Assembly (NCBI RefSeq): GCF_018698455.1
Contig: NZ_JABIOQ010000050.1
Location: forward strand, 1-61,877
Source: Sulfurimonas sp.
GTDB lineage: Bacteria > Campylobacterota > Campylobacteria > Campylobacterales > Sulfurimonadaceae
Length of the DNA stretch: 61,877 nt
Reading direction: 5' to 3'
Below the pieces are notes generated by a model that saw only the letters and a list, made by a program, of their open reading frames with translations, made no database searches and was not told the origin of the DNA. Position numbers and translations under genes: made by a program. This document shows, piece after piece, positions 1 through 61,877 of the stretch (positions are counted from its first letter, which is position 1; each line of letters starts with the position of its first letter).

Positions 1-545
1 AAACCCATCTGAAAATTTAAGATATTTCCACAGACTGGGTGTGAAGGTTGAGAAAATGGATAGCTATGAAGAGGAAGAAGTTTTGAGAAATAGACATATT
101 CACCTTTATGAGTAAAAAATAGATCTCGAGTTGGATTTAAATACTGTGCATTTTCGCGTATGTTATTTGAAAACTCATCTGCACGTGCAAAACTTGGCCA
201 TGCATGAAGAGATATAAATAGGACAATTATGGCACTAGAGACCACCACAAAAGGACGGAGTGCATCAACCCTAGAATAACCAAGTGAGAAAAAAGAGACA
301 AGTGCATTAGAGCGAATTAAAAACACTTTCGTACTTATCATTGCAAAAACAAGAGCTAAAGGAAGTAACATGTCAATAGCAAAAAATGCTTTATACGCCA
401 AATAAATTACAATTAAGTTTGCAGAAGAAGAAAGAGAATCAACATTTCCCATATAATCGAAGCCAACCATAAATATGACTAAGGCACTCATAATAATAAA
501 AAAATACTTTAAATAGTGAAACGATACATATTTAAATGCTAACAC
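1..545 (-). CDS. lptG: LptF/LptG-family lipopolysaccharide export permease (N-terminal part, runs off window)
   Basis: Inner-membrane permease of the Lpt complex that extracts LPS and passes it to the periplasmic bridge. The frame opens with GTG at 545, overlapping the end of pth by 7 bp, and stays open to the window edge. The translation starts MLAFKYVSFHYLKYF, has three hydrophobic stretches (about residues 11-25, 36-66 and 98-118), and then reads LNPTRDLIFTHKGEYVYF, which matches the periplasmic entry of the LptF/G family. The last ~22 residues before the edge (positions 1-66) do not look like the family, so the edge may be diverged. It is cotranscribed with rplY and pth. Choice of LptG over LptF is by position only. 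Confidence 0.6.
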   Translation of the reverse strand, partial: MLAFKYVSFHYLKYFFIIMSALVIFMVGFDYMGNVDSLSSSANLIVIYLAYKAFFAIDMLLPLALVFAMISTKVFLIRSNALVSFFSLGYSRVDALRPFVVVSSAIIVLFISLHAWPSFARADEFSNNIRENAQYLNPTRDLFFTHKGEYVYFSKLLPLHSYPFSQPSHPVCGNILNFQMG

Positions 546-1093
546 AATGCTGCTTTACTTGCATACTTTATACTAACTTCTTCCATAGTATTTTTAAATA
601 AAAATTCAATACTATCTGCACTTTTTTCAATTAAGGATTTTATGTACTCTTTTTGTTCTTTAGAAAATGGGCTAAGCACATAAGAAGAAACCTCTCCTTT
701 ATGGTCTGGCTTCCCTATTCCGATACGTACCCGTATATATTCTTTACCTATTTTTGAGTCTATAGACTTAAGTCCATTATGTCCACCATGTCCACCTGCC
801 TCTTTAAAGCGCAAACTTCCAAAAGGAAGATCTAAATCATCATGTATTACAACTACTTGTTCTAATTTATAAAAGTTTTTAACTTTTATAACACTATCAC
901 CAGAGAGATTCATAAATGTTTGTGGTTTTAATAAAAAATGATTTTGAAATTTACTACATTCACCGAGAAAAGATGAGGAGGAGACTTTTGAAGCATTGAA
1001 CCTTTTTATAAGTTCATCGATAACCATAAAACCAATGTTATGGCGTGTATTTTCATACTCAGAACCAGGGTTACCTAGTCCGACTATGAGCAT
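539..1093 (-). CDS. pth: Peptidyl-tRNA hydrolase
   Basis: Cleaves peptidyl-tRNA released from stalled ribosomes so that the tRNA can be recycled. At 184 aa it has the normal family length. The N-terminus MLIVGLGNPGSEYENTRHNI carries substrate-binding Asn8 and the catalytic His18; MNLSG (residues 61-65) and HDDLDLPFG (84-92) supply the remaining active-site Asn and Asp. It lies 2 bp downstream of rplY, an arrangement common in bacteria, and its end overlaps the following permease gene. A single promoter upstream of rplY probably serves all three genes. Confidence 0.96.
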   Translation of the reverse strand: MLIVGLGNPGSEYENTRHNIGFMVIDELIKRFNASKVSSSSFLGECSKFQNHFLLKPQTFMNLSGDSVIKVKNFYKLEQVVVIHDDLDLPFGSLRFKEAGGHGGHNGLKSIDSKIGKEYIRVRIGIGKPDHKGEVSSYVLSPFSKEQKEYIKSLIEKSADSIEFLFKNTMEEVSIKYASKAALC

Positions 1094-1095
1094 AA

Positions 1096-1632
1096 TTATT
1101 TCGCTTTAATGATACTTAGCACAGATACACGGTCAGAATCCGTGAAAGTTACATTTTTAATTTTATCTAAATCACGAACAAGTCTTGAATCTCCAACGTC
1201 CATAGGAGTAACATCAACAGTGATTGCATTTGGAAGGTTTTCAATAGTAGTTTTAACACGTAAACGTGGTTTAGCTATGAAAACCATACCTTTGTTTTTA
1301 ACACCTAGTGCTTCACCTGTTGTTGCTACAGGAACATAATAATGTGTTAAAACACCTGGTTGTGCTACCATTAAATCAACATGTAAAAGTTTTCCAGTTA
1401 CTGCTTGAGACTCATAAGATTGAACAACTACATTCAATTCTTTACCGTCTATTTTCACTGGGAATGCGATAGTTTCTTTATTACGAACAGTACGGATATA
1501 CTCATTCATCTTGAATGCAGCATTAATGTTTTCTAAACCTTTTCCGTATACGTTTGCAATTAGATAACCATCAAGGCGAAGTGCCTTAGTATCACTTTTG
1601 CCAATACTCTCTCTAACTATACCTTCTAACAT
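1096..1632 (-). CDS. rplY: 50S ribosomal protein L25/general stress protein Ctc
   Basis: Binds 5S rRNA in the large ribosomal subunit. At 178 aa it is the long (Ctc/TL5) form: an N-terminal L25 5S-binding domain (about residues 1-90) followed by a C-terminal beta domain. The N-terminus MLEGIVRESIGKSDTKALR and the segment HVDLMVAQPG are typical of the family. The start follows an AAGGAT ribosome-binding site, and a TATAAT box lies further upstream at 1665-1670. First gene of the rplY-pth-lptG run. Confidence 0.95.
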   Translation of the reverse strand: MLEGIVRESIGKSDTKALRLDGYLIANVYGKGLENINAAFKMNEYIRTVRNKETIAFPVKIDGKELNVVVQSYESQAVTGKLLHVDLMVAQPGVLTHYYVPVATTGEALGVKNKGMVFIAKPRLRVKTTIENLPNAITVDVTPMDVGDSRLVRDLDKIKNVTFTDSDRVSVLSIIKAK

Positions 1633-1664
1633 ATTAAATCCTTTTGTGTTTTTAAATGACTGGG

Positions 1665-1670
1665 ATTATA
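1665..1670 (-). promoter_or_regulatory. -10 element of the rplY-pth promoter
   Basis: On the minus strand the bases read GGTATAATCC, a perfect TATAAT about 33 bp before the rplY start codon, in the short gap between pilT and rplY. Confidence 0.6.
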
Positions 1671-1689
1671 CCTATTTATCGTTTAAAAT

Positions 1690-2874
1690 TTACTTTAAGT
1701 CGAAAATATCATCATCAGAAGCAACACCATGTTGAGTTGCCTCTGCTTCTTTATTGCTACCAATTTTTCCACTTGAGAGTCCACTCATTTTTAGTTGTAA
1801 GTCAGAAGCACTTGTAGCATTTATAAGTGCTTGTTCTTTAGAAATAACACCATCATTGTACAGATCAAGAATTGCTTGATCAAAACTTTGTGACTTATAG
1901 TGCTCTTTTCCAGATTCTATGGCATCACGAATCTCATAATCTCTATTTTCCATAATGAGTTTCTCTATAGTCGGGGTACGAACTAGTATTTCCATAGCTG
2001 CTCTACGACCACCATCCAAAGTAGGAATGAGTCTCTGTGAAATAACACCTTGAAGTACTCCTGCAACCGAGATTCTTACACGGTTTTGCTCATCTGTTGG
2101 AAACTGAGCAATAATACGGTTAATAGTCTCTTTTGCATCCATTGTATGAAGGGTTGAAAAAACTAAGTGTCCCGTATCTGCTGCATGCAAAGCAAGATTA
2201 ACAGTTTCTTTATCTCTCATTTCTCCAACAAGTATGATATCTGGATCTTCACGAAGAGCAGCTCTTAATGCTGTACCAAAACTAAGTGTATCTTGTCCAA
2301 CTGAGCGTTGATTAATTATGCAACCTCTATCCTTATGTACAAATTCAATCGGATCTTCAATCGTAATTATATGCTTTTTCTTTGTTAAGTTTATTTCATT
2401 AATTAGAGATGCCAAAGTAGTTGACTTACCGCTACCAGTGACACCTGTAACAAGAACTAAACCCCTCTCTTTTTTAGTGAAATCTTTTATCACATCAGGA
2501 AGGTGTAACTCAGCTAATGCAGGAATTTTTACGGGTATAACACGAAAAACTGCTGAAATACCATCCATCTGAAAAAATATATTTACACGAAAACGGTTGT
2601 TTTCATTAAAAGGATATACTAAATCCAGTTCTTTAAGCTCAACAAGCTCTGCAAATCTTCCTTTTAACAACTCTTTTGCAAAAGTCAATGCATCCTCTTT
2701 TGACAGTATCTCTCCGCCTAACGTGACAATATCTCCTTGAATTCTAGCTCTAATAACAGCATTAGATTTTACATGAAGGTCACTTCCTCCAACTTCAATC
2801 ATTCGTTTAAGATATCCACGAACTTTCCTTAACTGCTCAAACGTTAACTTACTTATATCTACCTCATTACTCAT
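1690..2874 (-). CDS. pilT: Type IV pilus twitching motility ATPase PilT
   Basis: Hexameric cytoplasmic ATPase that powers retraction of type IV pili. The 394 aa protein has an N-terminal PAS-like domain and a C-terminal RecA-like secretion ATPase domain. Walker A is TGVTGSGKST (about 143-152), the Asp box TIEDPIE (171-177), Walker B ILVGEMRD (214-221) and the His box GHLVFSTLHT (235-244). Its ATG overlaps the stop of tal (ATGA-type overlap), so the two are translationally linked. No other pilus motor gene is in the window, although a lone pseudopilin sits at 9000. A general PilT/VirB11-like ATPase is possible but the motifs fit PilT well. Confidence 0.92.
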   Translation of the reverse strand: MSNEVDISKLTFEQLRKVRGYLKRMIEVGGSDLHVKSNAVIRARIQGDIVTLGGEILSKEDALTFAKELLKGRFAELVELKELDLVYPFNENNRFRVNIFFQMDGISAVFRVIPVKIPALAELHLPDVIKDFTKKERGLVLVTGVTGSGKSTTLASLINEINLTKKKHIITIEDPIEFVHKDRGCIINQRSVGQDTLSFGTALRAALREDPDIILVGEMRDKETVNLALHAADTGHLVFSTLHTMDAKETINRIIAQFPTDEQNRVRISVAGVLQGVISQRLIPTLDGGRRAAMEILVRTPTIEKLIMENRDYEIRDAIESGKEHYKSQSFDQAILDLYNDGVISKEQALINATSASDLQLKMSGLSSGKIGSNKEAEATQHGVASDDDIFDLK

Positions 2875-3851
2875 AAAGCCTCCAATATATCTTTAAATGC
2901 ATCTTTGAATGCGAGTAAACCATCTTCTATCTGTTTATCTAGCACCTCATCAAAATTAATACCTATTGCTACTATTTTTGAAAAATGATTTTTAATCAAT
3001 TCTGAGTCAATTGGTAAAGCTGGTATTGATGTTTTATGTGCATTAAAAGAGTGTATAGTCTCTACTGGTGCTGTATTCACACTGTTATATGCAAGCAGTT
3101 GTTCTATGTAGTAGTAAGCAGGTAAAGAATCATCTTTCACTCCAGTACTTGCGAAGAGGGCACGACATCCGTCTACATTCAGCTCTTGGATAGTTGCATA
3201 AATCTCTGCACTGTTATATATACCACTTAAAGCTACTTCTATACCATTTTCTAGAAGCTTTGCATCGAGTGCTCTATCTACACGACTCACAAAAATGCTA
3301 ATAACACTTGCAACACTCTTTCCAAATAAAGCTATGCCTTCTTTAAAAGCCTTTGCACAATTTATTGCTTGAGATTTTTTAAAAATAAGTGTCGCGTTTA
3401 CAGGAATTCCTTCTGAGGTAAGTGCTTTCATTGCCCTATATCCAGCCTCCGTAGCTGGAACTTTTATCATAACATTAGGTCTATTTATACTTTGAAAAAG
3501 TCTTTTCCCTTCCGCTATTGTTGCCTCTGAGCTATCGCATAGTGAAGGGTCTACCTCAATGCTCACATATCCATCATCGCCTTCATCAAATAGAGGTCTT
3601 AAGATATCAGCTGCTTTTGTAATGTCATATATGGCAACCGACTCATATTTTTCTTTAGCAGAAAGACCCTGTAAAGATTCAAGTTGTTTTTTATAGGCAC
3701 TAGAGGTTAAAATAGCATTTTTAAAAATAGCTGGGTTTGAAGTAGCACCATTAATAATTTTTTTATCTATCAACTCTTTAAATTCATTATCAAGATAATC
3801 TCTCTCAATGAAATCTGCCCATAAAGAGAACTTTAAATCTTCTATATACAT
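2871..3851 (-). CDS. tal: Transaldolase
   Basis: Pentose phosphate pathway enzyme that transfers a dihydroxyacetone unit between sugar phosphates through a lysine Schiff base. 326 aa, with GATSNPAIF at about residues 35-43 and the active-site lysine in VMIKVPAT (Lys130). The length and N-terminus fit the larger TalB/plant-like class seen in this phylum. A TATAAT box lies at 3877-3882 on this strand, 26 bp before the ATG, so tal leads the tal-pilT pair. Confidence 0.94.
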   Translation of the reverse strand: MYIEDLKFSLWADFIERDYLDNEFKELIDKKIINGATSNPAIFKNAILTSSAYKKQLESLQGLSAKEKYESVAIYDITKAADILRPLFDEGDDGYVSIEVDPSLCDSSEATIAEGKRLFQSINRPNVMIKVPATEAGYRAMKALTSEGIPVNATLIFKKSQAINCAKAFKEGIALFGKSVASVISIFVSRVDRALDAKLLENGIEVALSGIYNSAEIYATIQELNVDGCRALFASTGVKDDSLPAYYYIEQLLAYNSVNTAPVETIHSFNAHKTSIPALPIDSELIKNHFSKIVAIGINFDEVLDKQIEDGLLAFKDAFKDILEAL

Positions 3852-3876
3852 CAGCTATCCTAGATTAATTTTCTCT

Positions 3877-3882
3877 ATTATA
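3877..3882 (-). promoter_or_regulatory. -10 element of the tal-pilT promoter
   Basis: The minus strand reads CGTTATAATAG, a perfect -10 box in the 51 bp gap between pabB and tal. Confidence 0.55.
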
Positions 3883-3902
3883 ACGAAGTATATATAAAAT
3901 TA

Positions 3903-4841
3903 CTATGGAAGATATATTTTATCTTGTAACTCTTCATACTCGAGGTTCACATCACTATCAAGAGTTATTCCTCCACCACTTTTATAGACAAATCCATCAT
4001 CTCTTTTTTCTATAAAACGTATCATTACCCCGCTATCTAACTTCTCTCCATCATACACACCAAAGACACCAGAAAAAAATCCTCTCTCGTACCCTTCTAT
4101 ATTTTCTATAATTTTTAAGGTACTGCGTTTTGGTGTGCCACTGATACTTCCAGCTGGAAGTAAGTCTTCTAATATATAACCAATCTTTGTATGCCAGTCA
4201 TTCTCAAGTTTTCCACTTATGTGTGAACTTACCTGTAGTAGTCTCTTCTCTCCAGCTTCTATGCACTCTATGTAACGAAATTTCTCTACTCTTACATCGC
4301 TAGAGACTATTGAGAGGTCATTTCTAAGTAAATCTACAACCATTATATGCTCAGCTAATTCTTTCTCGTTCGCTAAAATTTTTTCACTTGCATTCTCAAT
4401 AGCCGCGTTTATAGTCCCTTTCATTGGGAATGTATTTATTTGATTATTTTGAATCTGGATAAACTTCTCTGGAGAAAAACAAACAAACTCATCCTTATAC
4501 CGTAACTTATAATGTGCATTCGCATAACGATATATTTCTTTTAGATTGAGCTTTGTTTGAACCTTCGTCTCTTGGGTGAGGTTTAAAATATAAGTCTCTC
4601 CAGATTTTATCTTCTCTATAACATCTGTAAACTTTTTTTTATAATTATTTATATCAAGGGGATTTATTTCAAACTTTTTATCATGTTGCTTATATCTATA
4701 ATTCTGGTCTATACAAAACTCTATATCATTATCTTCTAACTCATCTAATAAAAAGACTTCTATTCTTTGTGCTTTAAAATCACTCACAAAAAGAAAAGGT
4801 TTTTTCTGGGCCCCCAGAGTATTTAAATCAGAAAAGTTCAT
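3903..4841 (-). CDS. pabB: Aminodeoxychorismate synthase component I (chorismate-binding)
   Basis: Converts chorismate to 4-amino-4-deoxychorismate for folate synthesis, normally with a PabA glutaminase. At 312 aa this is the short form with only the chorismate-utilising domain. Family signatures are TFPMKGTI (mid-protein), ELAEHIMVVDLLRNDL, and the C-terminal GSISGTPKRSTLKIIE and GFFSGVFGVYDG. No glutaminase or lyase domain is fused. It lies 5 bp after pyrB on the same strand. An isochorismate or anthranilate synthase is less likely because of the GTPK and MKGTI pattern. Confidence 0.88.
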   Translation of the reverse strand: MNFSDLNTLGAQKKPFLFVSDFKAQRIEVFLLDELEDNDIEFCIDQNYRYKQHDKKFEINPLDINNYKKKFTDVIEKIKSGETYILNLTQETKVQTKLNLKEIYRYANAHYKLRYKDEFVCFSPEKFIQIQNNQINTFPMKGTINAAIENASEKILANEKELAEHIMVVDLLRNDLSIVSSDVRVEKFRYIECIEAGEKRLLQVSSHISGKLENDWHTKIGYILEDLLPAGSISGTPKRSTLKIIENIEGYERGFFSGVFGVYDGEKLDSGVMIRFIEKRDDGFVYKSGGGITLDSDVNLEYEELQDKIYLP

Positions 4842-4846
4842 ACAAT

Positions 4847-5722
4847 CTAGCTAGTGGCTATAAGCTTTTTAAGAATGGCCATTCTTATATTCACTCCATT
4901 TGTGACTTGTTCTAAAACCTTACAGCGTTTATCTTCTAAAAGTGCATCTGAAATATCAATATTTCTATGTACTGGACCTGGGTGTAGTAAAATAATATTT
5001 CTATCCCCAATAAGTTCCTCTGTAATACAAAAATCACTTGCATAATCTTTGAGTGAAGCATAGCTTTGTGATGAGTGGCGTTCAGTCTGAGTTCGAAGAC
5101 TCATAATAGCATCCACCTCATCAATAATCTCTTCTAAAAAGTGAGTTGTTCTCAGGTCTGTTTTTGGTAAGAAGTGAGGTGGAGCGACAAGAATGACTTC
5201 CATACCAAAACGTGACAATAATTCTATATTTGAGTTTGCTACACGAGAGTTTTTAATGTCACCAACGATGGCAATTTTCTTTCCCTCAAGGTTTTTAAAA
5301 TGCTCTTTAAGTGTATAAAGATCCAGAAGTGCTTGAGATGGATGAGCATGTGCACCATCTCCTGCATTTACTATACTTGCCTTTGTATAATTTGAAAGGA
5401 TTTTAGGGACCCCAGAATTTTGATGACGTACTATGATGGCATGCGGACCCATCGCATCAAGATTCATTGCAGTATCTACAAGTGTCTCACCTTTTTTAGT
5501 TGAACTTTTTGTTACATCAAGATGTACTATCTCTGCACCCAAACGTTTCGCCGCTATCTCAAAAGACGATTTCGTACGTGTTGAGTTCTCAAAAAACAGA
5601 GTGATTATTATCTTATCTTGAAGGATTCTCTCAAAACGACCATCACTAAAAGTTTTAGCATCTACTAAAATTTCTTCTATCTCTTCTTTTGTAAAATCAT
5701 CAGTACGAATTAAGTGTGCCAT
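4847..5722 (-). CDS. pyrB: Aspartate carbamoyltransferase catalytic subunit
   Basis: Second step of pyrimidine synthesis: carbamoyl phosphate plus aspartate gives carbamoyl aspartate. The 291 aa protein has the carbamoyl-phosphate loop STRTKSSF (about 47-54), HPSQALLD (127-134) and [11 protein letters not shown] near the C-terminus, all diagnostic. No regulatory pyrI is adjacent, so it is probably the unregulated type. It lies between bioD and pabB in a closely spaced run, suggesting cotranscription. Confidence 0.95.
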
Positions 5723-5743
5723 TTTTATCCTAATAGATTTAAT

Positions 5744-6391
5744 TTATAGATTATACAAGACATCACAAATAGTGTCAATGTCAGAAGCAGTTTTATATAC
5801 TTTTTGTTTTGTTTTTATATAGTATGGTTCACTTATAGTTGCAAACCCTTCATCTTCTTTTTTACAATTAAATGCAGTTATATACTTTACAGTATTCGTT
5901 TCTAAAGCATTTTGACTCAACCTTGTATCATTGATACAGCCAAGAGAACAATGAGTCACTAAAAGTGTCGCTGCATTTAGCTCTTTAATAAGGTCAATTA
6001 ACATATATTCTTCATCTAAAGGTACATATAAACCACCTGCTCCTTCAATAATTAAAACATCACATAATTTTTCAAGATCTTCTATTGCTGTTATTATTTT
6101 ATTTATATTAAGTTTTTTCGCGTTTGAAGCTACAAATGGGGCGGCAGGGAGAGAGTAAGAGATAGGAACAATATCTTGTACATTAAGGTTTTTAAATGCA
6201 GGATTCAACTTTTTAACTAAAGATAATAGCATGTCTCCATCAGGATAAACATTATCAATGACACCTGTTTCAATAGGCTTAATAACCCCAACTTTTAGAC
6301 CACGAGAAGCATACTCTTTTAAAAGAAGTTTAGTAGTGTATGTTTTGCCGATATCAGTATTTGTAGCAGTTACAAAAATTCGTTTTGCCAA
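5744..6391 (-). CDS. bioD: Dethiobiotin synthetase
   Basis: ATP-dependent closure of the ureido ring of dethiobiotin from 7,8-diaminopelargonate and CO2. 215 aa. The P-loop ATNTDIGKTYT (about 8-18) is the characteristic BioD form, followed by GVIKPIETG, where Lys binds substrate, and IIEGAGGLYVPL. It leads the bioD-pyrB-pabB run. No other biotin gene is adjacent. Confidence 0.93.
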   Translation of the reverse strand: MAKRIFVTATNTDIGKTYTTKLLLKEYASRGLKVGVIKPIETGVIDNVYPDGDMLLSLVKKLNPAFKNLNVQDIVPISYSLPAAPFVASNAKKLNINKIITAIEDLEKLCDVLIIEGAGGLYVPLDEEYMLIDLIKELNAATLLVTHCSLGCINDTRLSQNALETNTVKYITAFNCKKEDEGFATISEPYYIKTKQKVYKTASDIDTICDVLYNL

Positions 6392-6530
6392 AGTGTCTCT
6401 TTTTTTAGAAAGTATAACGAAAGTAGTTTAAAATATATGATTATATAAAGTATGGTAAAAACTGTGGATTTTTGCTTAGTGTGCTTAAGATTTTGGAGTT
6501 TGAGTAAAGGAGGCTACAATCGTAGCTGAC

Positions 6531-6558
6531 TGCACTCATCTTCAAAAGATTGAGTGCA
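6531..6558 (-). terminator. Hairpin downstream of ilvC
   Basis: Perfect 8 bp inverted repeat TGCACTCA/TGAGTGCA with a 12-base loop, 14 bp after the ilvC stop. There is no long T-run, so it is a plausible but not textbook terminator. Confidence 0.5.
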
Positions 6559-6571
6559 ATAAGTAAAAATA

Positions 6572-7612
<1,041 letters not shown>

Positions 7613-7643
7613 TTAAGAGTTTTTATCTTAAAAATTTTGTGGC

Positions 7644-7649
7644 ATTATA
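7644..7649 (-). promoter_or_regulatory. -10 element of the ilvC promoter
   Basis: The minus strand reads AGATATAATGCC about 50 bp before the ilvC start. Confidence 0.55.
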
Positions 7650-7724
7650 TCTAAGTTATTTTGAATCTTTTATTAGAGTAAGCTAATATTTAATTATCAC
7701 TTAACTCGTTTAATATCTAGTATG

Positions 7725-7730
7725 TATAAT
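7725..7730 (+). promoter_or_regulatory. Extended -10 promoter for the NYN-domain gene
   Basis: TATGTATAATAG, a TG-extended TATAAT, lies 35 bp upstream of the TTG start at 7765. Confidence 0.5.
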
Positions 7731-7764
7731 AGTGAAAAATAATTTAAGACTCATAAGGTAAATT

Positions 7765-8502
7765 TTGTCCATACATAAACAAAAAATTTCTATAGAACAT
7801 AAATACAGAGGAAATGTAGAACTTCCTGATAATCCTGAAGCAAAGGATGTTTTTTTTCGTACTAAACAAGCATACGCTAATCATGAGAAGATGAGCATAA
7901 ATATTCTTTTTTCTAATTCAAAACTAGCAAAACTTAAACGCTATCAAAAAGGCTCATCTGAAAGTGAACTTGCAAACTTAGATCTTTATATAGAAATGGG
8001 AGAAGCACTTAGCTTTAATACTGATGATGCAAAAAAACTCAAGAACACTATTCAGTTTACGAATGATAGTGCACACACTAGTTTTAACATTACTAAACGT
8101 TTAAAACTTATAAATAAACAGCATAAAACAAAAACAGATAAAAATTATCTTTTTTGGGACATTGAAAACTTTTCTAGTATTAGTTCTATTTTTAATGACA
8201 TTATAGATAAATACGACATTGATGATAGTCATATTTTTCTTGCAGCAAATCCAGACTCTCTTTATCTTAAACGCTCAGAATGGGAAGCGAATCTTTATGA
8301 CTATGGGAAAACACTCCACTCGTTTAACTTTATTAAGTGTGACCATGGAAAAAATGTAGCGGATGATGTTTTACTTGATGAATTTATAAATGCAAAATTA
8401 ACTAATGCGAATGTTTTTATACTTACATTTGATAGAGAGCTAAAAGAACGATTTAACGAAATTACACATAAGAGTAATAACCTTTATATAATGGGCAAAT
8501 AA
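7765..8502 (+). CDS. NYN/PIN-like domain protein (putative ribonuclease)
   Basis: 245 aa soluble protein with a TTG start preceded by AAGG at a suitable distance. The C-terminal half (about residues 125-245) has the layout of a NYN (PIN-like) nuclease fold: an acidic strand end FWDIENF, then NVADDVLLDEFI with paired Asp residues, then FILTFDRELKERF with a third acidic position. These would form the metal site. The N-terminal ~120 residues are charged and not recognised. Family members act on RNA, but substrate and role here cannot be read from the sequence. It stands alone behind its own promoter, divergent from ilvC. Confidence 0.6.
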   Translation: MSIHKQKISIEHKYRGNVELPDNPEAKDVFFRTKQAYANHEKMSINILFSNSKLAKLKRYQKGSSESELANLDLYIEMGEALSFNTDDAKKLKNTIQFTNDSAHTSFNITKRLKLINKQHKTKTDKNYLFWDIENFSSISSIFNDIIDKYDIDDSHIFLAANPDSLYLKRSEWEANLYDYGKTLHSFNFIKCDHGKNVADDVLLDEFINAKLTNANVFILTFDRELKERFNEITHKSNNLYIMGK

Positions 8503-8522
8503 AATCTCAAGGCAAGAATTCT

Positions 8523-8840
8523 TCAAGATCTCTTCCACTCGACCTCATAAGTAGGAAGCTGATTATGTGCATCACACAGATATGCATAAGGGTCTAAAGA
8601 ATTAGCTCGCATGTTCTTTTTTCTGTAAATACTCTGGCAATTTGCTCTACCTTCTAGAGGGTCATTAATAGATATAACTGTTATATTTTTCTCTATTTCT
8701 ACAAAGTCTAAAATCTTGATTAATTTTTCTTTTTTAGAGCTAAATACTCCTAAAGATGCTTTCAGTTCTGGAAATAATGAGCTTTCAAGACTTATGACTT
8801 TAAGCCACATTTTTGATAGTGTTGATATAATTTCAGACAT
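8523..8840 (-). CDS. Hypothetical protein
   Basis: 105 aa with no recognised domain, signal or membrane segment. The start is supported by AAGGGA about 10 bases upstream. It has a mixed charged composition with two cysteines (one in ANCQSIYRKKN, one in YLCDAHNQ). A competing plus-strand frame at 8716-8904 has no ribosome-binding site and was discarded. It is convergent with the NYN gene. Confidence 0.5.
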   Translation of the reverse strand: MSEIISTLSKMWLKVISLESSLFPELKASLGVFSSKKEKLIKILDFVEIEKNITVISINDPLEGRANCQSIYRKKNMRANSLDPYAYLCDAHNQLPTYEVEWKRS

Positions 8841-8999
8841 AAGTCGAATCCCTTTTCTGTTAAATTTTTGTCGTAAAAAATTACGGGAGCCATTGAGGGT
8901 ATAACCTGTCTGAAATCAGATTTCAACTTTTTCAACTTCAACAACAATTAAACTATCAGCTTTTGTAGGAATCTGCAAGTAGCTCAGAGGTGTATAAGA

Positions 9000-9533
9000 A
9001 TGCAAAATATGAAAAAAGCTTTTACAATGATTGAACTTGTTTTTGTTATTGTTGTCATTGGTATTTTAGCCGCTGTTATTATTCCAAACACTAGGACTAA
9101 TCCTGTTGAAGAAGCAGCGATTAGCTTACTTTCCCAAGTGAGATATACACAGCACCTTGCAATGGTTGATGATAAGTATGGTGCTCCTAATTGGTTTAGA
9201 AATAGATGGCAGATAACTTTCAATGGAAATACATATTCTATAGAACATAATAATAATACTGCATTTGCACAAGACCCACAAACAAAGCAAAACATCCAGG
9301 GCATTGTACTAAATGGTTTAAGTAATATAGTACTAGATGGCGATTGTCTAAATGAAACTATTATTAGTTTTGACCATCTTGGACGACCATTGAGAGGCAA
9401 TTTGGCAGGAACAGCAACTTCTTATGTTGCTGGTCAAATAGTAGATGCTAACTGTACGATTATATTAACCAATGGTACAGAGACAGCATTTATTGATATA
9501 GTTCCTGAAACTGGTTATTCAAGAATTAGATAA
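9000..9533 (+). CDS. Type IV pilin-like/type II secretion pseudopilin
   Basis: 177 aa. The N-terminus KKAFTMIELVFVIVVIGILA is a prepilin signal: a short basic leader, cleavage before Phe, Glu at mature position 5 and a ~20-residue hydrophobic helix. It would be processed by PilD-type peptidase and inserted in the inner membrane. The globular part has two cysteines (GDCLNE, DANCTI) that could form a disulphide. GAGG lies 9 bases before the ATG at 9000; the ATG at 9009 is an alternative. No assembly genes are adjacent, so it is an orphan minor pilin. Confidence 0.8.
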   Translation: MQNMKKAFTMIELVFVIVVIGILAAVIIPNTRTNPVEEAAISLLSQVRYTQHLAMVDDKYGAPNWFRNRWQITFNGNTYSIEHNNNTAFAQDPQTKQNIQGIVLNGLSNIVLDGDCLNETIISFDHLGRPLRGNLAGTATSYVAGQIVDANCTIILTNGTETAFIDIVPETGYSRIR

Positions 9534-9736
9534 TTATTAATTTTGATATTTCCGTTACTTCTGACACAGATGGTGAGAAGCACTTTTCTTTGATATCTAA
9601 GTACTCTTTATTTGAAAAATATAGAATAAACAAACGATTTATTTTTTTACTTCAATAAAGGAAGTATGTGTTCTCTGTATTGACTATAGAGTATTTTATC
9701 AGACACATAGAGTCCAACAAGTCTTTCAATTCTCAT
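9526..9736 (-). pseudogene. Decayed DUF1330-like gene
   Basis: Minus-strand remnant. From an ATG at 9736 it reads MRIERLVGLYVSDKILYSQY, continues REHILPLLK and stops. After a shift the frame continues NRLFILYFSNKEYLDIKEK, then CFSPSVSEVTEISKL, and stops at 9526, overlapping the end of the pseudopilin gene. Both parts match the start and end of DUF1330-type small proteins, with the central ~25 residues missing. It appears to be an internal deletion plus frameshift. It lies directly downstream of the DUF1059 gene. Confidence 0.6.
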
Positions 9737-9749
9737 ATAAATTTATAAC

Positions 9750-9986
9750 TTAGTCATTAGGAATAGCATTAAATTCTTCTTCTTTAGTTTTAAACCATTT
9801 GAGCATTTCCTCTGGTTTTTGCATAAGCTCTTTTGCCTCGTTCATTACTTTAAGGTGGGCTGCATCTTCTTGTAGAAACATTTCCATACCATGTCTCTTA
9901 CTCAATCCTACCATATCATTAAATGTTTCAGCTTGAAATGTTTTATCACAAGCACCGCCTAGTTGTTTACAAGTCATTGTTTTCAT
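9750..9986 (-). CDS. DUF1059 family small protein
   Basis: 78 aa soluble protein. MKTMTCKQLGGACDKTF, with two Cys, and SKRHGMEMF are the hallmark of the DUF1059 family, whose function is unknown. The C-terminus is an acidic/basic helix. It is immediately upstream of the decayed DUF1330-like gene on the same strand, so the two may once have been an operon. Confidence 0.8.
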   Translation of the reverse strand: MKTMTCKQLGGACDKTFQAETFNDMVGLSKRHGMEMFLQEDAAHLKVMNEAKELMQKPEEMLKWFKTKEEEFNAIPND

Positions 9987-10125
9987 AAGTTTCCTTCTTT
10001 TTCATCATTGTTTTTTATTTTCATATACTATCTAATCATATATTAACACTAATACATAATCAAAATAATCTTTAGAATCTAAGATATTAGCAAGATTCGA
10101 ATTGTTAAAACTCTTTATTTAAAAA

Positions 10126-11829
10126 TTATGACGAGCAGCTGATATGAGATATACCGGCAACCTCAAAGAATTCAGTCGGCTTGAGTCTATAGTATTTTTC
10201 TTCAATGTCTTTGGACTGCTCAGAATATGGCTCATTCATCACTTCCTGCATCTCTCTAATTAGAGAATAGTTTCCTTCTGTGGCTTGCTGGTATGCAGGT
10301 ACTAGGAGCCATTCTCGTAAACTATATTTTGGATTGACCAGTTTCATTTGAGCAGAGAGCTCTTCGTGAGATTTAGATGAAGTAGCGATGAGTGAGTTCA
10401 ATTTTTCTAGCCACTCTGACCATCTCTTGTGAATCTCTCCATCCTGAGTCAAGTTCTTGTAAAAGCTTTTTTTGAATGAATCAATGCTTTTAGGTATCTG
10501 TGAGAGCTCACGAAAGAAGATAGTATAATCGACAGAAGTTTGAACCATCAGTATTTGGAGTTCGTTGAACAATACTGTATCAAAAGTCTCAAGTCCAAGC
10601 TTGCTAGCCCACATCATTTCCATTTGTTCTTTCATTACTTTGGAAAAGCTACTTTCAATCTTGCTCAGCTGAAGTTGAGAGTTCTCATCTGATTTCAACA
10701 ATGGCTGTAACGCCATGCAAAATACATGAAAGTTTCGCTGGGCTGCTTGGGGTTGATTTAGGAAAGAGAAGTGCTTTCCCCCTCCCGTCCACGGCTGATA
10801 ACTTGGGTCAAACACATCACAAAATCCAAATGGACCGTAGTCGATGGTAAAACCTCCTGCCGCACAGTTATCGCTGTTAAAGTTTCCTTGGCAGTAGCCA
10901 ACACGAATCCAATTTGCCACAAGGGATGTGAGTCGACTACGGAACTCTTGTGCAAGTAACACAACTTTCTCAACAGTAGTTAAATTTTCATCAATTACAT
11001 TACTGTACTCGCGGTCAATCAAGTGTAATACAATCTTCTCTAGCTCTTCCATCGCTTTAGGATGCTCATTTTTTCGAGCACGTCGAGCAAAAAGTTCGAT
11101 TTGACCAACCCGTATAAATGAGGGTGCTACTCGTGTTGAAATAGCCACGGCTTCTTCTATCATTACCTCAGGATCCTTTGAATATGATCCTTCCTTATAC
11201 CATGGTCGCTTGACAGTCTCAGTTTTTGAAGTGAACAAACTCAAAGATCTTGATGTTGGCACTCCAAGAGCATGCATATGCTCCTGTGCGAGAAACTCGC
11301 GGATACTTGAACGCAAGACTGCCCGTCCATCAGCACCACGGCAGTATGGTGTTCGACCACCACCTTTGAGCTGCATTTCTAATCGACGACCATTAATTAT
11401 GCCCTCAAAGATGGAAATTGCACGACCATCACCGTACCCATTACCCGTTCCAAAGGGGCACTGCTGATAATACTCAGTACCGTAGATGGAAAGAGCATAT
11501 CCACATGCCCAACCAAACTTGCGAATTGGCTCTGGTACATTCGAAAGATTCCCCGAGAACATGCTTATAAAGTCATCTGATTGTGCCAGACTATCTGAAA
11601 ATCCCAATTCGCGAAATAAGCTAGTACTATGTACAATATACTGTGGCTTTTTAATTGGAGTTGGATTCACTGGAACATAATGCCCGGAAAAAACTTGTCT
11701 CGGAGAGTGATCGATACCGTTTGCTGTAGCCTCGGGATCACAGTCTAGAGTGTCCATTAGCGAGTAGTTTGTCAATTCTGCTAAATCGTTTAGTGTTTCT
11801 ACTATCTGAGAGGTTTGTTTTACCTTCAT
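10126..11829 (-). CDS. selO: Protein adenylyltransferase SelO (YdiU family)
   Basis: Pseudokinase-fold enzyme that transfers AMP from ATP to protein hydroxyl side chains, linked in bacteria to redox stress. 567 aa, the usual length. Visible signatures: [19 protein letters not shown] and SSIREFL in the N-lobe, and [20 protein letters not shown] in the catalytic region, where Asn and Asp bind metal. It ends in Cys-Ser-Ser; eukaryotic SelO has selenocysteine at this third-from-last position, here replaced by Cys. It is a single gene with its own spacing on both sides. Confidence 0.92.
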
Positions 11830-11884
11830 GTATCTTCCTTTTTTAGGTGTAATCGTCAGCTATTAGGGATCGAATTGTTGAAGA

Positions 11885-12220
11885 TTAAGAGCAACCACAA
11901 CCAGTACCACAACTTTCATCATTAGACTTATCAGTAGATTCCAGCGTCCAATCATCAGTAGAGTCACAACCAACATCACAACTAACACCCGTACTACAAC
12001 CAGAGACAGCAGTAGCATTTTGTGCTACTCTTATTACAAAAGTATTATCTTCAGCGATTTGTGAATGAAAAGTATGTTTACTACAGAATTCTTCATTCAT
12101 AAATTCAGCGACAATATTTGCATATTGATATGCTTCTTGCTGCGTTTGAAATTTATTGTTGTTTGTATATTCACTTTTTTTAAAACATCCACATTCTTGT
12201 TCCATCTGCACTGTATACAT
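11885..12220 (-). CDS. Cysteine-rich hypothetical protein
   Basis: 111 aa. The N-terminal part (about 1-70) is an ordinary globular sequence containing ECGC. The last 40 residues are rich in Cys, Ser, Asp and Gly (SGCSTGVSCDVGCD and CGTGCGCS at the end), suggesting metal binding. No signal peptide. Not assigned to a family. It lies between selO and the ferredoxin gene on the same strand. Confidence 0.65.
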   Translation of the reverse strand: MYTVQMEQECGCFKKSEYTNNNKFQTQQEAYQYANIVAEFMNEEFCSKHTFHSQIAEDNTFVIRVAQNATAVSGCSTGVSCDVGCDSTDDWTLESTDKSNDESCGTGCGCS

Positions 12221-12418
12221 AAAATATTTCCTTTTGATTATTATATTATGGAAGTATAGTTATTATAAACGAAATAAACATACTTTTTAAAAAGTAATTG
12301 TTGTTTATAAAAATTTCTTTACTTTAGAGTTATGAGATATGTATAGTGAATATACTGAGGGGAAGTTCTTTTGCTATTATGAGAGCATAAATATTCATGA
12401 ATGATTAAAACTATATAA

Positions 12419-12440
12419 ATAGGCAGATTAAACTGCCTAT
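12419..12440 (-). terminator. Hairpin downstream of the ferredoxin gene
   Basis: 8 bp perfect stem ATAGGCAG/CTGCCTAT with a 6-base loop, about 32 bp after the ferredoxin stop, followed on the minus strand by an AT-rich tract. Confidence 0.5.
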
Positions 12441-12471
12441 AAACTAGCATCTGAATGGTCTTTCTAAAAAC

Positions 12472-12825
12472 TTATTCTACAACACTATCAACATCGCCGG
12501 CTTCTCTATCTTCCATTGATATTTCAGGACGTGATGGCTGGTTATTATCAGCACCATCACCTAGCTTGTATACACTACTTGCTTCATAATGTGCTCTATT
12601 GGCATCATCAAACGGAAGATCCCAGACGATACAGCCATCTGTCGGGCATGCTGCCTGACATGCAGGAGTTTCATGATCACCTATACACTCAGTACAGGTT
12701 GCAGGATCTACATAATATGTATCTTCACCTGTTGGATTATCATCATCATCAACTATTGAGCTTGTTGGACACTCGTCCAAACAAGCATCACACGAAATAC
12801 ACAAATCTGTAATACGAACTGACAT
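12472..12825 (-). CDS. 2[4Fe-4S] ferredoxin
   Basis: Small soluble electron carrier, 117 aa. The first cluster motif is CISCDACLDECP (C-x2-C-x2-C-x3-C). The second is CTECIGDHETPACQAACP (C-x2-C-x8-C-x3-C), the expanded loop of Allochromatium-type ferredoxins, which have low redox potentials. An acidic C-terminal tail of ~35 residues follows. Such ferredoxins serve reductive-TCA or other low-potential reactions in this group; no partner enzyme is adjacent. The gene is alone, with a hairpin downstream. Confidence 0.9.
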   Translation of the reverse strand: MSVRITDLCISCDACLDECPTSSIVDDDDNPTGEDTYYVDPATCTECIGDHETPACQAACPTDGCIVWDLPFDDANRAHYEASSVYKLGDGADNNQPSRPEISMEDREAGDVDSVVE

Positions 12826-13010
12826 TTTATTTCCTTTGAATTAAATTCTATTGGTATATTATCCTCATCAATTTAAAGTTTCATTAAATATTTTTACTAG
12901 TTTAGATTTCAATTCATTATTTGCTTTATCTATGATGTTTTGTCAGCAGTCCCCAAAGTATTTTATACAAATCTTTTCTTGATTAAACAACTTTTATAAA
13001 TTAGATTAGA

Positions 13011-13016
13011 TATAAT
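13011..13016 (+). promoter_or_regulatory. -10 element of the ABC-F promoter
   Basis: GATATAATAG. Transcription would start near 13023, just before the GAGG ribosome-binding site at 13031-13034, so translation must begin downstream of that site. Confidence 0.5.
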
Positions 13017-13071
13017 AGAAAATATTCAAAGAGGATGGTTTGTAATCAAGAGTTTAAAAATTAGAAATTTA

Positions 13072-14538
13072 TTGTATAAATATGCTAGTACAGCCCAACC
13101 TATATTTAGTGAAGTAACTTTGGATATTGAAGAGGGTTGGAGTGCTATAACCGGTGTCAATGGCTCAGGCAAAAGTGCACTTTTAAAGTTAATATCAAAA
13201 GAGTTAAAAAGTGAAAAAGGGATGATCATAGGTAATGATCTTGTCGTATATTGTGCACAGAGTACTGAAGTAGCGCCTACTGAACTTGAAGAGTTTATGT
13301 GTACTTATACTAAAGAAGCCTTTCAAATCAGAGACCTTCTAAGGGTTGAAGATAGTTGGTTAGGGGTATGGAATATATTAAGTCATGGTGAGCGAAAACG
13401 CTTACAACTAGCTGTTGCCCTTTCTATGCCAAGCGATGTATTAATGGTAGATGAACCGACCAACCATCTTGACCAAGAATCACAAGCAATTGTGATAGAT
13501 GCCCTTAAAAGCTATAAGGGCATCGGTATTTTAGTAAGTCATGATAGAGTCCTACTCAATGCACTTTCACAGCAGACTATAATGATTAAATCTGGTGAAG
13601 TCTTAAAGCATAGAACAACATTTTCTTTAGCACAAGATGCATATGCACAGACTCTTTCCCATCAAAGAAAGACACTTGGAGAACAAGAACATGAATTTAA
13701 AAAACTAGGTAAAGCTATTCAAGCACAAAGGGAACAAGTTTCTCTTGCTAAAAAAAGATTCTCTAAAAAAAATGTCGGAAGATTTGATAGTGCTGAAAAA
13801 GAGAAGATAAACGGGGCTATATTAACAGGTAAAGATAAAAAGAATGGAAAGAACCTTCAGAACACAGTAACTAAACAGCGCCAACTCGGTGAAAAAATGG
13901 GAACCATTAAAAAAGAGTATGTAACAGGAATTAGCTTCGAGGGGAAAATTTCTAAACACAACTTCCGTGTAGCAGTTGAGAAATCCTGTATTCTTCTCTT
14001 TGAGACAACTGAACTTTGTTTTCCAAGGTTATCTATTAATGTCGGGGAAAAAGTCGGTATTAGTGGTGAGAATGGTGTAGGTAAGAGTAGTTTTATTCGC
14101 TATTTTATAAATAAGGTAGATTTTGCCCATGAGTACCTTTACATTCCTCAAGAAATCACTGAGGAAGAAGCAAAACAACTTTTTAAGAATGTAGACGAGA
14201 TGAGCAGTGAAGACAAAGGTGAACTTTTCACCCTTATACAATGTTTAGGATCCGATGCTAAAGCCCTACTCTACAGTACTGTTCCAAGTCCAGGAGAAAT
14301 TAGAAAGCTCTTAATTGCACAAGGACTTTTAAAACACCCTTCTCTCATTATTTTGGATGAACCAACGAACCATATGGATTTAGACTCAATTGAGTCTTTG
14401 GAGAGTGCCTTACAAGAGTATACTGGGGCATTAGTATTCATCACACACGATCAAACTTTTTTACAAAACCTAAGTACAAAATCTTGGGTATTTCAAAAGA
14501 ATAAAGAGAAACCTTATACAGTCAATGAAATATTATAA
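13072..14538 (+). CDS. ABC-F family ATPase
   Basis: Soluble ATPase with two ABC domains and no membrane part; the family acts on ribosomes (translation factors or antibiotic target protection). 488 aa from this TTG. Domain 1 has Walker A TGVNGSGKSAL, signature LSHGERKRLQL and Walker B VLMVDEPTNHLD; a charged linker lies at about 180-270; domain 2 has SGENGVGKSSF, SPGEIRKLL and LIILDEPTNHMD. TTG at 13072 is the first standard start in frame, but it cuts into the first beta strand. The frame reads IKSLKIRNLLYKY from ATC at 13045, 10 bases after GAGG, so the true start may be non-standard. The exact ABC-F subfamily is not resolved. Confidence 0.85.
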   Translation: MYKYASTAQPIFSEVTLDIEEGWSAITGVNGSGKSALLKLISKELKSEKGMIIGNDLVVYCAQSTEVAPTELEEFMCTYTKEAFQIRDLLRVEDSWLGVWNILSHGERKRLQLAVALSMPSDVLMVDEPTNHLDQESQAIVIDALKSYKGIGILVSHDRVLLNALSQQTIMIKSGEVLKHRTTFSLAQDAYAQTLSHQRKTLGEQEHEFKKLGKAIQAQREQVSLAKKRFSKKNVGRFDSAEKEKINGAILTGKDKKNGKNLQNTVTKQRQLGEKMGTIKKEYVTGISFEGKISKHNFRVAVEKSCILLFETTELCFPRLSINVGEKVGISGENGVGKSSFIRYFINKVDFAHEYLYIPQEITEEEAKQLFKNVDEMSSEDKGELFTLIQCLGSDAKALLYSTVPSPGEIRKLLIAQGLLKHPSLIILDEPTNHMDLDSIESLESALQEYTGALVFITHDQTFLQNLSTKSWVFQKNKEKPYTVNEIL

Positions 14539-14609
14539 TAGTAAAACTTTGCATCATGCAATATTTCAGTCATCTATCTTTTATTTATGAAACAATACAC
14601 CTAAAGGGG

Positions 14610-14615
14610 TATAAT
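14610..14615 (+). promoter_or_regulatory. -10 element upstream of yaeQ
   Basis: GGGGTATAATCATG, about 90 bp before the preferred YaeQ start. A 13 bp palindrome TTGCATCATGCAA at about 14551-14563, just after the ABC-F stop, may be a weak terminator. Confidence 0.4.
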
Positions 14616-14702
14616 CATGAATCATATAAACAGTAAATACATTAAACTCAAAATTCTATGGCACTTCCTAAAAAAGAAAATGCTTCGAACTTAAGGAACA
14701 TC

Positions 14703-15233
14703 ATGGCTACCAAATCAACAATCAATAAAACTAATTTAAATATAGCCAATATGGATACGAACTACTATGCTGAGCATAGTTTAATCCTAGCACAACATCC
14801 ATCTGAAAATGACTTGCGTTTAATGGTAAGAATTCTCGCATTTATTTTTAATGCAAATGAAGATTTAATCTTTTGTAAGGGAATAGCTCAAGATGATGAA
14901 CCAGATCTTTGGCAAAAGAATCTCAGTGGAGATATTGAACTTTGGGTTGATTTAGGACAACCTGATGAAAAAAGAATTAAAAAAGCTTGTGGTCGTTCAG
15001 ATAAGGTAATTATCTACACATATCAAGAAGGCATGGCAAATTCTTGGTTTACTCAGAATAAAAAGCTACTTAATAGACTTAAAAATTTAAGTATCGTATA
15101 TTTAAAAATTGATGGTGATATTGAAGAACTCTGTGAACGTTCCATGTCACTACAGGCAAACATTAGTGATAATGAACTTAATTTGATTGCTGGTGAAAAC
15201 AGTATTTTTATAGCAGAAGATATTTGGAAATAA
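14703..15233 (+). CDS. yaeQ: YaeQ family protein
   Basis: 176 aa from the ATG at 14703, which is preceded by AAGGA and gives the family N-terminus MATKSTINKTNLNIANMD. An earlier in-frame ATG at 14658 adds 15 residues unlike the family. HSLILAQHPSENDLRLMVR, DDEPDLWQKNLSG and DLGQPDEKRIKKACGRSDK are near-diagnostic of YaeQ, a PD-(D/E)XK-nuclease-fold family. It was once linked to RfaH function in enterobacteria; its biochemical role is unclear. It stands as a single gene. Confidence 0.9.
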   Translation: MATKSTINKTNLNIANMDTNYYAEHSLILAQHPSENDLRLMVRILAFIFNANEDLIFCKGIAQDDEPDLWQKNLSGDIELWVDLGQPDEKRIKKACGRSDKVIIYTYQEGMANSWFTQNKKLLNRLKNLSIVYLKIDGDIEELCERSMSLQANISDNELNLIAGENSIFIAEDIWK

Positions 15234-15251
15234 AATAATGACTATGTCTTA

Positions 15252-15863
15252 TTAGTCAACAAGTACTATTCCCATTGATTCAAGTAAAAACAATGCTTCA
15301 TACCTACTAAATATAGCACCCTTTAAATGATTGGTTTTTATATTGATTTGGGTGTTTGTAGCATCAGTAAAATTTGCATACTCTAGTTTAGTACTCTCAA
15401 ACCATGCACCTTTAAAATCACTAGTACTAAAGTCAGCTCCACTAAATGAACCTGACCTAAAATCAACATATTTAGCACTACACTTTTTCATCACTACCCT
15501 ATCTATTGTTAGAGCAAAAAAATTATTGTCATTTACAATACATTCTCTAAATTCAATTGGTGTACTGCTGAGTAAACTTTTCCAGTCACACATTGTCCAG
15601 TCTATACCAATCATTTTACATGATATAAAGTGACTACCACTTACAATGCTATTTGTAAGTTTCATAAGGCTTAGATTACAGTTTAGAAAACGACAATCAA
15701 TAAACCTACATGAATGAAAAAAAGTTTCACTAAAGTCACATGATATAAATGTACACTCTTCAAACTCCGCTTTTTTTATCTTTATTCCCCGAAGGTCAAT
15801 TCTTTCAAATTCTTCAGCAAAACAATCAAGGTTATCTACAATTAGTTCTTTATTTTTACTCAT
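15252..15863 (-). CDS. Pentapeptide repeat protein
   Basis: 203 aa built of A(D/N)LXX-like pentapeptides: FEECTFISCDFSETFFHSCR, RFLNCNLSLMKL, and later VDFRSGSFSGADFSTSDFKG and LEYANFTDATN. These form a right-handed quadrilateral beta helix. There is no signal peptide or membrane segment. Members include DNA-mimic gyrase protectors and many of unknown role; nothing here decides between them. It is convergent with yaeQ. Confidence 0.8.
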   Translation of the reverse strand: MSKNKELIVDNLDCFAEEFERIDLRGIKIKKAEFEECTFISCDFSETFFHSCRFIDCRFLNCNLSLMKLTNSIVSGSHFISCKMIGIDWTMCDWKSLLSSTPIEFRECIVNDNNFFALTIDRVVMKKCSAKYVDFRSGSFSGADFSTSDFKGAWFESTKLEYANFTDATNTQINIKTNHLKGAIFSRYEALFLLESMGIVLVD

Positions 15864-15990
15864 ATAATTCTCATAATAAATTTTTGTATAACTATATCTA
15901 GATTTTTATAAATAAGGAAACAAAAATTCACTTTGAGTTATGCATACTCTAGTTATAATTCTGTAAAATACTTAAAAAAATGGAAATATT

Positions 15991-16182
15991 ATGGATGGAA
16001 CTAAACGAGTAAATATAAAACATGGAATAAGTGTCGCAATAGTTTTAAAACAAGATCAAGACACAGGAAAATTAACTGATGGGATAGTAAGAGATTTACT
16101 TACAAAATCTCCATCTCATCCACACGGAATAAAAGTCCGTTTAATGAGTGGAGAGGTTGGACGAGTCAAAGAGATCTATTAA
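15991..16182 (+). CDS. YwbE family protein (DUF2196)
   Basis: 63 aa. RVNIKHGISVAIVLKQDQ, TGKLTDGIVRDLLTKSP and HPHGIKVRLMSGEVGRVKEI are the conserved YwbE pattern, a small beta-barrel-like protein of unknown function. It ends 5 bp before the end of the convergent chemoreceptor gene. Confidence 0.85.
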   Translation: MDGTKRVNIKHGISVAIVLKQDQDTGKLTDGIVRDLLTKSPSHPHGIKVRLMSGEVGRVKEIY

Positions 16183-16187
16183 GTTTT

Positions 16188-17252
16188 CTATTTCTGAGAA
16201 GATTTAACAGCATTAAAAAGATCGTTAAACCCACTCTCACTAGAGTTTTCAACATCTTTAATTCTTGCAAGAGCTTCTGTATATTTAGCATCATTATTTA
16301 AACTAATTGCTTCAGTTAATCCTTTATGAATATTTGAATGATGGTTTCCAATACTACCTAAAGTACTATTACCTTTTAAAAATGTGCTCTTAGCTTCTGT
16401 AAACCATTTAGAAAATCTACAGCTATTTTCATTTTCTATTTCAGTTGTAGTTTGAAATATAAGTGCTTTGTATGCATGAATTTTCAGTCCAATATGGTCT
16501 ATTTTCCCACTATTTACTTGAAGTTCGTCAGTTACATACTGCGTTTTAGACTTTATTCTTCCAGAGTTTTCTACAACACTCTCAATGCTTTCATTAAAGA
16601 CATTTAATATATCATTTACCTTAGATGCTTCTTCATGAAAAGTATTGCTAATATCTATCATAGAACTTGAGTTTTGCTTGAGCGAATTGATATTGATTTC
16701 AACTTCACTTGTTGCTTTTTGTGTTCTCTCCGCTAGCTTACGGACCTCATCTGCAACAACAGCAAAACCACGTCCATGTTCACCTGCACGAGCTGCTTCA
16801 ATCGCTGCGTTTAGTGCTAGTAGATTTGTTTGGTCTGATATATCTTTAATCAGGTTAATAATATCAGCAATAGACATAACACTCTCACTTAAAGAGTTAG
16901 AATCATCGCCCAAAGTATTTGTGTACTCTTGAATTTTATCTACACTTCTAGCTATCTCAGAAGTCTCTTTTTCAACATCTATCATCTTTTCTGTTGTTTG
17001 AGTATTTAACTCATTAATATCTATTAACATTGCAATTGGACTATCAACAGTTTTTTTTAAAAAATCATTTCCATTTTGGTAACTATCCAGAAGAGTATTC
17101 ACAAACTCTGTTTGTTTAGTATCTACAAGTTTAATAGGCTTTCTAGCATTTTCAAGTTCGCGTTTTAAATCTTCTATATCTGATATATAGTTGCTAACCT
17201 CAACTCTATGTTTATCATTTAGTTCATCAATTACTTTCTTGTTTCCAAACAT
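16188..17252 (-). CDS. Soluble methyl-accepting chemotaxis protein with C-terminal CZB domain
   Basis: 354 aa cytoplasmic chemoreceptor. An N-terminal coiled coil (about 10-45) replaces any sensor or membrane segment. The signalling tip, [20 protein letters not shown] followed by [17 protein letters not shown], is the universal CheA/CheW contact. The C-terminal ~120 residues have the chemoreceptor zinc-binding pattern: IHAYKAL (His), CRFSKWF (Cys..W) and GNHHSNIH (His). CZB domains sense zinc or reactive chlorine species. There is no transmembrane helix, so sensing is intracellular. It is a lone gene; cheY lies 6 kb away. Confidence 0.85.
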
Positions 17253-17378
17253 TATATATCCCCTGTTCCATTAATTATCATCATTGTATCATAAAGACTC
17301 TTTCTCTTACTTTAACGAAATTTACATAATTTTTTTCTAAAAGCTTTTAATTTCAACTTAGATTTATATTTCATTCAA

Positions 17379-17384
17379 TATAAT
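17379..17384 (+). promoter_or_regulatory. -10 element upstream of the 17419 membrane gene
   Basis: CAATATAATTG, 34 bp before the ATG, with AAAGGA close to the start codon. Confidence 0.5.
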
Positions 17385-17418
17385 TGTTGTTATATCTAAA
17401 AATATAAAAGGATTTATT

Positions 17419-17841
17419 ATGGGTACTATGTTATTAGTGATGGCCGCAGGGCTTACATTTGGTCTGATCGTTTTCTTTATTTGTGAGGAAAAATCTTTAA
17501 AAGATGCTGACTTTTCCGACATGAAAGGTCTATTTACGCAAGAGCTTCAAGCTTCCGCATGCATTGGCCAGTTCCAGACAGTACGCTACTTACTTGTCTA
17601 TCTTGTATTACTTCTTATTTTCAATTTAGTAATTGCTAACCTAGTGTTTTTGCCTAACGAGTTTGCTATCCAAGAAATACTCGCATATACCTTTATACCA
17701 TCTCTAGTTGGTTCTTGGATTATTTTACTTGTAAAATGGACATATCAGCCTGTTATAAAACTTGCTTCTTCATTTATGTATGGTGCCGGATTTATAGGGG
17801 CTTCTAGTATTGCCTTTGGAATTACATACTTTATACGCTAG
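17419..17841 (+). CDS. Small integral membrane protein, unknown function
   Basis: 140 aa with four predicted hydrophobic helices (about 4-22, 55-75, 85-103 and 115-138) and a short soluble loop after the first (EEKSLKDADFSDMKGLFTQE). I do not recognise the family. It is upstream of the TPR gene on the same strand, but that gene has its own -10 box, so cotranscription is uncertain. Confidence 0.7.
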   Translation: MGTMLLVMAAGLTFGLIVFFICEEKSLKDADFSDMKGLFTQELQASACIGQFQTVRYLLVYLVLLLIFNLVIANLVFLPNEFAIQEILAYTFIPSLVGSWIILLVKWTYQPVIKLASSFMYGAGFIGASSIAFGITYFIR

Positions 17842-17866
17842 CCCTCTTAAATGGTATTAATATTGC

Positions 17867-17872
17867 TATAAT
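17867..17872 (+). promoter_or_regulatory. TGC-extended -10 promoter of the TPR gene
   Basis: TATTGCTATAATTA, the typical epsilonproteobacterial form, 27 bp before the ATG at 17899, with AAGGTG at 17889-17894. Confidence 0.6.
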
Positions 17873-17898
17873 TATAAAAAAATTTAGCAAGGTGATAT

Positions 17899-20229
17899 AT
17901 GGCTGATATAGATGAAGAGATAATCATAATTGAAGATAGTGATGCTTTACCAGATCAACTATCTTCTGATTATGAAACATCGCAAAAAAAACCCTCTAAA
18001 AAAAATAACTTTTTACTCTCTTTTGGACTTTTATTAGTTCTTATAATTATCATAACAGTTTTAGCTCTCAATACTTCAAGTAAAACTGAAGTAATGATGG
18101 ACATAAACTTTTTAAATGAAAAACTCAAGCAAAGAACAACTCCCACTATTGAACCAAGTAAACTTGAAAATATGATTGCTAAAGCAAACTACCTTTACAC
18201 AAATGGCTCAAAAGATAAAGCCCTTTTTATGTATGAAAATATTGCACAATATAGTCAAGCAATTTCAGAGTACAACTTAGGTGTAGCCCAATTAAAAAAT
18301 AAACAATATAAAATGGCAGTTAAAACATTCTCAAAAGCAATAAAGAATGATGAGAAGCGTTGTGTTAGTGCAATAAATGCTGCAGTATGTTCTTTACACT
18401 TAAATGATAAAGAAAGCTTTCATTATTATATTGACTTGGCCTATGCTTATCTTCCACATGAGATCAACTCACCTTTATATTCTTACTACTATACTCTCAT
18501 AAACTACTACAATCAAGATTATTTTAATGCTTTAAACTCACTAAAAAACACAACATCTAATGAATACCCAGTAGTACAACAAAATATTGGTGCTACTATT
18601 AATGCCCTATTTAACAATGATTATGCAGCGATTGAGATTATGGACAAGAACCATGACCGAGTTGAGAACTTCAGCCTAGGACTTTTATATGCAAGGGTTG
18701 GTGATCTACACTTAGCTTTAGAGTATTTAGAAAAAGCAGTTACATATAATACTCAGCCAATAAAAGCGCAACTTGCCATAGGCCTTATTAATCTCAAACT
18801 AGGAAACTTAAAGACAGCATCCAAACAAATTCAAAATATAACAGATACATACCCAGATGAAGTATACCTTCACTACCCCATCAATGTGAAACTCAAAGAA
18901 TCTCTTTTTGATGCAGCAAAAGCACAAAAGCTCTATAGAGATAAGCATTCAAATTCTAAGAATACAACATATAACAAAATATTCTCTTTTTCTCCCTATA
19001 AGGTCTTTAATGCAAATCAAACAATTAGTTATATACGAAAAGGAAATGCAAATATCTATATAGATAATATCCAGAATGCTCAGGAGTATCTTAAAACAAG
19101 TTCTTCTGCATCTAATGTAAATCTAGGTATTACAAGAGCTATAAAAAAAGCTCTTGCTCTTAAAATTAGGGAAGCAAATCAAGACCTTATCGCTCTCATT
19201 AAATTGCAACCAAAGCACTCAATTTTACATTATAATTTGGCACTTACTTATGCTCAACTTGGAAATAATAAAAAAGCAAATGAACACTTTTTAAGATCGT
19301 ACCATTTAGATGCTAAAAATTACCTAGCCGGTATTTATGCTGTAATGACAAGTCAACTGATTAACAAAGATTCTAAAAAACTAACATCAATTCTAAATGA
19401 CTCTCTATCTGATGAAATTGACAGCGAAGAAAAGAGTCTCTATACAGCCCTCTTAAATATTACACAAAATAACTATATCTCTTCTGTGGATTGGTTAGAT
19501 AATAGTTACAGACAAAAACCTTTGTACTTAGTTATTAGTAGTCTTATTTCCTTAAATCTTAAAAGGTATTCTAGTGCGAAAAAATCAACAGAGCAACTTA
19601 CCCTTTTACTTCCTGATGACATATTACCTCACCTAATGTATATAGATGCACACTTCTCAAATTTAACACCTAAAAAATATGCAAGAACAGTATTAGCTTA
19701 TTTAAAGAAACAGAAATTTCACTTTAATGATTTGTATTATGGGCCAACTATTACACGTTTTTTATATATTCAACAAAATTTAATTATTGGAAAATTATAT
19801 TATTTAAGAAAACAATTAAAGTCTGTACTAGAGTCAACAAGTCAGCCTACATATGAGATTGAGAGTGCATTAGCATTAACTTCACTATTTGATCAACAGT
19901 TTGAAGAGTCTTACTCTATTTATAATAATTTAATAGATGAGTTGAAAACTCAAGACTCTGACACACTGTTTTTAGGAGCAGTTGCTTCTACTGCGGCTGG
20001 GCACCATGAGAATGCAATTGCACTTTTAGAACTGTCTAAACTAAAGAATGGTAACTTTTATGAGAGTAGATATGCTTTAGCACTTTTATATATGGAAATT
20101 AAAAATAATGAAGGTGCAAGTATTCAGCTAGCAAAGATTAAAAAAGATGGATTTATATCAGATTATTTTGACTTTGATATTAATACAAAAGAGTTACTCT
20201 TTAATAGATTAAGAGAAATAACCAAGTAG
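17899..20229 (+). CDS. Membrane-anchored TPR-repeat protein
   Basis: 776 aa. One transmembrane helix at about 38-58 (LLSFGLLLVLIIIITVLALN) follows an acidic cytoplasmic N-terminus, so most of the protein should be periplasmic. TPR-like helical repeats run from about residue 95 to the end, for example YNLGVAQLKNKQYKMAVKTF, LGLLYARVGDLHLALEYLEK and HYNLALTYAQLGNNKKANEH. It is probably a protein-interaction scaffold, possibly tied to motility or the cell envelope; the partner is unknown. Its last 21 bp overlap the end of the convergent Psd-like gene. Confidence 0.75.
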   Translation: MADIDEEIIIIEDSDALPDQLSSDYETSQKKPSKKNNFLLSFGLLLVLIIIITVLALNTSSKTEVMMDINFLNEKLKQRTTPTIEPSKLENMIAKANYLYTNGSKDKALFMYENIAQYSQAISEYNLGVAQLKNKQYKMAVKTFSKAIKNDEKRCVSAINAAVCSLHLNDKESFHYYIDLAYAYLPHEINSPLYSYYYTLINYYNQDYFNALNSLKNTTSNEYPVVQQNIGATINALFNNDYAAIEIMDKNHDRVENFSLGLLYARVGDLHLALEYLEKAVTYNTQPIKAQLAIGLINLKLGNLKTASKQIQNITDTYPDEVYLHYPINVKLKESLFDAAKAQKLYRDKHSNSKNTTYNKIFSFSPYKVFNANQTISYIRKGNANIYIDNIQNAQEYLKTSSSASNVNLGITRAIKKALALKIREANQDLIALIKLQPKHSILHYNLALTYAQLGNNKKANEHFLRSYHLDAKNYLAGIYAVMTSQLINKDSKKLTSILNDSLSDEIDSEEKSLYTALLNITQNNYISSVDWLDNSYRQKPLYLVISSLISLNLKRYSSAKKSTEQLTLLLPDDILPHLMYIDAHFSNLTPKKYARTVLAYLKKQKFHFNDLYYGPTITRFLYIQQNLIIGKLYYLRKQLKSVLESTSQPTYEIESALALTSLFDQQFEESYSIYNNLIDELKTQDSDTLFLGAVASTAAGHHENAIALLELSKLKNGNFYESRYALALLYMEIKNNEGASIQLAKIKKDGFISDYFDFDINTKELLFNRLREITK

Positions 20230-20844
20230 ACTTTCAGAAGCTTTTAAATCACTTCCTACACTTACATTTAATCTAAAGTTATTTGGGATATATAGTGTTG
20301 TCATTGTGTTATTTACAAATCCATACCTAGTTGTTTGGTACACTTCTTGAGATGCTTTTATATCAATAAATAGAGGGATAAAACTCTCTTTTAATCTATG
20401 GATAACCTTAACTCTATCAGCATTATTATTTACAAATGTTAGATAAATAGCCTCATTCAAATCTGAGTGAAGTGTACTTTTTGTTGCTACTTTTGTACCT
20501 TTTGTGTAATGTAATGATTCTACTTTTGCACTCATAGGTACTCTTAAAATTCCTACATCAAAGATTGTACTATCAATTTTAAGCCTATATGCAAACTCTG
20601 AGTTATCTATTTCTTCAATAGAAAGTACAACGCCATCAACTGGGGAGACAAGAGAAGATGACTCAAATACTGGAAATAAACGCTCAGGATTTCTAAATAT
20701 AAAAATAAATATTCCTGTTAATAATAAAGAAATAAATGCTAGTGTATGTAAAGAAAAAATAGATAATACAATACTTATACTAATAGATATACTTATATAT
20801 TTCCAACCATCTTTGTATAATATAAAAAGATTATTATTGGCCAT
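20209..20844 (-). CDS. Phosphatidylserine decarboxylase-related protein, cleavage site not conserved
   Basis: 211 aa, the size of short Psd/archaetidylserine decarboxylases. Two N-terminal membrane helices (about 15-48) precede FRNPERLFP, SLVSPVDGVVLSIEEID and RVPMSAKVESLHYTKGTKV, all typical. The usual Gly-Ser of self-cleavage, expected in an RxGS(R/T) context near residue 175, reads RYGFVNN here, so the pyruvoyl-forming Ser appears absent. Activity is therefore doubtful; a lipid-binding role or divergent mechanism is possible. Last gene of cheY-prmA-ftsH-psd-like, 1 bp overlap with ftsH. Confidence 0.7.
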   Translation of the reverse strand: MANNNLFILYKDGWKYISISISISIVLSIFSLHTLAFISLLLTGIFIFIFRNPERLFPVFESSSLVSPVDGVVLSIEEIDNSEFAYRLKIDSTIFDVGILRVPMSAKVESLHYTKGTKVATKSTLHSDLNEAIYLTFVNNNADRVKVIHRLKESFIPLFIDIKASQEVYQTTRYGFVNNTMTTLYIPNNFRLNVSVGSDLKASESLLGYFS

Positions 20845-22793
20845 TACTTCTCTTTTGTATCACTCATTGAAGCATCAACTTTTAATTCTTCACTTATTTC
20901 ATCAATAGTTTCAACTAGTTTACTTTCCATATTATTTTCTTTTTCAAAGTCTAAAATAATGTCTCGTACATCATCGCCTGAAATATTCTCTTTTTTGTAC
21001 AATAGTGCAACTATACCTTCTATTGCATCTCTATACTCTTCTAATCTATCAAGAACGGCCTTGTATCTATCATCTAATGAATTTTTAATAAATGTATCCA
21101 TATCTTCAGCCATTTTTTCACTATATTCACGAGAAGCTTGTTGCCCTCCTCCTAAAAATGACTGTCTACTCTTTTCTAAAACCATTAGCCCAGCAATATC
21201 ACTCATACCATATGTTTGAACCATTGACTTTATAATATCTGTTGCACGTTCGAGATCATTTCCTGCACCAGTCGATATTTCTCCTATAAAGACTTCTTCT
21301 GCTGCTCGTCCACCTAGTAATACATCTACTTCCGCCCATAATTCATGGCGTTGCATCATAAATCTATTTTCTTCTGGCTTGTTTAATGTATAACCAAGTG
21401 CTGCAAGTCCACGTGGAACTATAGATACTTTAGATACTCTTTTGGCGCCAACAGTAGTCTCAGCAAGAAGAGCATGCCCACTCTCATGATATGCTACTAT
21501 CATTTTCTCTTTAACATTTATACGACGAGATTTTTTTGCAAGTCCTGCTATAGCACGTTCAACTGATTCAAAAAGGTCTTTTTGTTTTACAGTTTTTTGA
21601 CTTTTTCTTCCTGCAAGAAGAGCTGCTTCATTAATAATATTTGCTAAGTCTGCACCAGCTAACCCTGCTGTTAAACGAGCTATTTCATCAATCTCAACTT
21701 CATCATCAATTTTAACACCTTGCATATGAACTTTGAGTATTTTAATACGACCCTCAAAGTCTGGTTTATCAACAAGAACCTGTCTATCAAAACGTCCAGG
21801 TCTTAGTAGTGCTTGGTCTAAAATCTCCGGTCTATTAGTAGCTGCTAATATTATAATTGGAGTATCTGTACCAAAACCATCCATTTCAGCTAAGAGTTGA
21901 TTTAAAGTTTGTTCTCTCTCATCATTACCACCCATATTTGCACCAGATGCACGACTCTTACCAATAGCATCAATTTCATCTATAAAAATAATACTTGGAG
22001 CATCTTTTTTTGCTTGTTCAAACAGATCACGTACACGTGCAGCACCAACACCAACGAACATCTCTATAAAAGAAGAACCTGTAACTGAGAAGAAAGGAAC
22101 TTCTGCTTCTCCCGCTACCGCTTTTGCAAGAAGAGTTTTACCTGTCCCTGGAGAACCAACAAGAAGTACTCCTTTAGGAATTTTTGCACCTATCTCTACA
22201 TAACGAGCAGGATACTTTAGAAAGTCAACTATTTCTTGAACTTCTTCTTTTGCTTCTTCCACTCCAGCCACATCATCAAATTTTGTTTTTGGTTTTTCTG
22301 AATTTACCATCTTTTTAGATTGGCCCATTCCTAAAAGTCCGCCACCCATATTTTTTTGCATACGTCCAGCAAAAAACATCCAAATAGCAATAATTATAAG
22401 AAATGGAAACAACCAACCAAACATTTCAGTAAACCAGTTTGTCTCACTAAATCCTTCATACTCTATATCTGCTTTATCAAGGGCCTCAACAAGTTTTGTA
22501 TCACCTTTAACAATTCTAGTTGTATATACACTCAAGCCATCAGCCGATGTTGCTTTTATATAACTTTGCCCTATTTCAACTTTAGCTACACTTCTAGAGT
22601 TAACAAGTGTTTTTAGTTCTGAGTAGCTTACTTGTTTAACCTTTGAAGCTGTTCCAAGAACTGAGCTATTTGCCCCTCTCTCACCAACCATCATCTTAAA
22701 TACAATTATAATTACAACTGAAAAAATTGCAAATGTTATGAGTGGATTTTTATTAAAAAAATTATTATCGTTTTTATTATCTTTGTTTTGCAT
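20844..22793 (-). CDS. ftsH: ATP-dependent zinc metalloprotease FtsH
   Basis: Membrane-bound AAA+ protease that degrades misfolded and regulatory membrane and soluble proteins. 649 aa: transmembrane helices at about 17-36 and 124-143 flank a small periplasmic domain. Walker A is GSPGTGKT (213-220), Walker B IIFIDEID, the second region of homology [20 protein letters not shown], and the zinc site HESGH (436-440). The C-terminus is acidic. It lies in the run cheY-prmA-ftsH-psd-like, an order shared with other Campylobacterota. Confidence 0.97.
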
Positions 22794-22814
22794 ATCTTTA
22801 TTATCTCTTTTTTA

Positions 22815-23645
22815 TTATTTTTGTTTTCTCAAAATAAATGTCACCCATTCATCTTCTGCTATTTTCTCTATAATTTCACAATCTTTGTAAAAACTCAACA
22901 CTTTACTTTCATACTTATCTAAAATACCAGAAAGAACTAGTATGCCATCTTCTTTAAGTGCTTTTTTTAAATTATTAGCGATAAAAGTAAGAACATCTGC
23001 CACTATATTTGCTACGACAACATCATATTTTTTATTTACTACAGAAGAGGAGCCTTCCCAAATACTCCCAAATTGCAAGTTATTTAACTTTGCATTATCT
23101 ATGGAGTTTTCAACTGATATAATATCTGTATCACAGGCATCTACTTTTGCACCTAATTTCATAGCGGCAATACCTAGTATACCACTGCCACAGCCTACAT
23201 CTAAAACATCGTCACCCTCTTCAACATACTTTGAAACTGCTCGAAGTGAAGAAGCTGTTGTTGGGTGGTGTCCAGTTCCAAATGCTAGTGCTGGATCTAT
23301 AGCTATGTTAATAAGATTATTATGTGGTGCATCCCAAGTTGGATGAATATAAAACTGATCAATTGCTAGGGGTTTTATACTTTCCTGGTAGGATTTAACC
23401 CAGTCGTTATTCTGTAATTTACTTTGTACACATTCAAGCTCTATATCTATTTTAAGTGCTTTTTCCAAGGCTTCACAAAACTGTTCTAGTCCCCATATTA
23501 TAGTGTCAAGTTCATCTTCACTTCTAATAATAAAACCGCTATCAGTTTCTTCAAAGCCTATGGGTATTGTATCTAATAAAAAGTCTGAAAAAAGAGAATT
23601 GTGAGAAGAAACTGTAACTACTAACTCGAAATAATGCGCTTGCAT
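22815..23645 (-). CDS. prmA: Ribosomal protein L11 methyltransferase
   Basis: SAM-dependent trimethylation of ribosomal protein L11. 276 aa, with an N-terminal substrate domain and a C-terminal Rossmann methyltransferase domain: AFGTGHHPTT precedes motif I DVGCGSGILGIAAMKLGA, then ANIVADVL. It overlaps the cheY stop by 1 bp. Confidence 0.93.
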   Translation of the reverse strand: MQAHYFELVVTVSSHNSLFSDFLLDTIPIGFEETDSGFIIRSEDELDTIIWGLEQFCEALEKALKIDIELECVQSKLQNNDWVKSYQESIKPLAIDQFYIHPTWDAPHNNLINIAIDPALAFGTGHHPTTASSLRAVSKYVEEGDDVLDVGCGSGILGIAAMKLGAKVDACDTDIISVENSIDNAKLNNLQFGSIWEGSSSVVNKKYDVVVANIVADVLTFIANNLKKALKEDGILVLSGILDKYESKVLSFYKDCEIIEKIAEDEWVTFILRKQK

Positions 23646-24022
23646 TACTCCTCCGAGACACCCATTACAGCACCAAGTTTTTCTTTTAAAACTTGTGGCG
23701 TGAATGGCTTAACTATATAATTATTTACCCCGGCTTTAAGAGCTGTAATAACTTCAGCCTTTCCACCCTCCGTTGTAACCATAATAATCGGCATGTCACT
23801 AAAGCGATCATCAGCACGTACTTTTTGAACAAGTTCAAGACCATTCATTTCCGGCATATTCCAGTCTGTAATCAACATATCAACATCTGGATTAGTGTTA
23901 ATCTGGTCCCAACCTTCAACTCCGTCAGCACCTTCAATAATATCTTTGTATCCAAGACGAGCTAGAGTGTTTTTTATAATACGACGCATTGTAGAACTAT
24001 CATCAACCACAAGTAATTTCAA
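23645..24022 (-). CDS. cheY: Chemotaxis response regulator CheY
   Basis: Single receiver domain of 125 aa that carries phosphate from CheA to the flagellar switch. MKLLVVDDSSTMRRI holds the acidic pair, LITDWNMPEMNG the phospho-acceptor Asp (about residue 57), MVTTEG the switch Thr, and NYIVKPF the conserved Lys. First gene of the cheY-prmA-ftsH run. A generic single-domain regulator is possible, but the length and context fit CheY. Confidence 0.93.
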   Translation of the reverse strand: MKLLVVDDSSTMRRIIKNTLARLGYKDIIEGADGVEGWDQINTNPDVDMLITDWNMPEMNGLELVQKVRADDRFSDMPIIMVTTEGGKAEVITALKAGVNNYIVKPFTPQVLKEKLGAVMGVSEE

Positions 24023-24094
24023 TTGAAATCCTTTCTAAATATAATTTGCAAATTTTTGTAACCTAATAGTACCTAAAAGTTCTTTATTTTATTA

Positions 24095-24805
24095 TTAATC
24101 AAGTAATTTAAACATCTTTGGAAGGTCTAGTCTTTCCTCATAATATGCTTTACCAATGATAACACCATCAATTTCTTTAGTCTCTATAAGCTTTTTTATA
24201 TCTTCTTCATCTTTGACACCACCACTTGCAATTGTACTTACACCACTTGCACGTGCTATATCTAATGTAAATTGAACATTTACTCCCGCTAGAGTACCAT
24301 CTTGACCAACATCCGTACAAATTATAGCTTCAACACCTGCATCAGCGAACTCTTTAGCTAGGTCTGTTGCTTTCATTGTAGAAACCTCACCCCAACCCTC
24401 AACCGCAACATAACCATCAATTGCATCAATTCCAACAGCTATAGGATACTTTGCTGCCATATCTCTAACAAACTGTGGATTTTTAACAGCGATTGATCCT
24501 AAAATAATTCTATCTATTCCTATTTTTAACATCTTTACAATTGTAGTTTCATCACGAATACCACCGCCAAGTTCTAGTTTCACATTACAATTTTCTCGTA
24601 TTTTTATTATCTCATCTAAATTTTTAGGCTCACCTGCGAATGCACCATTTAGATCTACTAAATGCACCCACTCCGCACCCATTTCTTCAAACTTTTTCAC
24701 CAAAGACCATGGCTCATCTGAGTAAATCTTTGCACTATCCATAAGCCCTTTTGTCAGGCGTACCGCTTTTCCATCTTTTAAATCTATCGCTGGGTAAAGT
24801 GTCAT
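24095..24805 (-). CDS. hisA: Phosphoribosylformimino-5-aminoimidazole carboxamide ribotide isomerase
   Basis: Fourth step of histidine synthesis (ProFAR to PRFAR). 236 aa TIM barrel: [15 protein letters not shown] with catalytic Asp9, LGGGIRD, and [16 protein letters not shown] with the second catalytic Asp, as expected for HisA. It follows hisH by 18 bp, so the two are coexpressed. Confidence 0.95.
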
Positions 24806-24823
24806 ATTTGTAACTATCCTTGT

Positions 24824-25435
24824 TTATAAATTAATAAAATTTTTGAGTATTTTAAGACCATTTTCATGGCTTTTTTCTGGATGAGGCTGAATCCCCATAA
24901 TGTTATCATGTGCTACTGCCGAAGTAAACTCGTAGCCATAGTTAGTTTGTCCTATGATATCGTTCTTGTCACTGCATGTTACATGATATGTATGAACAAA
25001 GTATAAATAGTGTTCCTCATCTAAATTCACAAAAAGTGGATGCTCTTTAGTAAACATTCTATTCCATCCCATATGTGGCACTTTTAAAGGCTCATCAAAC
25101 TCACTAGTATCAAATGCTTTTACATGACCTTTTATAAGTCCTAGGCCTTCATTCTCTCCAAACTCCTCTGAAGATTCAAAAAGTAGTTGCATACCAAGAC
25201 AGATACCTAACATGTACTTTCCACTTGAAGCATACTCTTTTAAAGGTTCTATCATATTTCGCTCACGAAGGTGTTCCATAGCATCGCCAAAGGCACCTAC
25301 ACCAGGTAAAATCAGCTTCTCATAATCTTGGAACTTACTTGGATCACTTTCTACAACTGTTTCACAGCCAAGCTTTGTAAAAGCATTTTGTACACTCGCT
25401 AAATTTCCCATGTTATAGTCAACGATAGCTATCAT
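24824..25435 (-). CDS. hisH: Imidazole glycerol phosphate synthase glutaminase subunit
   Basis: Class I glutamine amidotransferase that supplies ammonia to HisF. 203 aa. MIAIVDYNMGNLASVQNAF is the usual start; the nucleophile Cys is in MLGICLGMQLLF and the catalytic His-Glu are in GIQPHPEKSH. The partner hisF is not in the window. The upstream membrane-protein gene overlaps its start by 1 bp. Confidence 0.95.
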   Translation of the reverse strand: MIAIVDYNMGNLASVQNAFTKLGCETVVESDPSKFQDYEKLILPGVGAFGDAMEHLRERNMIEPLKEYASSGKYMLGICLGMQLLFESSEEFGENEGLGLIKGHVKAFDTSEFDEPLKVPHMGWNRMFTKEHPLFVNLDEEHYLYFVHTYHVTCSDKNDIIGQTNYGYEFTSAVAHDNIMGIQPHPEKSHENGLKILKNFINL

Positions 25436-26355
25436 TAAATCTCTCTATTATTTTTAGTTTTTGTAAAATGTATATAAATCGCCAAACTTACTAGGAGCAT
25501 CGCTACTCCTCCGATGATATACATAGCATTAAGAAGGTGATTTGGATCGGTAATCGCAAACTTAAAGACGAGCATAAGTGCTTCTATAGATAGTGCAATA
25601 ATAATCGATCCTAAAAATTTCACCATTGTTTTATGTGTTCCAGTGACTTGTTGCTCTTTTGCCTGTCCTAGCACTTCTTCTTCAATAAGTGTCTTAACTA
25701 AATCAAATATGGCCAGAGAAAGGGTTAATAAAATTGTCGCTTTAAACATTGCGTCAATCGCTATATGAGAAACACTAATTTCTTTTACAAAAAAGCTCTG
25801 TACACCATTTATAAACAGCAATAATGCAACAGCAAAAAGAGCAAAAGCAAAAACTGCATAAGAGTATTTAAAAAGTTTAGAGAAAAATGTATCACTTCTG
25901 TTAAGATGGGATACTTTTGCTACCTCGCCAAGTGGCATATCCAAACATGCAACAAATAATAAGGTTCCATTGTCATCAAAAATAGGTACAGATGCAGTAA
26001 CTGTTAAATTTCTTGTTATCAGAGATGGATATGGATCCGTTATAGTACATCTCTCTTCTCTCACAGCTCTATAATAGTATGCACGATCCGCTCGTATTCT
26101 GCCTATATCTTGCTTTATCTCTTGTGTAGCCGTATAAGTTGACGAAACTTGTACACCTTTATTATCAAGAAGATAGACGCCATCACAACTCTCTAAATCG
26201 CCTTTTATCTTTAATAAACGCGGTATTATCATCTCTTGACTAAGAGAAGGGAGTCCATTTGGAATATTTTTAGAAAAAAGATAACAAAAATATGCTCTTG
26301 CCTTAGTACGACCTTCTGAAAATTTCTGTATGTCTGCTGGTAACATAAGCTTCAC
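25435..26355 (-). CDS. Membrane protein with N-terminal PDC/Cache-like sensor domain
   Basis: 306 aa. Residues ~1-165 look like a PDC sensor: LESCDGVYLLDNKGVQVSS, RAYYYRAVREERCTITDPY and TVTASVPIFDDNGTLLFVAC are the typical strand pattern. Four hydrophobic helices follow (about 168-188, 198-222, 245-265 and 275-293), with no kinase, MCP or GGDEF output domain. There is no N-terminal membrane helix, so the sensor may be cytoplasmic. Function unknown. It overlaps hisH by 1 bp. Confidence 0.7.
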   Translation of the reverse strand: MKLMLPADIQKFSEGRTKARAYFCYLFSKNIPNGLPSLSQEMIIPRLLKIKGDLESCDGVYLLDNKGVQVSSTYTATQEIKQDIGRIRADRAYYYRAVREERCTITDPYPSLITRNLTVTASVPIFDDNGTLLFVACLDMPLGEVAKVSHLNRSDTFFSKLFKYSYAVFAFALFAVALLLFINGVQSFFVKEISVSHIAIDAMFKATILLTLSLAIFDLVKTLIEEEVLGQAKEQQVTGTHKTMVKFLGSIIIALSIEALMLVFKFAITDPNHLLNAMYIIGGVAMLLVSLAIYIHFTKTKNNREI

Positions 26356-26436
26356 CTTAATTAATATATAATCAAATTATATCGTACAAATAAGGAATAT
26401 AGCAACAAGATAAAATTAGCAGTTAATTTTATAAGA

Positions 26437-26442
26437 TATAAT
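26437..26442 (+). promoter_or_regulatory. -10 box overlapping the first waaC ATG
   Basis: AGATATAATGTC: the TATAAT hexamer shares its last bases with the ATG at 26441. Transcription would begin near the second ATG at 26450, which would make the message leaderless. Confidence 0.4.
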
Positions 26443-26449
26443 GTCATCA

Positions 26450-27451
26450 ATGAATAAAGATATTAAAAAAATTGCCATTGTTAGACTCTCTGCTCTTGGT
26501 GATATAGTTAACAGTGCTATAGTTTTACAGTTCATACACAAAAAATATCCTTTGTGCGAGATTGATTGGATAGTAGAAGAAGTTTTCTCACCTCTATTAG
26601 TAAATCATAAATACCTTACTAATGTTAAAACACTCAATATTAAAAAACTAAAAAAAGATAAGAGTATTAAGCTACTACGAGAAGTACTACAAGACATTTC
26701 TTCATTTGGTCCATATGATATTATTATTGATATGCAAGGACTTATAAAGTCTTCTATCGTTTCTAAACTACTGGGTAAAAACACTTATGGGTTTGATAAA
26801 CATTCCATAAGAGAACCTTTAGCATCTCTTTTATATACAAAAACAATTAACATTCCATATGAAGAAAATGTTATCAAACGCAATACAACTTTAGTAGCTG
26901 GGGCTCTTTCATTTGAAATAAACGAGCAGATGATTTTAGAAAAAGAGCCTATTTTTGAGATTACAAAAACATTTGAAACACCTAATGATAAAAAGAACAT
27001 CGCATTTATTGTCGGTGCATCTTGGGAATCTAAAATATATCCCAAAGAACTTCTTGTAAACATCTGTAATGATTTAAAAGAGAACTGTCATATAATTTGG
27101 GGAAATGATGTCGAAAGAGTAAATGCTGAGTGGATTTGTGCACACTCTGATTTTGCTACTATCGCACCAAAACTAGCTCTTAATGAACTTGTCTCTTTTA
27201 TCTCTTCTATGGATTTACTCATAGGAAATGATACTGGACCGACACATATGGCTTGGGCTCAAAACATACCTTCTATTACCCTTCTAGGTCCAACAACTAG
27301 CCGAATGATTTGTGAAACACCACAAAATATTGGTATCAAATCCTCTTCAGTTGTAAATATTTTAAAAATTGATAAAAATGATTTTTCAATTAAAGATATC
27401 GCTTATACAGATGTTCTTAAAAAAGCCAAAAGGCTTCTATATGGGATATAA
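26450..27451 (+). CDS. waaC: Lipopolysaccharide heptosyltransferase I
   Basis: Glycosyltransferase family 9 enzyme that adds the first heptose to Kdo on the inner-membrane face. About 333 aa. The N-terminus KIAIVRLSALGDIVNSAIVL and the C-terminal GNDTGPTHMAWAQNIP with LLGPTTSR are conserved. An ATG at 26441 is in frame 9 bp upstream but has no ribosome-binding site and sits in a -10 box; the ATG at 26450 is preferred. The next gene, a lipid A acyltransferase, overlaps by 11 bp, so the pair completes LPS core and lipid A. Confidence 0.9.
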   Translation: MNKDIKKIAIVRLSALGDIVNSAIVLQFIHKKYPLCEIDWIVEEVFSPLLVNHKYLTNVKTLNIKKLKKDKSIKLLREVLQDISSFGPYDIIIDMQGLIKSSIVSKLLGKNTYGFDKHSIREPLASLLYTKTINIPYEENVIKRNTTLVAGALSFEINEQMILEKEPIFEITKTFETPNDKKNIAFIVGASWESKIYPKELLVNICNDLKENCHIIWGNDVERVNAEWICAHSDFATIAPKLALNELVSFISSMDLLIGNDTGPTHMAWAQNIPSITLLGPTTSRMICETPQNIGIKSSSVVNILKIDKNDFSIKDIAYTDVLKKAKRLLYGI

Positions 27452-28322
27452 ACTTTTACTCTTGCTAGAGGTTATTTTAATGGTTCTTCCAAAAAGTTTT
27501 AGAAAAGCTTTTTTTGTACTCTTGGCCAATATAGGCTACATGAGCTCAGCTAGATACCGTAAAGTTGCAAGGGATAATTTAGATTTTTTATTTGATAAGA
27601 CAATGAGTGATGAAGAAAAAGAATCCATCGTAAAGTATAGTTTCAAAAATCTTCTTCTTAACTTTCTCCATGTTATGGAACTAAGGAATATGTCTTTAAA
27701 AGAGTTAGAAAAAAAAACAACAGTTACAAATAGAGAAATTGTTGACAAAATACATGCCGATGGCAGAGCTGTTATATATGTAACTAGCCATTACTCTTCT
27801 TGGGAGCTAGGTGGTGCTTCGCTTGGTGCCTTTGTAGAACCTCTTGGAGCTGTTTATAAAAGAATGAAAAATCGTGTGTATGAAGAATGGCTACTAGAAG
27901 GTCGTGCACGATTTGGAAATACTAACCTTGAAAAAAGTGGTGTAGTAAAACCTCTTATCAAACTTATCAAACAAGGTAAAGCGAGTGGGATTCTTATTGA
28001 TACAAATATCAGTCCTAAAGAAGGAGTAAAAGTTCAGTTTATGGGTAAGACTATAAATCAGACCTATTCTCCAGCATATCTCGCTAGAAAATTCAATGCA
28101 GCTATAGTACCAGTGACAATACGTACTGACGATGAAGACAACTATACACTCATGATATATGATGAAATTCCTGTAGAAAAAACAGATGATGAGAAGAAAG
28201 ACATTCTAAACGCGACACAACTTCAGGCAGATTGGTTATCAGACCTTATCACTAAAGAACCAAAGTTTTGGTTTTGGTTACATAGACGTTTTAAAAATGA
28301 GTATCCAGAGATATACTCATAA
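27441..28322 (+). CDS. Lipid A biosynthesis lauroyl acyltransferase (LpxL/HtrB family)
   Basis: Adds a secondary acyl chain to lipid A at the inner membrane. 293 aa from the ATG at 27441; the frame is open further upstream inside waaC, but MGYKLLLLLEVILMVLPKSF is the usual hydrophobic N-terminus. The acyltransferase H-x4-(D/E) motif is VTSHYSSWELGG, and later GILIDTN and FNAAIVPVTIR fit the LPLAT fold. It is translationally coupled to waaC. Confidence 0.9.
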   Translation: MGYKLLLLLEVILMVLPKSFRKAFFVLLANIGYMSSARYRKVARDNLDFLFDKTMSDEEKESIVKYSFKNLLLNFLHVMELRNMSLKELEKKTTVTNREIVDKIHADGRAVIYVTSHYSSWELGGASLGAFVEPLGAVYKRMKNRVYEEWLLEGRARFGNTNLEKSGVVKPLIKLIKQGKASGILIDTNISPKEGVKVQFMGKTINQTYSPAYLARKFNAAIVPVTIRTDDEDNYTLMIYDEIPVEKTDDEKKDILNATQLQADWLSDLITKEPKFWFWLHRRFKNEYPEIYS

Positions 28323-28324
28323 GA

Positions 28325-28410
28325 AATGTAATTTCAAAGCATTTTTACTTGTGAGGAATGCCATTTCAAAGCATTTTTACTTGTGAGGAATGCCATTTCA
28401 AAGCATTTTT
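28325..28410. repeat. 2.7 tandem copies of a 32 bp terminator-like repeat
   Basis: Units at 28325-28356, 28357-28388 and a 22 bp partial at 28389-28410. Each holds a small inverted repeat AATGC/GCATT followed by five T. Copies 2 and 3 are identical over their shared length; copy 1 differs by two bases. They lie between the convergent acyltransferase and AI-2E transporter genes, so they probably form a multiplied, bidirectional terminator. Confidence 0.75.
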
Positions 28411-28414
28411 AGAA

Positions 28415-29461
28415 CTACTCTTTCTCTTTACACTCAAGAGAACGAGCTTCAAATAATTTTAAAATTGTAAGAAAAAATGCAGTAATTGCAGGTCCTAAAA
28501 TCATTCCCCAGAACCCAAAAGTGGCAAGTCCCGCTAGAATTGCAAAGAATATAACAAGCTCATTCATCTTTGCATCATCATCCTCGAGTAAACATTGGTT
28601 TATCCATTTTATAATCATTGGCTTTATAAAAGTATCTGCTATTATAGAAATAACAACTATAGAATATACAGCTATGAAGATAGCATTTGTTGTTTCTCCA
28701 ATGGAAAACTCATAAATCATAAATGGAAGCCACATTAAAGTACCTCCAACAACTGGAATAAGAGAAGCAAATCCATACATAATTCCAAATAAAAGACCGT
28801 TATAACCCATAAGAGAAATCACTATTCCAAATAAAAAACCCTCAAACATTGCAGTGGTAATAATAGAGTAAAAAACAACACTCATAACTGAAGAGAGTTC
28901 TTTTGCTAAGATAGTACTCTCTTCTACCGACATCTGTACTACACGTTTTAGGTAGCCAATGATTGTATCTCCATTGTATTGGGAAAAGAAGTAAAAGATG
29001 ATGACTAAAAAAGCGTTTTTAACAAATCCAGCACTAAATGAACCTATAACACCAGCAATTTCTAGTGCATTTTGACTCAATGTAGTCATATTGACATCAT
29101 GAAGTGCATTAGCGAAAAAAGGCTTTAAAAATTGTAAATATTCTGGAGGAGTAGCTATAAAACTTTGAATAGTTATTTCTATTTTTTTTATCATTTCTGG
29201 AGATATACTGTTTAGTTCTATGGTTAACGTGGCCAAAAAATACCCGAGTGGAGCAAAAAAGAGTACCGCTAAAAGAAAACTAGAGCTAAGTGCTGCTGTG
29301 AATCTATTTCCAAGGACACCTTCTAAGTAGTTTTGGATATTTGAAGTAGATATAGCAAGAAGTGCTGCTATTGTGATAACTAATAGAAATGGTGTATATA
29401 GTAAATACATCCAATAAAGTGAAGTGGCAAAAAGTATTGCTATTAAAAATTGTGGTTTCAT
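28415..29461 (-). CDS. AI-2E (PerM) family transporter
   Basis: 348 aa polytopic membrane protein with about seven or eight hydrophobic helices, starting [20 protein letters not shown]. The central region GYNGLLFGIMYGFASLIPVV is the conserved AI-2E/PerM signature, and the C-terminal FGFWGMILGPAITAFFLTIL is typical. Members export autoinducer-2 or act as antiporters; the substrate is not determined here. It overlaps ruvB by 1 bp. Confidence 0.88.
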   Translation of the reverse strand: MKPQFLIAILFATSLYWMYLLYTPFLLVITIAALLAISTSNIQNYLEGVLGNRFTAALSSSFLLAVLFFAPLGYFLATLTIELNSISPEMIKKIEITIQSFIATPPEYLQFLKPFFANALHDVNMTTLSQNALEIAGVIGSFSAGFVKNAFLVIIFYFFSQYNGDTIIGYLKRVVQMSVEESTILAKELSSVMSVVFYSIITTAMFEGFLFGIVISLMGYNGLLFGIMYGFASLIPVVGGTLMWLPFMIYEFSIGETTNAIFIAVYSIVVISIIADTFIKPMIIKWINQCLLEDDDAKMNELVIFFAILAGLATFGFWGMILGPAITAFFLTILKLFEARSLECKEKE

Positions 29462-30474
29462 TAAAAAATTGTCCCGTCTGAATTTACATAGTCTATATTT
29501 AAAACATCATAAGTAGCCCGTGTTGCACGTCTTCCCTTTGCTGTTCTCTCAAGGTAACCATTAGCTATTAAGTAAGGCTCAAGTACATCTTCAACCGTTC
29601 CTTCATCCTCACTAAGTGATGCAGCTATGGAACTTAATCCCATAGCTCGTCCTTTTGCAGCGACTAAAAGGTTAAGTAAACGTATATCCATTTCATCAAA
29701 ACCATGTGAGTTTATTCCAAGTTCATTAAGTGCATACGATGTTCTTTTATGATTTATATTTTCTTCGTTAGCTACCTCGGCAAAATCTCTCACACGTCGT
29801 AACAAACGCAGAGCTATACGAGGTGTTCCACGACTGCGTTTAGAGATTTCTACAGCTGCTTCTTTTGCTATCTTTTTTTCTAGTTTATTAGATGCCTGTA
29901 CAACAATTACTGCTAATTCTTCTGAAGAATAAAACTGCATTCTAAAACTCATACCAAATCTATCTCGAAGTGGATTTGAAAGCATTCCTGCACGAGTTGT
30001 AGCTCCTATAAGTGTAAAACGAGGAAGGTCTATTTTTACTGTTTGTGCGGCAGGACCACTTCCTATAATAATATCTATGCGATAGTCTTCCATAGAGGAG
30101 TAAAGTATCTCTTCAACTGCAGGACTCAGACGATGAATCTCATCTATAAAAAGTATATCACCCTCTTCTAGGTTTGTAAGAATAGCGGCTAAATCACCAC
30201 TTTTTTCTATCATAGGGGCAGCTGTTACTTTTATGTTTGTATTCATCTCATTTGCAATGATAAGAGCAAGTGTAGTTTTACCAAGTCCAGGAGGACCATA
30301 AAAAAGGACATGATCAAGTGCTTCATTGCGTTTAATAGAAGCTTCTATAAAAACACCCAGATTTTTTTTAATATGTTCTTGCCCTATGTACTCACTCCAA
30401 GCATCAGGTCGAAGTGTTACTTCAGTGGTTTGTTCTTCTATATCAAAAGTTTCTATCTCAACAATTCTTTCCAT
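29461..30474 (-). CDS. ruvB: Holliday junction branch migration helicase RuvB
   Basis: Hexameric AAA+ motor that drives branch migration with RuvA. 337 aa. Walker [15 protein letters not shown] (about 59-72), Walker [11 protein letters not shown], sensor 1 LIGATTRAG, and a C-terminal winged helix with [13 protein letters not shown]. Overlaps panB and the transporter gene by 1 bp each, so the three genes are one transcription unit. Confidence 0.97.
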
Positions 30475-31265
30475 TAGTAGGTGTGTTCCTCTTTTGGAAA
30501 GTCTCCATTAACAACTTCCTCTGCATAGTGAGATAAAGCACTTCTAACTAAAGTCGCACCATCCATATATTTTTTGACAAACTTCGGTGTAAATTCTTCA
30601 AAAAGTCCTAACATATCAGAGAAAACAAGAACTTGTCCGTCTACATCTTTCCCAGCCCCTATGCCTATTACAGGAATACTTACTGAAGAAGCAACTTCTT
30701 TAGCAACTTCAGCCTTTACACCTTCAATAACCATACAAAATGCTCCAGCATTTTCTATAGCTTTTGCATCTTTAATAAGACTTTCTTTCTCTTCTTCTGT
30801 CTTACCTTTAACTTTATACCCACCTTCACTACGAACGGACTGTGGTAAAAGTCCTATATGTCCACATACAGCTATAGCATTATCAGTCAAATATTTTACT
30901 ATATGTGCTTTGTCTTCGCCACCCTCCACTTTTACACAATCTGCTTGAGTCTTTTGAAAAACTGCTATTGAGTTTTTTAAAGCTTCTTCTTTGTTGATAT
31001 AAGTTCCAAAAGGCATATCGCAAATAATAAAACTCTCTGGAGCACCTGAGCATACTGCGTTTGTATGATAAATCATCTGTTCTAAAGTAGCACTGATAGT
31101 ATCACTTTTACCTGCAAAACTCATATTTAATGAATCTCCTACTAAAATCATATCTGCACTCACCGATAATAGCTTAGCAAATAATGCATCATAGGCAGTT
31201 ATCATAACTAAAGGTTTTTGACCTTTTGATTTTTTTATGGAGGATATAGTTAATTTTTTACTCAT
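30474..31265 (-). CDS. panB: 3-methyl-2-oxobutanoate hydroxymethyltransferase
   Basis: First committed step of pantothenate and CoA synthesis, giving ketopantoate from 2-oxoisovalerate. 263 aa: [30 protein letters not shown] (metal-binding Asp), DMPFGTY, CVKVEGG and [10 protein letters not shown] are all conserved. First gene of panB-ruvB-transporter. Confidence 0.96.
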
Positions 31266-31313
31266 TTGAAAACTCTTTTTTAAATTAATAGATGTATTTT
31301 AACTAAATATTGC

Positions 31314-31319
31314 TATAAT
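31314..31319 (+). promoter_or_regulatory. TGC-extended -10 promoter of the Hpt-trpA pair
   Basis: ATTGCTATAATTG, 26 bp before the ATG at 31345, followed by AGGAGA as ribosome-binding site. Confidence 0.6.
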
Positions 31320-31344
31320 TGTAACATTATAGGAGAATTATTTC

Positions 31345-31746
31345 ATGGGTGTAAGAAGCGATTTAGAAGCTAACTTTGAATTTGAGATTGTTGATGAATT
31401 CTTAGACCATTACTCTATGATGATAGACAGCATGGAAGTGATGATAATTGACCTTTCAGACCCATTTATGTATAAAAGAAGTATTAATGAGCTCTTTCGT
31501 GTTTTTCACAATATTAAATCAGCATCTGGATATTTAAAAATCATACCAATGCACAAACTTTCTTCATTTGTTGAAGATGAGTTAGAACTCCTTAGAGAAA
31601 AAGAAACTCCTATTACCAATGAGACTACTGACTGGTTACTTGCTGTCAGTGATACTTTTGCTAGTTGGCATAATGATCTCAGAAAAAACAATTCATTAAG
31701 TAAAATTAAATACGGTCTCCTTAAAATTCCCGACTTGGAAGCATAA
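31345..31746 (+). CDS. Histidine phosphotransfer (Hpt) domain protein
   Basis: 133 aa, all helical. LFRVFHNIKSASGYLKI holds the candidate phospho-accepting His in the Hpt context (x-H-x-x-K-x-x-x-G), with KLSSFVEDELELL as the next helix. A free Hpt protein would shuttle phosphate in a relay or act like the CheA P1 domain. No kinase is adjacent. trpA starts 4 bp later. Confidence 0.78.
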   Translation: MGVRSDLEANFEFEIVDEFLDHYSMMIDSMEVMIIDLSDPFMYKRSINELFRVFHNIKSASGYLKIIPMHKLSSFVEDELELLREKETPITNETTDWLLAVSDTFASWHNDLRKNNSLSKIKYGLLKIPDLEA

Positions 31747-31750
31747 AAAT

Positions 31751-32488
31751 TTGAAAAATTTAGTAGCATATATAACTTCTGGTTTTCCAGAAAAATCATT
31801 TACAATTGACCTTGCACTCGCACTTGGAGAGAATGGTGTTGATAGCATAGAATTTGGTGTTCCTTTTTCTGATCCTGTTGCAGACGGTCCACTTATAGAA
31901 AAAGCAAATCATAAAGCACTTGAGCTTGGTTTCAAGTTTTCCGATCTTCTAGAAATATCTAAAGAAGTTGCTCCCACAGTAGATACACTATGGATGGGTT
32001 ACTTTAATAGTTTCTATCAACAAGACATGCAAAAACTAATTCCTTTGGCTAAAGAGCTTGGGGTTTCTGGACTTATCATACCCGATTTACCTCATGAAGA
32101 GGCACTTCTATATAGTAATCTTTTTAAACTAAACAGTGTTTCAAATATCTCTTTCGTAGCCCCAACAGATTCAAAAGAAAGAATAAAAGAGATAGTTAGT
32201 GATGCAGAAAAGTTTATCTACATGGTTGCCTATACTGGTATAACCGGTTCTGGAGTTAGTGAAGACCTACAGCCATTTCTAAACTCTATAAAAAAGTACA
32301 CACAAACACCAACATTTGTTGGTTTTGGGGTAAATGCCTTAACTGCTAAAGAAAAAGTAAGAGGTGCCGATGGAGTTATTGTTGGAAGTGCCTTTGTTGA
32401 CATACTACTTAAAGACATTACTTACAACGAAAAAATATCTCAATGTACTGAACTATCAAAAATTATCAAAAATGAGATTAATAATTAA
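31751..32488 (+). CDS. trpA: Tryptophan synthase alpha chain
   Basis: Cleaves indole-3-glycerol phosphate to indole and GAP for the beta subunit. 245 aa from a TTG start, with GGAAG about 9 bases upstream. Catalytic Glu lies in SIEFGVPFSDPVADGP, with the second catalytic Asp in LIIPDLPHEE; YTGITGSGV and VGFGVNA bind phosphate. It is separated from the rest of the trp genes and follows the Hpt gene by 4 bp. Confidence 0.94.
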   Translation: MKNLVAYITSGFPEKSFTIDLALALGENGVDSIEFGVPFSDPVADGPLIEKANHKALELGFKFSDLLEISKEVAPTVDTLWMGYFNSFYQQDMQKLIPLAKELGVSGLIIPDLPHEEALLYSNLFKLNSVSNISFVAPTDSKERIKEIVSDAEKFIYMVAYTGITGSGVSEDLQPFLNSIKKYTQTPTFVGFGVNALTAKEKVRGADGVIVGSAFVDILLKDITYNEKISQCTELSKIIKNEINN

Positions 32489-32549
32489 ATTAATCATTAA
32501 ATATTACAAATATGTAGTCAATTTACTTTTAATTTATGTTTACTCATTG

Positions 32550-32555
32550 TATAAT
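32550..32555 (+). promoter_or_regulatory. -10 element of the pckA promoter
   Basis: ATTGTATAATTT, 57 bp before the pckA ATG. The leader contains a small hairpin GATAC/GTATC (32569-32588) with no assigned role; AAGG lies close to the start codon. Confidence 0.5.
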
Positions 32556-32611
32556 TTCCCTCATAAAAGATACCAGTTACAAAGTATCAAAAAAGTACTA
32601 TAAGGTAGACG

Positions 32612-34195
32612 ATGAAGTTAGCGGAACTAGAAGAATTAGGACTTAAGAATATCGGTGAGGTACACCACAACCTTAGTTACGATGAGTTAATTAAACACGA
32701 ACTTGCCAATGGTGAAGTACAGCAAACAAACAAAGGTGCGACTGCTGTAGACACTGGTATATTTACAGGTAGAAGTCCTAAGGACAAGTACTTTGTAGAT
32801 CGTGATCCATCAAACAAGTACATCGCTTGGGGTGATGTAAATAAAAAAGTAAGTTCTGAAATATTTGAAGAACTACTTGTTGTTGCTCAAAAACAACTCT
32901 CCAATACTAAGCTTTATGTAACTGATGTTTTTTGTGGTTCTAGTATAGCTTCAAAAAAATCAGTGCGTTTTGTTTCTGAGATAGCTTGGCAATCACACTT
33001 CGTAAAGAATATGTTTATCCGTCCAACTGAACCAGAACTAGAAGTATTTAAATCTGACTTTGTTGTTTTAAATGCTTGTAAAGCAGTAAATGACAAATGG
33101 AAAGAGCATGGTCTTAACTCTGAAGTTTTTGTCCTTTTTGATGTTGAAAACAATATGGCTATTATTGGTGGTACTTGGTACGGTGGTGAAATGAAAAAAG
33201 GAATTTTTTCAATGATGAACTATTGGTTACCATTAGAGGGTAAACTTGCTATGCATTGTTCTGCCAATGTTGGTGAAAAAGGTGATACAGCACTTTTCTT
33301 TGGACTAAGTGGCACAGGTAAGACTACACTTTCAACTGATCCTCATCGCGCACTTATCGGTGATGATGAGCATGGTTGGGACAACCATGGTGTTTTCAAC
33401 TTTGAAGGTGGATGTTACGCTAAAGTGATTAACCTTGATGGAAAAAGTGAACCGGAAATTTATAACGCTATTAGAACTGATGCTCTACTTGAAAATGTTG
33501 TTATGTATGGTGAAGGTGAAGTAGATTACGAAGATGGCTCAAAAACTGAAAATACTCGTGTCTCTTACCCAATAGAGCATATAGAAAACCACAAAACAGA
33601 CCTAATGGGTGGACATCCTGAAAACATAATCTTTTTAACTGCTGATGCATTTGGTGTTTTACCTCCCGTTTCTAAACTTACAAAAGAACAAGCAATGTAC
33701 TACTTTTTAAGTGGATACACTGCAAAAGTTGCAGGAACTGAACGTGGTATAACTGAACCAGTTGCAACATTCTCAGCTTGTTTTGGTGAAGCTTTCTTAC
33801 CTCTACACCCAACAGTTTATGCAAAACTACTTGGTGAAAAAATAGATACTCATAAGGTGAATGTTTATCTTGTCAATACTGGCTGGACTGGTGGTGCTTA
33901 TAGTGTTGGTAAACGTATGAGTATCAAAAATACACGTGCTTGTATCAATGCTATTCTAGATGGTAGTATTGAAAAAAGTGAATTTGACATAACTAAGACA
34001 TTTAGACTGCAAGTTCCTAAAACACTTGGTGACATCAAACCAGAAATATTAAACCCTCGTAATGCATGGGAAGATAAAGATCTTTTTGATAAAACAAGAG
34101 ATAATCTTGCAGAAATGTTTATTACTAACTATAAAAAATACCAAGATGGTAGCCATACAGACTATGCACCATTTGGACCTATCGTAGGAAGCTAG
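32612..34195 (+). CDS. pckA: Phosphoenolpyruvate carboxykinase (ATP)
   Basis: Reversible oxaloacetate plus ATP to PEP plus CO2 and ADP, the link between TCA intermediates and sugar synthesis. 527 aa. [14 protein letters not shown] is the substrate-binding N-terminal motif; [13 protein letters not shown] and [16 protein letters not shown] hold metal- and ATP-binding residues, followed by IGDDEHGW. The ATP-type kinase loop separates it from GTP enzymes. A single gene with its own promoter and terminator. Confidence 0.97.
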
Positions 34196-34239
34196 AAAAA
34201 GATTCTAACTTCACTGCATCTAGCCCCTAAACTAGAAAT

Positions 34240-34275
34240 GGCAGGCAAGCAGCCTAGCCTTTTCTACTTTTTTAT
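34240..34275 (+). terminator. Rho-independent terminator of pckA
   Basis: Stem GGCAGGC/GCCTAGCC (one bulged T) around loop AAGCA, followed by TTTTCTACTTTTTTATTTT. It overlaps the end of the convergent DedA gene. Confidence 0.75.
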
Positions 34276-34845
34276 TTTGTCTTTCATCTTTTTTTTAGTC
34301 GCCTTTTCCAAATAAAACCATAACGAACCTGCAAAAACAACTAAGATTATAATTGCTATCCATGGTTTTTGTCCTAGTTCTCCCGCAATTTTTACTAAAA
34401 CTTCTCCAGAGTAAAAACTACCAAAACCAACAGCTAAAGCCCATATAGCAGAACTTCCCACATTTAAGATGATAAACTTCTTAAAATCATACTTCGTTAA
34501 TCCAATAGCAATTGGAATAAGAGTTTTAATACCATAAACAAACTTTTGAATTAAAATTATCCATGAGCCGTATTTTTTCATTAAAATATGTGCAAGTGCT
34601 AGTTTACGTCTATGCTTTTTAAAACTCTCCATCATCATACTCTTTTGATAACGTGCAAGATACACAAGTAGTACATCTCCTAGCATATTTGCGATAAACG
34701 CAACAGTTATGGATGTAGTCAAGTCCATCTTCCCTAAAAAAGAAAGTACCCCTGCCCCAAGTAAAGCTACAAACCCACCACCAAGTGAGTATAAAAAAAG
34801 TCCAATATATCCGTATGTTTCTAAGTTGCTAAATGTATCTTCCAA
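34264..34845 (-). CDS. DedA family (VTT domain) membrane protein
   Basis: 193 aa with four to five hydrophobic segments. The motif GSWIILIQKFVYGIKTLIPI, in the place of the usual F-x-R-(F/Y)-x-P-x-x-R, marks the DedA/SNARE-associated family; a Lys in place of the first Arg and a Thr-Leu context make it divergent. Members are proton-coupled lipid-carrier flippases, for example for undecaprenyl phosphate. The basic C-terminal tail KKKMKDKIKK is likely cytoplasmic. It follows uvrB by 11 bp. Confidence 0.8.
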   Translation of the reverse strand: MEDTFSNLETYGYIGLFLYSLGGGFVALLGAGVLSFLGKMDLTTSITVAFIANMLGDVLLVYLARYQKSMMMESFKKHRRKLALAHILMKKYGSWIILIQKFVYGIKTLIPIAIGLTKYDFKKFIILNVGSSAIWALAVGFGSFYSGEVLVKIAGELGQKPWIAIIILVVFAGSLWFYLEKATKKKMKDKIKK

Positions 34846-34856
34846 TTATCTTCCTA

Positions 34857-36839
34857 TTATAGTTGTTTTACTTTATGTATTTCATCACGAAGACGAGCTG
34901 CCTCTTCAAAATTAAGCTCTTTTGCTGCCGCTTTCATTTTTAACATCAATTCTTTTGTTATTGATTTTTTAACTGATGCTGGCATTTTATCTTTTTTCTT
35001 ATGTTTAGCATAAAGATCTCCATGCTCTTCGACTTTTAGATTTTCATCTAACTTTCTTATTGTCGTTTTTGGAATAATTCCATGTTTCTTGTTGTGTGCT
35101 TCTTGAATTTCCCGTCTAGCATCCGTTTTATCTATTGCTCTTTGCATTGAACCCGTAATTCTATTCGCATACAAAATTACACGACCATTGGAGTTTCTTG
35201 CTCCACGACCAATTGTCTGAACAAGTGCCGTTTCACTTCGTAAAAAGCCTTCTTTATCAGCATCGAGTATAGCCACTAAACTAACCTCGGGCAGGTCAAG
35301 TCCCTCGCGTAAAAGATTAATTCCTATGAGAACATCAAACTCACCTAAACGCAAGGCTCGTATAATTTGGTTACGTTCTATCGTGTCTATATCTGAGTGC
35401 ATATACTGTACTTTTATACCTAAGTCTGCAAGGTACTTTGTAAGTGCCTCAGCCATCTTTTTTGTAAGAACGGTTATGAGAACTCTCTCATCCTTCACTG
35501 TAATCTTTTTTATCTCATCATGAATGTCTTCTACTTGATTATCAGATGATTTTATTTCTATAGGTGGATCGAGTAAACCTGTTGGACGAATGATTTGTTT
35601 TGCTGTTACCGCTGACATCTCTAGTTCATACTCAGCAGGAGTTGCTGAAACAAAAAGGTAATGTGGTGCTTTGTTAATATACTCATCCGCTTTGAGTGGA
35701 CGATTATCTAAGGCACTTGGAAGACGAAATCCATAATCAACAAGTACATCTTTTCTTGCTCTATCTCCTGCATACATTCCACGGTACTGAGGAAGTGAAA
35801 CATGGGACTCATCAACTATGACAAGATACTCTTGGTTGTTCTGTGCAAAATAATCAAGAAGAGTAAAAGGAGCTTCCCCTGGTTTTTTGTTAGTCAGTAA
35901 ACGCGAGTAATTTTCAACGCCCTTACACATACCCGTAGTCTGTAACATTTCTAGGTCAAACTCAACACGCTGTTTTAAACGCTGATGTTCCAGAAGTTTT
36001 CCCTCTGTTGTAAAATAGGCAAGTCTCTCATCAAGTTCTTCTTCTATGCGTTTAATGGCAACTGACATTTTCTCTTGAGAAACACTAAACTGAGAACAGG
36101 CATAAATAGTAAACTTTTTATGGTCTTCTAATTTTTTGTTATCTATAACTTCAAAAGTATAAATAGCCTCTATCTCATCGCCAAAAAACTCAATGCGAAT
36201 CGCTTCTTGTTCAAAGTATGGAGGATAGATATCTAAGGTCTCTCCATTCACGCGAACATGTCCAGAGTCAAAATAACTATCGTTTCGAGAGTAACCCATC
36301 TCGACTAAACGCAGCAGAAGTTTCTTTTGGTTTATCTCATCCCCGACTTCAAGAACTTGTACCATGTTTAGGTATTCTTCTGGGTCACCTAGACCGTAGT
36401 TCGCAGATACAGACGCGATGACTATGACATCATCATAAGAGAGAAGATTAGCAGTAGAAGAGAGTCTCATACGCTCAAGTTCATCATTTATAGCACTGTC
36501 TTTTTCAATGAATAAATCTTGACGAGGTATGTAAGCCTCAGGCTGATAATAATCATAGTACGATACAAAGTACTCAACATGAGCTTTAGGAAAGAAACCA
36601 CGAAACTCAGAATACAATTGAGCAGCAAGAGTTTTGTTATGAGTCATAATGATAGTAGGCATCTTTACATTCTCTATAACCTTAGCCATAGTGTACGTTT
36701 TACCGCTTCCAGTTACACCTTCAAGTGTTTGATAACGATTACCTTTTAGTATCGATTCACTTAACTCTTTAATAGCAGTTGGCTGATCACCAGCTGGTTC
36801 AAAAGGAGTAGTTGCTTTAAAATTGATTTCTTTTTTCAT
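34857..36839 (-). CDS. uvrB: Excinuclease ABC subunit B
   Basis: Damage-verifying helicase of nucleotide excision repair. 660 aa: Walker [13 protein letters not shown] (about 41-52), beta-hairpin region [20 protein letters not shown]-like [12 protein letters not shown], helicase motif [10 protein letters not shown], and a C-terminal UVR domain ([20 protein letters not shown]) for UvrC contact. First gene of uvrB-dedA. Confidence 0.97.
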
Positions 36840-36992
36840 TGGTGGAATTATAGCTAAATTGCTGTTTTTCTATAGAAAATGAGTTGTTGTTAAGAGATGT
36901 GGCTGTGAAACGGCTACCGAGATATGTGTTGTTTTTAAAATATATATGTAAAAAAAATTTTTGCTATAATTATTATATAAGAGACAGAGAAA

Positions 36993-37094
36993 TTATAAGG
37001 TTAAGTGACTTTTTACTACTGATATTGTTTTTAGCTCAGACTCATCAACCATTTCTACTTTTTTAGAACGACAAATATATAATATATTTGACAT
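36993..37094 (-). CDS. Possible 33-aa small protein
   Basis: ATG at 37094 is preceded by AGGA at a good distance (AGGATATGTATT then ATG). The product begins MSNILYICRSKKVEMVDESE and ends with SVVKSHLTL; the composition is protein-like, but no family is known to me. It lies upstream of and divergent from ssrA. It could be chance. Confidence 0.3.
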   Translation of the reverse strand: MSNILYICRSKKVEMVDESELKTISVVKSHLTL

Positions 37095-37124
37095 AATACA
37101 TATCCTAGTTTTAACTTATTTTTG

Positions 37125-37131
37125 CTAGAAT
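37125..37131 (+). promoter_or_regulatory. Probable ssrA promoter (-10 region)
   Basis: TTTTTGCTAGAAT, a TGC-extended near-consensus -10, would start transcription ~28 bases before mature tmRNA. A second candidate, CATTAT at 37154-37159, would start at the mature 5' end. Confidence 0.4.
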
Positions 37132-37165
37132 ATCATAATGTTTTTGTATTTGACATTATTTATTT

Positions 37166-37540
37166 GGGGACGACTTGGCTTCGACTGGAGCTTGTAGTCT
37201 ATGATTGCATGTCGGACTGAGCATTTCCGTTATACGGCTCAAAATTGCTTAAACGCAAACAATACAAATTACCGCCCAGCTTACGCAGTAGCATAAGTTT
37301 TACCCCCTCTTAGAGGACGGGCTGCTTCACCGATGGACTCTAGATAAGTCGGATTCGAAGTATAACCCCTATGTAGATATATATAAAGTCTGTCTCAGCT
37401 TTGTATGAACCTTGAGGCTCGTCTTGTGTAGCTTTGCATGTTGTGTGAAGCAAGATTAAACTTTAACAACTTCTCTAAGCATGTAGACGTCGTAGAAAAC
37501 TAGTTTTAGGACTGCGGTTCGATCCCGCACGTCTCCACCA
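37166..37540 (+). ncRNA. ssrA: Transfer-messenger RNA (tmRNA)
   Basis: 375-nt tmRNA that rescues stalled ribosomes by trans-translation with SmpB. The 5' end GGGGACGACTTGGCTTCGAC and the 3' end with T-arm GGTTCGATCCC, closing in ACGTCTCC plus encoded ACCA, form the tRNA-like domain. The tag frame at 37255-37296 encodes ANNTNYRPAYAVA and a UAA stop; the ANN start and hydrophobic end match epsilonproteobacterial tags. The 3' end is also the attachment site of the island that follows. Confidence 0.96.
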
Positions 37541-37542
37541 AC
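37527..37542 (+). repeat. attL: 16 bp repeat at the 3' end of ssrA
   Basis: GCACGTCTCCACCAAC, the last 14 bases of tmRNA plus 2. An exact copy lies at 45229-45244 in the same orientation; both flank the integrase-bearing island. Confidence 0.85.
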
Positions 37543-37639
37543 ACTTCATCTAAACCAATCCAAATTAACCTACAAAACCCCTAAAATACGAGATAATTAA
37601 ACTTATTTTAATCTAGGCTAGTCTAAACTAATGCAATCG

Positions 37640-37711
37640 AATGTACCACTTAATGGTACATTATACGGTACATTGTAAAAAATAAGAAAAAAATATCACT
37701 TCAAATGTACC
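37640..37711. promoter_or_regulatory. Putative integrase arm-type sites, left end
   Basis: Four copies of the octamer GGTACATT: inverted at 37640-37647, direct at 37655-37662 and 37667-37674 (12 bp spacing), and inverted at 37704-37711 just before the integrase ribosome-binding site. Two direct copies with the same 12 bp spacing recur at the right end (45147-45166). Confidence 0.6.
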
Positions 37712-37725
37712 ATTTAGGAGATAAA

Positions 37726-38964
37726 ATGTCTAATATACAGCCCCTAGCACTCAAAAAAGCAAAAGGAAAACAGAAAGCCTATACTTTATCTGATGGTAAG
37801 GGACTATCAATACTGATTAAACCAGATAGTTCAAAACTATGGGAGTTTAGATATACAAGCCCTACTACATTAAAAAGACGCAAGTCTTCACTTGGCACAT
37901 ACCCTGATGTGACATTAGCTCTTGCAAGAGAAAAAGCCAAATCATACCGTGAACTTATTGCTCAAGGTATAGATCCTATTGATAATAACAAAGAAGTAAA
38001 AAAACAATTTAAAAAAGACCAACAAGGTATTTTTGAAAAAGTTGTCGATGAATGGTTTTTAAAACAAGAAAAAGAATTAGCTCCTAGTACTTATGTAAGA
38101 AAAGTAGGACAATTTGATAATGATGTAAAACCTTTCTTTGTAAATAGACTTATTTCAACTATCGAGCACCCTGAAATAGTTAAACTTCTTGAGATGAAAG
38201 CTATTAAAGCACCAGAGAGTGCAAGCAGATTATTTGGCTACCTCAACAATCTATGGCAGTATGCGGTTATGAAAGGCTATTGTGATTTTAATATCATTGC
38301 AAACTTACAAAAGAAAACTATCCTTACTCCACCAAAAGCAAAAAACTACTCAAAAATAACTGATCCAGAGATATTAAAGAAACTTGTTAAATCAATCTAC
38401 TTGTATCAAGGAAACTATTCTGTCAAAAATTCATTGAAGTTCGTATTGCACTTACCTTTAAGAGCAGAAAATTTAATAACTTTAAAATGGGAACAAATCG
38501 ACTTTAATAATAAACTACTTATAATACCAAGACATCTAATGAAAGCTAAGAATGAGAATATGGACGATTTCATAATGCCCCTCACTGACCAAGTTATTGA
38601 AATATTAAATGAACAGCGACTTTTTGCTAATGGTACATTTGTTTTTAAAACTACGGGTTATGCAGATGTACCAATTAATGCGACAACTCCTAATAGAGCT
38701 TTAGAGAGAATGGGATATAACAGTGAAGAAGATGGAACAAAAATAAGACTACATGGTTTTAGAGGAACATTTAGAAGCTTAATAGATACTTACTTAACAG
38801 AGCATAAGGTAGGCTATGAAGCAAGAGAACGAGCACTTGACCATTTACCTCCAAATAGAGTGGAAAGAGCTTATACACACAAAGCAAACTATTTGCAGGA
38901 GCTTGAAACACTGATGCGATGGTGGAGTAATTATTTGGAAGGACTACAAAATGACAATAGATAA
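37726..38964 (+). CDS. int: Tyrosine-type site-specific integrase
   Basis: Catalyses integration and excision of the element at ssrA. 412 aa from ATG at 37726, preceded by AGGAG; an upstream in-frame ATG at 37705 lies inside a putative arm site and is unlikely. An N-terminal DUF4102-like arm-binding domain (LSDGKGLSILI, SSLGTYPDVTLALAREKA) is followed by the catalytic domain with Arg246 (LPLRAENL), His343/Arg346 (RLHGFRGTFRS), His373 (ALDHLP) and the nucleophile Tyr383 (RAYTH). All catalytic residues are present, so it should be active. Overlaps the next gene by 14 bp. Confidence 0.94.
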   Translation: MSNIQPLALKKAKGKQKAYTLSDGKGLSILIKPDSSKLWEFRYTSPTTLKRRKSSLGTYPDVTLALAREKAKSYRELIAQGIDPIDNNKEVKKQFKKDQQGIFEKVVDEWFLKQEKELAPSTYVRKVGQFDNDVKPFFVNRLISTIEHPEIVKLLEMKAIKAPESASRLFGYLNNLWQYAVMKGYCDFNIIANLQKKTILTPPKAKNYSKITDPEILKKLVKSIYLYQGNYSVKNSLKFVLHLPLRAENLITLKWEQIDFNNKLLIIPRHLMKAKNENMDDFIMPLTDQVIEILNEQRLFANGTFVFKTTGYADVPINATTPNRALERMGYNSEEDGTKIRLHGFRGTFRSLIDTYLTEHKVGYEARERALDHLPPNRVERAYTHKANYLQELETLMRWWSNYLEGLQNDNR

Positions 38965-39538
38965 AATTCACAATATACTATTAGCACTTGAGAAAGAAGA
39001 ATACTTTATTGAGGATGTTTTAGAATTAAGCTATTACGATGCTGTAACACCAAAAGAGTTAAATGATTACAAAGAAGGGCATTATAGGATTCATCCATTT
39101 TGGTTTGAAGTTAAATTTGAACTTTACCAGATACTTGAAGATATACCAGACGATAACTATTTGATTGAGTTAACTCTTTTTATGCAATTAATTTTAGAAA
39201 TGAGAATTGAGAAACTGACATTTATTCAAATGAAAAATAAACGAGGTATTCACTGGAAAAATAGAAAAGTACCAAAAGAGAAAATCAATAGACGAATTCA
39301 TAAAAATTTAGATGGGATGAAAGGAATAGAAGAGCCTGATGAAATTACAGATACAAGTGACTACATTCGTGCATACGAATATAATGGTACTCTACCATTA
39401 GGTTATGAAACAATATGGTATGGAGAGATAAAAAAAGAATTAATTTATTATATTGATGATTTAAGAAACTCATATAATTTACCAAAAAAAGAAAAAATAA
39501 TACTTGATTCTATTTCAGAAATCTACTCTAAACTTTAA
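38951..39538 (+). CDS. Hypothetical protein, coupled to integrase
   Basis: 195 aa, acidic and mainly helical, no recognised domain. It includes the segment RGIHWKNRKVPKEKINRRIH, which is basic. Its start overlaps the integrase end, so translation is coupled. A role in excision or regulation is possible from position only. Confidence 0.65.
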   Translation: MTIDKIHNILLALEKEEYFIEDVLELSYYDAVTPKELNDYKEGHYRIHPFWFEVKFELYQILEDIPDDNYLIELTLFMQLILEMRIEKLTFIQMKNKRGIHWKNRKVPKEKINRRIHKNLDGMKGIEEPDEITDTSDYIRAYEYNGTLPLGYETIWYGEIKKELIYYIDDLRNSYNLPKKEKIILDSISEIYSKL

Positions 39539-39662
39539 TATTACTTAAATTGTAAATACTTCCCCAAATTAGCTAATAAGCCAATTCCTCATAATATTCT
39601 CTCGTTGACTAACTGATACGACTTACTCTAACTGCATACAGAGTATATTAAAAAGTTGTATC

Positions 39663-39680
39663 TACTAAAAGCTTTTAGTA
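39663..39680. promoter_or_regulatory. 18 bp perfect palindrome, putative operator
   Basis: TACTAAAAGCTTTTAGTA, 19 bp before the ATG of the AlpA-like gene in a 160 bp non-coding gap. It is a likely dimer-binding operator for an island regulator. Confidence 0.5.
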
Positions 39681-39699
39681 ACCCGTAACTGGAGTTATT

Positions 39700-39918
39700 A
39701 TGTGTGAAACAGTAAAACGAGAGATAGAAAAAAAATATGATGTCAGTAAAAGATATTACAGAGCTAATGAGGTGGCTATTTACTTAGGTATTGGACTCAG
39801 CACAGTATGGCTTTATGCTAAACAAGGGAAGTTGACAGCAAAAAAGTTATCTGCGAATGTGACAGTGTTTAACATTGACGAGATAGATGCACTTTTCAAT
39901 AGTATTAAGGTAGCTTAG
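39700..39918 (+). CDS. AlpA-like/excisionase-type HTH protein
   Basis: 72 aa single MerR-like winged-helix DNA-binding domain: YRANEVAIYLGIGLSTVWLY then AKQGKLTAKKL, the usual helix-turn-helix and wing of AlpA/Xis proteins. These activate integrase expression or direct excision. GGAG precedes the start; the palindrome at 39663-39680 may be its target or that of another island repressor. It begins the core operon that runs to about 42652. Confidence 0.8.
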   Translation: MCETVKREIEKKYDVSKRYYRANEVAIYLGIGLSTVWLYAKQGKLTAKKLSANVTVFNIDEIDALFNSIKVA

Positions 39919-39919
39919 T

Positions 39920-40213
39920 ATGAAAAATACAAAATCATCTTACACAATTACAATTCTTACTGAGCTATTAGCAGGTAAGGCTTTAGTTTCGAATGATATG
40001 CATGTCAGTAATGCTAATCAGTATTTTTGTGATATTAAAAACACAGGTATTGAGCTAGTAGAAACTTGGGACAAGAATCATACAAATAATGGTCGTCATA
40101 AAGTACGAGAACTTGAGCTTAGTATAGAAAACATTCAAAAAGCCAAGAAATACTTAAATCGTTTAATGGGCATAAAGTCCAAAAACAATGAAAAAAATTC
40201 AAGGAGTCATTGA
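39920..40213 (+). CDS. Hypothetical island protein
   Basis: 97 aa, basic. SYTITILTELLAGKALVSN followed by a conserved-looking core (YFCDIKNTGIELVETWDKNH) and a C-terminal helix suggests a small winged-helix protein of the type found before phage replication genes, but I cannot name it. It overlaps the Rep-like gene by 26 bp. Confidence 0.6.
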   Translation: MKNTKSSYTITILTELLAGKALVSNDMHVSNANQYFCDIKNTGIELVETWDKNHTNNGRHKVRELELSIENIQKAKKYLNRLMGIKSKNNEKNSRSH

Positions 40214-40874
40214 CTCAATGAATTTTAGTAGTACTCATGCAGAAGATTATTTTATTAGTAAAGATTTTATGATTGAACCTGTAAAAAACACAGGAGTATT
40301 TGAACCTTATAGATGGCTAGAAGAATTTGGAAAAAACCTTACTAGAAATATTATAGAAGCTAAAATAGTTCATACTACAAGAGGTTTAACACTACCTATA
40401 AAAAGATTTTCTACAAGTCAAAATAAACAAACTGTAGAATTTGCAGGGCTTAGGGGATACAGCGATAAATCAAACCTTATAAGTGAGCTACTAAAAGAGC
40501 TATGGATAGAGATACAAAATGAAGTGATTACAAGAGTAGATGTGGCGATAGATTTTAAAAGTAAGATACCTGCAAAAGTGATAAAAGAACTTGGAAAGAA
40601 TCGAATATCTTTTAAATATTTAAATACTACTTACAGTAAGACTGCTAAAGAGAAAAAAACCAATCCTCACTTAGATATAAAAATCTATGATAAGGCACTA
40701 CATGCAAATCTTGACTACACCTTAGAAAGGTTAGAGTTCTGTTTCAAAGGTGCTTACTTTAGAGGTATGTGTACAGTTAAAGAGCTTGATAAATTTTATA
40801 TCAAAATGCAAAAGACTATTAAGCGGATGTGTGGGCTAGATGTAGAGATTATACCGTTTAAGATTTGTTTATAA
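40188..40874 (+). CDS. Putative replication initiation protein (Rep_trans-like)
   Basis: 228 aa. The pattern TVEFAGLRGYSDKSN, then VITRVDVAIDFKSKIP, then DIKIYDKALHANLDYTLERL and EFCFKGAYF, matches plasmid/phage Rep proteins that nick an origin for rolling-circle replication (R-x-D-x-A-x-D strand, then Y-x-K and R-x-E-x-x strands). A catalytic Tyr is not certain. If right, the element can replicate after excision. The 118 bp downstream gap contains two small inverted repeats (CCCTTATTAAGGG near 40915 and GTGCTCCAAGCAC) that could be part of an origin. Confidence 0.55.
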   Translation: MKKIQGVIDSMNFSSTHAEDYFISKDFMIEPVKNTGVFEPYRWLEEFGKNLTRNIIEAKIVHTTRGLTLPIKRFSTSQNKQTVEFAGLRGYSDKSNLISELLKELWIEIQNEVITRVDVAIDFKSKIPAKVIKELGKNRISFKYLNTTYSKTAKEKKTNPHLDIKIYDKALHANLDYTLERLEFCFKGAYFRGMCTVKELDKFYIKMQKTIKRMCGLDVEIIPFKICL

Positions 40875-40992
40875 GTTATTATGTACAAAAATCTTCAATA
40901 AACTCAACTTTATCCCTTATTAAGGGTGCTCCAAGCACTTTAAGAAAAGTCAGTTTTATAAGCTGGTTTATTAAAATACAAAGGATTCCAAG

Positions 40993-41598
40993 ATGGAAGC
41001 GATTATAAAAAAAATAGAACTAATAATCACACTAAAAGAAATTACTGATTTAATATCAGTTGAACACAACAAGGCAATGAAACAAGTTGAAAAACTTAGT
41101 GAAGAGCCTAGTTTTGGAACGGTCGAAAAAATAGCGACCGTATATAATGATAAAAATCAAACTATCAAAACTTATTTACTATCAAAAAAGCAAGCAATAG
41201 CAATAGGTGCAAAGCTCAATAATTCTTTACTGATGAAAGTTATAGATAGACTTGAAGAACTAGAAACACACCCAAAGATTAAAGTTCCAACTTCAACTAT
41301 GGAAGCATTAACAATGTTTATTGATGTAAGTAAAGAACAAGATATGAGACTTACTAGATTGGAAGAAGCTACAAGACTTGAAAATTGGCAAGAGCGAAGT
41401 CTTCAAGATGCAAAAAATAAAAAAGTGTATGAAATAGCAGATAATGATAAAGAACTTGCTAGTAAGCTTCACAGAAAGGTTTGGAGCTTATTTAAAAGAC
41501 AGTTTCATTTACCTAGATACAATGAATTACCATCTTTAAAATATGATGATGGGGTCTCTTATATAAATAACTTGACTTTAGCAGATATGGTGGGATGA
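40993..41598 (+). CDS. Rha-family phage regulator with ORF6C-like C-terminus
   Basis: 201 aa. The N-terminal ~90 residues resemble the Rha domain (KEITDLISVEHNKAMKQVEK, then YLLSKKQAIAIGAKL). A linker and coiled coil follow, and the C-terminal LHRKVWSLFKRQFHLPRYNE resembles the ORF6C domain. Such proteins are phage antirepressors or host-interfering regulators. It follows the Rep-like gene. Confidence 0.7.
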   Translation: MEAIIKKIELIITLKEITDLISVEHNKAMKQVEKLSEEPSFGTVEKIATVYNDKNQTIKTYLLSKKQAIAIGAKLNNSLLMKVIDRLEELETHPKIKVPTSTMEALTMFIDVSKEQDMRLTRLEEATRLENWQERSLQDAKNKKVYEIADNDKELASKLHRKVWSLFKRQFHLPRYNELPSLKYDDGVSYINNLTLADMVG

Positions 41599-41602
41599 AG
41601 AT

Positions 41603-41887
41603 ATGACTGAAATAGAATCACAGAGACATAAAGATTGGTTACTAAAACAATTTGTAGAACTATTTGAAATTAGTTTGGGTTTAAAATCTTCACACCATAT
41701 TATCAAAGGTAAGCCAGTCTTGATAAAAAAAGTAAGTCTTAGAATAGCTAGAAGCACATGGAAAAGTTTATGCTGGTATCGTAGGATAAATTATACTACT
41801 AAACTAAGTGAGACTGAACTCAAGAAAGTTCTAAAAGAGTTTAAAAATAGATATAAAGATGTACTTGCAAAAGAGATTGAATCATGA
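41603..41887 (+). CDS. Hypothetical island protein
   Basis: 94 aa, strongly basic, with KKVSLRIARSTWKSLCWYRR in the middle. No domain recognised; probably DNA- or RNA-binding by charge alone. It lies between the Rha-like and HTH genes and overlaps the latter by 4 bp (ATGA). Confidence 0.55.
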   Translation: MTEIESQRHKDWLLKQFVELFEISLGLKSSHHIIKGKPVLIKKVSLRIARSTWKSLCWYRRINYTTKLSETELKKVLKEFKNRYKDVLAKEIES

Positions 41888-42384
41888 AAAATAGTTCTAA
41901 AGCAGGTCGTTTACCTATTGAAATAACTGATAAGATGATACAAAAGGCTCAAAGATTATCTGAACTTGGTCTTAATGAGAAGCAAATAAGTGAATCATTA
42001 GGTATCTCTTATAGTACTTTTCAAAGGAATAAAGAGTATTTTGAGGAGTCTCTAAAAAAAGGAAAATCTTTACTGCGAGAGAGGATAACTACCAAACTCT
42101 TAGAGAAAGTTGATGAAGGCAGTGAAACAAGCCTTATCTTCATCTCTAAAAGATTAGGTCTATTCAACACAAGTATGGGAACAACTAAAGCACCTAAAGC
42201 AATAAATGAAGCCATAGTTGAACTTGCAAATGTATATGAAGCAACAGCACTAGGGGATATAACAGAACTACAAGGGGATAAGTTCACTTCTATGCTACTT
42301 AATATAATTAAGTCTTTAGAAACGGTTGAATTAGAAGATAGAATTAATAAGTTGGAGGAGGTACAAAATGAAGGAGTTATTTAA
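41884..42384 (+). CDS. HTH protein resembling phage terminase small subunit
   Basis: 166 aa. KAGRLPIEITDKMIQKAQRL, then GLNEKQISESLGISYSTFQR, then ERITTKLLEKVDEGSETSLI is the N-terminal helix-turn-helix layout of small terminase subunits and related proteins; a C-terminal coiled coil (ELEDRINKLEEVQNEG) could oligomerise. In satellites a TerS homologue redirects helper packaging. A plain transcription factor is the alternative. It overlaps both neighbours. Confidence 0.55.
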   Translation: MKNSSKAGRLPIEITDKMIQKAQRLSELGLNEKQISESLGISYSTFQRNKEYFEESLKKGKSLLRERITTKLLEKVDEGSETSLIFISKRLGLFNTSMGTTKAPKAINEAIVELANVYEATALGDITELQGDKFTSMLLNIIKSLETVELEDRINKLEEVQNEGVI

Positions 42385-42652
42385 AAGAGTAAACAAGTTA
42401 GAGGGAAAAAATAAGTTGTCTCATGAAGTACTTTTTAAATTGTATCAACCAATTTTATATAAAATAATTAGACAAGTTGGATATTTTGCTCATTATGGTA
42501 AAAATAATCCTGCCAATGAGTTAACAAAAAGAGAAGAAAAAATTTGTGATTTATATGAAGAAGTAGTTCGTGCTGACCCAGCTCTTTATGAAAATAGCAT
42601 ATTCAAGATAGCAGATAGAACAAAAGCAGAGAAAATAAATAATAATATTTAA
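42368..42652 (+). CDS. Hypothetical island protein
   Basis: 94 aa, basic and helical, no domain recognised. It overlaps the HTH gene by 17 bp and is the last gene of the close-packed core operon. Confidence 0.5.
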   Translation: MKELFKRVNKLEGKNKLSHEVLFKLYQPILYKIIRQVGYFAHYGKNNPANELTKREEKICDLYEEVVRADPALYENSIFKIADRTKAEKINNNI

Positions 42653-42662
42653 TATTTAATAG

Positions 42663-42668
42663 TATAAT
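42663..42668 (+). promoter_or_regulatory. -10 element of the cargo gene at 42690
   Basis: TAGTATAATCAG, 21 bp before the ATG, with GAGG before the start. It shows that the cargo gene is transcribed separately from the island core. Confidence 0.5.
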
Positions 42669-42689
42669 CAGTTTATATGAGGATGATAA

Positions 42690-43442
42690 ATGCCAACTTA
42701 TAGTTCAGATAATAGTTTACAGAATAAAGAAGAGTACCAAGAAGTATTACTAGTTAATGGATATGCTGCAGTAATCGAAGATAAACATAATCAATATAAT
42801 CAAGTCGCTAGAGCTAGAAAAGAAGCACGAGGATACTTTTACTGTACTGATGATAAAAATCTTTATATGAATCATCATATGACTAATAACGGTGGTTTTG
42901 GTTATGCTCCTATTTGTCTAATTGATTACAGTAGCTATGAGAATGATTTGAAATTTAAAAGTGCAGTTCATAACGAAGACTGGAAGACTATTTATAAATA
43001 TACGAAATTCCTTATTAACAATGGAGTTAATAAGGTTTGGTTCTCTTTTCAGTTTATCCCAAAAGAAGAGAACTACCTCTCCAGAGCATTTGCTATTATA
43101 AGTGCTGAAAACCCAAATATGCAAATACAATCAGAAAATGAAAATGCAACAAGTAGTTTATCAATGATAAATTATTTACAAGAGAAAAACTTAGAGTTTT
43201 ATGACTCTATGGGTGAATTATCTGGACATGAAGAGAAAAGTTTTATTATTTATGATATTGACAAAAAAAGTGCCATCTCTTTAGGTAAAAAGTTTCAGCA
43301 GGAAAGTATTTTATTCAATGATAGAGAGTTTATTAGTATATTAAACTGCAACTCTCGGAAGATAGAACTAGAACTTGACCACAATAAATATTATAGTAGA
43401 AAAACCAGACTAGACAGTAAAGAAGTTGTGTCCAACTGTTAA
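42690..43442 (+). CDS. Cargo protein, DUF3293-like C-terminus
   Basis: 250 aa soluble protein. The C-terminal ~70 residues (MGELSGHEEKSFIIYDIDKK, then LGKKFQQESILFNDREFISI) loosely match DUF3293, whose function is unknown. The N-terminal part contains ARARKEARGYFYCTDDKNLY, not recognised. It has its own promoter and lies outside the replication/packaging-like block, in the position where satellites and prophages carry host-benefit genes. Confidence 0.45.
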   Translation: MPTYSSDNSLQNKEEYQEVLLVNGYAAVIEDKHNQYNQVARARKEARGYFYCTDDKNLYMNHHMTNNGGFGYAPICLIDYSSYENDLKFKSAVHNEDWKTIYKYTKFLINNGVNKVWFSFQFIPKEENYLSRAFAIISAENPNMQIQSENENATSSLSMINYLQEKNLEFYDSMGELSGHEEKSFIIYDIDKKSAISLGKKFQQESILFNDREFISILNCNSRKIELELDHNKYYSRKTRLDSKEVVSNC

Positions 43443-43571
43443 TATTTCAATTTAATTACATAAAGGAACATTATCAAAAAGTTTACAATATACACAGATA
43501 CAAAATTATTTTTATTATCAATAATATCCACTTTTATCTTATTTGTTATTACAATTAATATAAATGAATGG

Positions 43572-43931
43572 ATGTATAAATATTATTTATCAATCTTTGT
43601 AGCTGCAATAGTCCTATTATTATTTATAATAGTTGAGGATAATTTTAAATCTAAAAAAATGATAAGTGTGTTAATTTTTATACTTACCCTTCATTCTATG
43701 TTTCCTACTTTTATAAAAAGTGAAAAAATTGGTACGGAATGGATTGAAGGAGGAGGTACAAGAAGTAATCCTGTTGAATATGAAGGTTATGTGGATGTAT
43801 ATAAATTGCATTTTACATCCTTCAGTGTGGGAAATATTAATTATAGAATGACCATATTTAATTTTTTTATATTAATTGCTTTACTTGGACTACACTATAA
43901 AATTATTATTATAATGAAAAGAGAAGAATAG
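43572..43931 (+). CDS. Membrane protein, unknown function (start uncertain)
   Basis: 119 aa from the first ATG, with hydrophobic helices at about 5-22, 28-43 and 95-112 and a soluble loop (KIGTEWIEGGGTRSNPVEYE). The frame stays open upstream and encodes another helix (KLFLLSIISTFILFVITINI); AAGGA precedes ATT/ATC codons at 43470/43473. Either it uses a non-standard start or its original start has been lost. It follows the DUF3293-like gene. Confidence 0.5.
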   Translation: MYKYYLSIFVAAIVLLLFIIVEDNFKSKKMISVLIFILTLHSMFPTFIKSEKIGTEWIEGGGTRSNPVEYEGYVDVYKLHFTSFSVGNINYRMTIFNFFILIALLGLHYKIIIIMKREE

Positions 43932-44038
43932 GCTTGAAGTAGATGATTGGATTCAAAAAGACAAGGAAAGGGTATGATATTTCCCTTATTATCAATAACC
44001 TTATCTCTACAGACAAAATTATAATCCTTTTTAGATAA

Positions 44039-45068
44039 AATAAACATAATAATAACACAGGAACTAAACAACTATGGAACATTGCAAATACTCTTAGAGG
44101 TAAGATGGATACTGATGAGTTTCGTGATTATATACTTGGATTTATCTTTTACAAGTACCTCTCTGAAAAGATAGAAGATTATGCGAATGATTTACTTGTT
44201 GAAGATAAGGTTGTTTATAACTCCATAGATGAAAATAGTGACGATAGTAAAGAGATGCTTGATGCTATCAAAGAAGATACTATTGAGTCACTTGGTTACT
44301 TCCTTAAACCCTCAGAGCTTTTTTCTGCGGTTGCAGTGAGAGGTAATGGCGATACAGACAACTTTATACTAGAAGACCTTACAGAAGATGATTTTGAACA
44401 TCTTTTTGAAGACCTTGATTTAACATCTACAAAGCTTGGTAAAACTGAAGAGGCTAAAAAACACTCTTATATCAAAAGTGTTATCTCACCTAGATAAGAT
44501 TGACTTTGAGCTTAAAAACCACGACAGAGATGTTTTAGGTGATGCTTATGAGTATCTCATCGCTCAGTTTGCTAGTGGTGCAGGTAAAAAAGCAGGTGAG
44601 TTTTATACTCCTCAGCAAGTATCAAAAATCTTAGCAAAAATAGTCACTAACAAAAAATCAAAACTAAAATCAGTTTACGACCCTACATGTGGAAGTGGTT
44701 CACTGCTTCTTCGTGTCTCTAAAGAGGTTCAAGATGTAAGTAACTTCTACGGCCAAGAGCTTATCAAGAAGTTTATCAATGAGAATATGATGAATATCAG
44801 TGACTCAGACAATATTGAAAATGAGTTTGAGAAGTTTTGGGAAGATGAGAAACAAATAGCATACGATAAGCTATGTACTGAAGAGAATCTTGATTGTGCA
44901 AAAGTTAGACAGGTTGTTGATACTTATGTGTATGAAGAGAGAAAGCCTCTTAAAGATGATATTGCAGGTACACTGCTTGTAAAGCCTAAGTTACTTGAAA
45001 GAAAAAAGATAGTTCCTAGAGTGTTGGATAAGATTGTTCAGTTTGTTGATAAGTTTTATGATTTGTAA
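44039..45068 (+). pseudogene. Decayed type I restriction-modification locus: HsdM N-terminus joined to HsdR C-terminus
   Basis: The first frame (to about 44455) reads KQLWNIANTLRGKMDTDEFR and DYILGFIFYKYLSEKIEDYA, the HsdM N-terminal domain, without a start codon. A frameshift lies in or near the A6 run at 44456-44461. The second frame gives LDKIDFELKNHDRDVLGDAY, GEFYTPQQVSKIL and DPTCGSGSLLLRV (SAM motif I) up to FYGQE. It then passes directly into INENMMNISDSDNIENEFEK and the C-terminal tail of an HsdR subunit (KKIVPRVLDKIVQFVDKFYDL region). The HsdM tail, HsdS and most of HsdR are deleted; no methylation is expected. Confidence 0.8.
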
Positions 45069-45146
45069 ATTATAGTTTTATTGACTATAATATTCCCCAT
45101 ATAAGAATCGAACTCTAGTCTCAAACTTCCTATGCTCTCGCAAAAT

Positions 45147-45166
45147 GGTACATTTAAAGGTACATT
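45147..45166. promoter_or_regulatory. Putative integrase arm-type sites, right end
   Basis: GGTACATT at 45147-45154 and 45159-45166, the same 12 bp spacing as the direct pair at the left end. Confidence 0.55.
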
Positions 45167-45228
45167 CTGAAAACAGGAATACATGCAAAGTACTTAAAAT
45201 AGGCTTAAGAATTAACAAAGTAAGTAGA

Positions 45229-45244
45229 GCACGTCTCCACCAAC
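45229..45244 (+). repeat. attR: copy of the ssrA 3' end
   Basis: GCACGTCTCCACCAAC, an exact match to 37527-37542. Excision between the two would remove 7.7 kb and keep ssrA intact. Confidence 0.85.
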
Positions 45245-45359
45245 TATAAATCAAATATACTCAATTAAAATACTTTAAAAATAATACTGAAAAATGAGAT
45301 ACTAGATAAATCAAGTATCAACTACCCTGACACAGGGGGACATAAGCTAGAACAAAAGG

Positions 45360-46898
45360 TTAATGTAAGAAATGGCGAACTTCTGAGAAGTAAAGACTCA
45401 TACCAAATTCGTTTGCAGCATCAATAATTTCTCCATCACGGATACTTCCACCAGGTTCTATAACATTCTTAATTCCAGCACCTGCTGCTGCATCTATAGA
45501 ATCACGGAAAGGGAAAAAAGCTTCTGATGCAAGAGCAGCACCAGTTACATCAAGACCCATGTCTTTGGCTTTTTTGAGTGCACACTGAGCCGCATCTACA
45601 CGAGAAGTCATACCCATACCAACAGCTACCATTGCAGAGTTTTTAACATACACAACACAGTTGGACTTAGTTAAAGATGCAACTTTGTAAGCTATCTCTA
45701 AATCTTTCATCTCTTGCTCTGTCGCTGCATTTTTAGAAACTAGCTTCGCGTTTTTTACTTCGTCTTTACCAACAACATCAGCATCTTGGAAAACAAATCC
45801 ACCATTAACATGTTTGAAATCTTTTTTATCGTTTGCAAGAGTGAGTTTATCACTTCCCATTTCAAAAAGTTTGATACGTTTTTTTTGTGCGAAAATTTCT
45901 TGTGCTTCTTCAGTTATACGACCAGCGATAACTACTTCTAAGAAAATTTCATTCATTTTCTCAGCTAACTCTGCGTTTACTGTACCATTGACTGCAACAA
46001 CACCACCAAATGCAGACACAGGGTCACATTTAAGTGCTTCAGTATAAGCTTCTAAAAGAGTGTCTTTAATAGCGAATCCACAAGGGTTACCATGCTTAGA
46101 AATACATACAGCATTGTCATCACCAAAACCACGTGCTATTTTCACGGCACCATTAAGGTCATTTAAGTTGTTAAAACTTGCTTCACCTTTTAGTGTTGTG
46201 AAGTTTTGTGAAAAGTGATTGTCAAACTCATAAAGAGCACCTTTTTGATGAGGGTTTTCACCATAGCGAGTATTCATTACTTTATTTCCAACTACAAACT
46301 GCTTCTCACCAAAACCATTGTTAAAACGCTCATTCATATAGTTTGCAATCATAGAGTCATAAGCTGCTGTATGCTCATAAGCTTTTATCATATAACCACG
46401 ACGAAAGTCTTTTGTATTTTTTTCATTTTCAATTGCATCGATAACTTCAGAGTAATCTTCTACATTTGTAACGATAATAACAGCATCAAAATTTTTAGCT
46501 GCAGAACGAACCATAGCTGGTCCACCGATATCAATATTCTCGATGATATCATCAAAATCATCAGTTCTCTCAATAGTTTCTTTAAATGGGTAAAGGTTTA
46601 CACATACAAGGTCAATAGACTCAACACCAAGCTCTTTGGCTTGGTCAAGGTGAGACTGCTTATCACGGCGGTGAAGGATTCCACCATGAACATAAGGATT
46701 AAGAGTTTTTACACGTCCTTCAAAGCACTCAGGAAACTTAGTAACTTCATCAATCTCTATAGCTTTTATACCAGCTTCAACTAACTTTTTATATGTTCCA
46801 CCAGTTGAAACTATCTCATAACCATTTTTTACTAATGATGTACAAAACTCAACTACACCCGCTTTGTCGCTTACACTTACTAATGCTCTTTTAGACAT
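45360..46898 (-). CDS. purH: Bifunctional AICAR transformylase/IMP cyclohydrolase
   Basis: Last two steps of purine synthesis. 512 aa: N-terminal MGS-like IMP cyclohydrolase domain ([42 protein letters not shown]) and C-terminal transformylase domain ([26 protein letters not shown] with the catalytic Lys-His, [18 protein letters not shown]). A single gene just beyond attR; the island insertion left it intact. Confidence 0.97.
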
Positions 46899-47019
46899 AA
46901 ACTCTCCTTTTTTTAGAGTAAGAATTTAAAAAAATCTTACTGTTTAAATAATTATGAAATTTTATCTAATTATAGTTTAGATAATGGTAAACTATATAAA
47001 TTAACATTTTGGATTACAT

Positions 47020-47958
47020 ATGAATAATATTGCAATTTTATGTTCTGGTGGCGATGTTTCAGGTATGAACCCCGCACTGAAGCATTTTGTAGAATACTCG
47101 ATTGAAAATAATTTAACTCCATATTTTGTCTTTGATGGTTATGAAGGCCTCATAGACAACCAAATCACTAAGGCAACTTATAAAGATATTTCTGGGATTA
47201 TCGCTCGTGGTGGTACAAAGATTGGCTCTGCAAGAAGCTCGCGTTTTATGGAAAAAAAGTTTCGCAGTTTAGCTAAACAAAATCTCGATAAACTTGAGAT
47301 AAAAAAACTCATAGTTCTTGGTGGTGATGGTTCTTTTAGAGGTTTAGATATCTTTTACAAAGAGCATGGCATTTCTTTTTGTGGTATTCCATCAACCATA
47401 GATAACGATATAAATATGACTGAATACTGCTTAGGGGTGGATACAGCACTCAACATCATAAAAAATGCCATCGATTCAATCCGTGATACTGCCTCATCGT
47501 TTAAAAGAGCATTTGTAATAGAAACTATGGGTAGAAAATGTGGTTATCTAGCACAAATATCTCACATTACCTCTGGTTCAGAACTTTGCTTAATTCCAGA
47601 AATAAAACATGATTTAAAAAACTATGAAGATAAATTTAGAAAAGAATTAGAAAATGGAAGACGCTATTTTATAGCTATAGTTGCTGAGGGAATAAATGAA
47701 GACTCTTCTGAGATAGCCCAATGGTTCCAAAAGAGTATTGGGATAGAAGCAAGAGTAACTATACTCGGTCATACACAACGAGGTGGTAACCCTTCTGTTT
47801 ATGATAGATTAATGGCTTACAAGTTTATCAATTATGCGATAGATGCCTTAGTCGAAGGGAAAGAAGAATCTATTGTCTGTTATTCTCAAGGTGGTTTTGT
47901 ATATAAAAGTATAGAAGAAGTTGTCTCACATAAAAAGATTTTGGAACTACTTATATAA
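47020..47958 (+). CDS. pfkA: 6-phosphofructokinase
   Basis: Phosphorylates fructose-6-phosphate in glycolysis. 312 aa. NNIAILCSGGDVSGMNPALK is the ATP-binding N-terminus; LIVLGGDGSFRG has GGDGS, as in ATP-dependent enzymes (PPi-type have Asp at this place); IPSTIDNDI holds the catalytic Asp; ETMGRKCGYLA binds substrate. Effector regulation cannot be judged. Divergent from purH. Confidence 0.92.
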   Translation: MNNIAILCSGGDVSGMNPALKHFVEYSIENNLTPYFVFDGYEGLIDNQITKATYKDISGIIARGGTKIGSARSSRFMEKKFRSLAKQNLDKLEIKKLIVLGGDGSFRGLDIFYKEHGISFCGIPSTIDNDINMTEYCLGVDTALNIIKNAIDSIRDTASSFKRAFVIETMGRKCGYLAQISHITSGSELCLIPEIKHDLKNYEDKFRKELENGRRYFIAIVAEGINEDSSEIAQWFQKSIGIEARVTILGHTQRGGNPSVYDRLMAYKFINYAIDALVEGKEESIVCYSQGGFVYKSIEEVVSHKKILELLI

Positions 47959-47988
47959 GAAAATGGCATACTCTTTGCTAAAAGGCTT

Positions 47989-48231
47989 ATGACTCTAAGA
48001 TATAAGATGAAAGCAAGAGAAATCACAATAGACAATGACAATTTGGATTTGAACTACGATAGCACTTTGACCATTGACTTAGTTAAAGATTATGTTACTC
48101 TGGACTTAGAAGTTCCAAGTAGCTGTATTAAATCACTCAAACTACATGTCCATTATGTAGATATACAACTTAACTCTCAGGAAAATTATTTTAACGACGA
48201 TTTGTATGTAAACCTACAGAGAGTATCTTAG
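47989..48231 (+). CDS. Hypothetical protein
   Basis: 80 aa, acidic, beta-rich ([33 protein letters not shown]). A second ATG at 48007 gives 74 aa; neither start has a strong ribosome-binding site. No family recognised. It follows pfkA by 30 bp and overlaps the end of convergent purL by 4 bp. Confidence 0.5.
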
Positions 48232-50444
48232 ATATCTCTCTCTATTACACGCTTAAAGGTATTGAAGTAGTTATCATTTAACACTTCCATGCTCATCTCT
48301 ATATCATTAACTTTAATAGAGTCTCCACCAACAGTTCCAATTTTTTCAACTGCCATTGACTCGTCTAACATAGCTTCAAACGTAGCACAGTTTTCAGGTT
48401 TTATTTCAATGATAGCACGACTTTGAGACTCAGCGAAAATATCTCTCTCATCACTTACAGTAATTTCAACATCACATCCAAGTCCAGAAGTCGCAACCAT
48501 TTTAGCAAGTGCTATAGCAACACCACCAGAACTTGCATCTTTAGCACACTCAAGTAAATTTTTCTTGTTACCTTCGATTACTAATTCCCAAAGAGCAAGT
48601 TCACTTTTGTAGTTTATAACTGGCATAGTACCAGCAACAGTTCCACAAATTTCTTTCATGTATAAAGAACCACCGAACTCAGACATTGACTCACCAACTA
48701 AGTAAAGTGCATTACCTTCTGATTGAAATGATGACATTAAAACATTGTTTTGGTCATCATTCACACCAACAGTAGCGATAGATGGCGTTGGAAAAACAGA
48801 AATGCCATTTGTTTCATTATAAAGTGAAACATTTCCACCGATAACTGGAGTAGTTAGTTCAGCACAAGCCTCTTTAATTCCGAGACAACCCTCTGCAAAC
48901 TGCCACATAACTTCTGGATTTTCAGGATTACCATAGTTAAGACAATCTGTAATAGCTAGTGGACGAGCACCACTCATAGCTACATTTCTACCTGATTCTA
49001 TAACTGCTGTTGCTGCACCATTTTTAGGGTCAACATAACAGTAACGAACATTACAATCAGCAGACATTGCGAGTGCTTTTCCATTCTCCTTTACACGGAT
49101 AACAGAAGCGTCAAGCATTCCACCTTTTTTGATTGTGTTAGTTTGTACCATTGAGTCATACTGTGTATAAATCCATGACTTATCTACAACTTCCATGGAC
49201 TTTGTAAGTGTCTCAAACGCAGACTGGTTAGAAACTTTGTCAAAATCATCAATAGTTACAGAAGCTAAATCTGCTAAATAAGCTGGTTTACTCATAGGAC
49301 GATTAAGTTCAGGAGCTTCTTCACTTACCGGGTCAACAGGAACCTCTCCACATTTCTCACCATGCCAGAAAAGTTCCATATTACCAGTAGCAGTTACTTC
49401 ACCAATTACAGCAGCATCTAAATCCCATTTTTCAAATATGTCAATAATAGCTTGTTCTGAACCTTTTTTAGCACACAGAAGCATACGTTCTTGAGACTCT
49501 GAAAGCATAAAGTCGTAAGGAGTCATATTTTCTTCACGAGCAGGAACTTTGTCAAGGTGCATAGTCATACCTGATCCAGTACGTCCAGCCATCTCAAAAG
49601 ATGAAGATGTAAGACCTGCGGCACCCATATCTTGGATACCTACAACATGGTCAGTTTTAAAAAGTTCCATACAAGCTTCCAGTAGAAGTTTTTCAGTAAA
49701 TGGATCACCCACTTGAACTGTAGGACGAAGTGATTTTGATTCTTCAGTAAAGCTATCAGAAGACATTACTGCTCCGCCAAGACCATCACGACCTGTTTTT
49801 GCACCAACATACATTACAGGATTTCCGATACCTTCTGCACGACCTAAAAAGATCTCATCAGATTTTGCAATACCAAGGTTAAAAGCATTTACTAAAATAT
49901 TACCATTATAACAATCATCAAAACTCACTTCACCACCAATAGTTGGAACACCCATACAGTTACCATAACCACCGATACCCTCAGTTACACCACGAACTAA
50001 ATAACGTTGGTGTGCAGAGACTTTGTCATCATTCATAACATTACCAAAACGCAGTGAATTTAAAGAAGCTACAGGACGAGCACCCATAGTAAATACATCA
50101 CGCATAATTCCACCAACACCTGTTGCAGCACCTTGATAAGGCTCGATGAAAGATGGATGATTGTGTGATTCCATTTTAAATACAGCTGCATAACCATCAC
50201 CAATGTCAATAACACCAGCGTTTTCACCTGGACCTTGAATAACCCAAGGAGCCTTAGTAGGAAAACCTTTTAAATGCACTTTTGATGATTTATAAGAGCA
50301 ATGTTCACTCCACATAGCTGAAAAAACACCAAGCTCCACTAAGTTTGGCTCGCGTTTAAGTATCTCTTTTATATGTGTGTAATCATCTAGTGAAAGTTTA
50401 TGATTTGATAATTGTTCATCAATATTTTCTAATTGTTGGCTCAC
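48228..50444 (-). CDS. purL: Phosphoribosylformylglycinamidine synthase subunit II
   Basis: ATP-dependent conversion of FGAR to FGAM in purine synthesis with PurQ and PurS. 738 aa, the small PurL form. [15 protein letters not shown] (catalytic His), [27 protein letters not shown] and the second AIRS-like half with [20 protein letters not shown] are conserved. purQ and purS are not in the window. Confidence 0.97.
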
Positions 50445-50518
50445 AGGTAAGTCCTATAAAATTGGTTTTAAAAAATGGATTATATCTCTTATAGTGTTAA
50501 TAAGTAATTAAAAAAAAT

Positions 50519-50737
50519 TCAATTGTATCTAAAAGTCGAGTATTCATATTTAGTACTTTTATCAAAAGCTAAACTCATATTTTCAAGAAATTGCTTTTTC
50601 CAGTTCTTGAGATTATTTGGAATAATCTCATATGCACTTGTAATTTCATTTATCGTCTTTTCACCCTCTAAAACTTCAAGCACTAATTTTGCCTTGAAGT
50701 CTGCACTGTATGTCTTTCGTGTTCTACTCATTTTCAA
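50519..50737 (-). mobile_element. IS3-family transposase OrfA fragment
   Basis: 72 codons: RKTYSADFKAKLVLEVLEGE, then KTINEITSAYEIIPNNLKNW and KKQFLENMSLAF is the OrfA HTH_Tnp_1 domain. The sequence then diverges (DKSTKYEYSTFRYN) and stops; the C-terminal part of OrfA and all of OrfB (DDE) are missing. Upstream, about 50820-50863, GC-rich inverted bases (GGGGTGGCCCCC and a CCCTATA/TATAGGG stem) may be the remnant of its left end. It marks the left border of the accessory block. Confidence 0.75.
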
Positions 50738-51022
50738 TCCCTATATCTTCATCTTTTTATTCTAACATCTTGGAATTAAAAAATAAGATTTACTGGTTTA
50801 GTTTTAGGGGTTCATTATACTTTGGGGTGGCCCCCTATATTTTATCGCTGAGTAAGTATAGGGCTTTTAAAGGTGTACTTTAATAAAATAGCATAAAAGA
50901 TAATAGTGTTGAAATAGACAGATACCTCGCAAACTTACAAAAAAAGATTGCATAGTGTACATGCTCTATTAGACCGAGTAATAAAACATACAAAATCAAT
51001 GAACTGCTCAAGAGGAATATAG
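50738..51022. other. Non-coding gap left of the MoxR module
   Basis: 285 bp. Holds the possible IS left end described with the OrfA fragment, then AT-rich sequence with no coherent frame, and AGAGGAA as ribosome-binding site just before the ATG at 51023. Confidence 0.5.
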
Positions 51023-52255
51023 ATGAACATTAGTTTTTCACATTTAGATATATACAAAGAATCCCAAATTGTCCCCTATTTAGAGGGTGAGTCTGGGATA
51101 GGTAAGACATCGATTATAGAACAGTATGCTGCGGCAAAAGAAATGGATTGTATCATTATGGGAGTGGCTTCTTTAGATCATATAGAGTTTTACGGTAGGA
51201 CAGTTTCAACAGATATTGTAGCAGGCTTTAATGATCAAAAATTTACTGTATTTAAGAAGTCTATACCTAACTGGGTATCAACAATACTTCAAAATGATAA
51301 AAACAATAAAGAAACACTTCTTTTTATAGATGAGCTCAACCGTGCGGAGCCACAAAATCTTCAAAGTTTAATGAACCTAATACTTAAAAAAGAGTTTGGA
51401 TCTGATAGCATTAAATTACCAGAGTCTTTGTTTATTGTCTGTGCTGGCAATCCCACAGATGACGGTAATTACCTTGTTGAGTCACTTGATAAGGCTATGC
51501 TAAGTCGAATGGCCATAGTAAAGGTTAAAGCTACGCTTGAGTCATGGAAAAAGAGTTATGCTCTAATGCACGATAAGAAAAACAATAGACAAAGGGTTCA
51601 CCCCTTAATCATTAGCTACCTTGATAATAATCGTTCTGACTTTTTACTTCAAAGCAATGATGATGATATGAGTGATCCAGGAATGGATCCAAGAAGATGG
51701 GATATGATTTCTAGACTACTGTATTCTTATGAAATAAATACTACAAGTGATAATAACTTACTAAGCCTTTTATCTACCGTATCTAGTAAAGAAGTTACAC
51801 CTAAACTAGTTAACTATCTCAAGAGTTCTAAAGTTCTGGTTTTCAGCAAAATTCAAAAGCAACTTGCAGATTTTTTACACTTGCATAAAGAAAAAGACTT
51901 CCAGGCATATTTAGTAGATGAAAAGAATGATACTTCTCATTATGATGAACTTATAGAGTCAATACAATCCCAATTGGATCGTTCTCAACCTGTAACTCAG
52001 ATGAATATTCTTAGCTCTTGCTTCTACGCGGTAGAAGCTATGAGTGTAAGCGATGATATATTTGCAATTATGCTTAATGTAAGTTCTGAAGAACACATTA
52101 TGTCAATAAAAATTGGTATTGGTGAGGCTCAAACTTATATAGATAAGGTAGATGAAAAATACAGCTTAGGTGTCAATGAAAAAGTATCTAATGGTTTGGT
52201 GAAGCATATAAATAAAACAAATCCCTATGTAGCAGACCTCCTTCGAGGGCAATAA
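51023..52255 (+). CDS. MoxR-type AAA+ ATPase
   Basis: 410 aa. Walker A GESGIGKTS (about 22-30), Walker B LLFIDELNRAEPQNLQ (99-114) with the DELNRA form typical of MoxR/AAA_5 proteins, sensor 1 VCAGNPTDDGNY, and an arginine in DKAMLSRMAIV. The C-terminal half is helical. MoxR ATPases work with von Willebrand factor A proteins as chaperones that remodel or activate a target complex. It is the first of three genes that end in a VWA protein, with 1 bp to the next gene. Confidence 0.85.
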   Translation: MNISFSHLDIYKESQIVPYLEGESGIGKTSIIEQYAAAKEMDCIIMGVASLDHIEFYGRTVSTDIVAGFNDQKFTVFKKSIPNWVSTILQNDKNNKETLLFIDELNRAEPQNLQSLMNLILKKEFGSDSIKLPESLFIVCAGNPTDDGNYLVESLDKAMLSRMAIVKVKATLESWKKSYALMHDKKNNRQRVHPLIISYLDNNRSDFLLQSNDDDMSDPGMDPRRWDMISRLLYSYEINTTSDNNLLSLLSTVSSKEVTPKLVNYLKSSKVLVFSKIQKQLADFLHLHKEKDFQAYLVDEKNDTSHYDELIESIQSQLDRSQPVTQMNILSSCFYAVEAMSVSDDIFAIMLNVSSEEHIMSIKIGIGEAQTYIDKVDEKYSLGVNEKVSNGLVKHINKTNPYVADLLRGQ

Positions 52256-52256
52256 T

Positions 52257-53723
52257 ATGACACCATCTTACCTTCATGAAAATCTCATTCAAGCATGTGA
52301 AAATACCAATATAGACGAGGTCAAACGGTGGCTAGCTCTTGGTGCTGACGTAAACTTAAATATACACCTTCCTAAGAATGCCTTAGATACAGCCGTACAA
52401 ACAGGTAATCATCAAATTATTAATCTACTCTTAGAGTCTGATGCTACAATAAAAGAGTATGTGCTTCAAAAAGCCATAGAAAAAGACAAAAAATATCTAC
52501 ATCTTTTAATTCCAAACTTTGAAGTGTGCAAGGATAAAAAACTTCTTACAGGGATGCTTCTAGCCGCAATTAATATAGGTGATTTAGGCCTCGCAAAACA
52601 AGCAATTGAGCAAGGTGTAAAACCATCTTCATTGTTTTTATATGCTATTTTAAAAATTGCTAGTGTAGAAGTATTACAATTGTTAATTGAAAATGGTTTT
52701 AATATACATGCGGATACAAACAAAATTTTAACCCAATGGATGGGTTCATCTGCAATAAACTCGCATGAAGAGAAAAGGAATAAAAGACATGATCTATTAC
52801 AATTTATCATTGATTATTATCTAGAAAGACCCAACTCTATAGAAGGCTTTAAATCTTGGAATCAATCTGACAAATCACGTTTGTTTAGAATGGGATTAGA
52901 CACTAATAATTTGAACATGATGAAATTTTCGGTTTTGACAGGGGTAAACAAGAATGAATCGCTTAATTCTGTGCTCAGTCGATATTACTCAAAAACACAA
53001 GACAATAAAGATGTAAACGTTAACGAGGAGATAACCCAATATATTTTAAACTCAAATATAATATTTAATAAGGTGATTATTGCAAACGCAGTATGTTTTA
53101 ACTATACTAAAGTTTTAAATGCTCTAAGCCATATGGATGACTTAGAATATGCTTATGAAATAGCCTATAGCTATGACAATGACTCCTTGCAAAAGTATTT
53201 TATTAACAAAGGTGTTTCTATACAAGCACAACACTTTACTAAAATGAAAGTTGCTGCCACCAAAGGCAATCTTAAAGACTTACGACAAGCCGTTAATAAT
53301 GGTGCTAATCTAGATGTATTGGGTACTGATGTTATTGTTGAAATCATAAATGGAAATCACGTAGAAATACTAAAATATCTTCATGCCTCAGGTACAGAGT
53401 TTAACGGGTCGTATAATGCCCACCTAAATAAGGCAATGATTGCTCACAATGCGTATGAAAGCATAAGCTATCTCATAGAATTAGGTCTTGATATAACCAG
53501 TATAGGAAATATACCACGAGATTACAAAAGAGATTACCCCTCCTTTTTTGATATGTGGGAAAAAAAATTTAGAAATATCTTTAATTACACTATTTATTTA
53601 GCAAAAGAAGTTTACCCAAGGCGAGAAGGCAAAAAAAAAGAAGATGTCTTAGCAAAAATTGCAGAGTTTTCAACACTGCCTTATGTTATAAAAATGTCTG
53701 AGGCTGCATCACTTGAACAGTAA
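52257..53723 (+). CDS. Ankyrin-repeat protein
   Basis: 488 aa. Ankyrin-like repeats are clearest at the N-terminus (IDEVKRWLALGADVNLN, ALDTAVQTGNHQIINLLLES) and again in the second half (GNLKDLRQAVNNGANLDV, NGNHVEILKYLHASGTEFNG, SYLIELGLDITSIG). No enzymatic motif, signal peptide or membrane helix. It probably acts as the recognition or scaffold subunit between the ATPase and VWA proteins. It overlaps the VWA gene by 11 bp. Confidence 0.8.
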   Translation: MTPSYLHENLIQACENTNIDEVKRWLALGADVNLNIHLPKNALDTAVQTGNHQIINLLLESDATIKEYVLQKAIEKDKKYLHLLIPNFEVCKDKKLLTGMLLAAINIGDLGLAKQAIEQGVKPSSLFLYAILKIASVEVLQLLIENGFNIHADTNKILTQWMGSSAINSHEEKRNKRHDLLQFIIDYYLERPNSIEGFKSWNQSDKSRLFRMGLDTNNLNMMKFSVLTGVNKNESLNSVLSRYYSKTQDNKDVNVNEEITQYILNSNIIFNKVIIANAVCFNYTKVLNALSHMDDLEYAYEIAYSYDNDSLQKYFINKGVSIQAQHFTKMKVAATKGNLKDLRQAVNNGANLDVLGTDVIVEIINGNHVEILKYLHASGTEFNGSYNAHLNKAMIAHNAYESISYLIELGLDITSIGNIPRDYKRDYPSFFDMWEKKFRNIFNYTIYLAKEVYPRREGKKKEDVLAKIAEFSTLPYVIKMSEAASLEQ

Positions 53724-55290
53724 TCAAGACTACCTCTACTGTATGAAAACCATTGAGTCTATCATTGCAAATCCTGATAGTAGTTGGAAAACAGTATTTA
53801 AAGAGATGATTATTTCTATGATAGCTTCTAATACAAATGAGTTGCTTTGGTATGCAAATTTTTTAAGCAGGTGTGAATATGAATTTCACTTTGATGAATC
53901 ATTTGTTTCATCTGTTTATTTTAATGGGAAAAATTTTGTTATTGTAGTAAATCCAGTGATACTTGGAGTCATTCATAAAGACCAAATTATTGCCATACTT
54001 AAACATAGTGCGGGACATATAATTAACCATCATTTTACTCGAGGAAACTACGACAGCAGCATAAATAAAGAAGCGATTGAAACAGCAAAAGATATAGTAA
54101 TTAATGGATGTAGAGAGGTTCCTTATATTAAAGACTTACCTAGCACTGGTAGCTATAAAGATTCGCCTATTGCAGCACTTTTTTATCAGTCCCTTTTTCA
54201 AAAGTACCGAATTGAAACTTATGAGGTTGGTAGAGAGTTTGAATATTATGTAGAGCTAATACAAGAAGTTTTAAAAGAAGGTTCTTACACAGAAGCACAA
54301 GACAATAATGAATCATCTGACAATGACTTAGATAATAGCTCTGATGATGAGATAGATATACCATCAGATACTTCACAGGACAAAGATGAAAACAGTAAGC
54401 CCTCAAGCAATGATGAAGAAAATGGTATACAAGACACAGATGAAAAGAGTGGATCATCTGAAAGAAATGATGAGATAAGTACAGAGTCAAAATCTTTATC
54501 TGATAAAACCTTAGAAGCCTTAAAAAATGGTGAGTGTAAGATGGATAACCATGAGTATGGCGAACAGCTGCAAGTTGCTGTGGAACTTAATGATAATGCA
54601 TTAAACTCTTTCATGGATAGCACATTAAATGAGATGATACATGATTCAACAGACTTTGCAAGAGGTTTTACACCTGGTCTTGCAACTGGGGCACTAAGTA
54701 AAATCCAAAAAAGGAACTCACACAAAGATTGGAAAAAGATACTTAACAAAAAGATGCGAAACTCCTTCAATAATTCTATACGGTACAGAGAACCAAATAA
54801 GTCGAGACAACATCCCATTTTCCAAGATGATTTAGACTTGTATGGATACAGCCACACAAGGAAACCTAAACTAGCCGTTGTACTTGATGTGTCAGGTTCT
54901 GTTGATGACAAACTTCTTAGCTTTTTGATGTCTGAAGTCCAAGCCATCCAGAGAAGATATTCTATTAAGAGTGTTACCCTAGTGCAAGTTGATGCTGAGA
55001 TAAAAGATATACAAAAATTTGGAATTCGAGACAAGTTCATAAAGAGAGAAGGTAGTGGTGGAACCATAATGGAACCAGGCTTTATGGCCTTATTAGAACA
55101 ATCAAGTCGTGATATACCTGATATGATAATATGTGCTACAGATGGAGATATAGAAAAAAGTTTTGAACACGTTAAAATCCCAAATAAAGTACAGGTAATT
55201 TGGCTTATTGAGGAAAAAGGCAGATTATTGTTTGATGTAAGTAAATATCCAAAACAGCAGATGCATGTTATTAAGTTTTCGAATCTCTGA
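53713..55290 (+). CDS. DUF2201-like protein: degenerate metallopeptidase domain plus VWA domain
   Basis: 525 aa from TTG, with GAGG upstream; ATG at 53743 lacks a site. Residues ~1-190 resemble the DUF2201 putative metallopeptidase domain, but the zinc motif reads KHSAGHIINHH (98-107): Ser replaces the catalytic Glu of HExxH. A low-complexity acidic linker (about 195-260) follows. The C-terminal domain is von Willebrand A-like with MIDAS motif LDVSGSVDD (391-399), REGSGGTIMEPG and ICATDGD. It is probably the VWA partner of the MoxR ATPase. Confidence 0.8.
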   Translation: MNSNQDYLYCMKTIESIIANPDSSWKTVFKEMIISMIASNTNELLWYANFLSRCEYEFHFDESFVSSVYFNGKNFVIVVNPVILGVIHKDQIIAILKHSAGHIINHHFTRGNYDSSINKEAIETAKDIVINGCREVPYIKDLPSTGSYKDSPIAALFYQSLFQKYRIETYEVGREFEYYVELIQEVLKEGSYTEAQDNNESSDNDLDNSSDDEIDIPSDTSQDKDENSKPSSNDEENGIQDTDEKSGSSERNDEISTESKSLSDKTLEALKNGECKMDNHEYGEQLQVAVELNDNALNSFMDSTLNEMIHDSTDFARGFTPGLATGALSKIQKRNSHKDWKKILNKKMRNSFNNSIRYREPNKSRQHPIFQDDLDLYGYSHTRKPKLAVVLDVSGSVDDKLLSFLMSEVQAIQRRYSIKSVTLVQVDAEIKDIQKFGIRDKFIKREGSGGTIMEPGFMALLEQSSRDIPDMIICATDGDIEKSFEHVKIPNKVQVIWLIEEKGRLLFDVSKYPKQQMHVIKFSNL

Positions 55291-55315
55291 GGATCCACCA
55301 CTTCAAACACCTAAA

Positions 55316-55687
55316 TCACATACTTTCAAGCTTTAAGTTAACATTTTGTACGCTATCTGTACGCTCATCATCTAAAAATACAGCTCTTTTCTTATTCTCA
55401 TCTGGAATAAATTTAGCATAAAACTTCAATGTTGTCGCTAATTCAGAATGTCCAAGCATTACCTTACTAACCCAAGCCAATTCCTCACCTTTTTGAAGCA
55501 TGATACTAGCGAATGTATGTCTAGTCTGATACAGTACTCGATGATCATACCCAGTTCGTATTAATAGGTTTTTCCAGTGATACTTTCGAAATGTATCATA
55601 TTTAGAATATTTACTACCATTTTGAGCTAAAAATATAAAACCTCTTTTAAGACCTGTACCTTTAAACTGTTCTTGTAAAGTAAAGCT
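55316..55687 (-). pseudogene. C-terminal fragment of a tyrosine integrase
   Basis: The minus strand reads GLKRGFIFLAQNGSKYSKYD, then VLYQTRHTFASIMLQKGEEL with box II Arg, LGHSELATTLKFYAKFIP with box III His and the nucleophile Tyr, and a variable tail. The N-terminal domain and the first catalytic Arg are missing. Above 55687 the reading continues in a different frame (HELDAYAINKGKDHKGHEFG at about 55695-55760), so at least one frameshift has occurred. It lies between the MoxR module and tRNA-fMet. Confidence 0.75.
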
Positions 55688-55689
55688 TT

Positions 55690-56000
55690 AGTTCCAAACT
55701 CATGGCCTTTGTGGTCTTTACCTTTATTGATAGCATAAGCATCTAGCTCATGTAAAGAATAAATTTTATTTGGAGTGTTTCTCTCTTTTAGAATTTACAC
55801 CTAAATCGATACCTATTTGTGAAATTGGTTTATCTCTATTTAGTGCTAATTGAACTGTTGAATCTCTAAATTCTTGTGGATTTTTTTATTTTCTATCTTA
55901 AGCTCACCTATTTGTGTTTTTAGCTCAGAATAGCTTTGTATTCTTTGTGTGAACAAGTGTAGCCGTATCAGATTAAGATTCGTTTTATTTTTCATCGGAT
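55690..56000 (-). pseudogene. Scrambled remnants: integrase piece, IS3-type OrfA piece, coiled coil
   Basis: After the integrase fragment, 55800-55890 (minus) encodes NPQEFRDSTVQLALNRDKPI then SQIGIDLGVNSK, a second, different OrfA HTH domain. Beyond that, SYSELKTQIGELKIENKKI (about 55890-55950) is a coiled coil. Frames are interrupted by several stops. 56001-56210 is AT-rich with no visible feature. Confidence 0.6.
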
Positions 56001-56210
56001 TTACCTATATATGCAAGGAACTGGGAAATCTTTTAGATTATAATTTATAATTGACATTTTTTTTGTTTTAAAATTTTAATTTATTCGTTTAACAATAGTG
56101 TGGATAACAAATTGAGTAGTTCTAAAAGGTGTTTAATATTACTAGCTGATACGAAGACATAAGTGTAATTAAAAGTGTTGTAACAGAATCTATAAATAAA
56201 ATATTTTTAT

Positions 56211-56287
<77 letters not shown>

Positions 56288-56347
56288 ACATTTTGTAAGA
56301 TTAATCAAGTTTTTCAAAATGAAGTAATAATTTAGTAATTTCTAACA

Positions 56348-56424
56348 TGGTGCGCCCGACACGATTCGAACGTGTGACCGCTGGTACCGCAAACCAGTGC
56401 TCTATCCAGCTGAGCTACGAGCGC
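56348..56424 (-). tRNA. tRNA-Arg (GCG)
   Basis: 77 nt with encoded CCA. Acceptor GCGCTCG/CGGGCGC (one G-T pair), anticodon stem CTGGT/ACCAG with loop TTGCGGT, so the anticodon is GCG, reading CGC and CGU by wobble. The T-arm is ACACG TTCGAAT CGTGT. It lies 60 bp upstream of tRNA-fMet on the same strand. Confidence 0.9.
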
Positions 56425-56491
56425 ACACCATCTCTGTATTTGAGAGGTTGAAATTATATCCGACTAATCTTAAACTGCTATAAAAGGTGTA

Positions 56492-56710
56492 CTAATTATC
56501 TAAAGTATTTGAAATTTCTTGAATTTTCTTCTCTTGTGAATAAAGTTCATGATTTTTTTTCACATAAGCTTGAAGTAATGTTTTTATATCGTTGTTACCT
56601 TCGATGTTGAAATCCTTTAACATATTTTTTTCTAAAAATATGGCAAAGTCATTTTCAATGTCAACATCAAACCTTATGCCTCCAATATATAAACCTATTT
56701 TTTTACTCAT
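56492..56710 (-). CDS. Small conserved-looking protein, unknown function
   Basis: 72 aa. GLYIGGIRFDVDIENDFAIF then a helical C-terminus with repeated charged residues (YSQEKKIQEISNTLDN). A short beta start followed by a long helix loosely recalls ZapA, but the match is weak. It follows the coiled-coil gene by 6 bp on the same strand. Confidence 0.6.
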   Translation of the reverse strand: MSKKIGLYIGGIRFDVDIENDFAIFLEKNMLKDFNIEGNNDIKTLLQAYVKKNHELYSQEKKIQEISNTLDN

Positions 56711-56716
56711 GTGTTT

Positions 56717-56944
56717 TTAGCCTAAAATACTTTCTATTTTACTAACTATATCTTCTATTTCTATATCTTTTAGTATATTCATTTCCGTTAGTTTTTCTAA
56801 CTCTTGGTTTTTTATTTCACTTTCACCTTTTAAAGTTATTAATTCATTTCTCATTACTTCATTTTCGGCTTTCATATGATTAAACTGCTGTAGCATTTGT
56901 AACACTTTCTCATTAAGAGCCTCTAAAATTGTTTGATTTTCCAT
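56717..56944 (-). CDS. Small coiled-coil protein
   Basis: 75 aa, almost entirely heptad helix (NEKVLQMLQQFNHMKAENEV, NELITLKGESEIKNQELEKL). No other domain. Paired with the downstream 72-aa gene. The pair (short coiled coil plus beta-helix protein) is reminiscent of ZapB/ZapA division factors, but this is only a size and shape resemblance. Confidence 0.6.
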   Translation of the reverse strand: MENQTILEALNEKVLQMLQQFNHMKAENEVMRNELITLKGESEIKNQELEKLTEMNILKDIEIEDIVSKIESILG

Positions 56945-57019
56945 AAATTTTCCTGATCTTTTTTACTTACACAATAATATCATAATTATCCATACAGGAT
57001 ACTATTATCTCTACTTAGA

Positions 57020-57025
57020 TATAAT
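57020..57025 (+). promoter_or_regulatory. -10 element of the 57058 operon
   Basis: AGATATAATAAAG, 33 bp before the ATG, with TAAGG at 57044-57048 as ribosome-binding site. Confidence 0.5.
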
Positions 57026-57057
57026 AAAGAAATATAATTAAACTAAGGTCTGTATAA

Positions 57058-58293
57058 ATGAATAATTTTGAAGAATATTGTACGAAGTTTGTACAATCTG
57101 TAGGAAATAAAGAGGGGTCAGTCTCACCGGAACTAACTTCATCTGCATCTTTTGGCTATGGAGATGCACAAACTGCAGAAGGTATTTTTGATGGGAGTGT
57201 AAAAAAACCACTTTATTCAAGAATGGGTAATCCAACTACTGCAAAACTAGAAGCCATTCTAGCCCAAATGGATGGAGGGATTGCTGCTGTAGCTACAAGT
57301 TCAGGTATGGGAGCCACAACTTTAGCAACAATGTCTCTACTTAGTAGTGGTGATGAAATCATTAGTATTGGTGGTCTTTTTGGTGGTACATATGCCCTGT
57401 TTGATGAGACATTGACTCGGTTTGGCATTAACACACGATTTTTTGATGTTGATGAATTAGAAAACATCAAAAATGCAATCAATCAAAACACGAAAATAAT
57501 CTTTTTGGAAAGTGTTGGAAATCCAAATATGAGACTTCCAGACATCAAAAAAATAGCAGAAATTGCAAATACGGCTGGTGTTGTACTTATAGTAGACAAC
57601 ACAATTACACCATTAAGTATATCACCTTTAAAACTTGGTGCAGATATAGTTGTTTACTCAACAACAAAAATAATATCTGGAAATTCATCGGCTCTTGGTG
57701 GATGTGCCGTGTTTAGAGCAATTAACGACGGAGAAGATAAATTAAAAACTTCTCGTTATAGTTTTATGGCTAAGTTTATAAAAAAAGCTGGAAAAATGGC
57801 ACTTCTTCCAAATGCAAAAAAACGTGCTCTTAGAGATTTCGGAATGAGTGCAAATGCACATGCTAGCTACCAAACACTACTTGGATTAGAAACTCTTCCT
57901 TTAAGGCTCCAACGAATTACACAGAGTGTAGAGAAGGTAGCGAAAGAACTAAGTAAAAATGGTCTTAACATAAACCACCCATGCTTACAAAGTCATCCTC
58001 ACCATGAAAGATATAAGTCAGAATTTTCAAATGGATGTGGAACTTTACTTACTATAGACTTGGGCACACAAGAAAAAGCTTATAACTTTTTAAATGCTAC
58101 AAAGTTAGCGACAATAACAGCGAACATTGGTGATAGCAGAACACTGGCTTTACACATGGCATCAACAATTTATAGTGATTTTGATACAGATACAAGAAAA
58201 TTTCTTGGAATCACTGATGGTCTAGTGCGAATTTCAATAGGTTTAGAAAACCCAGATGATATAGTAACTGACTTCTTAAACGCGGCAAAGTAA
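57058..58293 (+). CDS. Trans-sulfuration family PLP enzyme (O-acetylhomoserine sulfhydrylase/methionine gamma-lyase type)
   Basis: 411 aa Cys/Met metabolism PLP enzyme. YSRMGNPTTAKLEAILAQMD, ATSSGMGATTLATMSLLSSG and VYSTTKIISGNSSALGG, where Lys forms the PLP Schiff base, are diagnostic of the family. Substrate (O-acetylhomoserine, cystathionine or methionine) cannot be told from sequence alone. It leads the run clpS-clpA-aat, with 4 bp to clpS. Confidence 0.88.
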   Translation: MNNFEEYCTKFVQSVGNKEGSVSPELTSSASFGYGDAQTAEGIFDGSVKKPLYSRMGNPTTAKLEAILAQMDGGIAAVATSSGMGATTLATMSLLSSGDEIISIGGLFGGTYALFDETLTRFGINTRFFDVDELENIKNAINQNTKIIFLESVGNPNMRLPDIKKIAEIANTAGVVLIVDNTITPLSISPLKLGADIVVYSTTKIISGNSSALGGCAVFRAINDGEDKLKTSRYSFMAKFIKKAGKMALLPNAKKRALRDFGMSANAHASYQTLLGLETLPLRLQRITQSVEKVAKELSKNGLNINHPCLQSHPHHERYKSEFSNGCGTLLTIDLGTQEKAYNFLNATKLATITANIGDSRTLALHMASTIYSDFDTDTRKFLGITDGLVRISIGLENPDDIVTDFLNAAK

Positions 58294-58297
58294 AGAC

Positions 58298-58597
58298 ATG
58301 GCACCTAATTCAGAATACGAACTAAAAGATGCAACCCTTTTATCTTATCCTAAAAAATATAAAGTTTTTTTATTAAATGATGATTATACAGCGATGGAGT
58401 TTGTAGTAGAAATACTTACTACTCTTTTTCATAAAAGTACTGAAGAAGCTGAAAAAATAATGCTCGAAATACACAAAAAAGACAAAGGTCTTTGTGGTGT
58501 TTTTACACATGAAATTGCAGAAACAAAAGTAATGCAAGTTTTCAAAAAAGCAAAAAAAAGTGGTTATCCACTTAAAGCTACAATGGAGGAAGAATAA
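58298..58597 (+). CDS. clpS: ATP-dependent Clp protease adaptor ClpS
   Basis: N-recognin that delivers proteins with N-terminal Leu, Phe, Tyr or Trp to ClpAP. 99 aa: the N-terminal extension is short, then YKVFLLNDDYTAMEFVVEIL and MLEIHKKDKGLCGVFTHEIA form the binding pocket. clpA begins 1 bp after its stop. Confidence 0.95.
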   Translation: MAPNSEYELKDATLLSYPKKYKVFLLNDDYTAMEFVVEILTTLFHKSTEEAEKIMLEIHKKDKGLCGVFTHEIAETKVMQVFKKAKKSGYPLKATMEEE

Positions 58598-58598
58598 A

Positions 58599-60773
58599 AT
58601 GATTAGTCCAGCACTTAATGAGGTTTTTCAAAAATCTATATCTTATGCTAAACAAATGCGTCACGAATATCTTACAATTGAGCATGTGTTTTTCCTACTC
58701 TTAGAATCCCCTCAAGGTCACTCTATCATTAGTGCTTGTGGCGGTGATGTAAAGAGAATGAAAGATGATTTATCAAAGTACATAATATCTAATATTGAAC
58801 CTTTACCAGAAGACATAAAAGTTGATCCATATGAAACTGTAGCTCTTTCTAGGCTTATTGATAAAATGGTAAAACACATACAATCTGCACAACAAATTGT
58901 TGCCGATATAGGTGATTTAATAGCTGCACTTTTTGAAGAAGAAGATACATTTTCGTACATGCTTCTAAGTCAATACCAAATTTCAAGATTAGATATTTTA
59001 GAAATTATCTCTCACAATGATGAACTAGCTGAAAATTCCACTAAAGAAACTTATTTACAAAAGTATTCTATTGACCTACTTGAAAAAGCAAAAGAAGGAA
59101 AAATAGATCCTGTTATTGGTAGAAATAATGAAATAAAAAGAGTAGTGCAAATCCTTTGTAGAAGAAAAAAGAATAACCCAATACTAGTTGGTGAACCTGG
59201 AGTAGGTAAAACTGCAATTGCAGAAGGTTTAGCTCTTAAAATATCATCAGGAAAAGTTCCAGAAATCATTAAAGACTCTAAGCTTTATGCCTTAGACTTA
59301 GGGGCACTCCTGGCTGGTACAAAATACAGAGGCGATTTTGAAAAACGTCTCAAAGGTGTAATGGATGAACTTAAAAAAGAGCCAAATACCATCATCTTTA
59401 TAGATGAGATTCACACACTTATAGGTGCAGGTAGTACAAGTGGTACTATGGATGCAGCTAATCAACTAAAACCCGCTCTAGCATCTGGTGAAATAAAATG
59501 TATGGGTGCTACAACTTATGCTGAATATAGAAATGGTTTTGAAAAAGACAAGGCATTAAGTCGCCGCTTTTCAAAAGTAGATATCGAGGAACCAAGTCAA
59601 GAAACTTCATATCAAATACTTAAAGGTATTCAAAAAAAATATGAACAACATCATGGTGTCAAATATACCAATAATGCATTAAGAAGTGCTATTGATTTGT
59701 CAACTAGATATTTAACAGATAGATTTTTACCGGATAAAGCTATCGATCTTATAGATGAAACAGCAGCTTCATTTCATTTAAAAGCAAATAAAAGAGAAAA
59801 AGTTACTTCCCAAGATATATCTAAAACTATTTCAACAATTCTAGGTATTACAAAAACTGGAAACAAAAAAGAGGAACTTCTTCAACTTAAATCATTACAG
59901 GAAGTGCTAAGTACTAAAGTAATTGGTCAAGATACAGCCGTAGAAGTTGTAACTAAAGCTATTAAAATATCAAAGGCGGGATTAACTCCCCAAAATAAGC
60001 CCATTGCTTCTTTTCTTTTTTCAGGGCCAACAGGAGTTGGTAAGACAGAACTTGCCATTTCATTAAGTCAAACACTCGGTATTCATTTTGAAAGATTTGA
60101 TATGAGTGAATATATGGAAAAGCATACTGTTAGTCGTTTAGTTGGTGCTCCTCCTGGATATGTAGGTTTTGAGCAAGGTGGACTACTGACAGAAATGGCA
60201 AAAAAACATCCTTACTCAGTTTTACTTCTCGATGAAATTGAAAAAGCTCATCCTGATCTCATTAATATACTTTTACAAATCATGGACAGTGCAACACTAA
60301 CTGATAATAATGGATATAAAGCAAATTTTCAAAATATCATCCTTATTATGACATCAAATATTGGTGCACAAGCCAGAAATGTAATGGGCTTTAACAAAGA
60401 TGAATCTATTTCAAAAAATGAAGAGCTAAAGTCATTCTTCACTCCAGAATTTAGAAATAGACTTGATGCAATTGTTGAATTCGATCAGTTAAGCACTAAA
60501 ACAGTTCAGGGAATAGTAAAAAAATTTATTGCAGAACTTAATGTTGAACTTCAAGAGAAAAAAATATTAGTTACTATAACTCAAAAAGCAATTGTATTTA
60601 TAGGAAAAGAAGCTTACTCTCCAGAGATGGGAGCTAGACCATTAAAACGTTATATTCAAGATAATATAACAAATAAGCTAAGTGATGAGATACTATTTGG
60701 TAAACTCACTAAAGGCGGTATCGTAGAAGTTGATTCAAAAGGTGAACTGCTATTATCATTTAAAGAGCTTTAG
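58599..60773 (+). CDS. clpA: ATP-dependent Clp protease ATP-binding subunit ClpA
   Basis: Unfoldase of the ClpAP protease. 724 aa from ATG at 58599 (MISPALNEVFQKSISYAKQM); an earlier in-frame ATG at 58560 lies in clpS. N-domain, then D1 with GEPGVGKTAIAEG and IIFIDEIHTLIGAG, and D2 with SGPTGVGKTELAI, LLLDEIEKAHPD and SNIGAQ. The end overlaps the aat GTG by 1 bp. Confidence 0.96.
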   Translation: MISPALNEVFQKSISYAKQMRHEYLTIEHVFFLLLESPQGHSIISACGGDVKRMKDDLSKYIISNIEPLPEDIKVDPYETVALSRLIDKMVKHIQSAQQIVADIGDLIAALFEEEDTFSYMLLSQYQISRLDILEIISHNDELAENSTKETYLQKYSIDLLEKAKEGKIDPVIGRNNEIKRVVQILCRRKKNNPILVGEPGVGKTAIAEGLALKISSGKVPEIIKDSKLYALDLGALLAGTKYRGDFEKRLKGVMDELKKEPNTIIFIDEIHTLIGAGSTSGTMDAANQLKPALASGEIKCMGATTYAEYRNGFEKDKALSRRFSKVDIEEPSQETSYQILKGIQKKYEQHHGVKYTNNALRSAIDLSTRYLTDRFLPDKAIDLIDETAASFHLKANKREKVTSQDISKTISTILGITKTGNKKEELLQLKSLQEVLSTKVIGQDTAVEVVTKAIKISKAGLTPQNKPIASFLFSGPTGVGKTELAISLSQTLGIHFERFDMSEYMEKHTVSRLVGAPPGYVGFEQGGLLTEMAKKHPYSVLLLDEIEKAHPDLINILLQIMDSATLTDNNGYKANFQNIILIMTSNIGAQARNVMGFNKDESISKNEELKSFFTPEFRNRLDAIVEFDQLSTKTVQGIVKKFIAELNVELQEKKILVTITQKAIVFIGKEAYSPEMGARPLKRYIQDNITNKLSDEILFGKLTKGGIVEVDSKGELLLSFKEL

Positions 60774-61459
60774 TGATTATTAGCCAACTTGATAGCAATA
60801 ATTTTGACTTCCCAAATCCAAACCTTGCCAATGAAGATGGTATAGTTGCGTTTGGAGGGGATTTAAATCCTTTGCGACTAATTAGTGCATATCAAAGTGG
60901 TATCTTTCCATGGTATTCAAAAGATGACCCTATTTTATGGTGGTCTCCTAGCCCTCGTCTCATTATGGAACTCGATGATTTTAAACTCTCACATTCCCTC
61001 AAAAAAAGTATCAAAAAATTTGAATATAAGATAGACACTAATTTTACAGAAGTTATGAAAAAATGTGCAACAACTTATAGACCTAATCAGCACGGCACCT
61101 GGATTCAAGATGATTTAATTAAATCATTTGAAAAACTTCACAATATGGGAATTGCACATTCAATAGAAACTTATCAAGATGGAAAATTAGTCGGTGGTCT
61201 TTATGGCCTTACAGTTGGAAACCTCTTTTGTGGAGAATCAATGTTCTCACATGTAAGCGATGCATCTAAATCAGCTTATGCTGTACTTGTAAAGCATTTA
61301 AAAGAATGGGGCTATGACTTTATAGATTGTCAAGTTCCGACAGCACACTTAACTAGCTTAGGTGCAAAAGAAATATCAAGAGAAACTTTCTTATTACGTT
61401 TAAAAAAAGGAAAGCAAATAAGAATAGAACATAAATGGAAAATCAGTAAAGACTTATAA
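60773..61459 (+). CDS. aat: Leucyl/phenylalanyl-tRNA-protein transferase
   Basis: Adds Leu or Phe from charged tRNA to proteins with N-terminal Arg or Lys, creating the N-degrons bound by ClpS. 228 aa from a GTG overlapping the clpA stop. FPNPNLANEDGIVAFGGDLN, AYQSGIFPWYSKDDPILWWS and GLTVGNLFCGESMFSHVSDA are conserved. Together with clpS and clpA it forms a complete N-degron operon, missing only clpP. Confidence 0.95.
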   Translation: MIISQLDSNNFDFPNPNLANEDGIVAFGGDLNPLRLISAYQSGIFPWYSKDDPILWWSPSPRLIMELDDFKLSHSLKKSIKKFEYKIDTNFTEVMKKCATTYRPNQHGTWIQDDLIKSFEKLHNMGIAHSIETYQDGKLVGGLYGLTVGNLFCGESMFSHVSDASKSAYAVLVKHLKEWGYDFIDCQVPTAHLTSLGAKEISRETFLLRLKKGKQIRIEHKWKISKDL

Positions 61460-61479
61460 ACCATAGACCTTTAAAAATA

Positions 61480-61877
61480 CCTTTTTCAATCATCACGGGA
61501 CCACTGCATAACAACTATCATCCTATATATCCTTGGTATATATATCTTGAAGTGTGTCCAGTCCCGCATTCTTCATTGTTTTTGAATTATACTCTCTGGC
61601 ATTTAACAGCTGTTGGATTTTTCTTTTTGAAGGTGTAGTTGATTTGAGTGTTATCGCTTTTAATAAGAGAAGCATCTACCAGTACTTATTTACCTTCTTT
61701 GGCAATAAAGTCATTATCTTATAATTGTTTATTAACTGCATTCTTTCCACCTTTACCATTCTTATTTAGTATTGGTCTGAGTTTTTCAAAGTTTATAATT
61801 GACTCTCGCTCCTTTAGGAATGAAGTCACATTATTAAGTCTTGATGTTATTGCTATATCTGAAAATGTGTTATTTGT
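61480..61877 (-). pseudogene. Decayed IS5-like transposase (runs off window)
   Basis: The minus strand from the edge reads SDIAITSRLNNVTSFLKERE, SIINFEKLRPILNKNGKGGK then NAVNKQL and a stop; then DNDFIAKEGK, a stop, VLVDASLIKSDNTQINYTFK and further stops. The VLVDASLIKSDN segment contains the first Asp of an IS5-group DDE transposase. Multiple stops and a frame change show it is dead. No terminal repeat is visible in the window. Confidence 0.7.

What the first reader, a model, noticed from the sequence alone, without database searches (positions are those of the whole stretch)
51023..55290. Three-gene MoxR ATPase / ankyrin / DUF2201-VWA cassette in a mobile-element scar
Seen: three genes with 1 bp gap and 11 bp overlap encode a MoxR-type AAA+ ATPase (DELNRA Walker B), an ankyrin-repeat protein and a protein joining a DUF2201-like metallopeptidase domain to a VWA domain with an intact MIDAS. 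IS3 OrfA relics and a truncated integrase flank them, next to tRNA-fMet. Known: MoxR and VWA proteins pair as chaperone systems. Inference: the ankyrin protein is a target-recognition subunit and the cassette is a horizontally moved stress, conflict or phage-defence module. I do not know of a characterised system with this exact trio.
Basis: partly seen in the sequence, partly recalled or inferred. Interest (0 to 1): 0.8.

Follow-up and report, generated by a model that had tools for sequence, protein, structure and literature searches.

The report
Travelling ankyrin-MoxR-VWA chaperone gene trio
A fixed set of three genes that probably builds an ATP-driven protein-remodelling machine with an added ankyrin recognition arm and a disabled protease domain has jumped as one block between marine Sulfurimonas-type bacteria; what it acts on, and whether it defends against phages, is not known.

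Summary
In detail: three overlapping or abutting genes at 51023-55290 encode a MoxR-type AAA+ ATPase, an ankyrin protein and a DUF2201-type VWA protein. IS3 and integrase relics and a tRNA-Met flank them. The exact order recurs at 12 loci (Sulfurimonas-type and Sulfurovum genomes) with different neighbours in nearly all. It is rare and patchy (10 of 228 genomes of the family). Between species, synonymous divergence of the trio is 0.13-0.20 against 0.8-0.9 for purL in the same genome pairs. The whole trio has therefore spread horizontally, under purifying selection.

Two corrections. The "metallopeptidase" has lost its catalytic glutamate in every copy checked (HSxGH or HNxGH instead of HExxH) while keeping the zinc histidines and an intact MIDAS, so it is probably a non-proteolytic client-binding module. 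And no defence-island association was found: restriction-modification genes lie near 2 of 11 loci, the rest are mostly housekeeping.

Best reading: a mobile MoxR/VWA remodelling machine with an ankyrin client-recognition subunit. It resembles the MoxR plus metallopeptidase-vWA pair of jumbo phages and, more loosely, MoxR-vWA ternary conflict systems, but fails defining tests of both. New variant of a known kind; role unproven.

The parts
51023..52255 (+). MoxR-type AAA+ ATPase, 410 aa, intact Walker A (GESGIGKT), Walker B (FIDELNRAE), sensor 1 (AGNP), arginine motifs (LSRM, DPRRWD)
52257..53723 (+). Ankyrin-repeat protein, 488 aa; predicted all-helical ankyrin-type solenoid over its whole length
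53713..55290 (+). Zincin-like (catalytic Glu lost) N-terminal domain, acidic variable linker (about residues 186-262), C-terminal VWA domain with intact MIDAS, 525 aa
50840..50908 (+). Leader upstream of the ATPase gene shared by 7 trio loci; its first ~36-50 bp match one end of a dispersed MITE-like repeat found elsewhere in the family
50519..50737 (-). IS3-type OrfA (HTH_Tnp_1) relic
55316..55606 (-). C-terminal fragment of a tyrosine recombinase/phage integrase; upstream part broken by frameshifts
56211..56287 (-). tRNA-Met (CAT), next to the integrase relic; no second attachment-site copy found in the window

Best explanation
The three genes encode one horizontally spreading, non-proteolytic protein-remodelling machine. 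A ring of the MoxR-type ATPase is capped by the VWA protein, whose MIDAS metal site clamps an acidic residue of a client. The zincin-like domain, with zinc ligands but no catalytic Glu, and the acidic flexible linker position the clamp. The ankyrin solenoid binds the client and gives specificity; ATP hydrolysis then pulls the client apart or into shape. Shown here: gene order, motif states, horizontal transfer as a unit, purifying selection, ankyrin fold by prediction. Inferred: complex formation, client recognition by ankyrin, non-proteolytic action. Unknown: the client, and whether the benefit is stress physiology or conflict with phages or mobile elements (the rivals below split this question; they are not all exclusive of this mechanism).
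For: Trio in fixed order at all 12 loci (ATPase of the L007 genome split between contigs), with gene ends abutting or overlapping in most loci. All AAA+ and MIDAS motifs invariant. Zinc motif H[S/N]AGHxxxxH in 6 trio members against HExxHxxxxH in phage and plasmid relatives. dN/dS roughly 0.1-0.43 for the three genes. Trio dS 0.13-0.20 between the window and G375/G467/G485 against purL dS 0.79-0.91. Patchy: 10 of 228 genomes of the family. Ankyrin model pLDDT 83, Foldseek to ankyrin/DARPin chains prob 1.0; ankyrin gene duplicated independently in L008 and L059. Mechanistic precedents: NorQ/NorD, also N-domain, disordered linker, VWA, with MIDAS needed for the client but not for the ATPase (PMC9976466); CbbQ/CbbO, MIDAS binds Rubisco Asp82/Glu75 (PMC4660213).
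Against: No direct evidence that the three proteins form a complex; the VWA model failed (pLDDT 39) and no complex was modelled. The three histidines could serve an atypical hydrolase. Horizontal spread could reflect hitch-hiking with mobile-element ends rather than a shared benefit.
Confidence: 0.55

Rival explanations
1. A new anti-phage or anti-mobile-element system: ankyrin senses an invader protein, the MoxR/VWA machine dismantles it or sets a threshold, in the manner of the MoxR-vWA ternary conflict systems.
For: Three-component MoxR/vWA/third-protein layout as in Kaur et al. 2020 (PMC7159879); horizontal spread as a unit; rare, patchy presence; ankyrin is the fastest-evolving subunit (48-56% identity where the ATPase keeps 72-75%) and was duplicated independently twice; weak hit of the ankyrin protein to PADLOC candidate PDC-M72A (E 1.5e-7).
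Against: No effector domain on the VWA protein; no VMAP or iSTAND-type third component found; restriction-modification genes near only 2 of 11 loci, others mostly housekeeping; no other PDC-M72 component matched; ankyrin dN/dS 0.19-0.43 gives no sign of positive selection; architecture does not vary as Kaur et al. expect of conflict systems.
Confidence: 0.27
2. A domesticated piece of phage or plasmid virion or transfer machinery: the MoxR/metallopeptidase-vWA pair of jumbo phages taken over by bacteria, still acting on phage or conjugation proteins.
For: Best profile matches are the phage families phrog_1297 (1.1e-43) and phrog_1314 (1.3e-36); the VWA tree puts the trio on the side of HExxH phage/plasmid proteins, away from the two-gene pairs of Campylobacterales; the pair is proposed for virion assembly in jumbo phages (PMC7824862).
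Against: Long branch (2.4 changes per column) to the phage proteins; catalytic Glu lost; no phage structural or conjugation genes recognised in any trio flank; phage pairs lack the ankyrin gene.
Confidence: 0.25
3. A passenger with a physiological role (respiratory enzyme or redox-protein maturation or stress repair), like RavA/ViaA or NorQ/NorD, carried around by mobile-element ends.
For: MoxR/VWA pairs with known function act on endogenous enzymes (PMC9976466, PMC4660213, PMC3893208); a thioredoxin gene follows the trio in three loci; neighbours are mostly housekeeping.
Against: No metabolic gene is conserved beside the trio across loci; present in only about 4% of the family's genomes, so no core client depends on it.
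Confidence: 0.33
4. An active metalloprotease module with ankyrin-guided substrate choice.
For: Zinc histidines H98, H102, H107 are retained in every copy aligned.
Against: The catalytic Glu is Ser or Asn in all trio members aligned, while HExxH is intact in the phage and plasmid relatives; DUF2201_N below Pfam's cut-off.
Confidence: 0.06

Closest known systems
MoxR AAA+ / metallopeptidase-vWA pair of group 2.2 jumbo phages (PMC7824862); profile relatives phrog_1297 + phrog_1314, e.g. Bacillus phage AR9 gp028-gp029
   Same: Adjacent MoxR ATPase and zincin-like + VWA protein; best profile matches; near full-length similarity of the VWA protein
   Different: Phages have HExxHxxxxH intact and no ankyrin gene between; trio has lost the catalytic Glu, gained the ankyrin subunit and lives in bacterial chromosomes
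MoxR-vWA ternary conflict systems (VMAP, iSTAND, iSTAND2, TERNS3; PMC7159879, PMC8195603)
   Same: MoxR ATPase, vWA protein and a third protein encoded together
   Different: Third component is an ankyrin solenoid; vWA protein has no fused effector and ends just after the VWA domain; no signalling domains; architecture constant
NorQ/NorD, CbbQ/CbbO, RavA/ViaA chaperone pairs
   Same: MoxR ring plus VWA/MIDAS protein; NorD also has N-terminal domain, disordered linker, VWA
   Different: Those are two-gene systems, the first two tied to a known client; no ankyrin protein, no zincin-like domain reported in the passages read
Arcobacter plasmid p82 and Burkholderia plasmid pMSMB608 MoxR - hypothetical - VWA triplets
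   Same: Same three-gene order with a 308-330 aa protein in the middle
   Different: Middle proteins are not recognisable ankyrins and barely resemble each other; zinc motif HExxH intact
PADLOC candidate PDC-M72
   Same: Ankyrin protein matches model PDC-M72A over 102 residues (E 1.5e-7)
   Different: ATPase and VWA proteins match no PDC-M72 model

Membership tests
MoxR-type AAA+ ATPase | AAA+ core with Walker A, Walker B (DE), sensor 1 Asn, Arg finger/sensor 2 | tested here: met
   AAA_5 32.1 bits over cut-off 22; motifs invariant in 8 homologues
DUF2201 / COG3864 metallopeptidase-VWA protein | C-terminal VWA with DxSxS...T...D MIDAS | tested here: met
   PF09967 50.9 bits, cut-off 26.4; MIDAS intact
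DUF2201 / COG3864 metallopeptidase-VWA protein | HExxHxxxxH zinc peptidase motif | tested here: not met
   H[S/N]AGHIINHH in 6 trio members; HExxH in phage/plasmid relatives; PF13203 20.9 bits < 23.2
Jumbo-phage MoxR/metallopeptidase-vWA pair | phrog_1297-type ATPase next to phrog_1314-type VWA protein | tested here: met
   E 1.1e-43 and 1.3e-36; neighbours except for the ankyrin gene between
Jumbo-phage MoxR/metallopeptidase-vWA pair | Located in a phage genome, active peptidase motif | tested here: not met
   Chromosomal housekeeping neighbours; Glu lost; no relatives found in viral contigs
MoxR-vWA ternary conflict system (Kaur et al.) | Third component VMAP, iSTAND or TERNS3 | tested here: not met
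   Middle gene's significant Pfam matches are ankyrin families only; folds as an ankyrin solenoid
MoxR-vWA ternary conflict system (Kaur et al.) | Variable effector domain fused C-terminal to vWA or vWA-L | tested here: not met
   Protein ends 24 residues after the last Pfam-matched VWA residue (501 of 525); all aligned homologues end at the same place
MoxR-vWA ternary conflict system (Kaur et al.) | Protects against invaders | not testable with these tools
   Needs phage or plasmid challenge
Defence-island gene | Neighbouring known defence genes across loci | tested here: not met
   105 flanking proteins scanned with PADLOC: restriction-modification genes recognised only at the window (HsdM/HsdR remnant) and L010 (C5 methylase); only the top 25 of 79 matching families were shown
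PADLOC PDC-M72 | All components of the candidate system present | tested here: not met
   Only the ankyrin protein matches
Horizontally transferred cassette | Divergence lower than host genome, patchy presence, varying location | tested here: met

The most novel reading that the evidence does not exclude
A previously undescribed class of MoxR-vWA system in which an ankyrin solenoid replaces the known third components and a dead zinc-peptidase domain serves as client clamp, spreading between marine Campylobacterota as an immunity or conflict cassette that dismantles a foreign protein complex without proteolysis.
Probability: 0.25. Interest if true: 0.78.

Novelty: new variant of a known kind. 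Interest (0 to 1): 0.5.

Why it matters
MoxR/VWA machines are common but few have a known client. A compact, mobile version with its own dedicated recognition subunit and a protease domain frozen in a non-catalytic state would give a tractable model for how these machines choose and remodel clients, and for how a phage-type assembly module could be turned into a bacterial accessory gene set.

Tried and rejected
tRNA-Met att-site repeat: no second copy within 3 mismatches. Viral contig scans with all three alignments: pattern hits only, no relatives. Ankyrin search in phage records: none. AlphaFold of the VWA protein: unusable. PDB sequence search with ATPase and VWA profiles: none. Middle genes of the Arcobacter and Burkholderia plasmid triplets as hidden ankyrins: no support. 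Weak ankyrin hits in G113, G229, G287: no MoxR or VWA neighbours, read as generic ankyrin proteins. Fixed housekeeping context: rejected, neighbours differ except L006/L010 and the shared thioredoxin in L003/L005/L064. Search of a further family around G069 (22 genomes) found nothing and has no positive control.
Full report
Observation. The first is an AAA+ ATPase of MoxR type with intact motifs. The second is recognised as ankyrin by Pfam mostly in its first 85 residues, but AlphaFold (mean pLDDT 83) makes the whole 488 residues an all-helical solenoid, and Foldseek's best PDB matches are ankyrin and DARPin chains. TM-scores are low, probably because long solenoids curve differently; I read this as fold class only. 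The third has a VWA domain of the DUF2201 family over the cut-off and a zincin-like N-terminal part under it. The IS3 relic, the integrase relic and the tRNA are real.

The protease is dead on paper. I aligned the VWA proteins with relatives. Phage, plasmid and a few Campylobacterales proteins carry HExxHxxxxH; six trio members carry H[S/N]AGHIINHH (HL in one), so the zinc histidines stay and the catalytic glutamate is gone; the two-gene pairs common in Campylobacterales have lost the motif altogether. The MIDAS residues are intact in the trio. Between the two domains lies an acidic, Ser-rich linker (25 of 77 residues Asp or Glu) whose length varies strongly among homologues. N-terminal domain, disordered linker, VWA is also the layout of NorD (PMC9976466).

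Distribution and mobility. A scan of genome contigs gave nine loci in Sulfurimonas and Sulfurovum records, and whole-genome searches added G375 (L064) and G412 (L059); with the window that is 12 loci, all ATPase-ankyrin-VWA. The ATPase of L004 is broken by undetermined bases, that of L059 by one frameshift, and that of the L007 genome is split between two contigs. The ankyrin gene is present in 10 of 228 genomes of the family and, apart from the window genome, absent from the rest of 397 sampled genomes of the phylum. Neighbours differ: pyrF and hydrogenase, fructose-bisphosphate aldolase, feoAB, serS, polA and so on (names are my reading of the sequences, most not searched). The strongest evidence is divergence. 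Between the window and G375, G467 and G485 the trio has dS 0.13-0.20 while purL has 0.79-0.91; a metB-like gene of G375 has 1.98. G412 is the opposite: its purL is 91% identical to the window's but its trio only 48-72%. So the trio moves between species as a unit. dN/dS of 0.1-0.43 says it is kept functional.

What carries it. No integrase was recognised beside the other copies; the relic next to the window copy does not appear to be shared. Seven loci share a leader just upstream of the ATPase. Its first 36-50 bases match one end of a dispersed, MITE-like repeat with inverted ends that occurs several times in trio-free genomes of the family. No second end was found downstream in trio loci. 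It may be a promoter, a boundary scar or both; I do not claim a mechanism of transfer.

Relatives. Profile searches point to phage families, and the VWA tree places the trio as one clade (100/100) on the side of phage and plasmid proteins, away from the Campylobacterales pairs, though by a long branch. The MoxR plus metallopeptidase-vWA pair of jumbo phages has been described and proposed for virion assembly (PMC7824862). The phage pairs looked at have no ankyrin gene. Two plasmid triplets have a different protein in the middle position, so a third subunit may be a recurrent, exchangeable feature; that is an inference from two cases.

Function. The best-supported mechanism is client remodelling by a MoxR ring and a MIDAS clamp, as in NorQ/NorD and CbbQ/CbbO, with the ankyrin solenoid adding recognition. 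Ankyrin is the most divergent subunit and was duplicated independently in L008 and L059, both times without its first ~94 residues. This fits a recognition role but does not prove it. Against a defence reading: flanks scanned with PADLOC show restriction-modification genes at two of eleven loci, no effector, no positive selection, constant architecture. For it: mobility, patchiness and the three-part MoxR/vWA layout. I leave defence at about one in four.

Novelty. In the literature held here, the only paper with MoxR, VWA, ankyrin and phage together is PMC8195603, and its ankyrin passages concern animal proteins; no paper naming this trio was found. That is absence in a partial library, not proof of novelty.

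Noticed in passing
L101-L110; L106:1837-2107; L110:2000-2165; window:50840-50908: Dispersed MITE-like repeat (~160-270 bp, ~35-bp inverted ends of the type GGGCACCTCTAAAAACCCTATACTCACTCAGCGAT) in Sulfurimonas-type genomes; one end of it sits at the 5' boundary of the trio in seven loci.
   Followed up: partly
L064:6012-6757: A ~290-bp copy of the 3' end of the VWA gene lies beyond a thioredoxin gene downstream of the trio, as a direct repeat, with a Mutator-family (IS256-like) transposase nearby; looks like a recombination scar.
   Followed up: partly
L003:9715-10074, L005:9504-9863, L064:6346-6705: A thioredoxin gene, 93-96% identical in DNA, follows the trio in three loci but not in the window or the other loci; possible fourth cargo gene.
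   Followed up: partly
window:44105-45065: Collapsed type I restriction-modification remnant: HsdM N-terminal piece, then an ORF joining an N6-methylase part directly to an HsdR C-terminal part (EcoR124_C).
   Followed up: partly
window:48231-58290: purL and the metB-like gene flank the trio region here but are over 100 kb apart in several relatives (e.g. G375, G126, G016), so the trio sits at a rearrangement point.
   Followed up: partly
L008:3960-5165, L059:9730-10893: Second ankyrin paralogues lacking the first ~94 residues, arisen independently, one upstream of the ATPase, one between ankyrin and VWA.
   Followed up: yes
L055:2862-6106, L072:5968-9268: Arcobacter and Burkholderia plasmids carry MoxR - unknown ~310-330 aa protein - VWA triplets with intact HExxH; the middle proteins are not recognisable ankyrins.
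   Followed up: partly
phages collection, e.g. NC_031039.1 gp029, NC_043027.1: Many phage records label the DUF2201 metallopeptidase-VWA protein 'HNH endonuclease' (phrog_1314), which appears to be a propagated misannotation.
   Followed up: no
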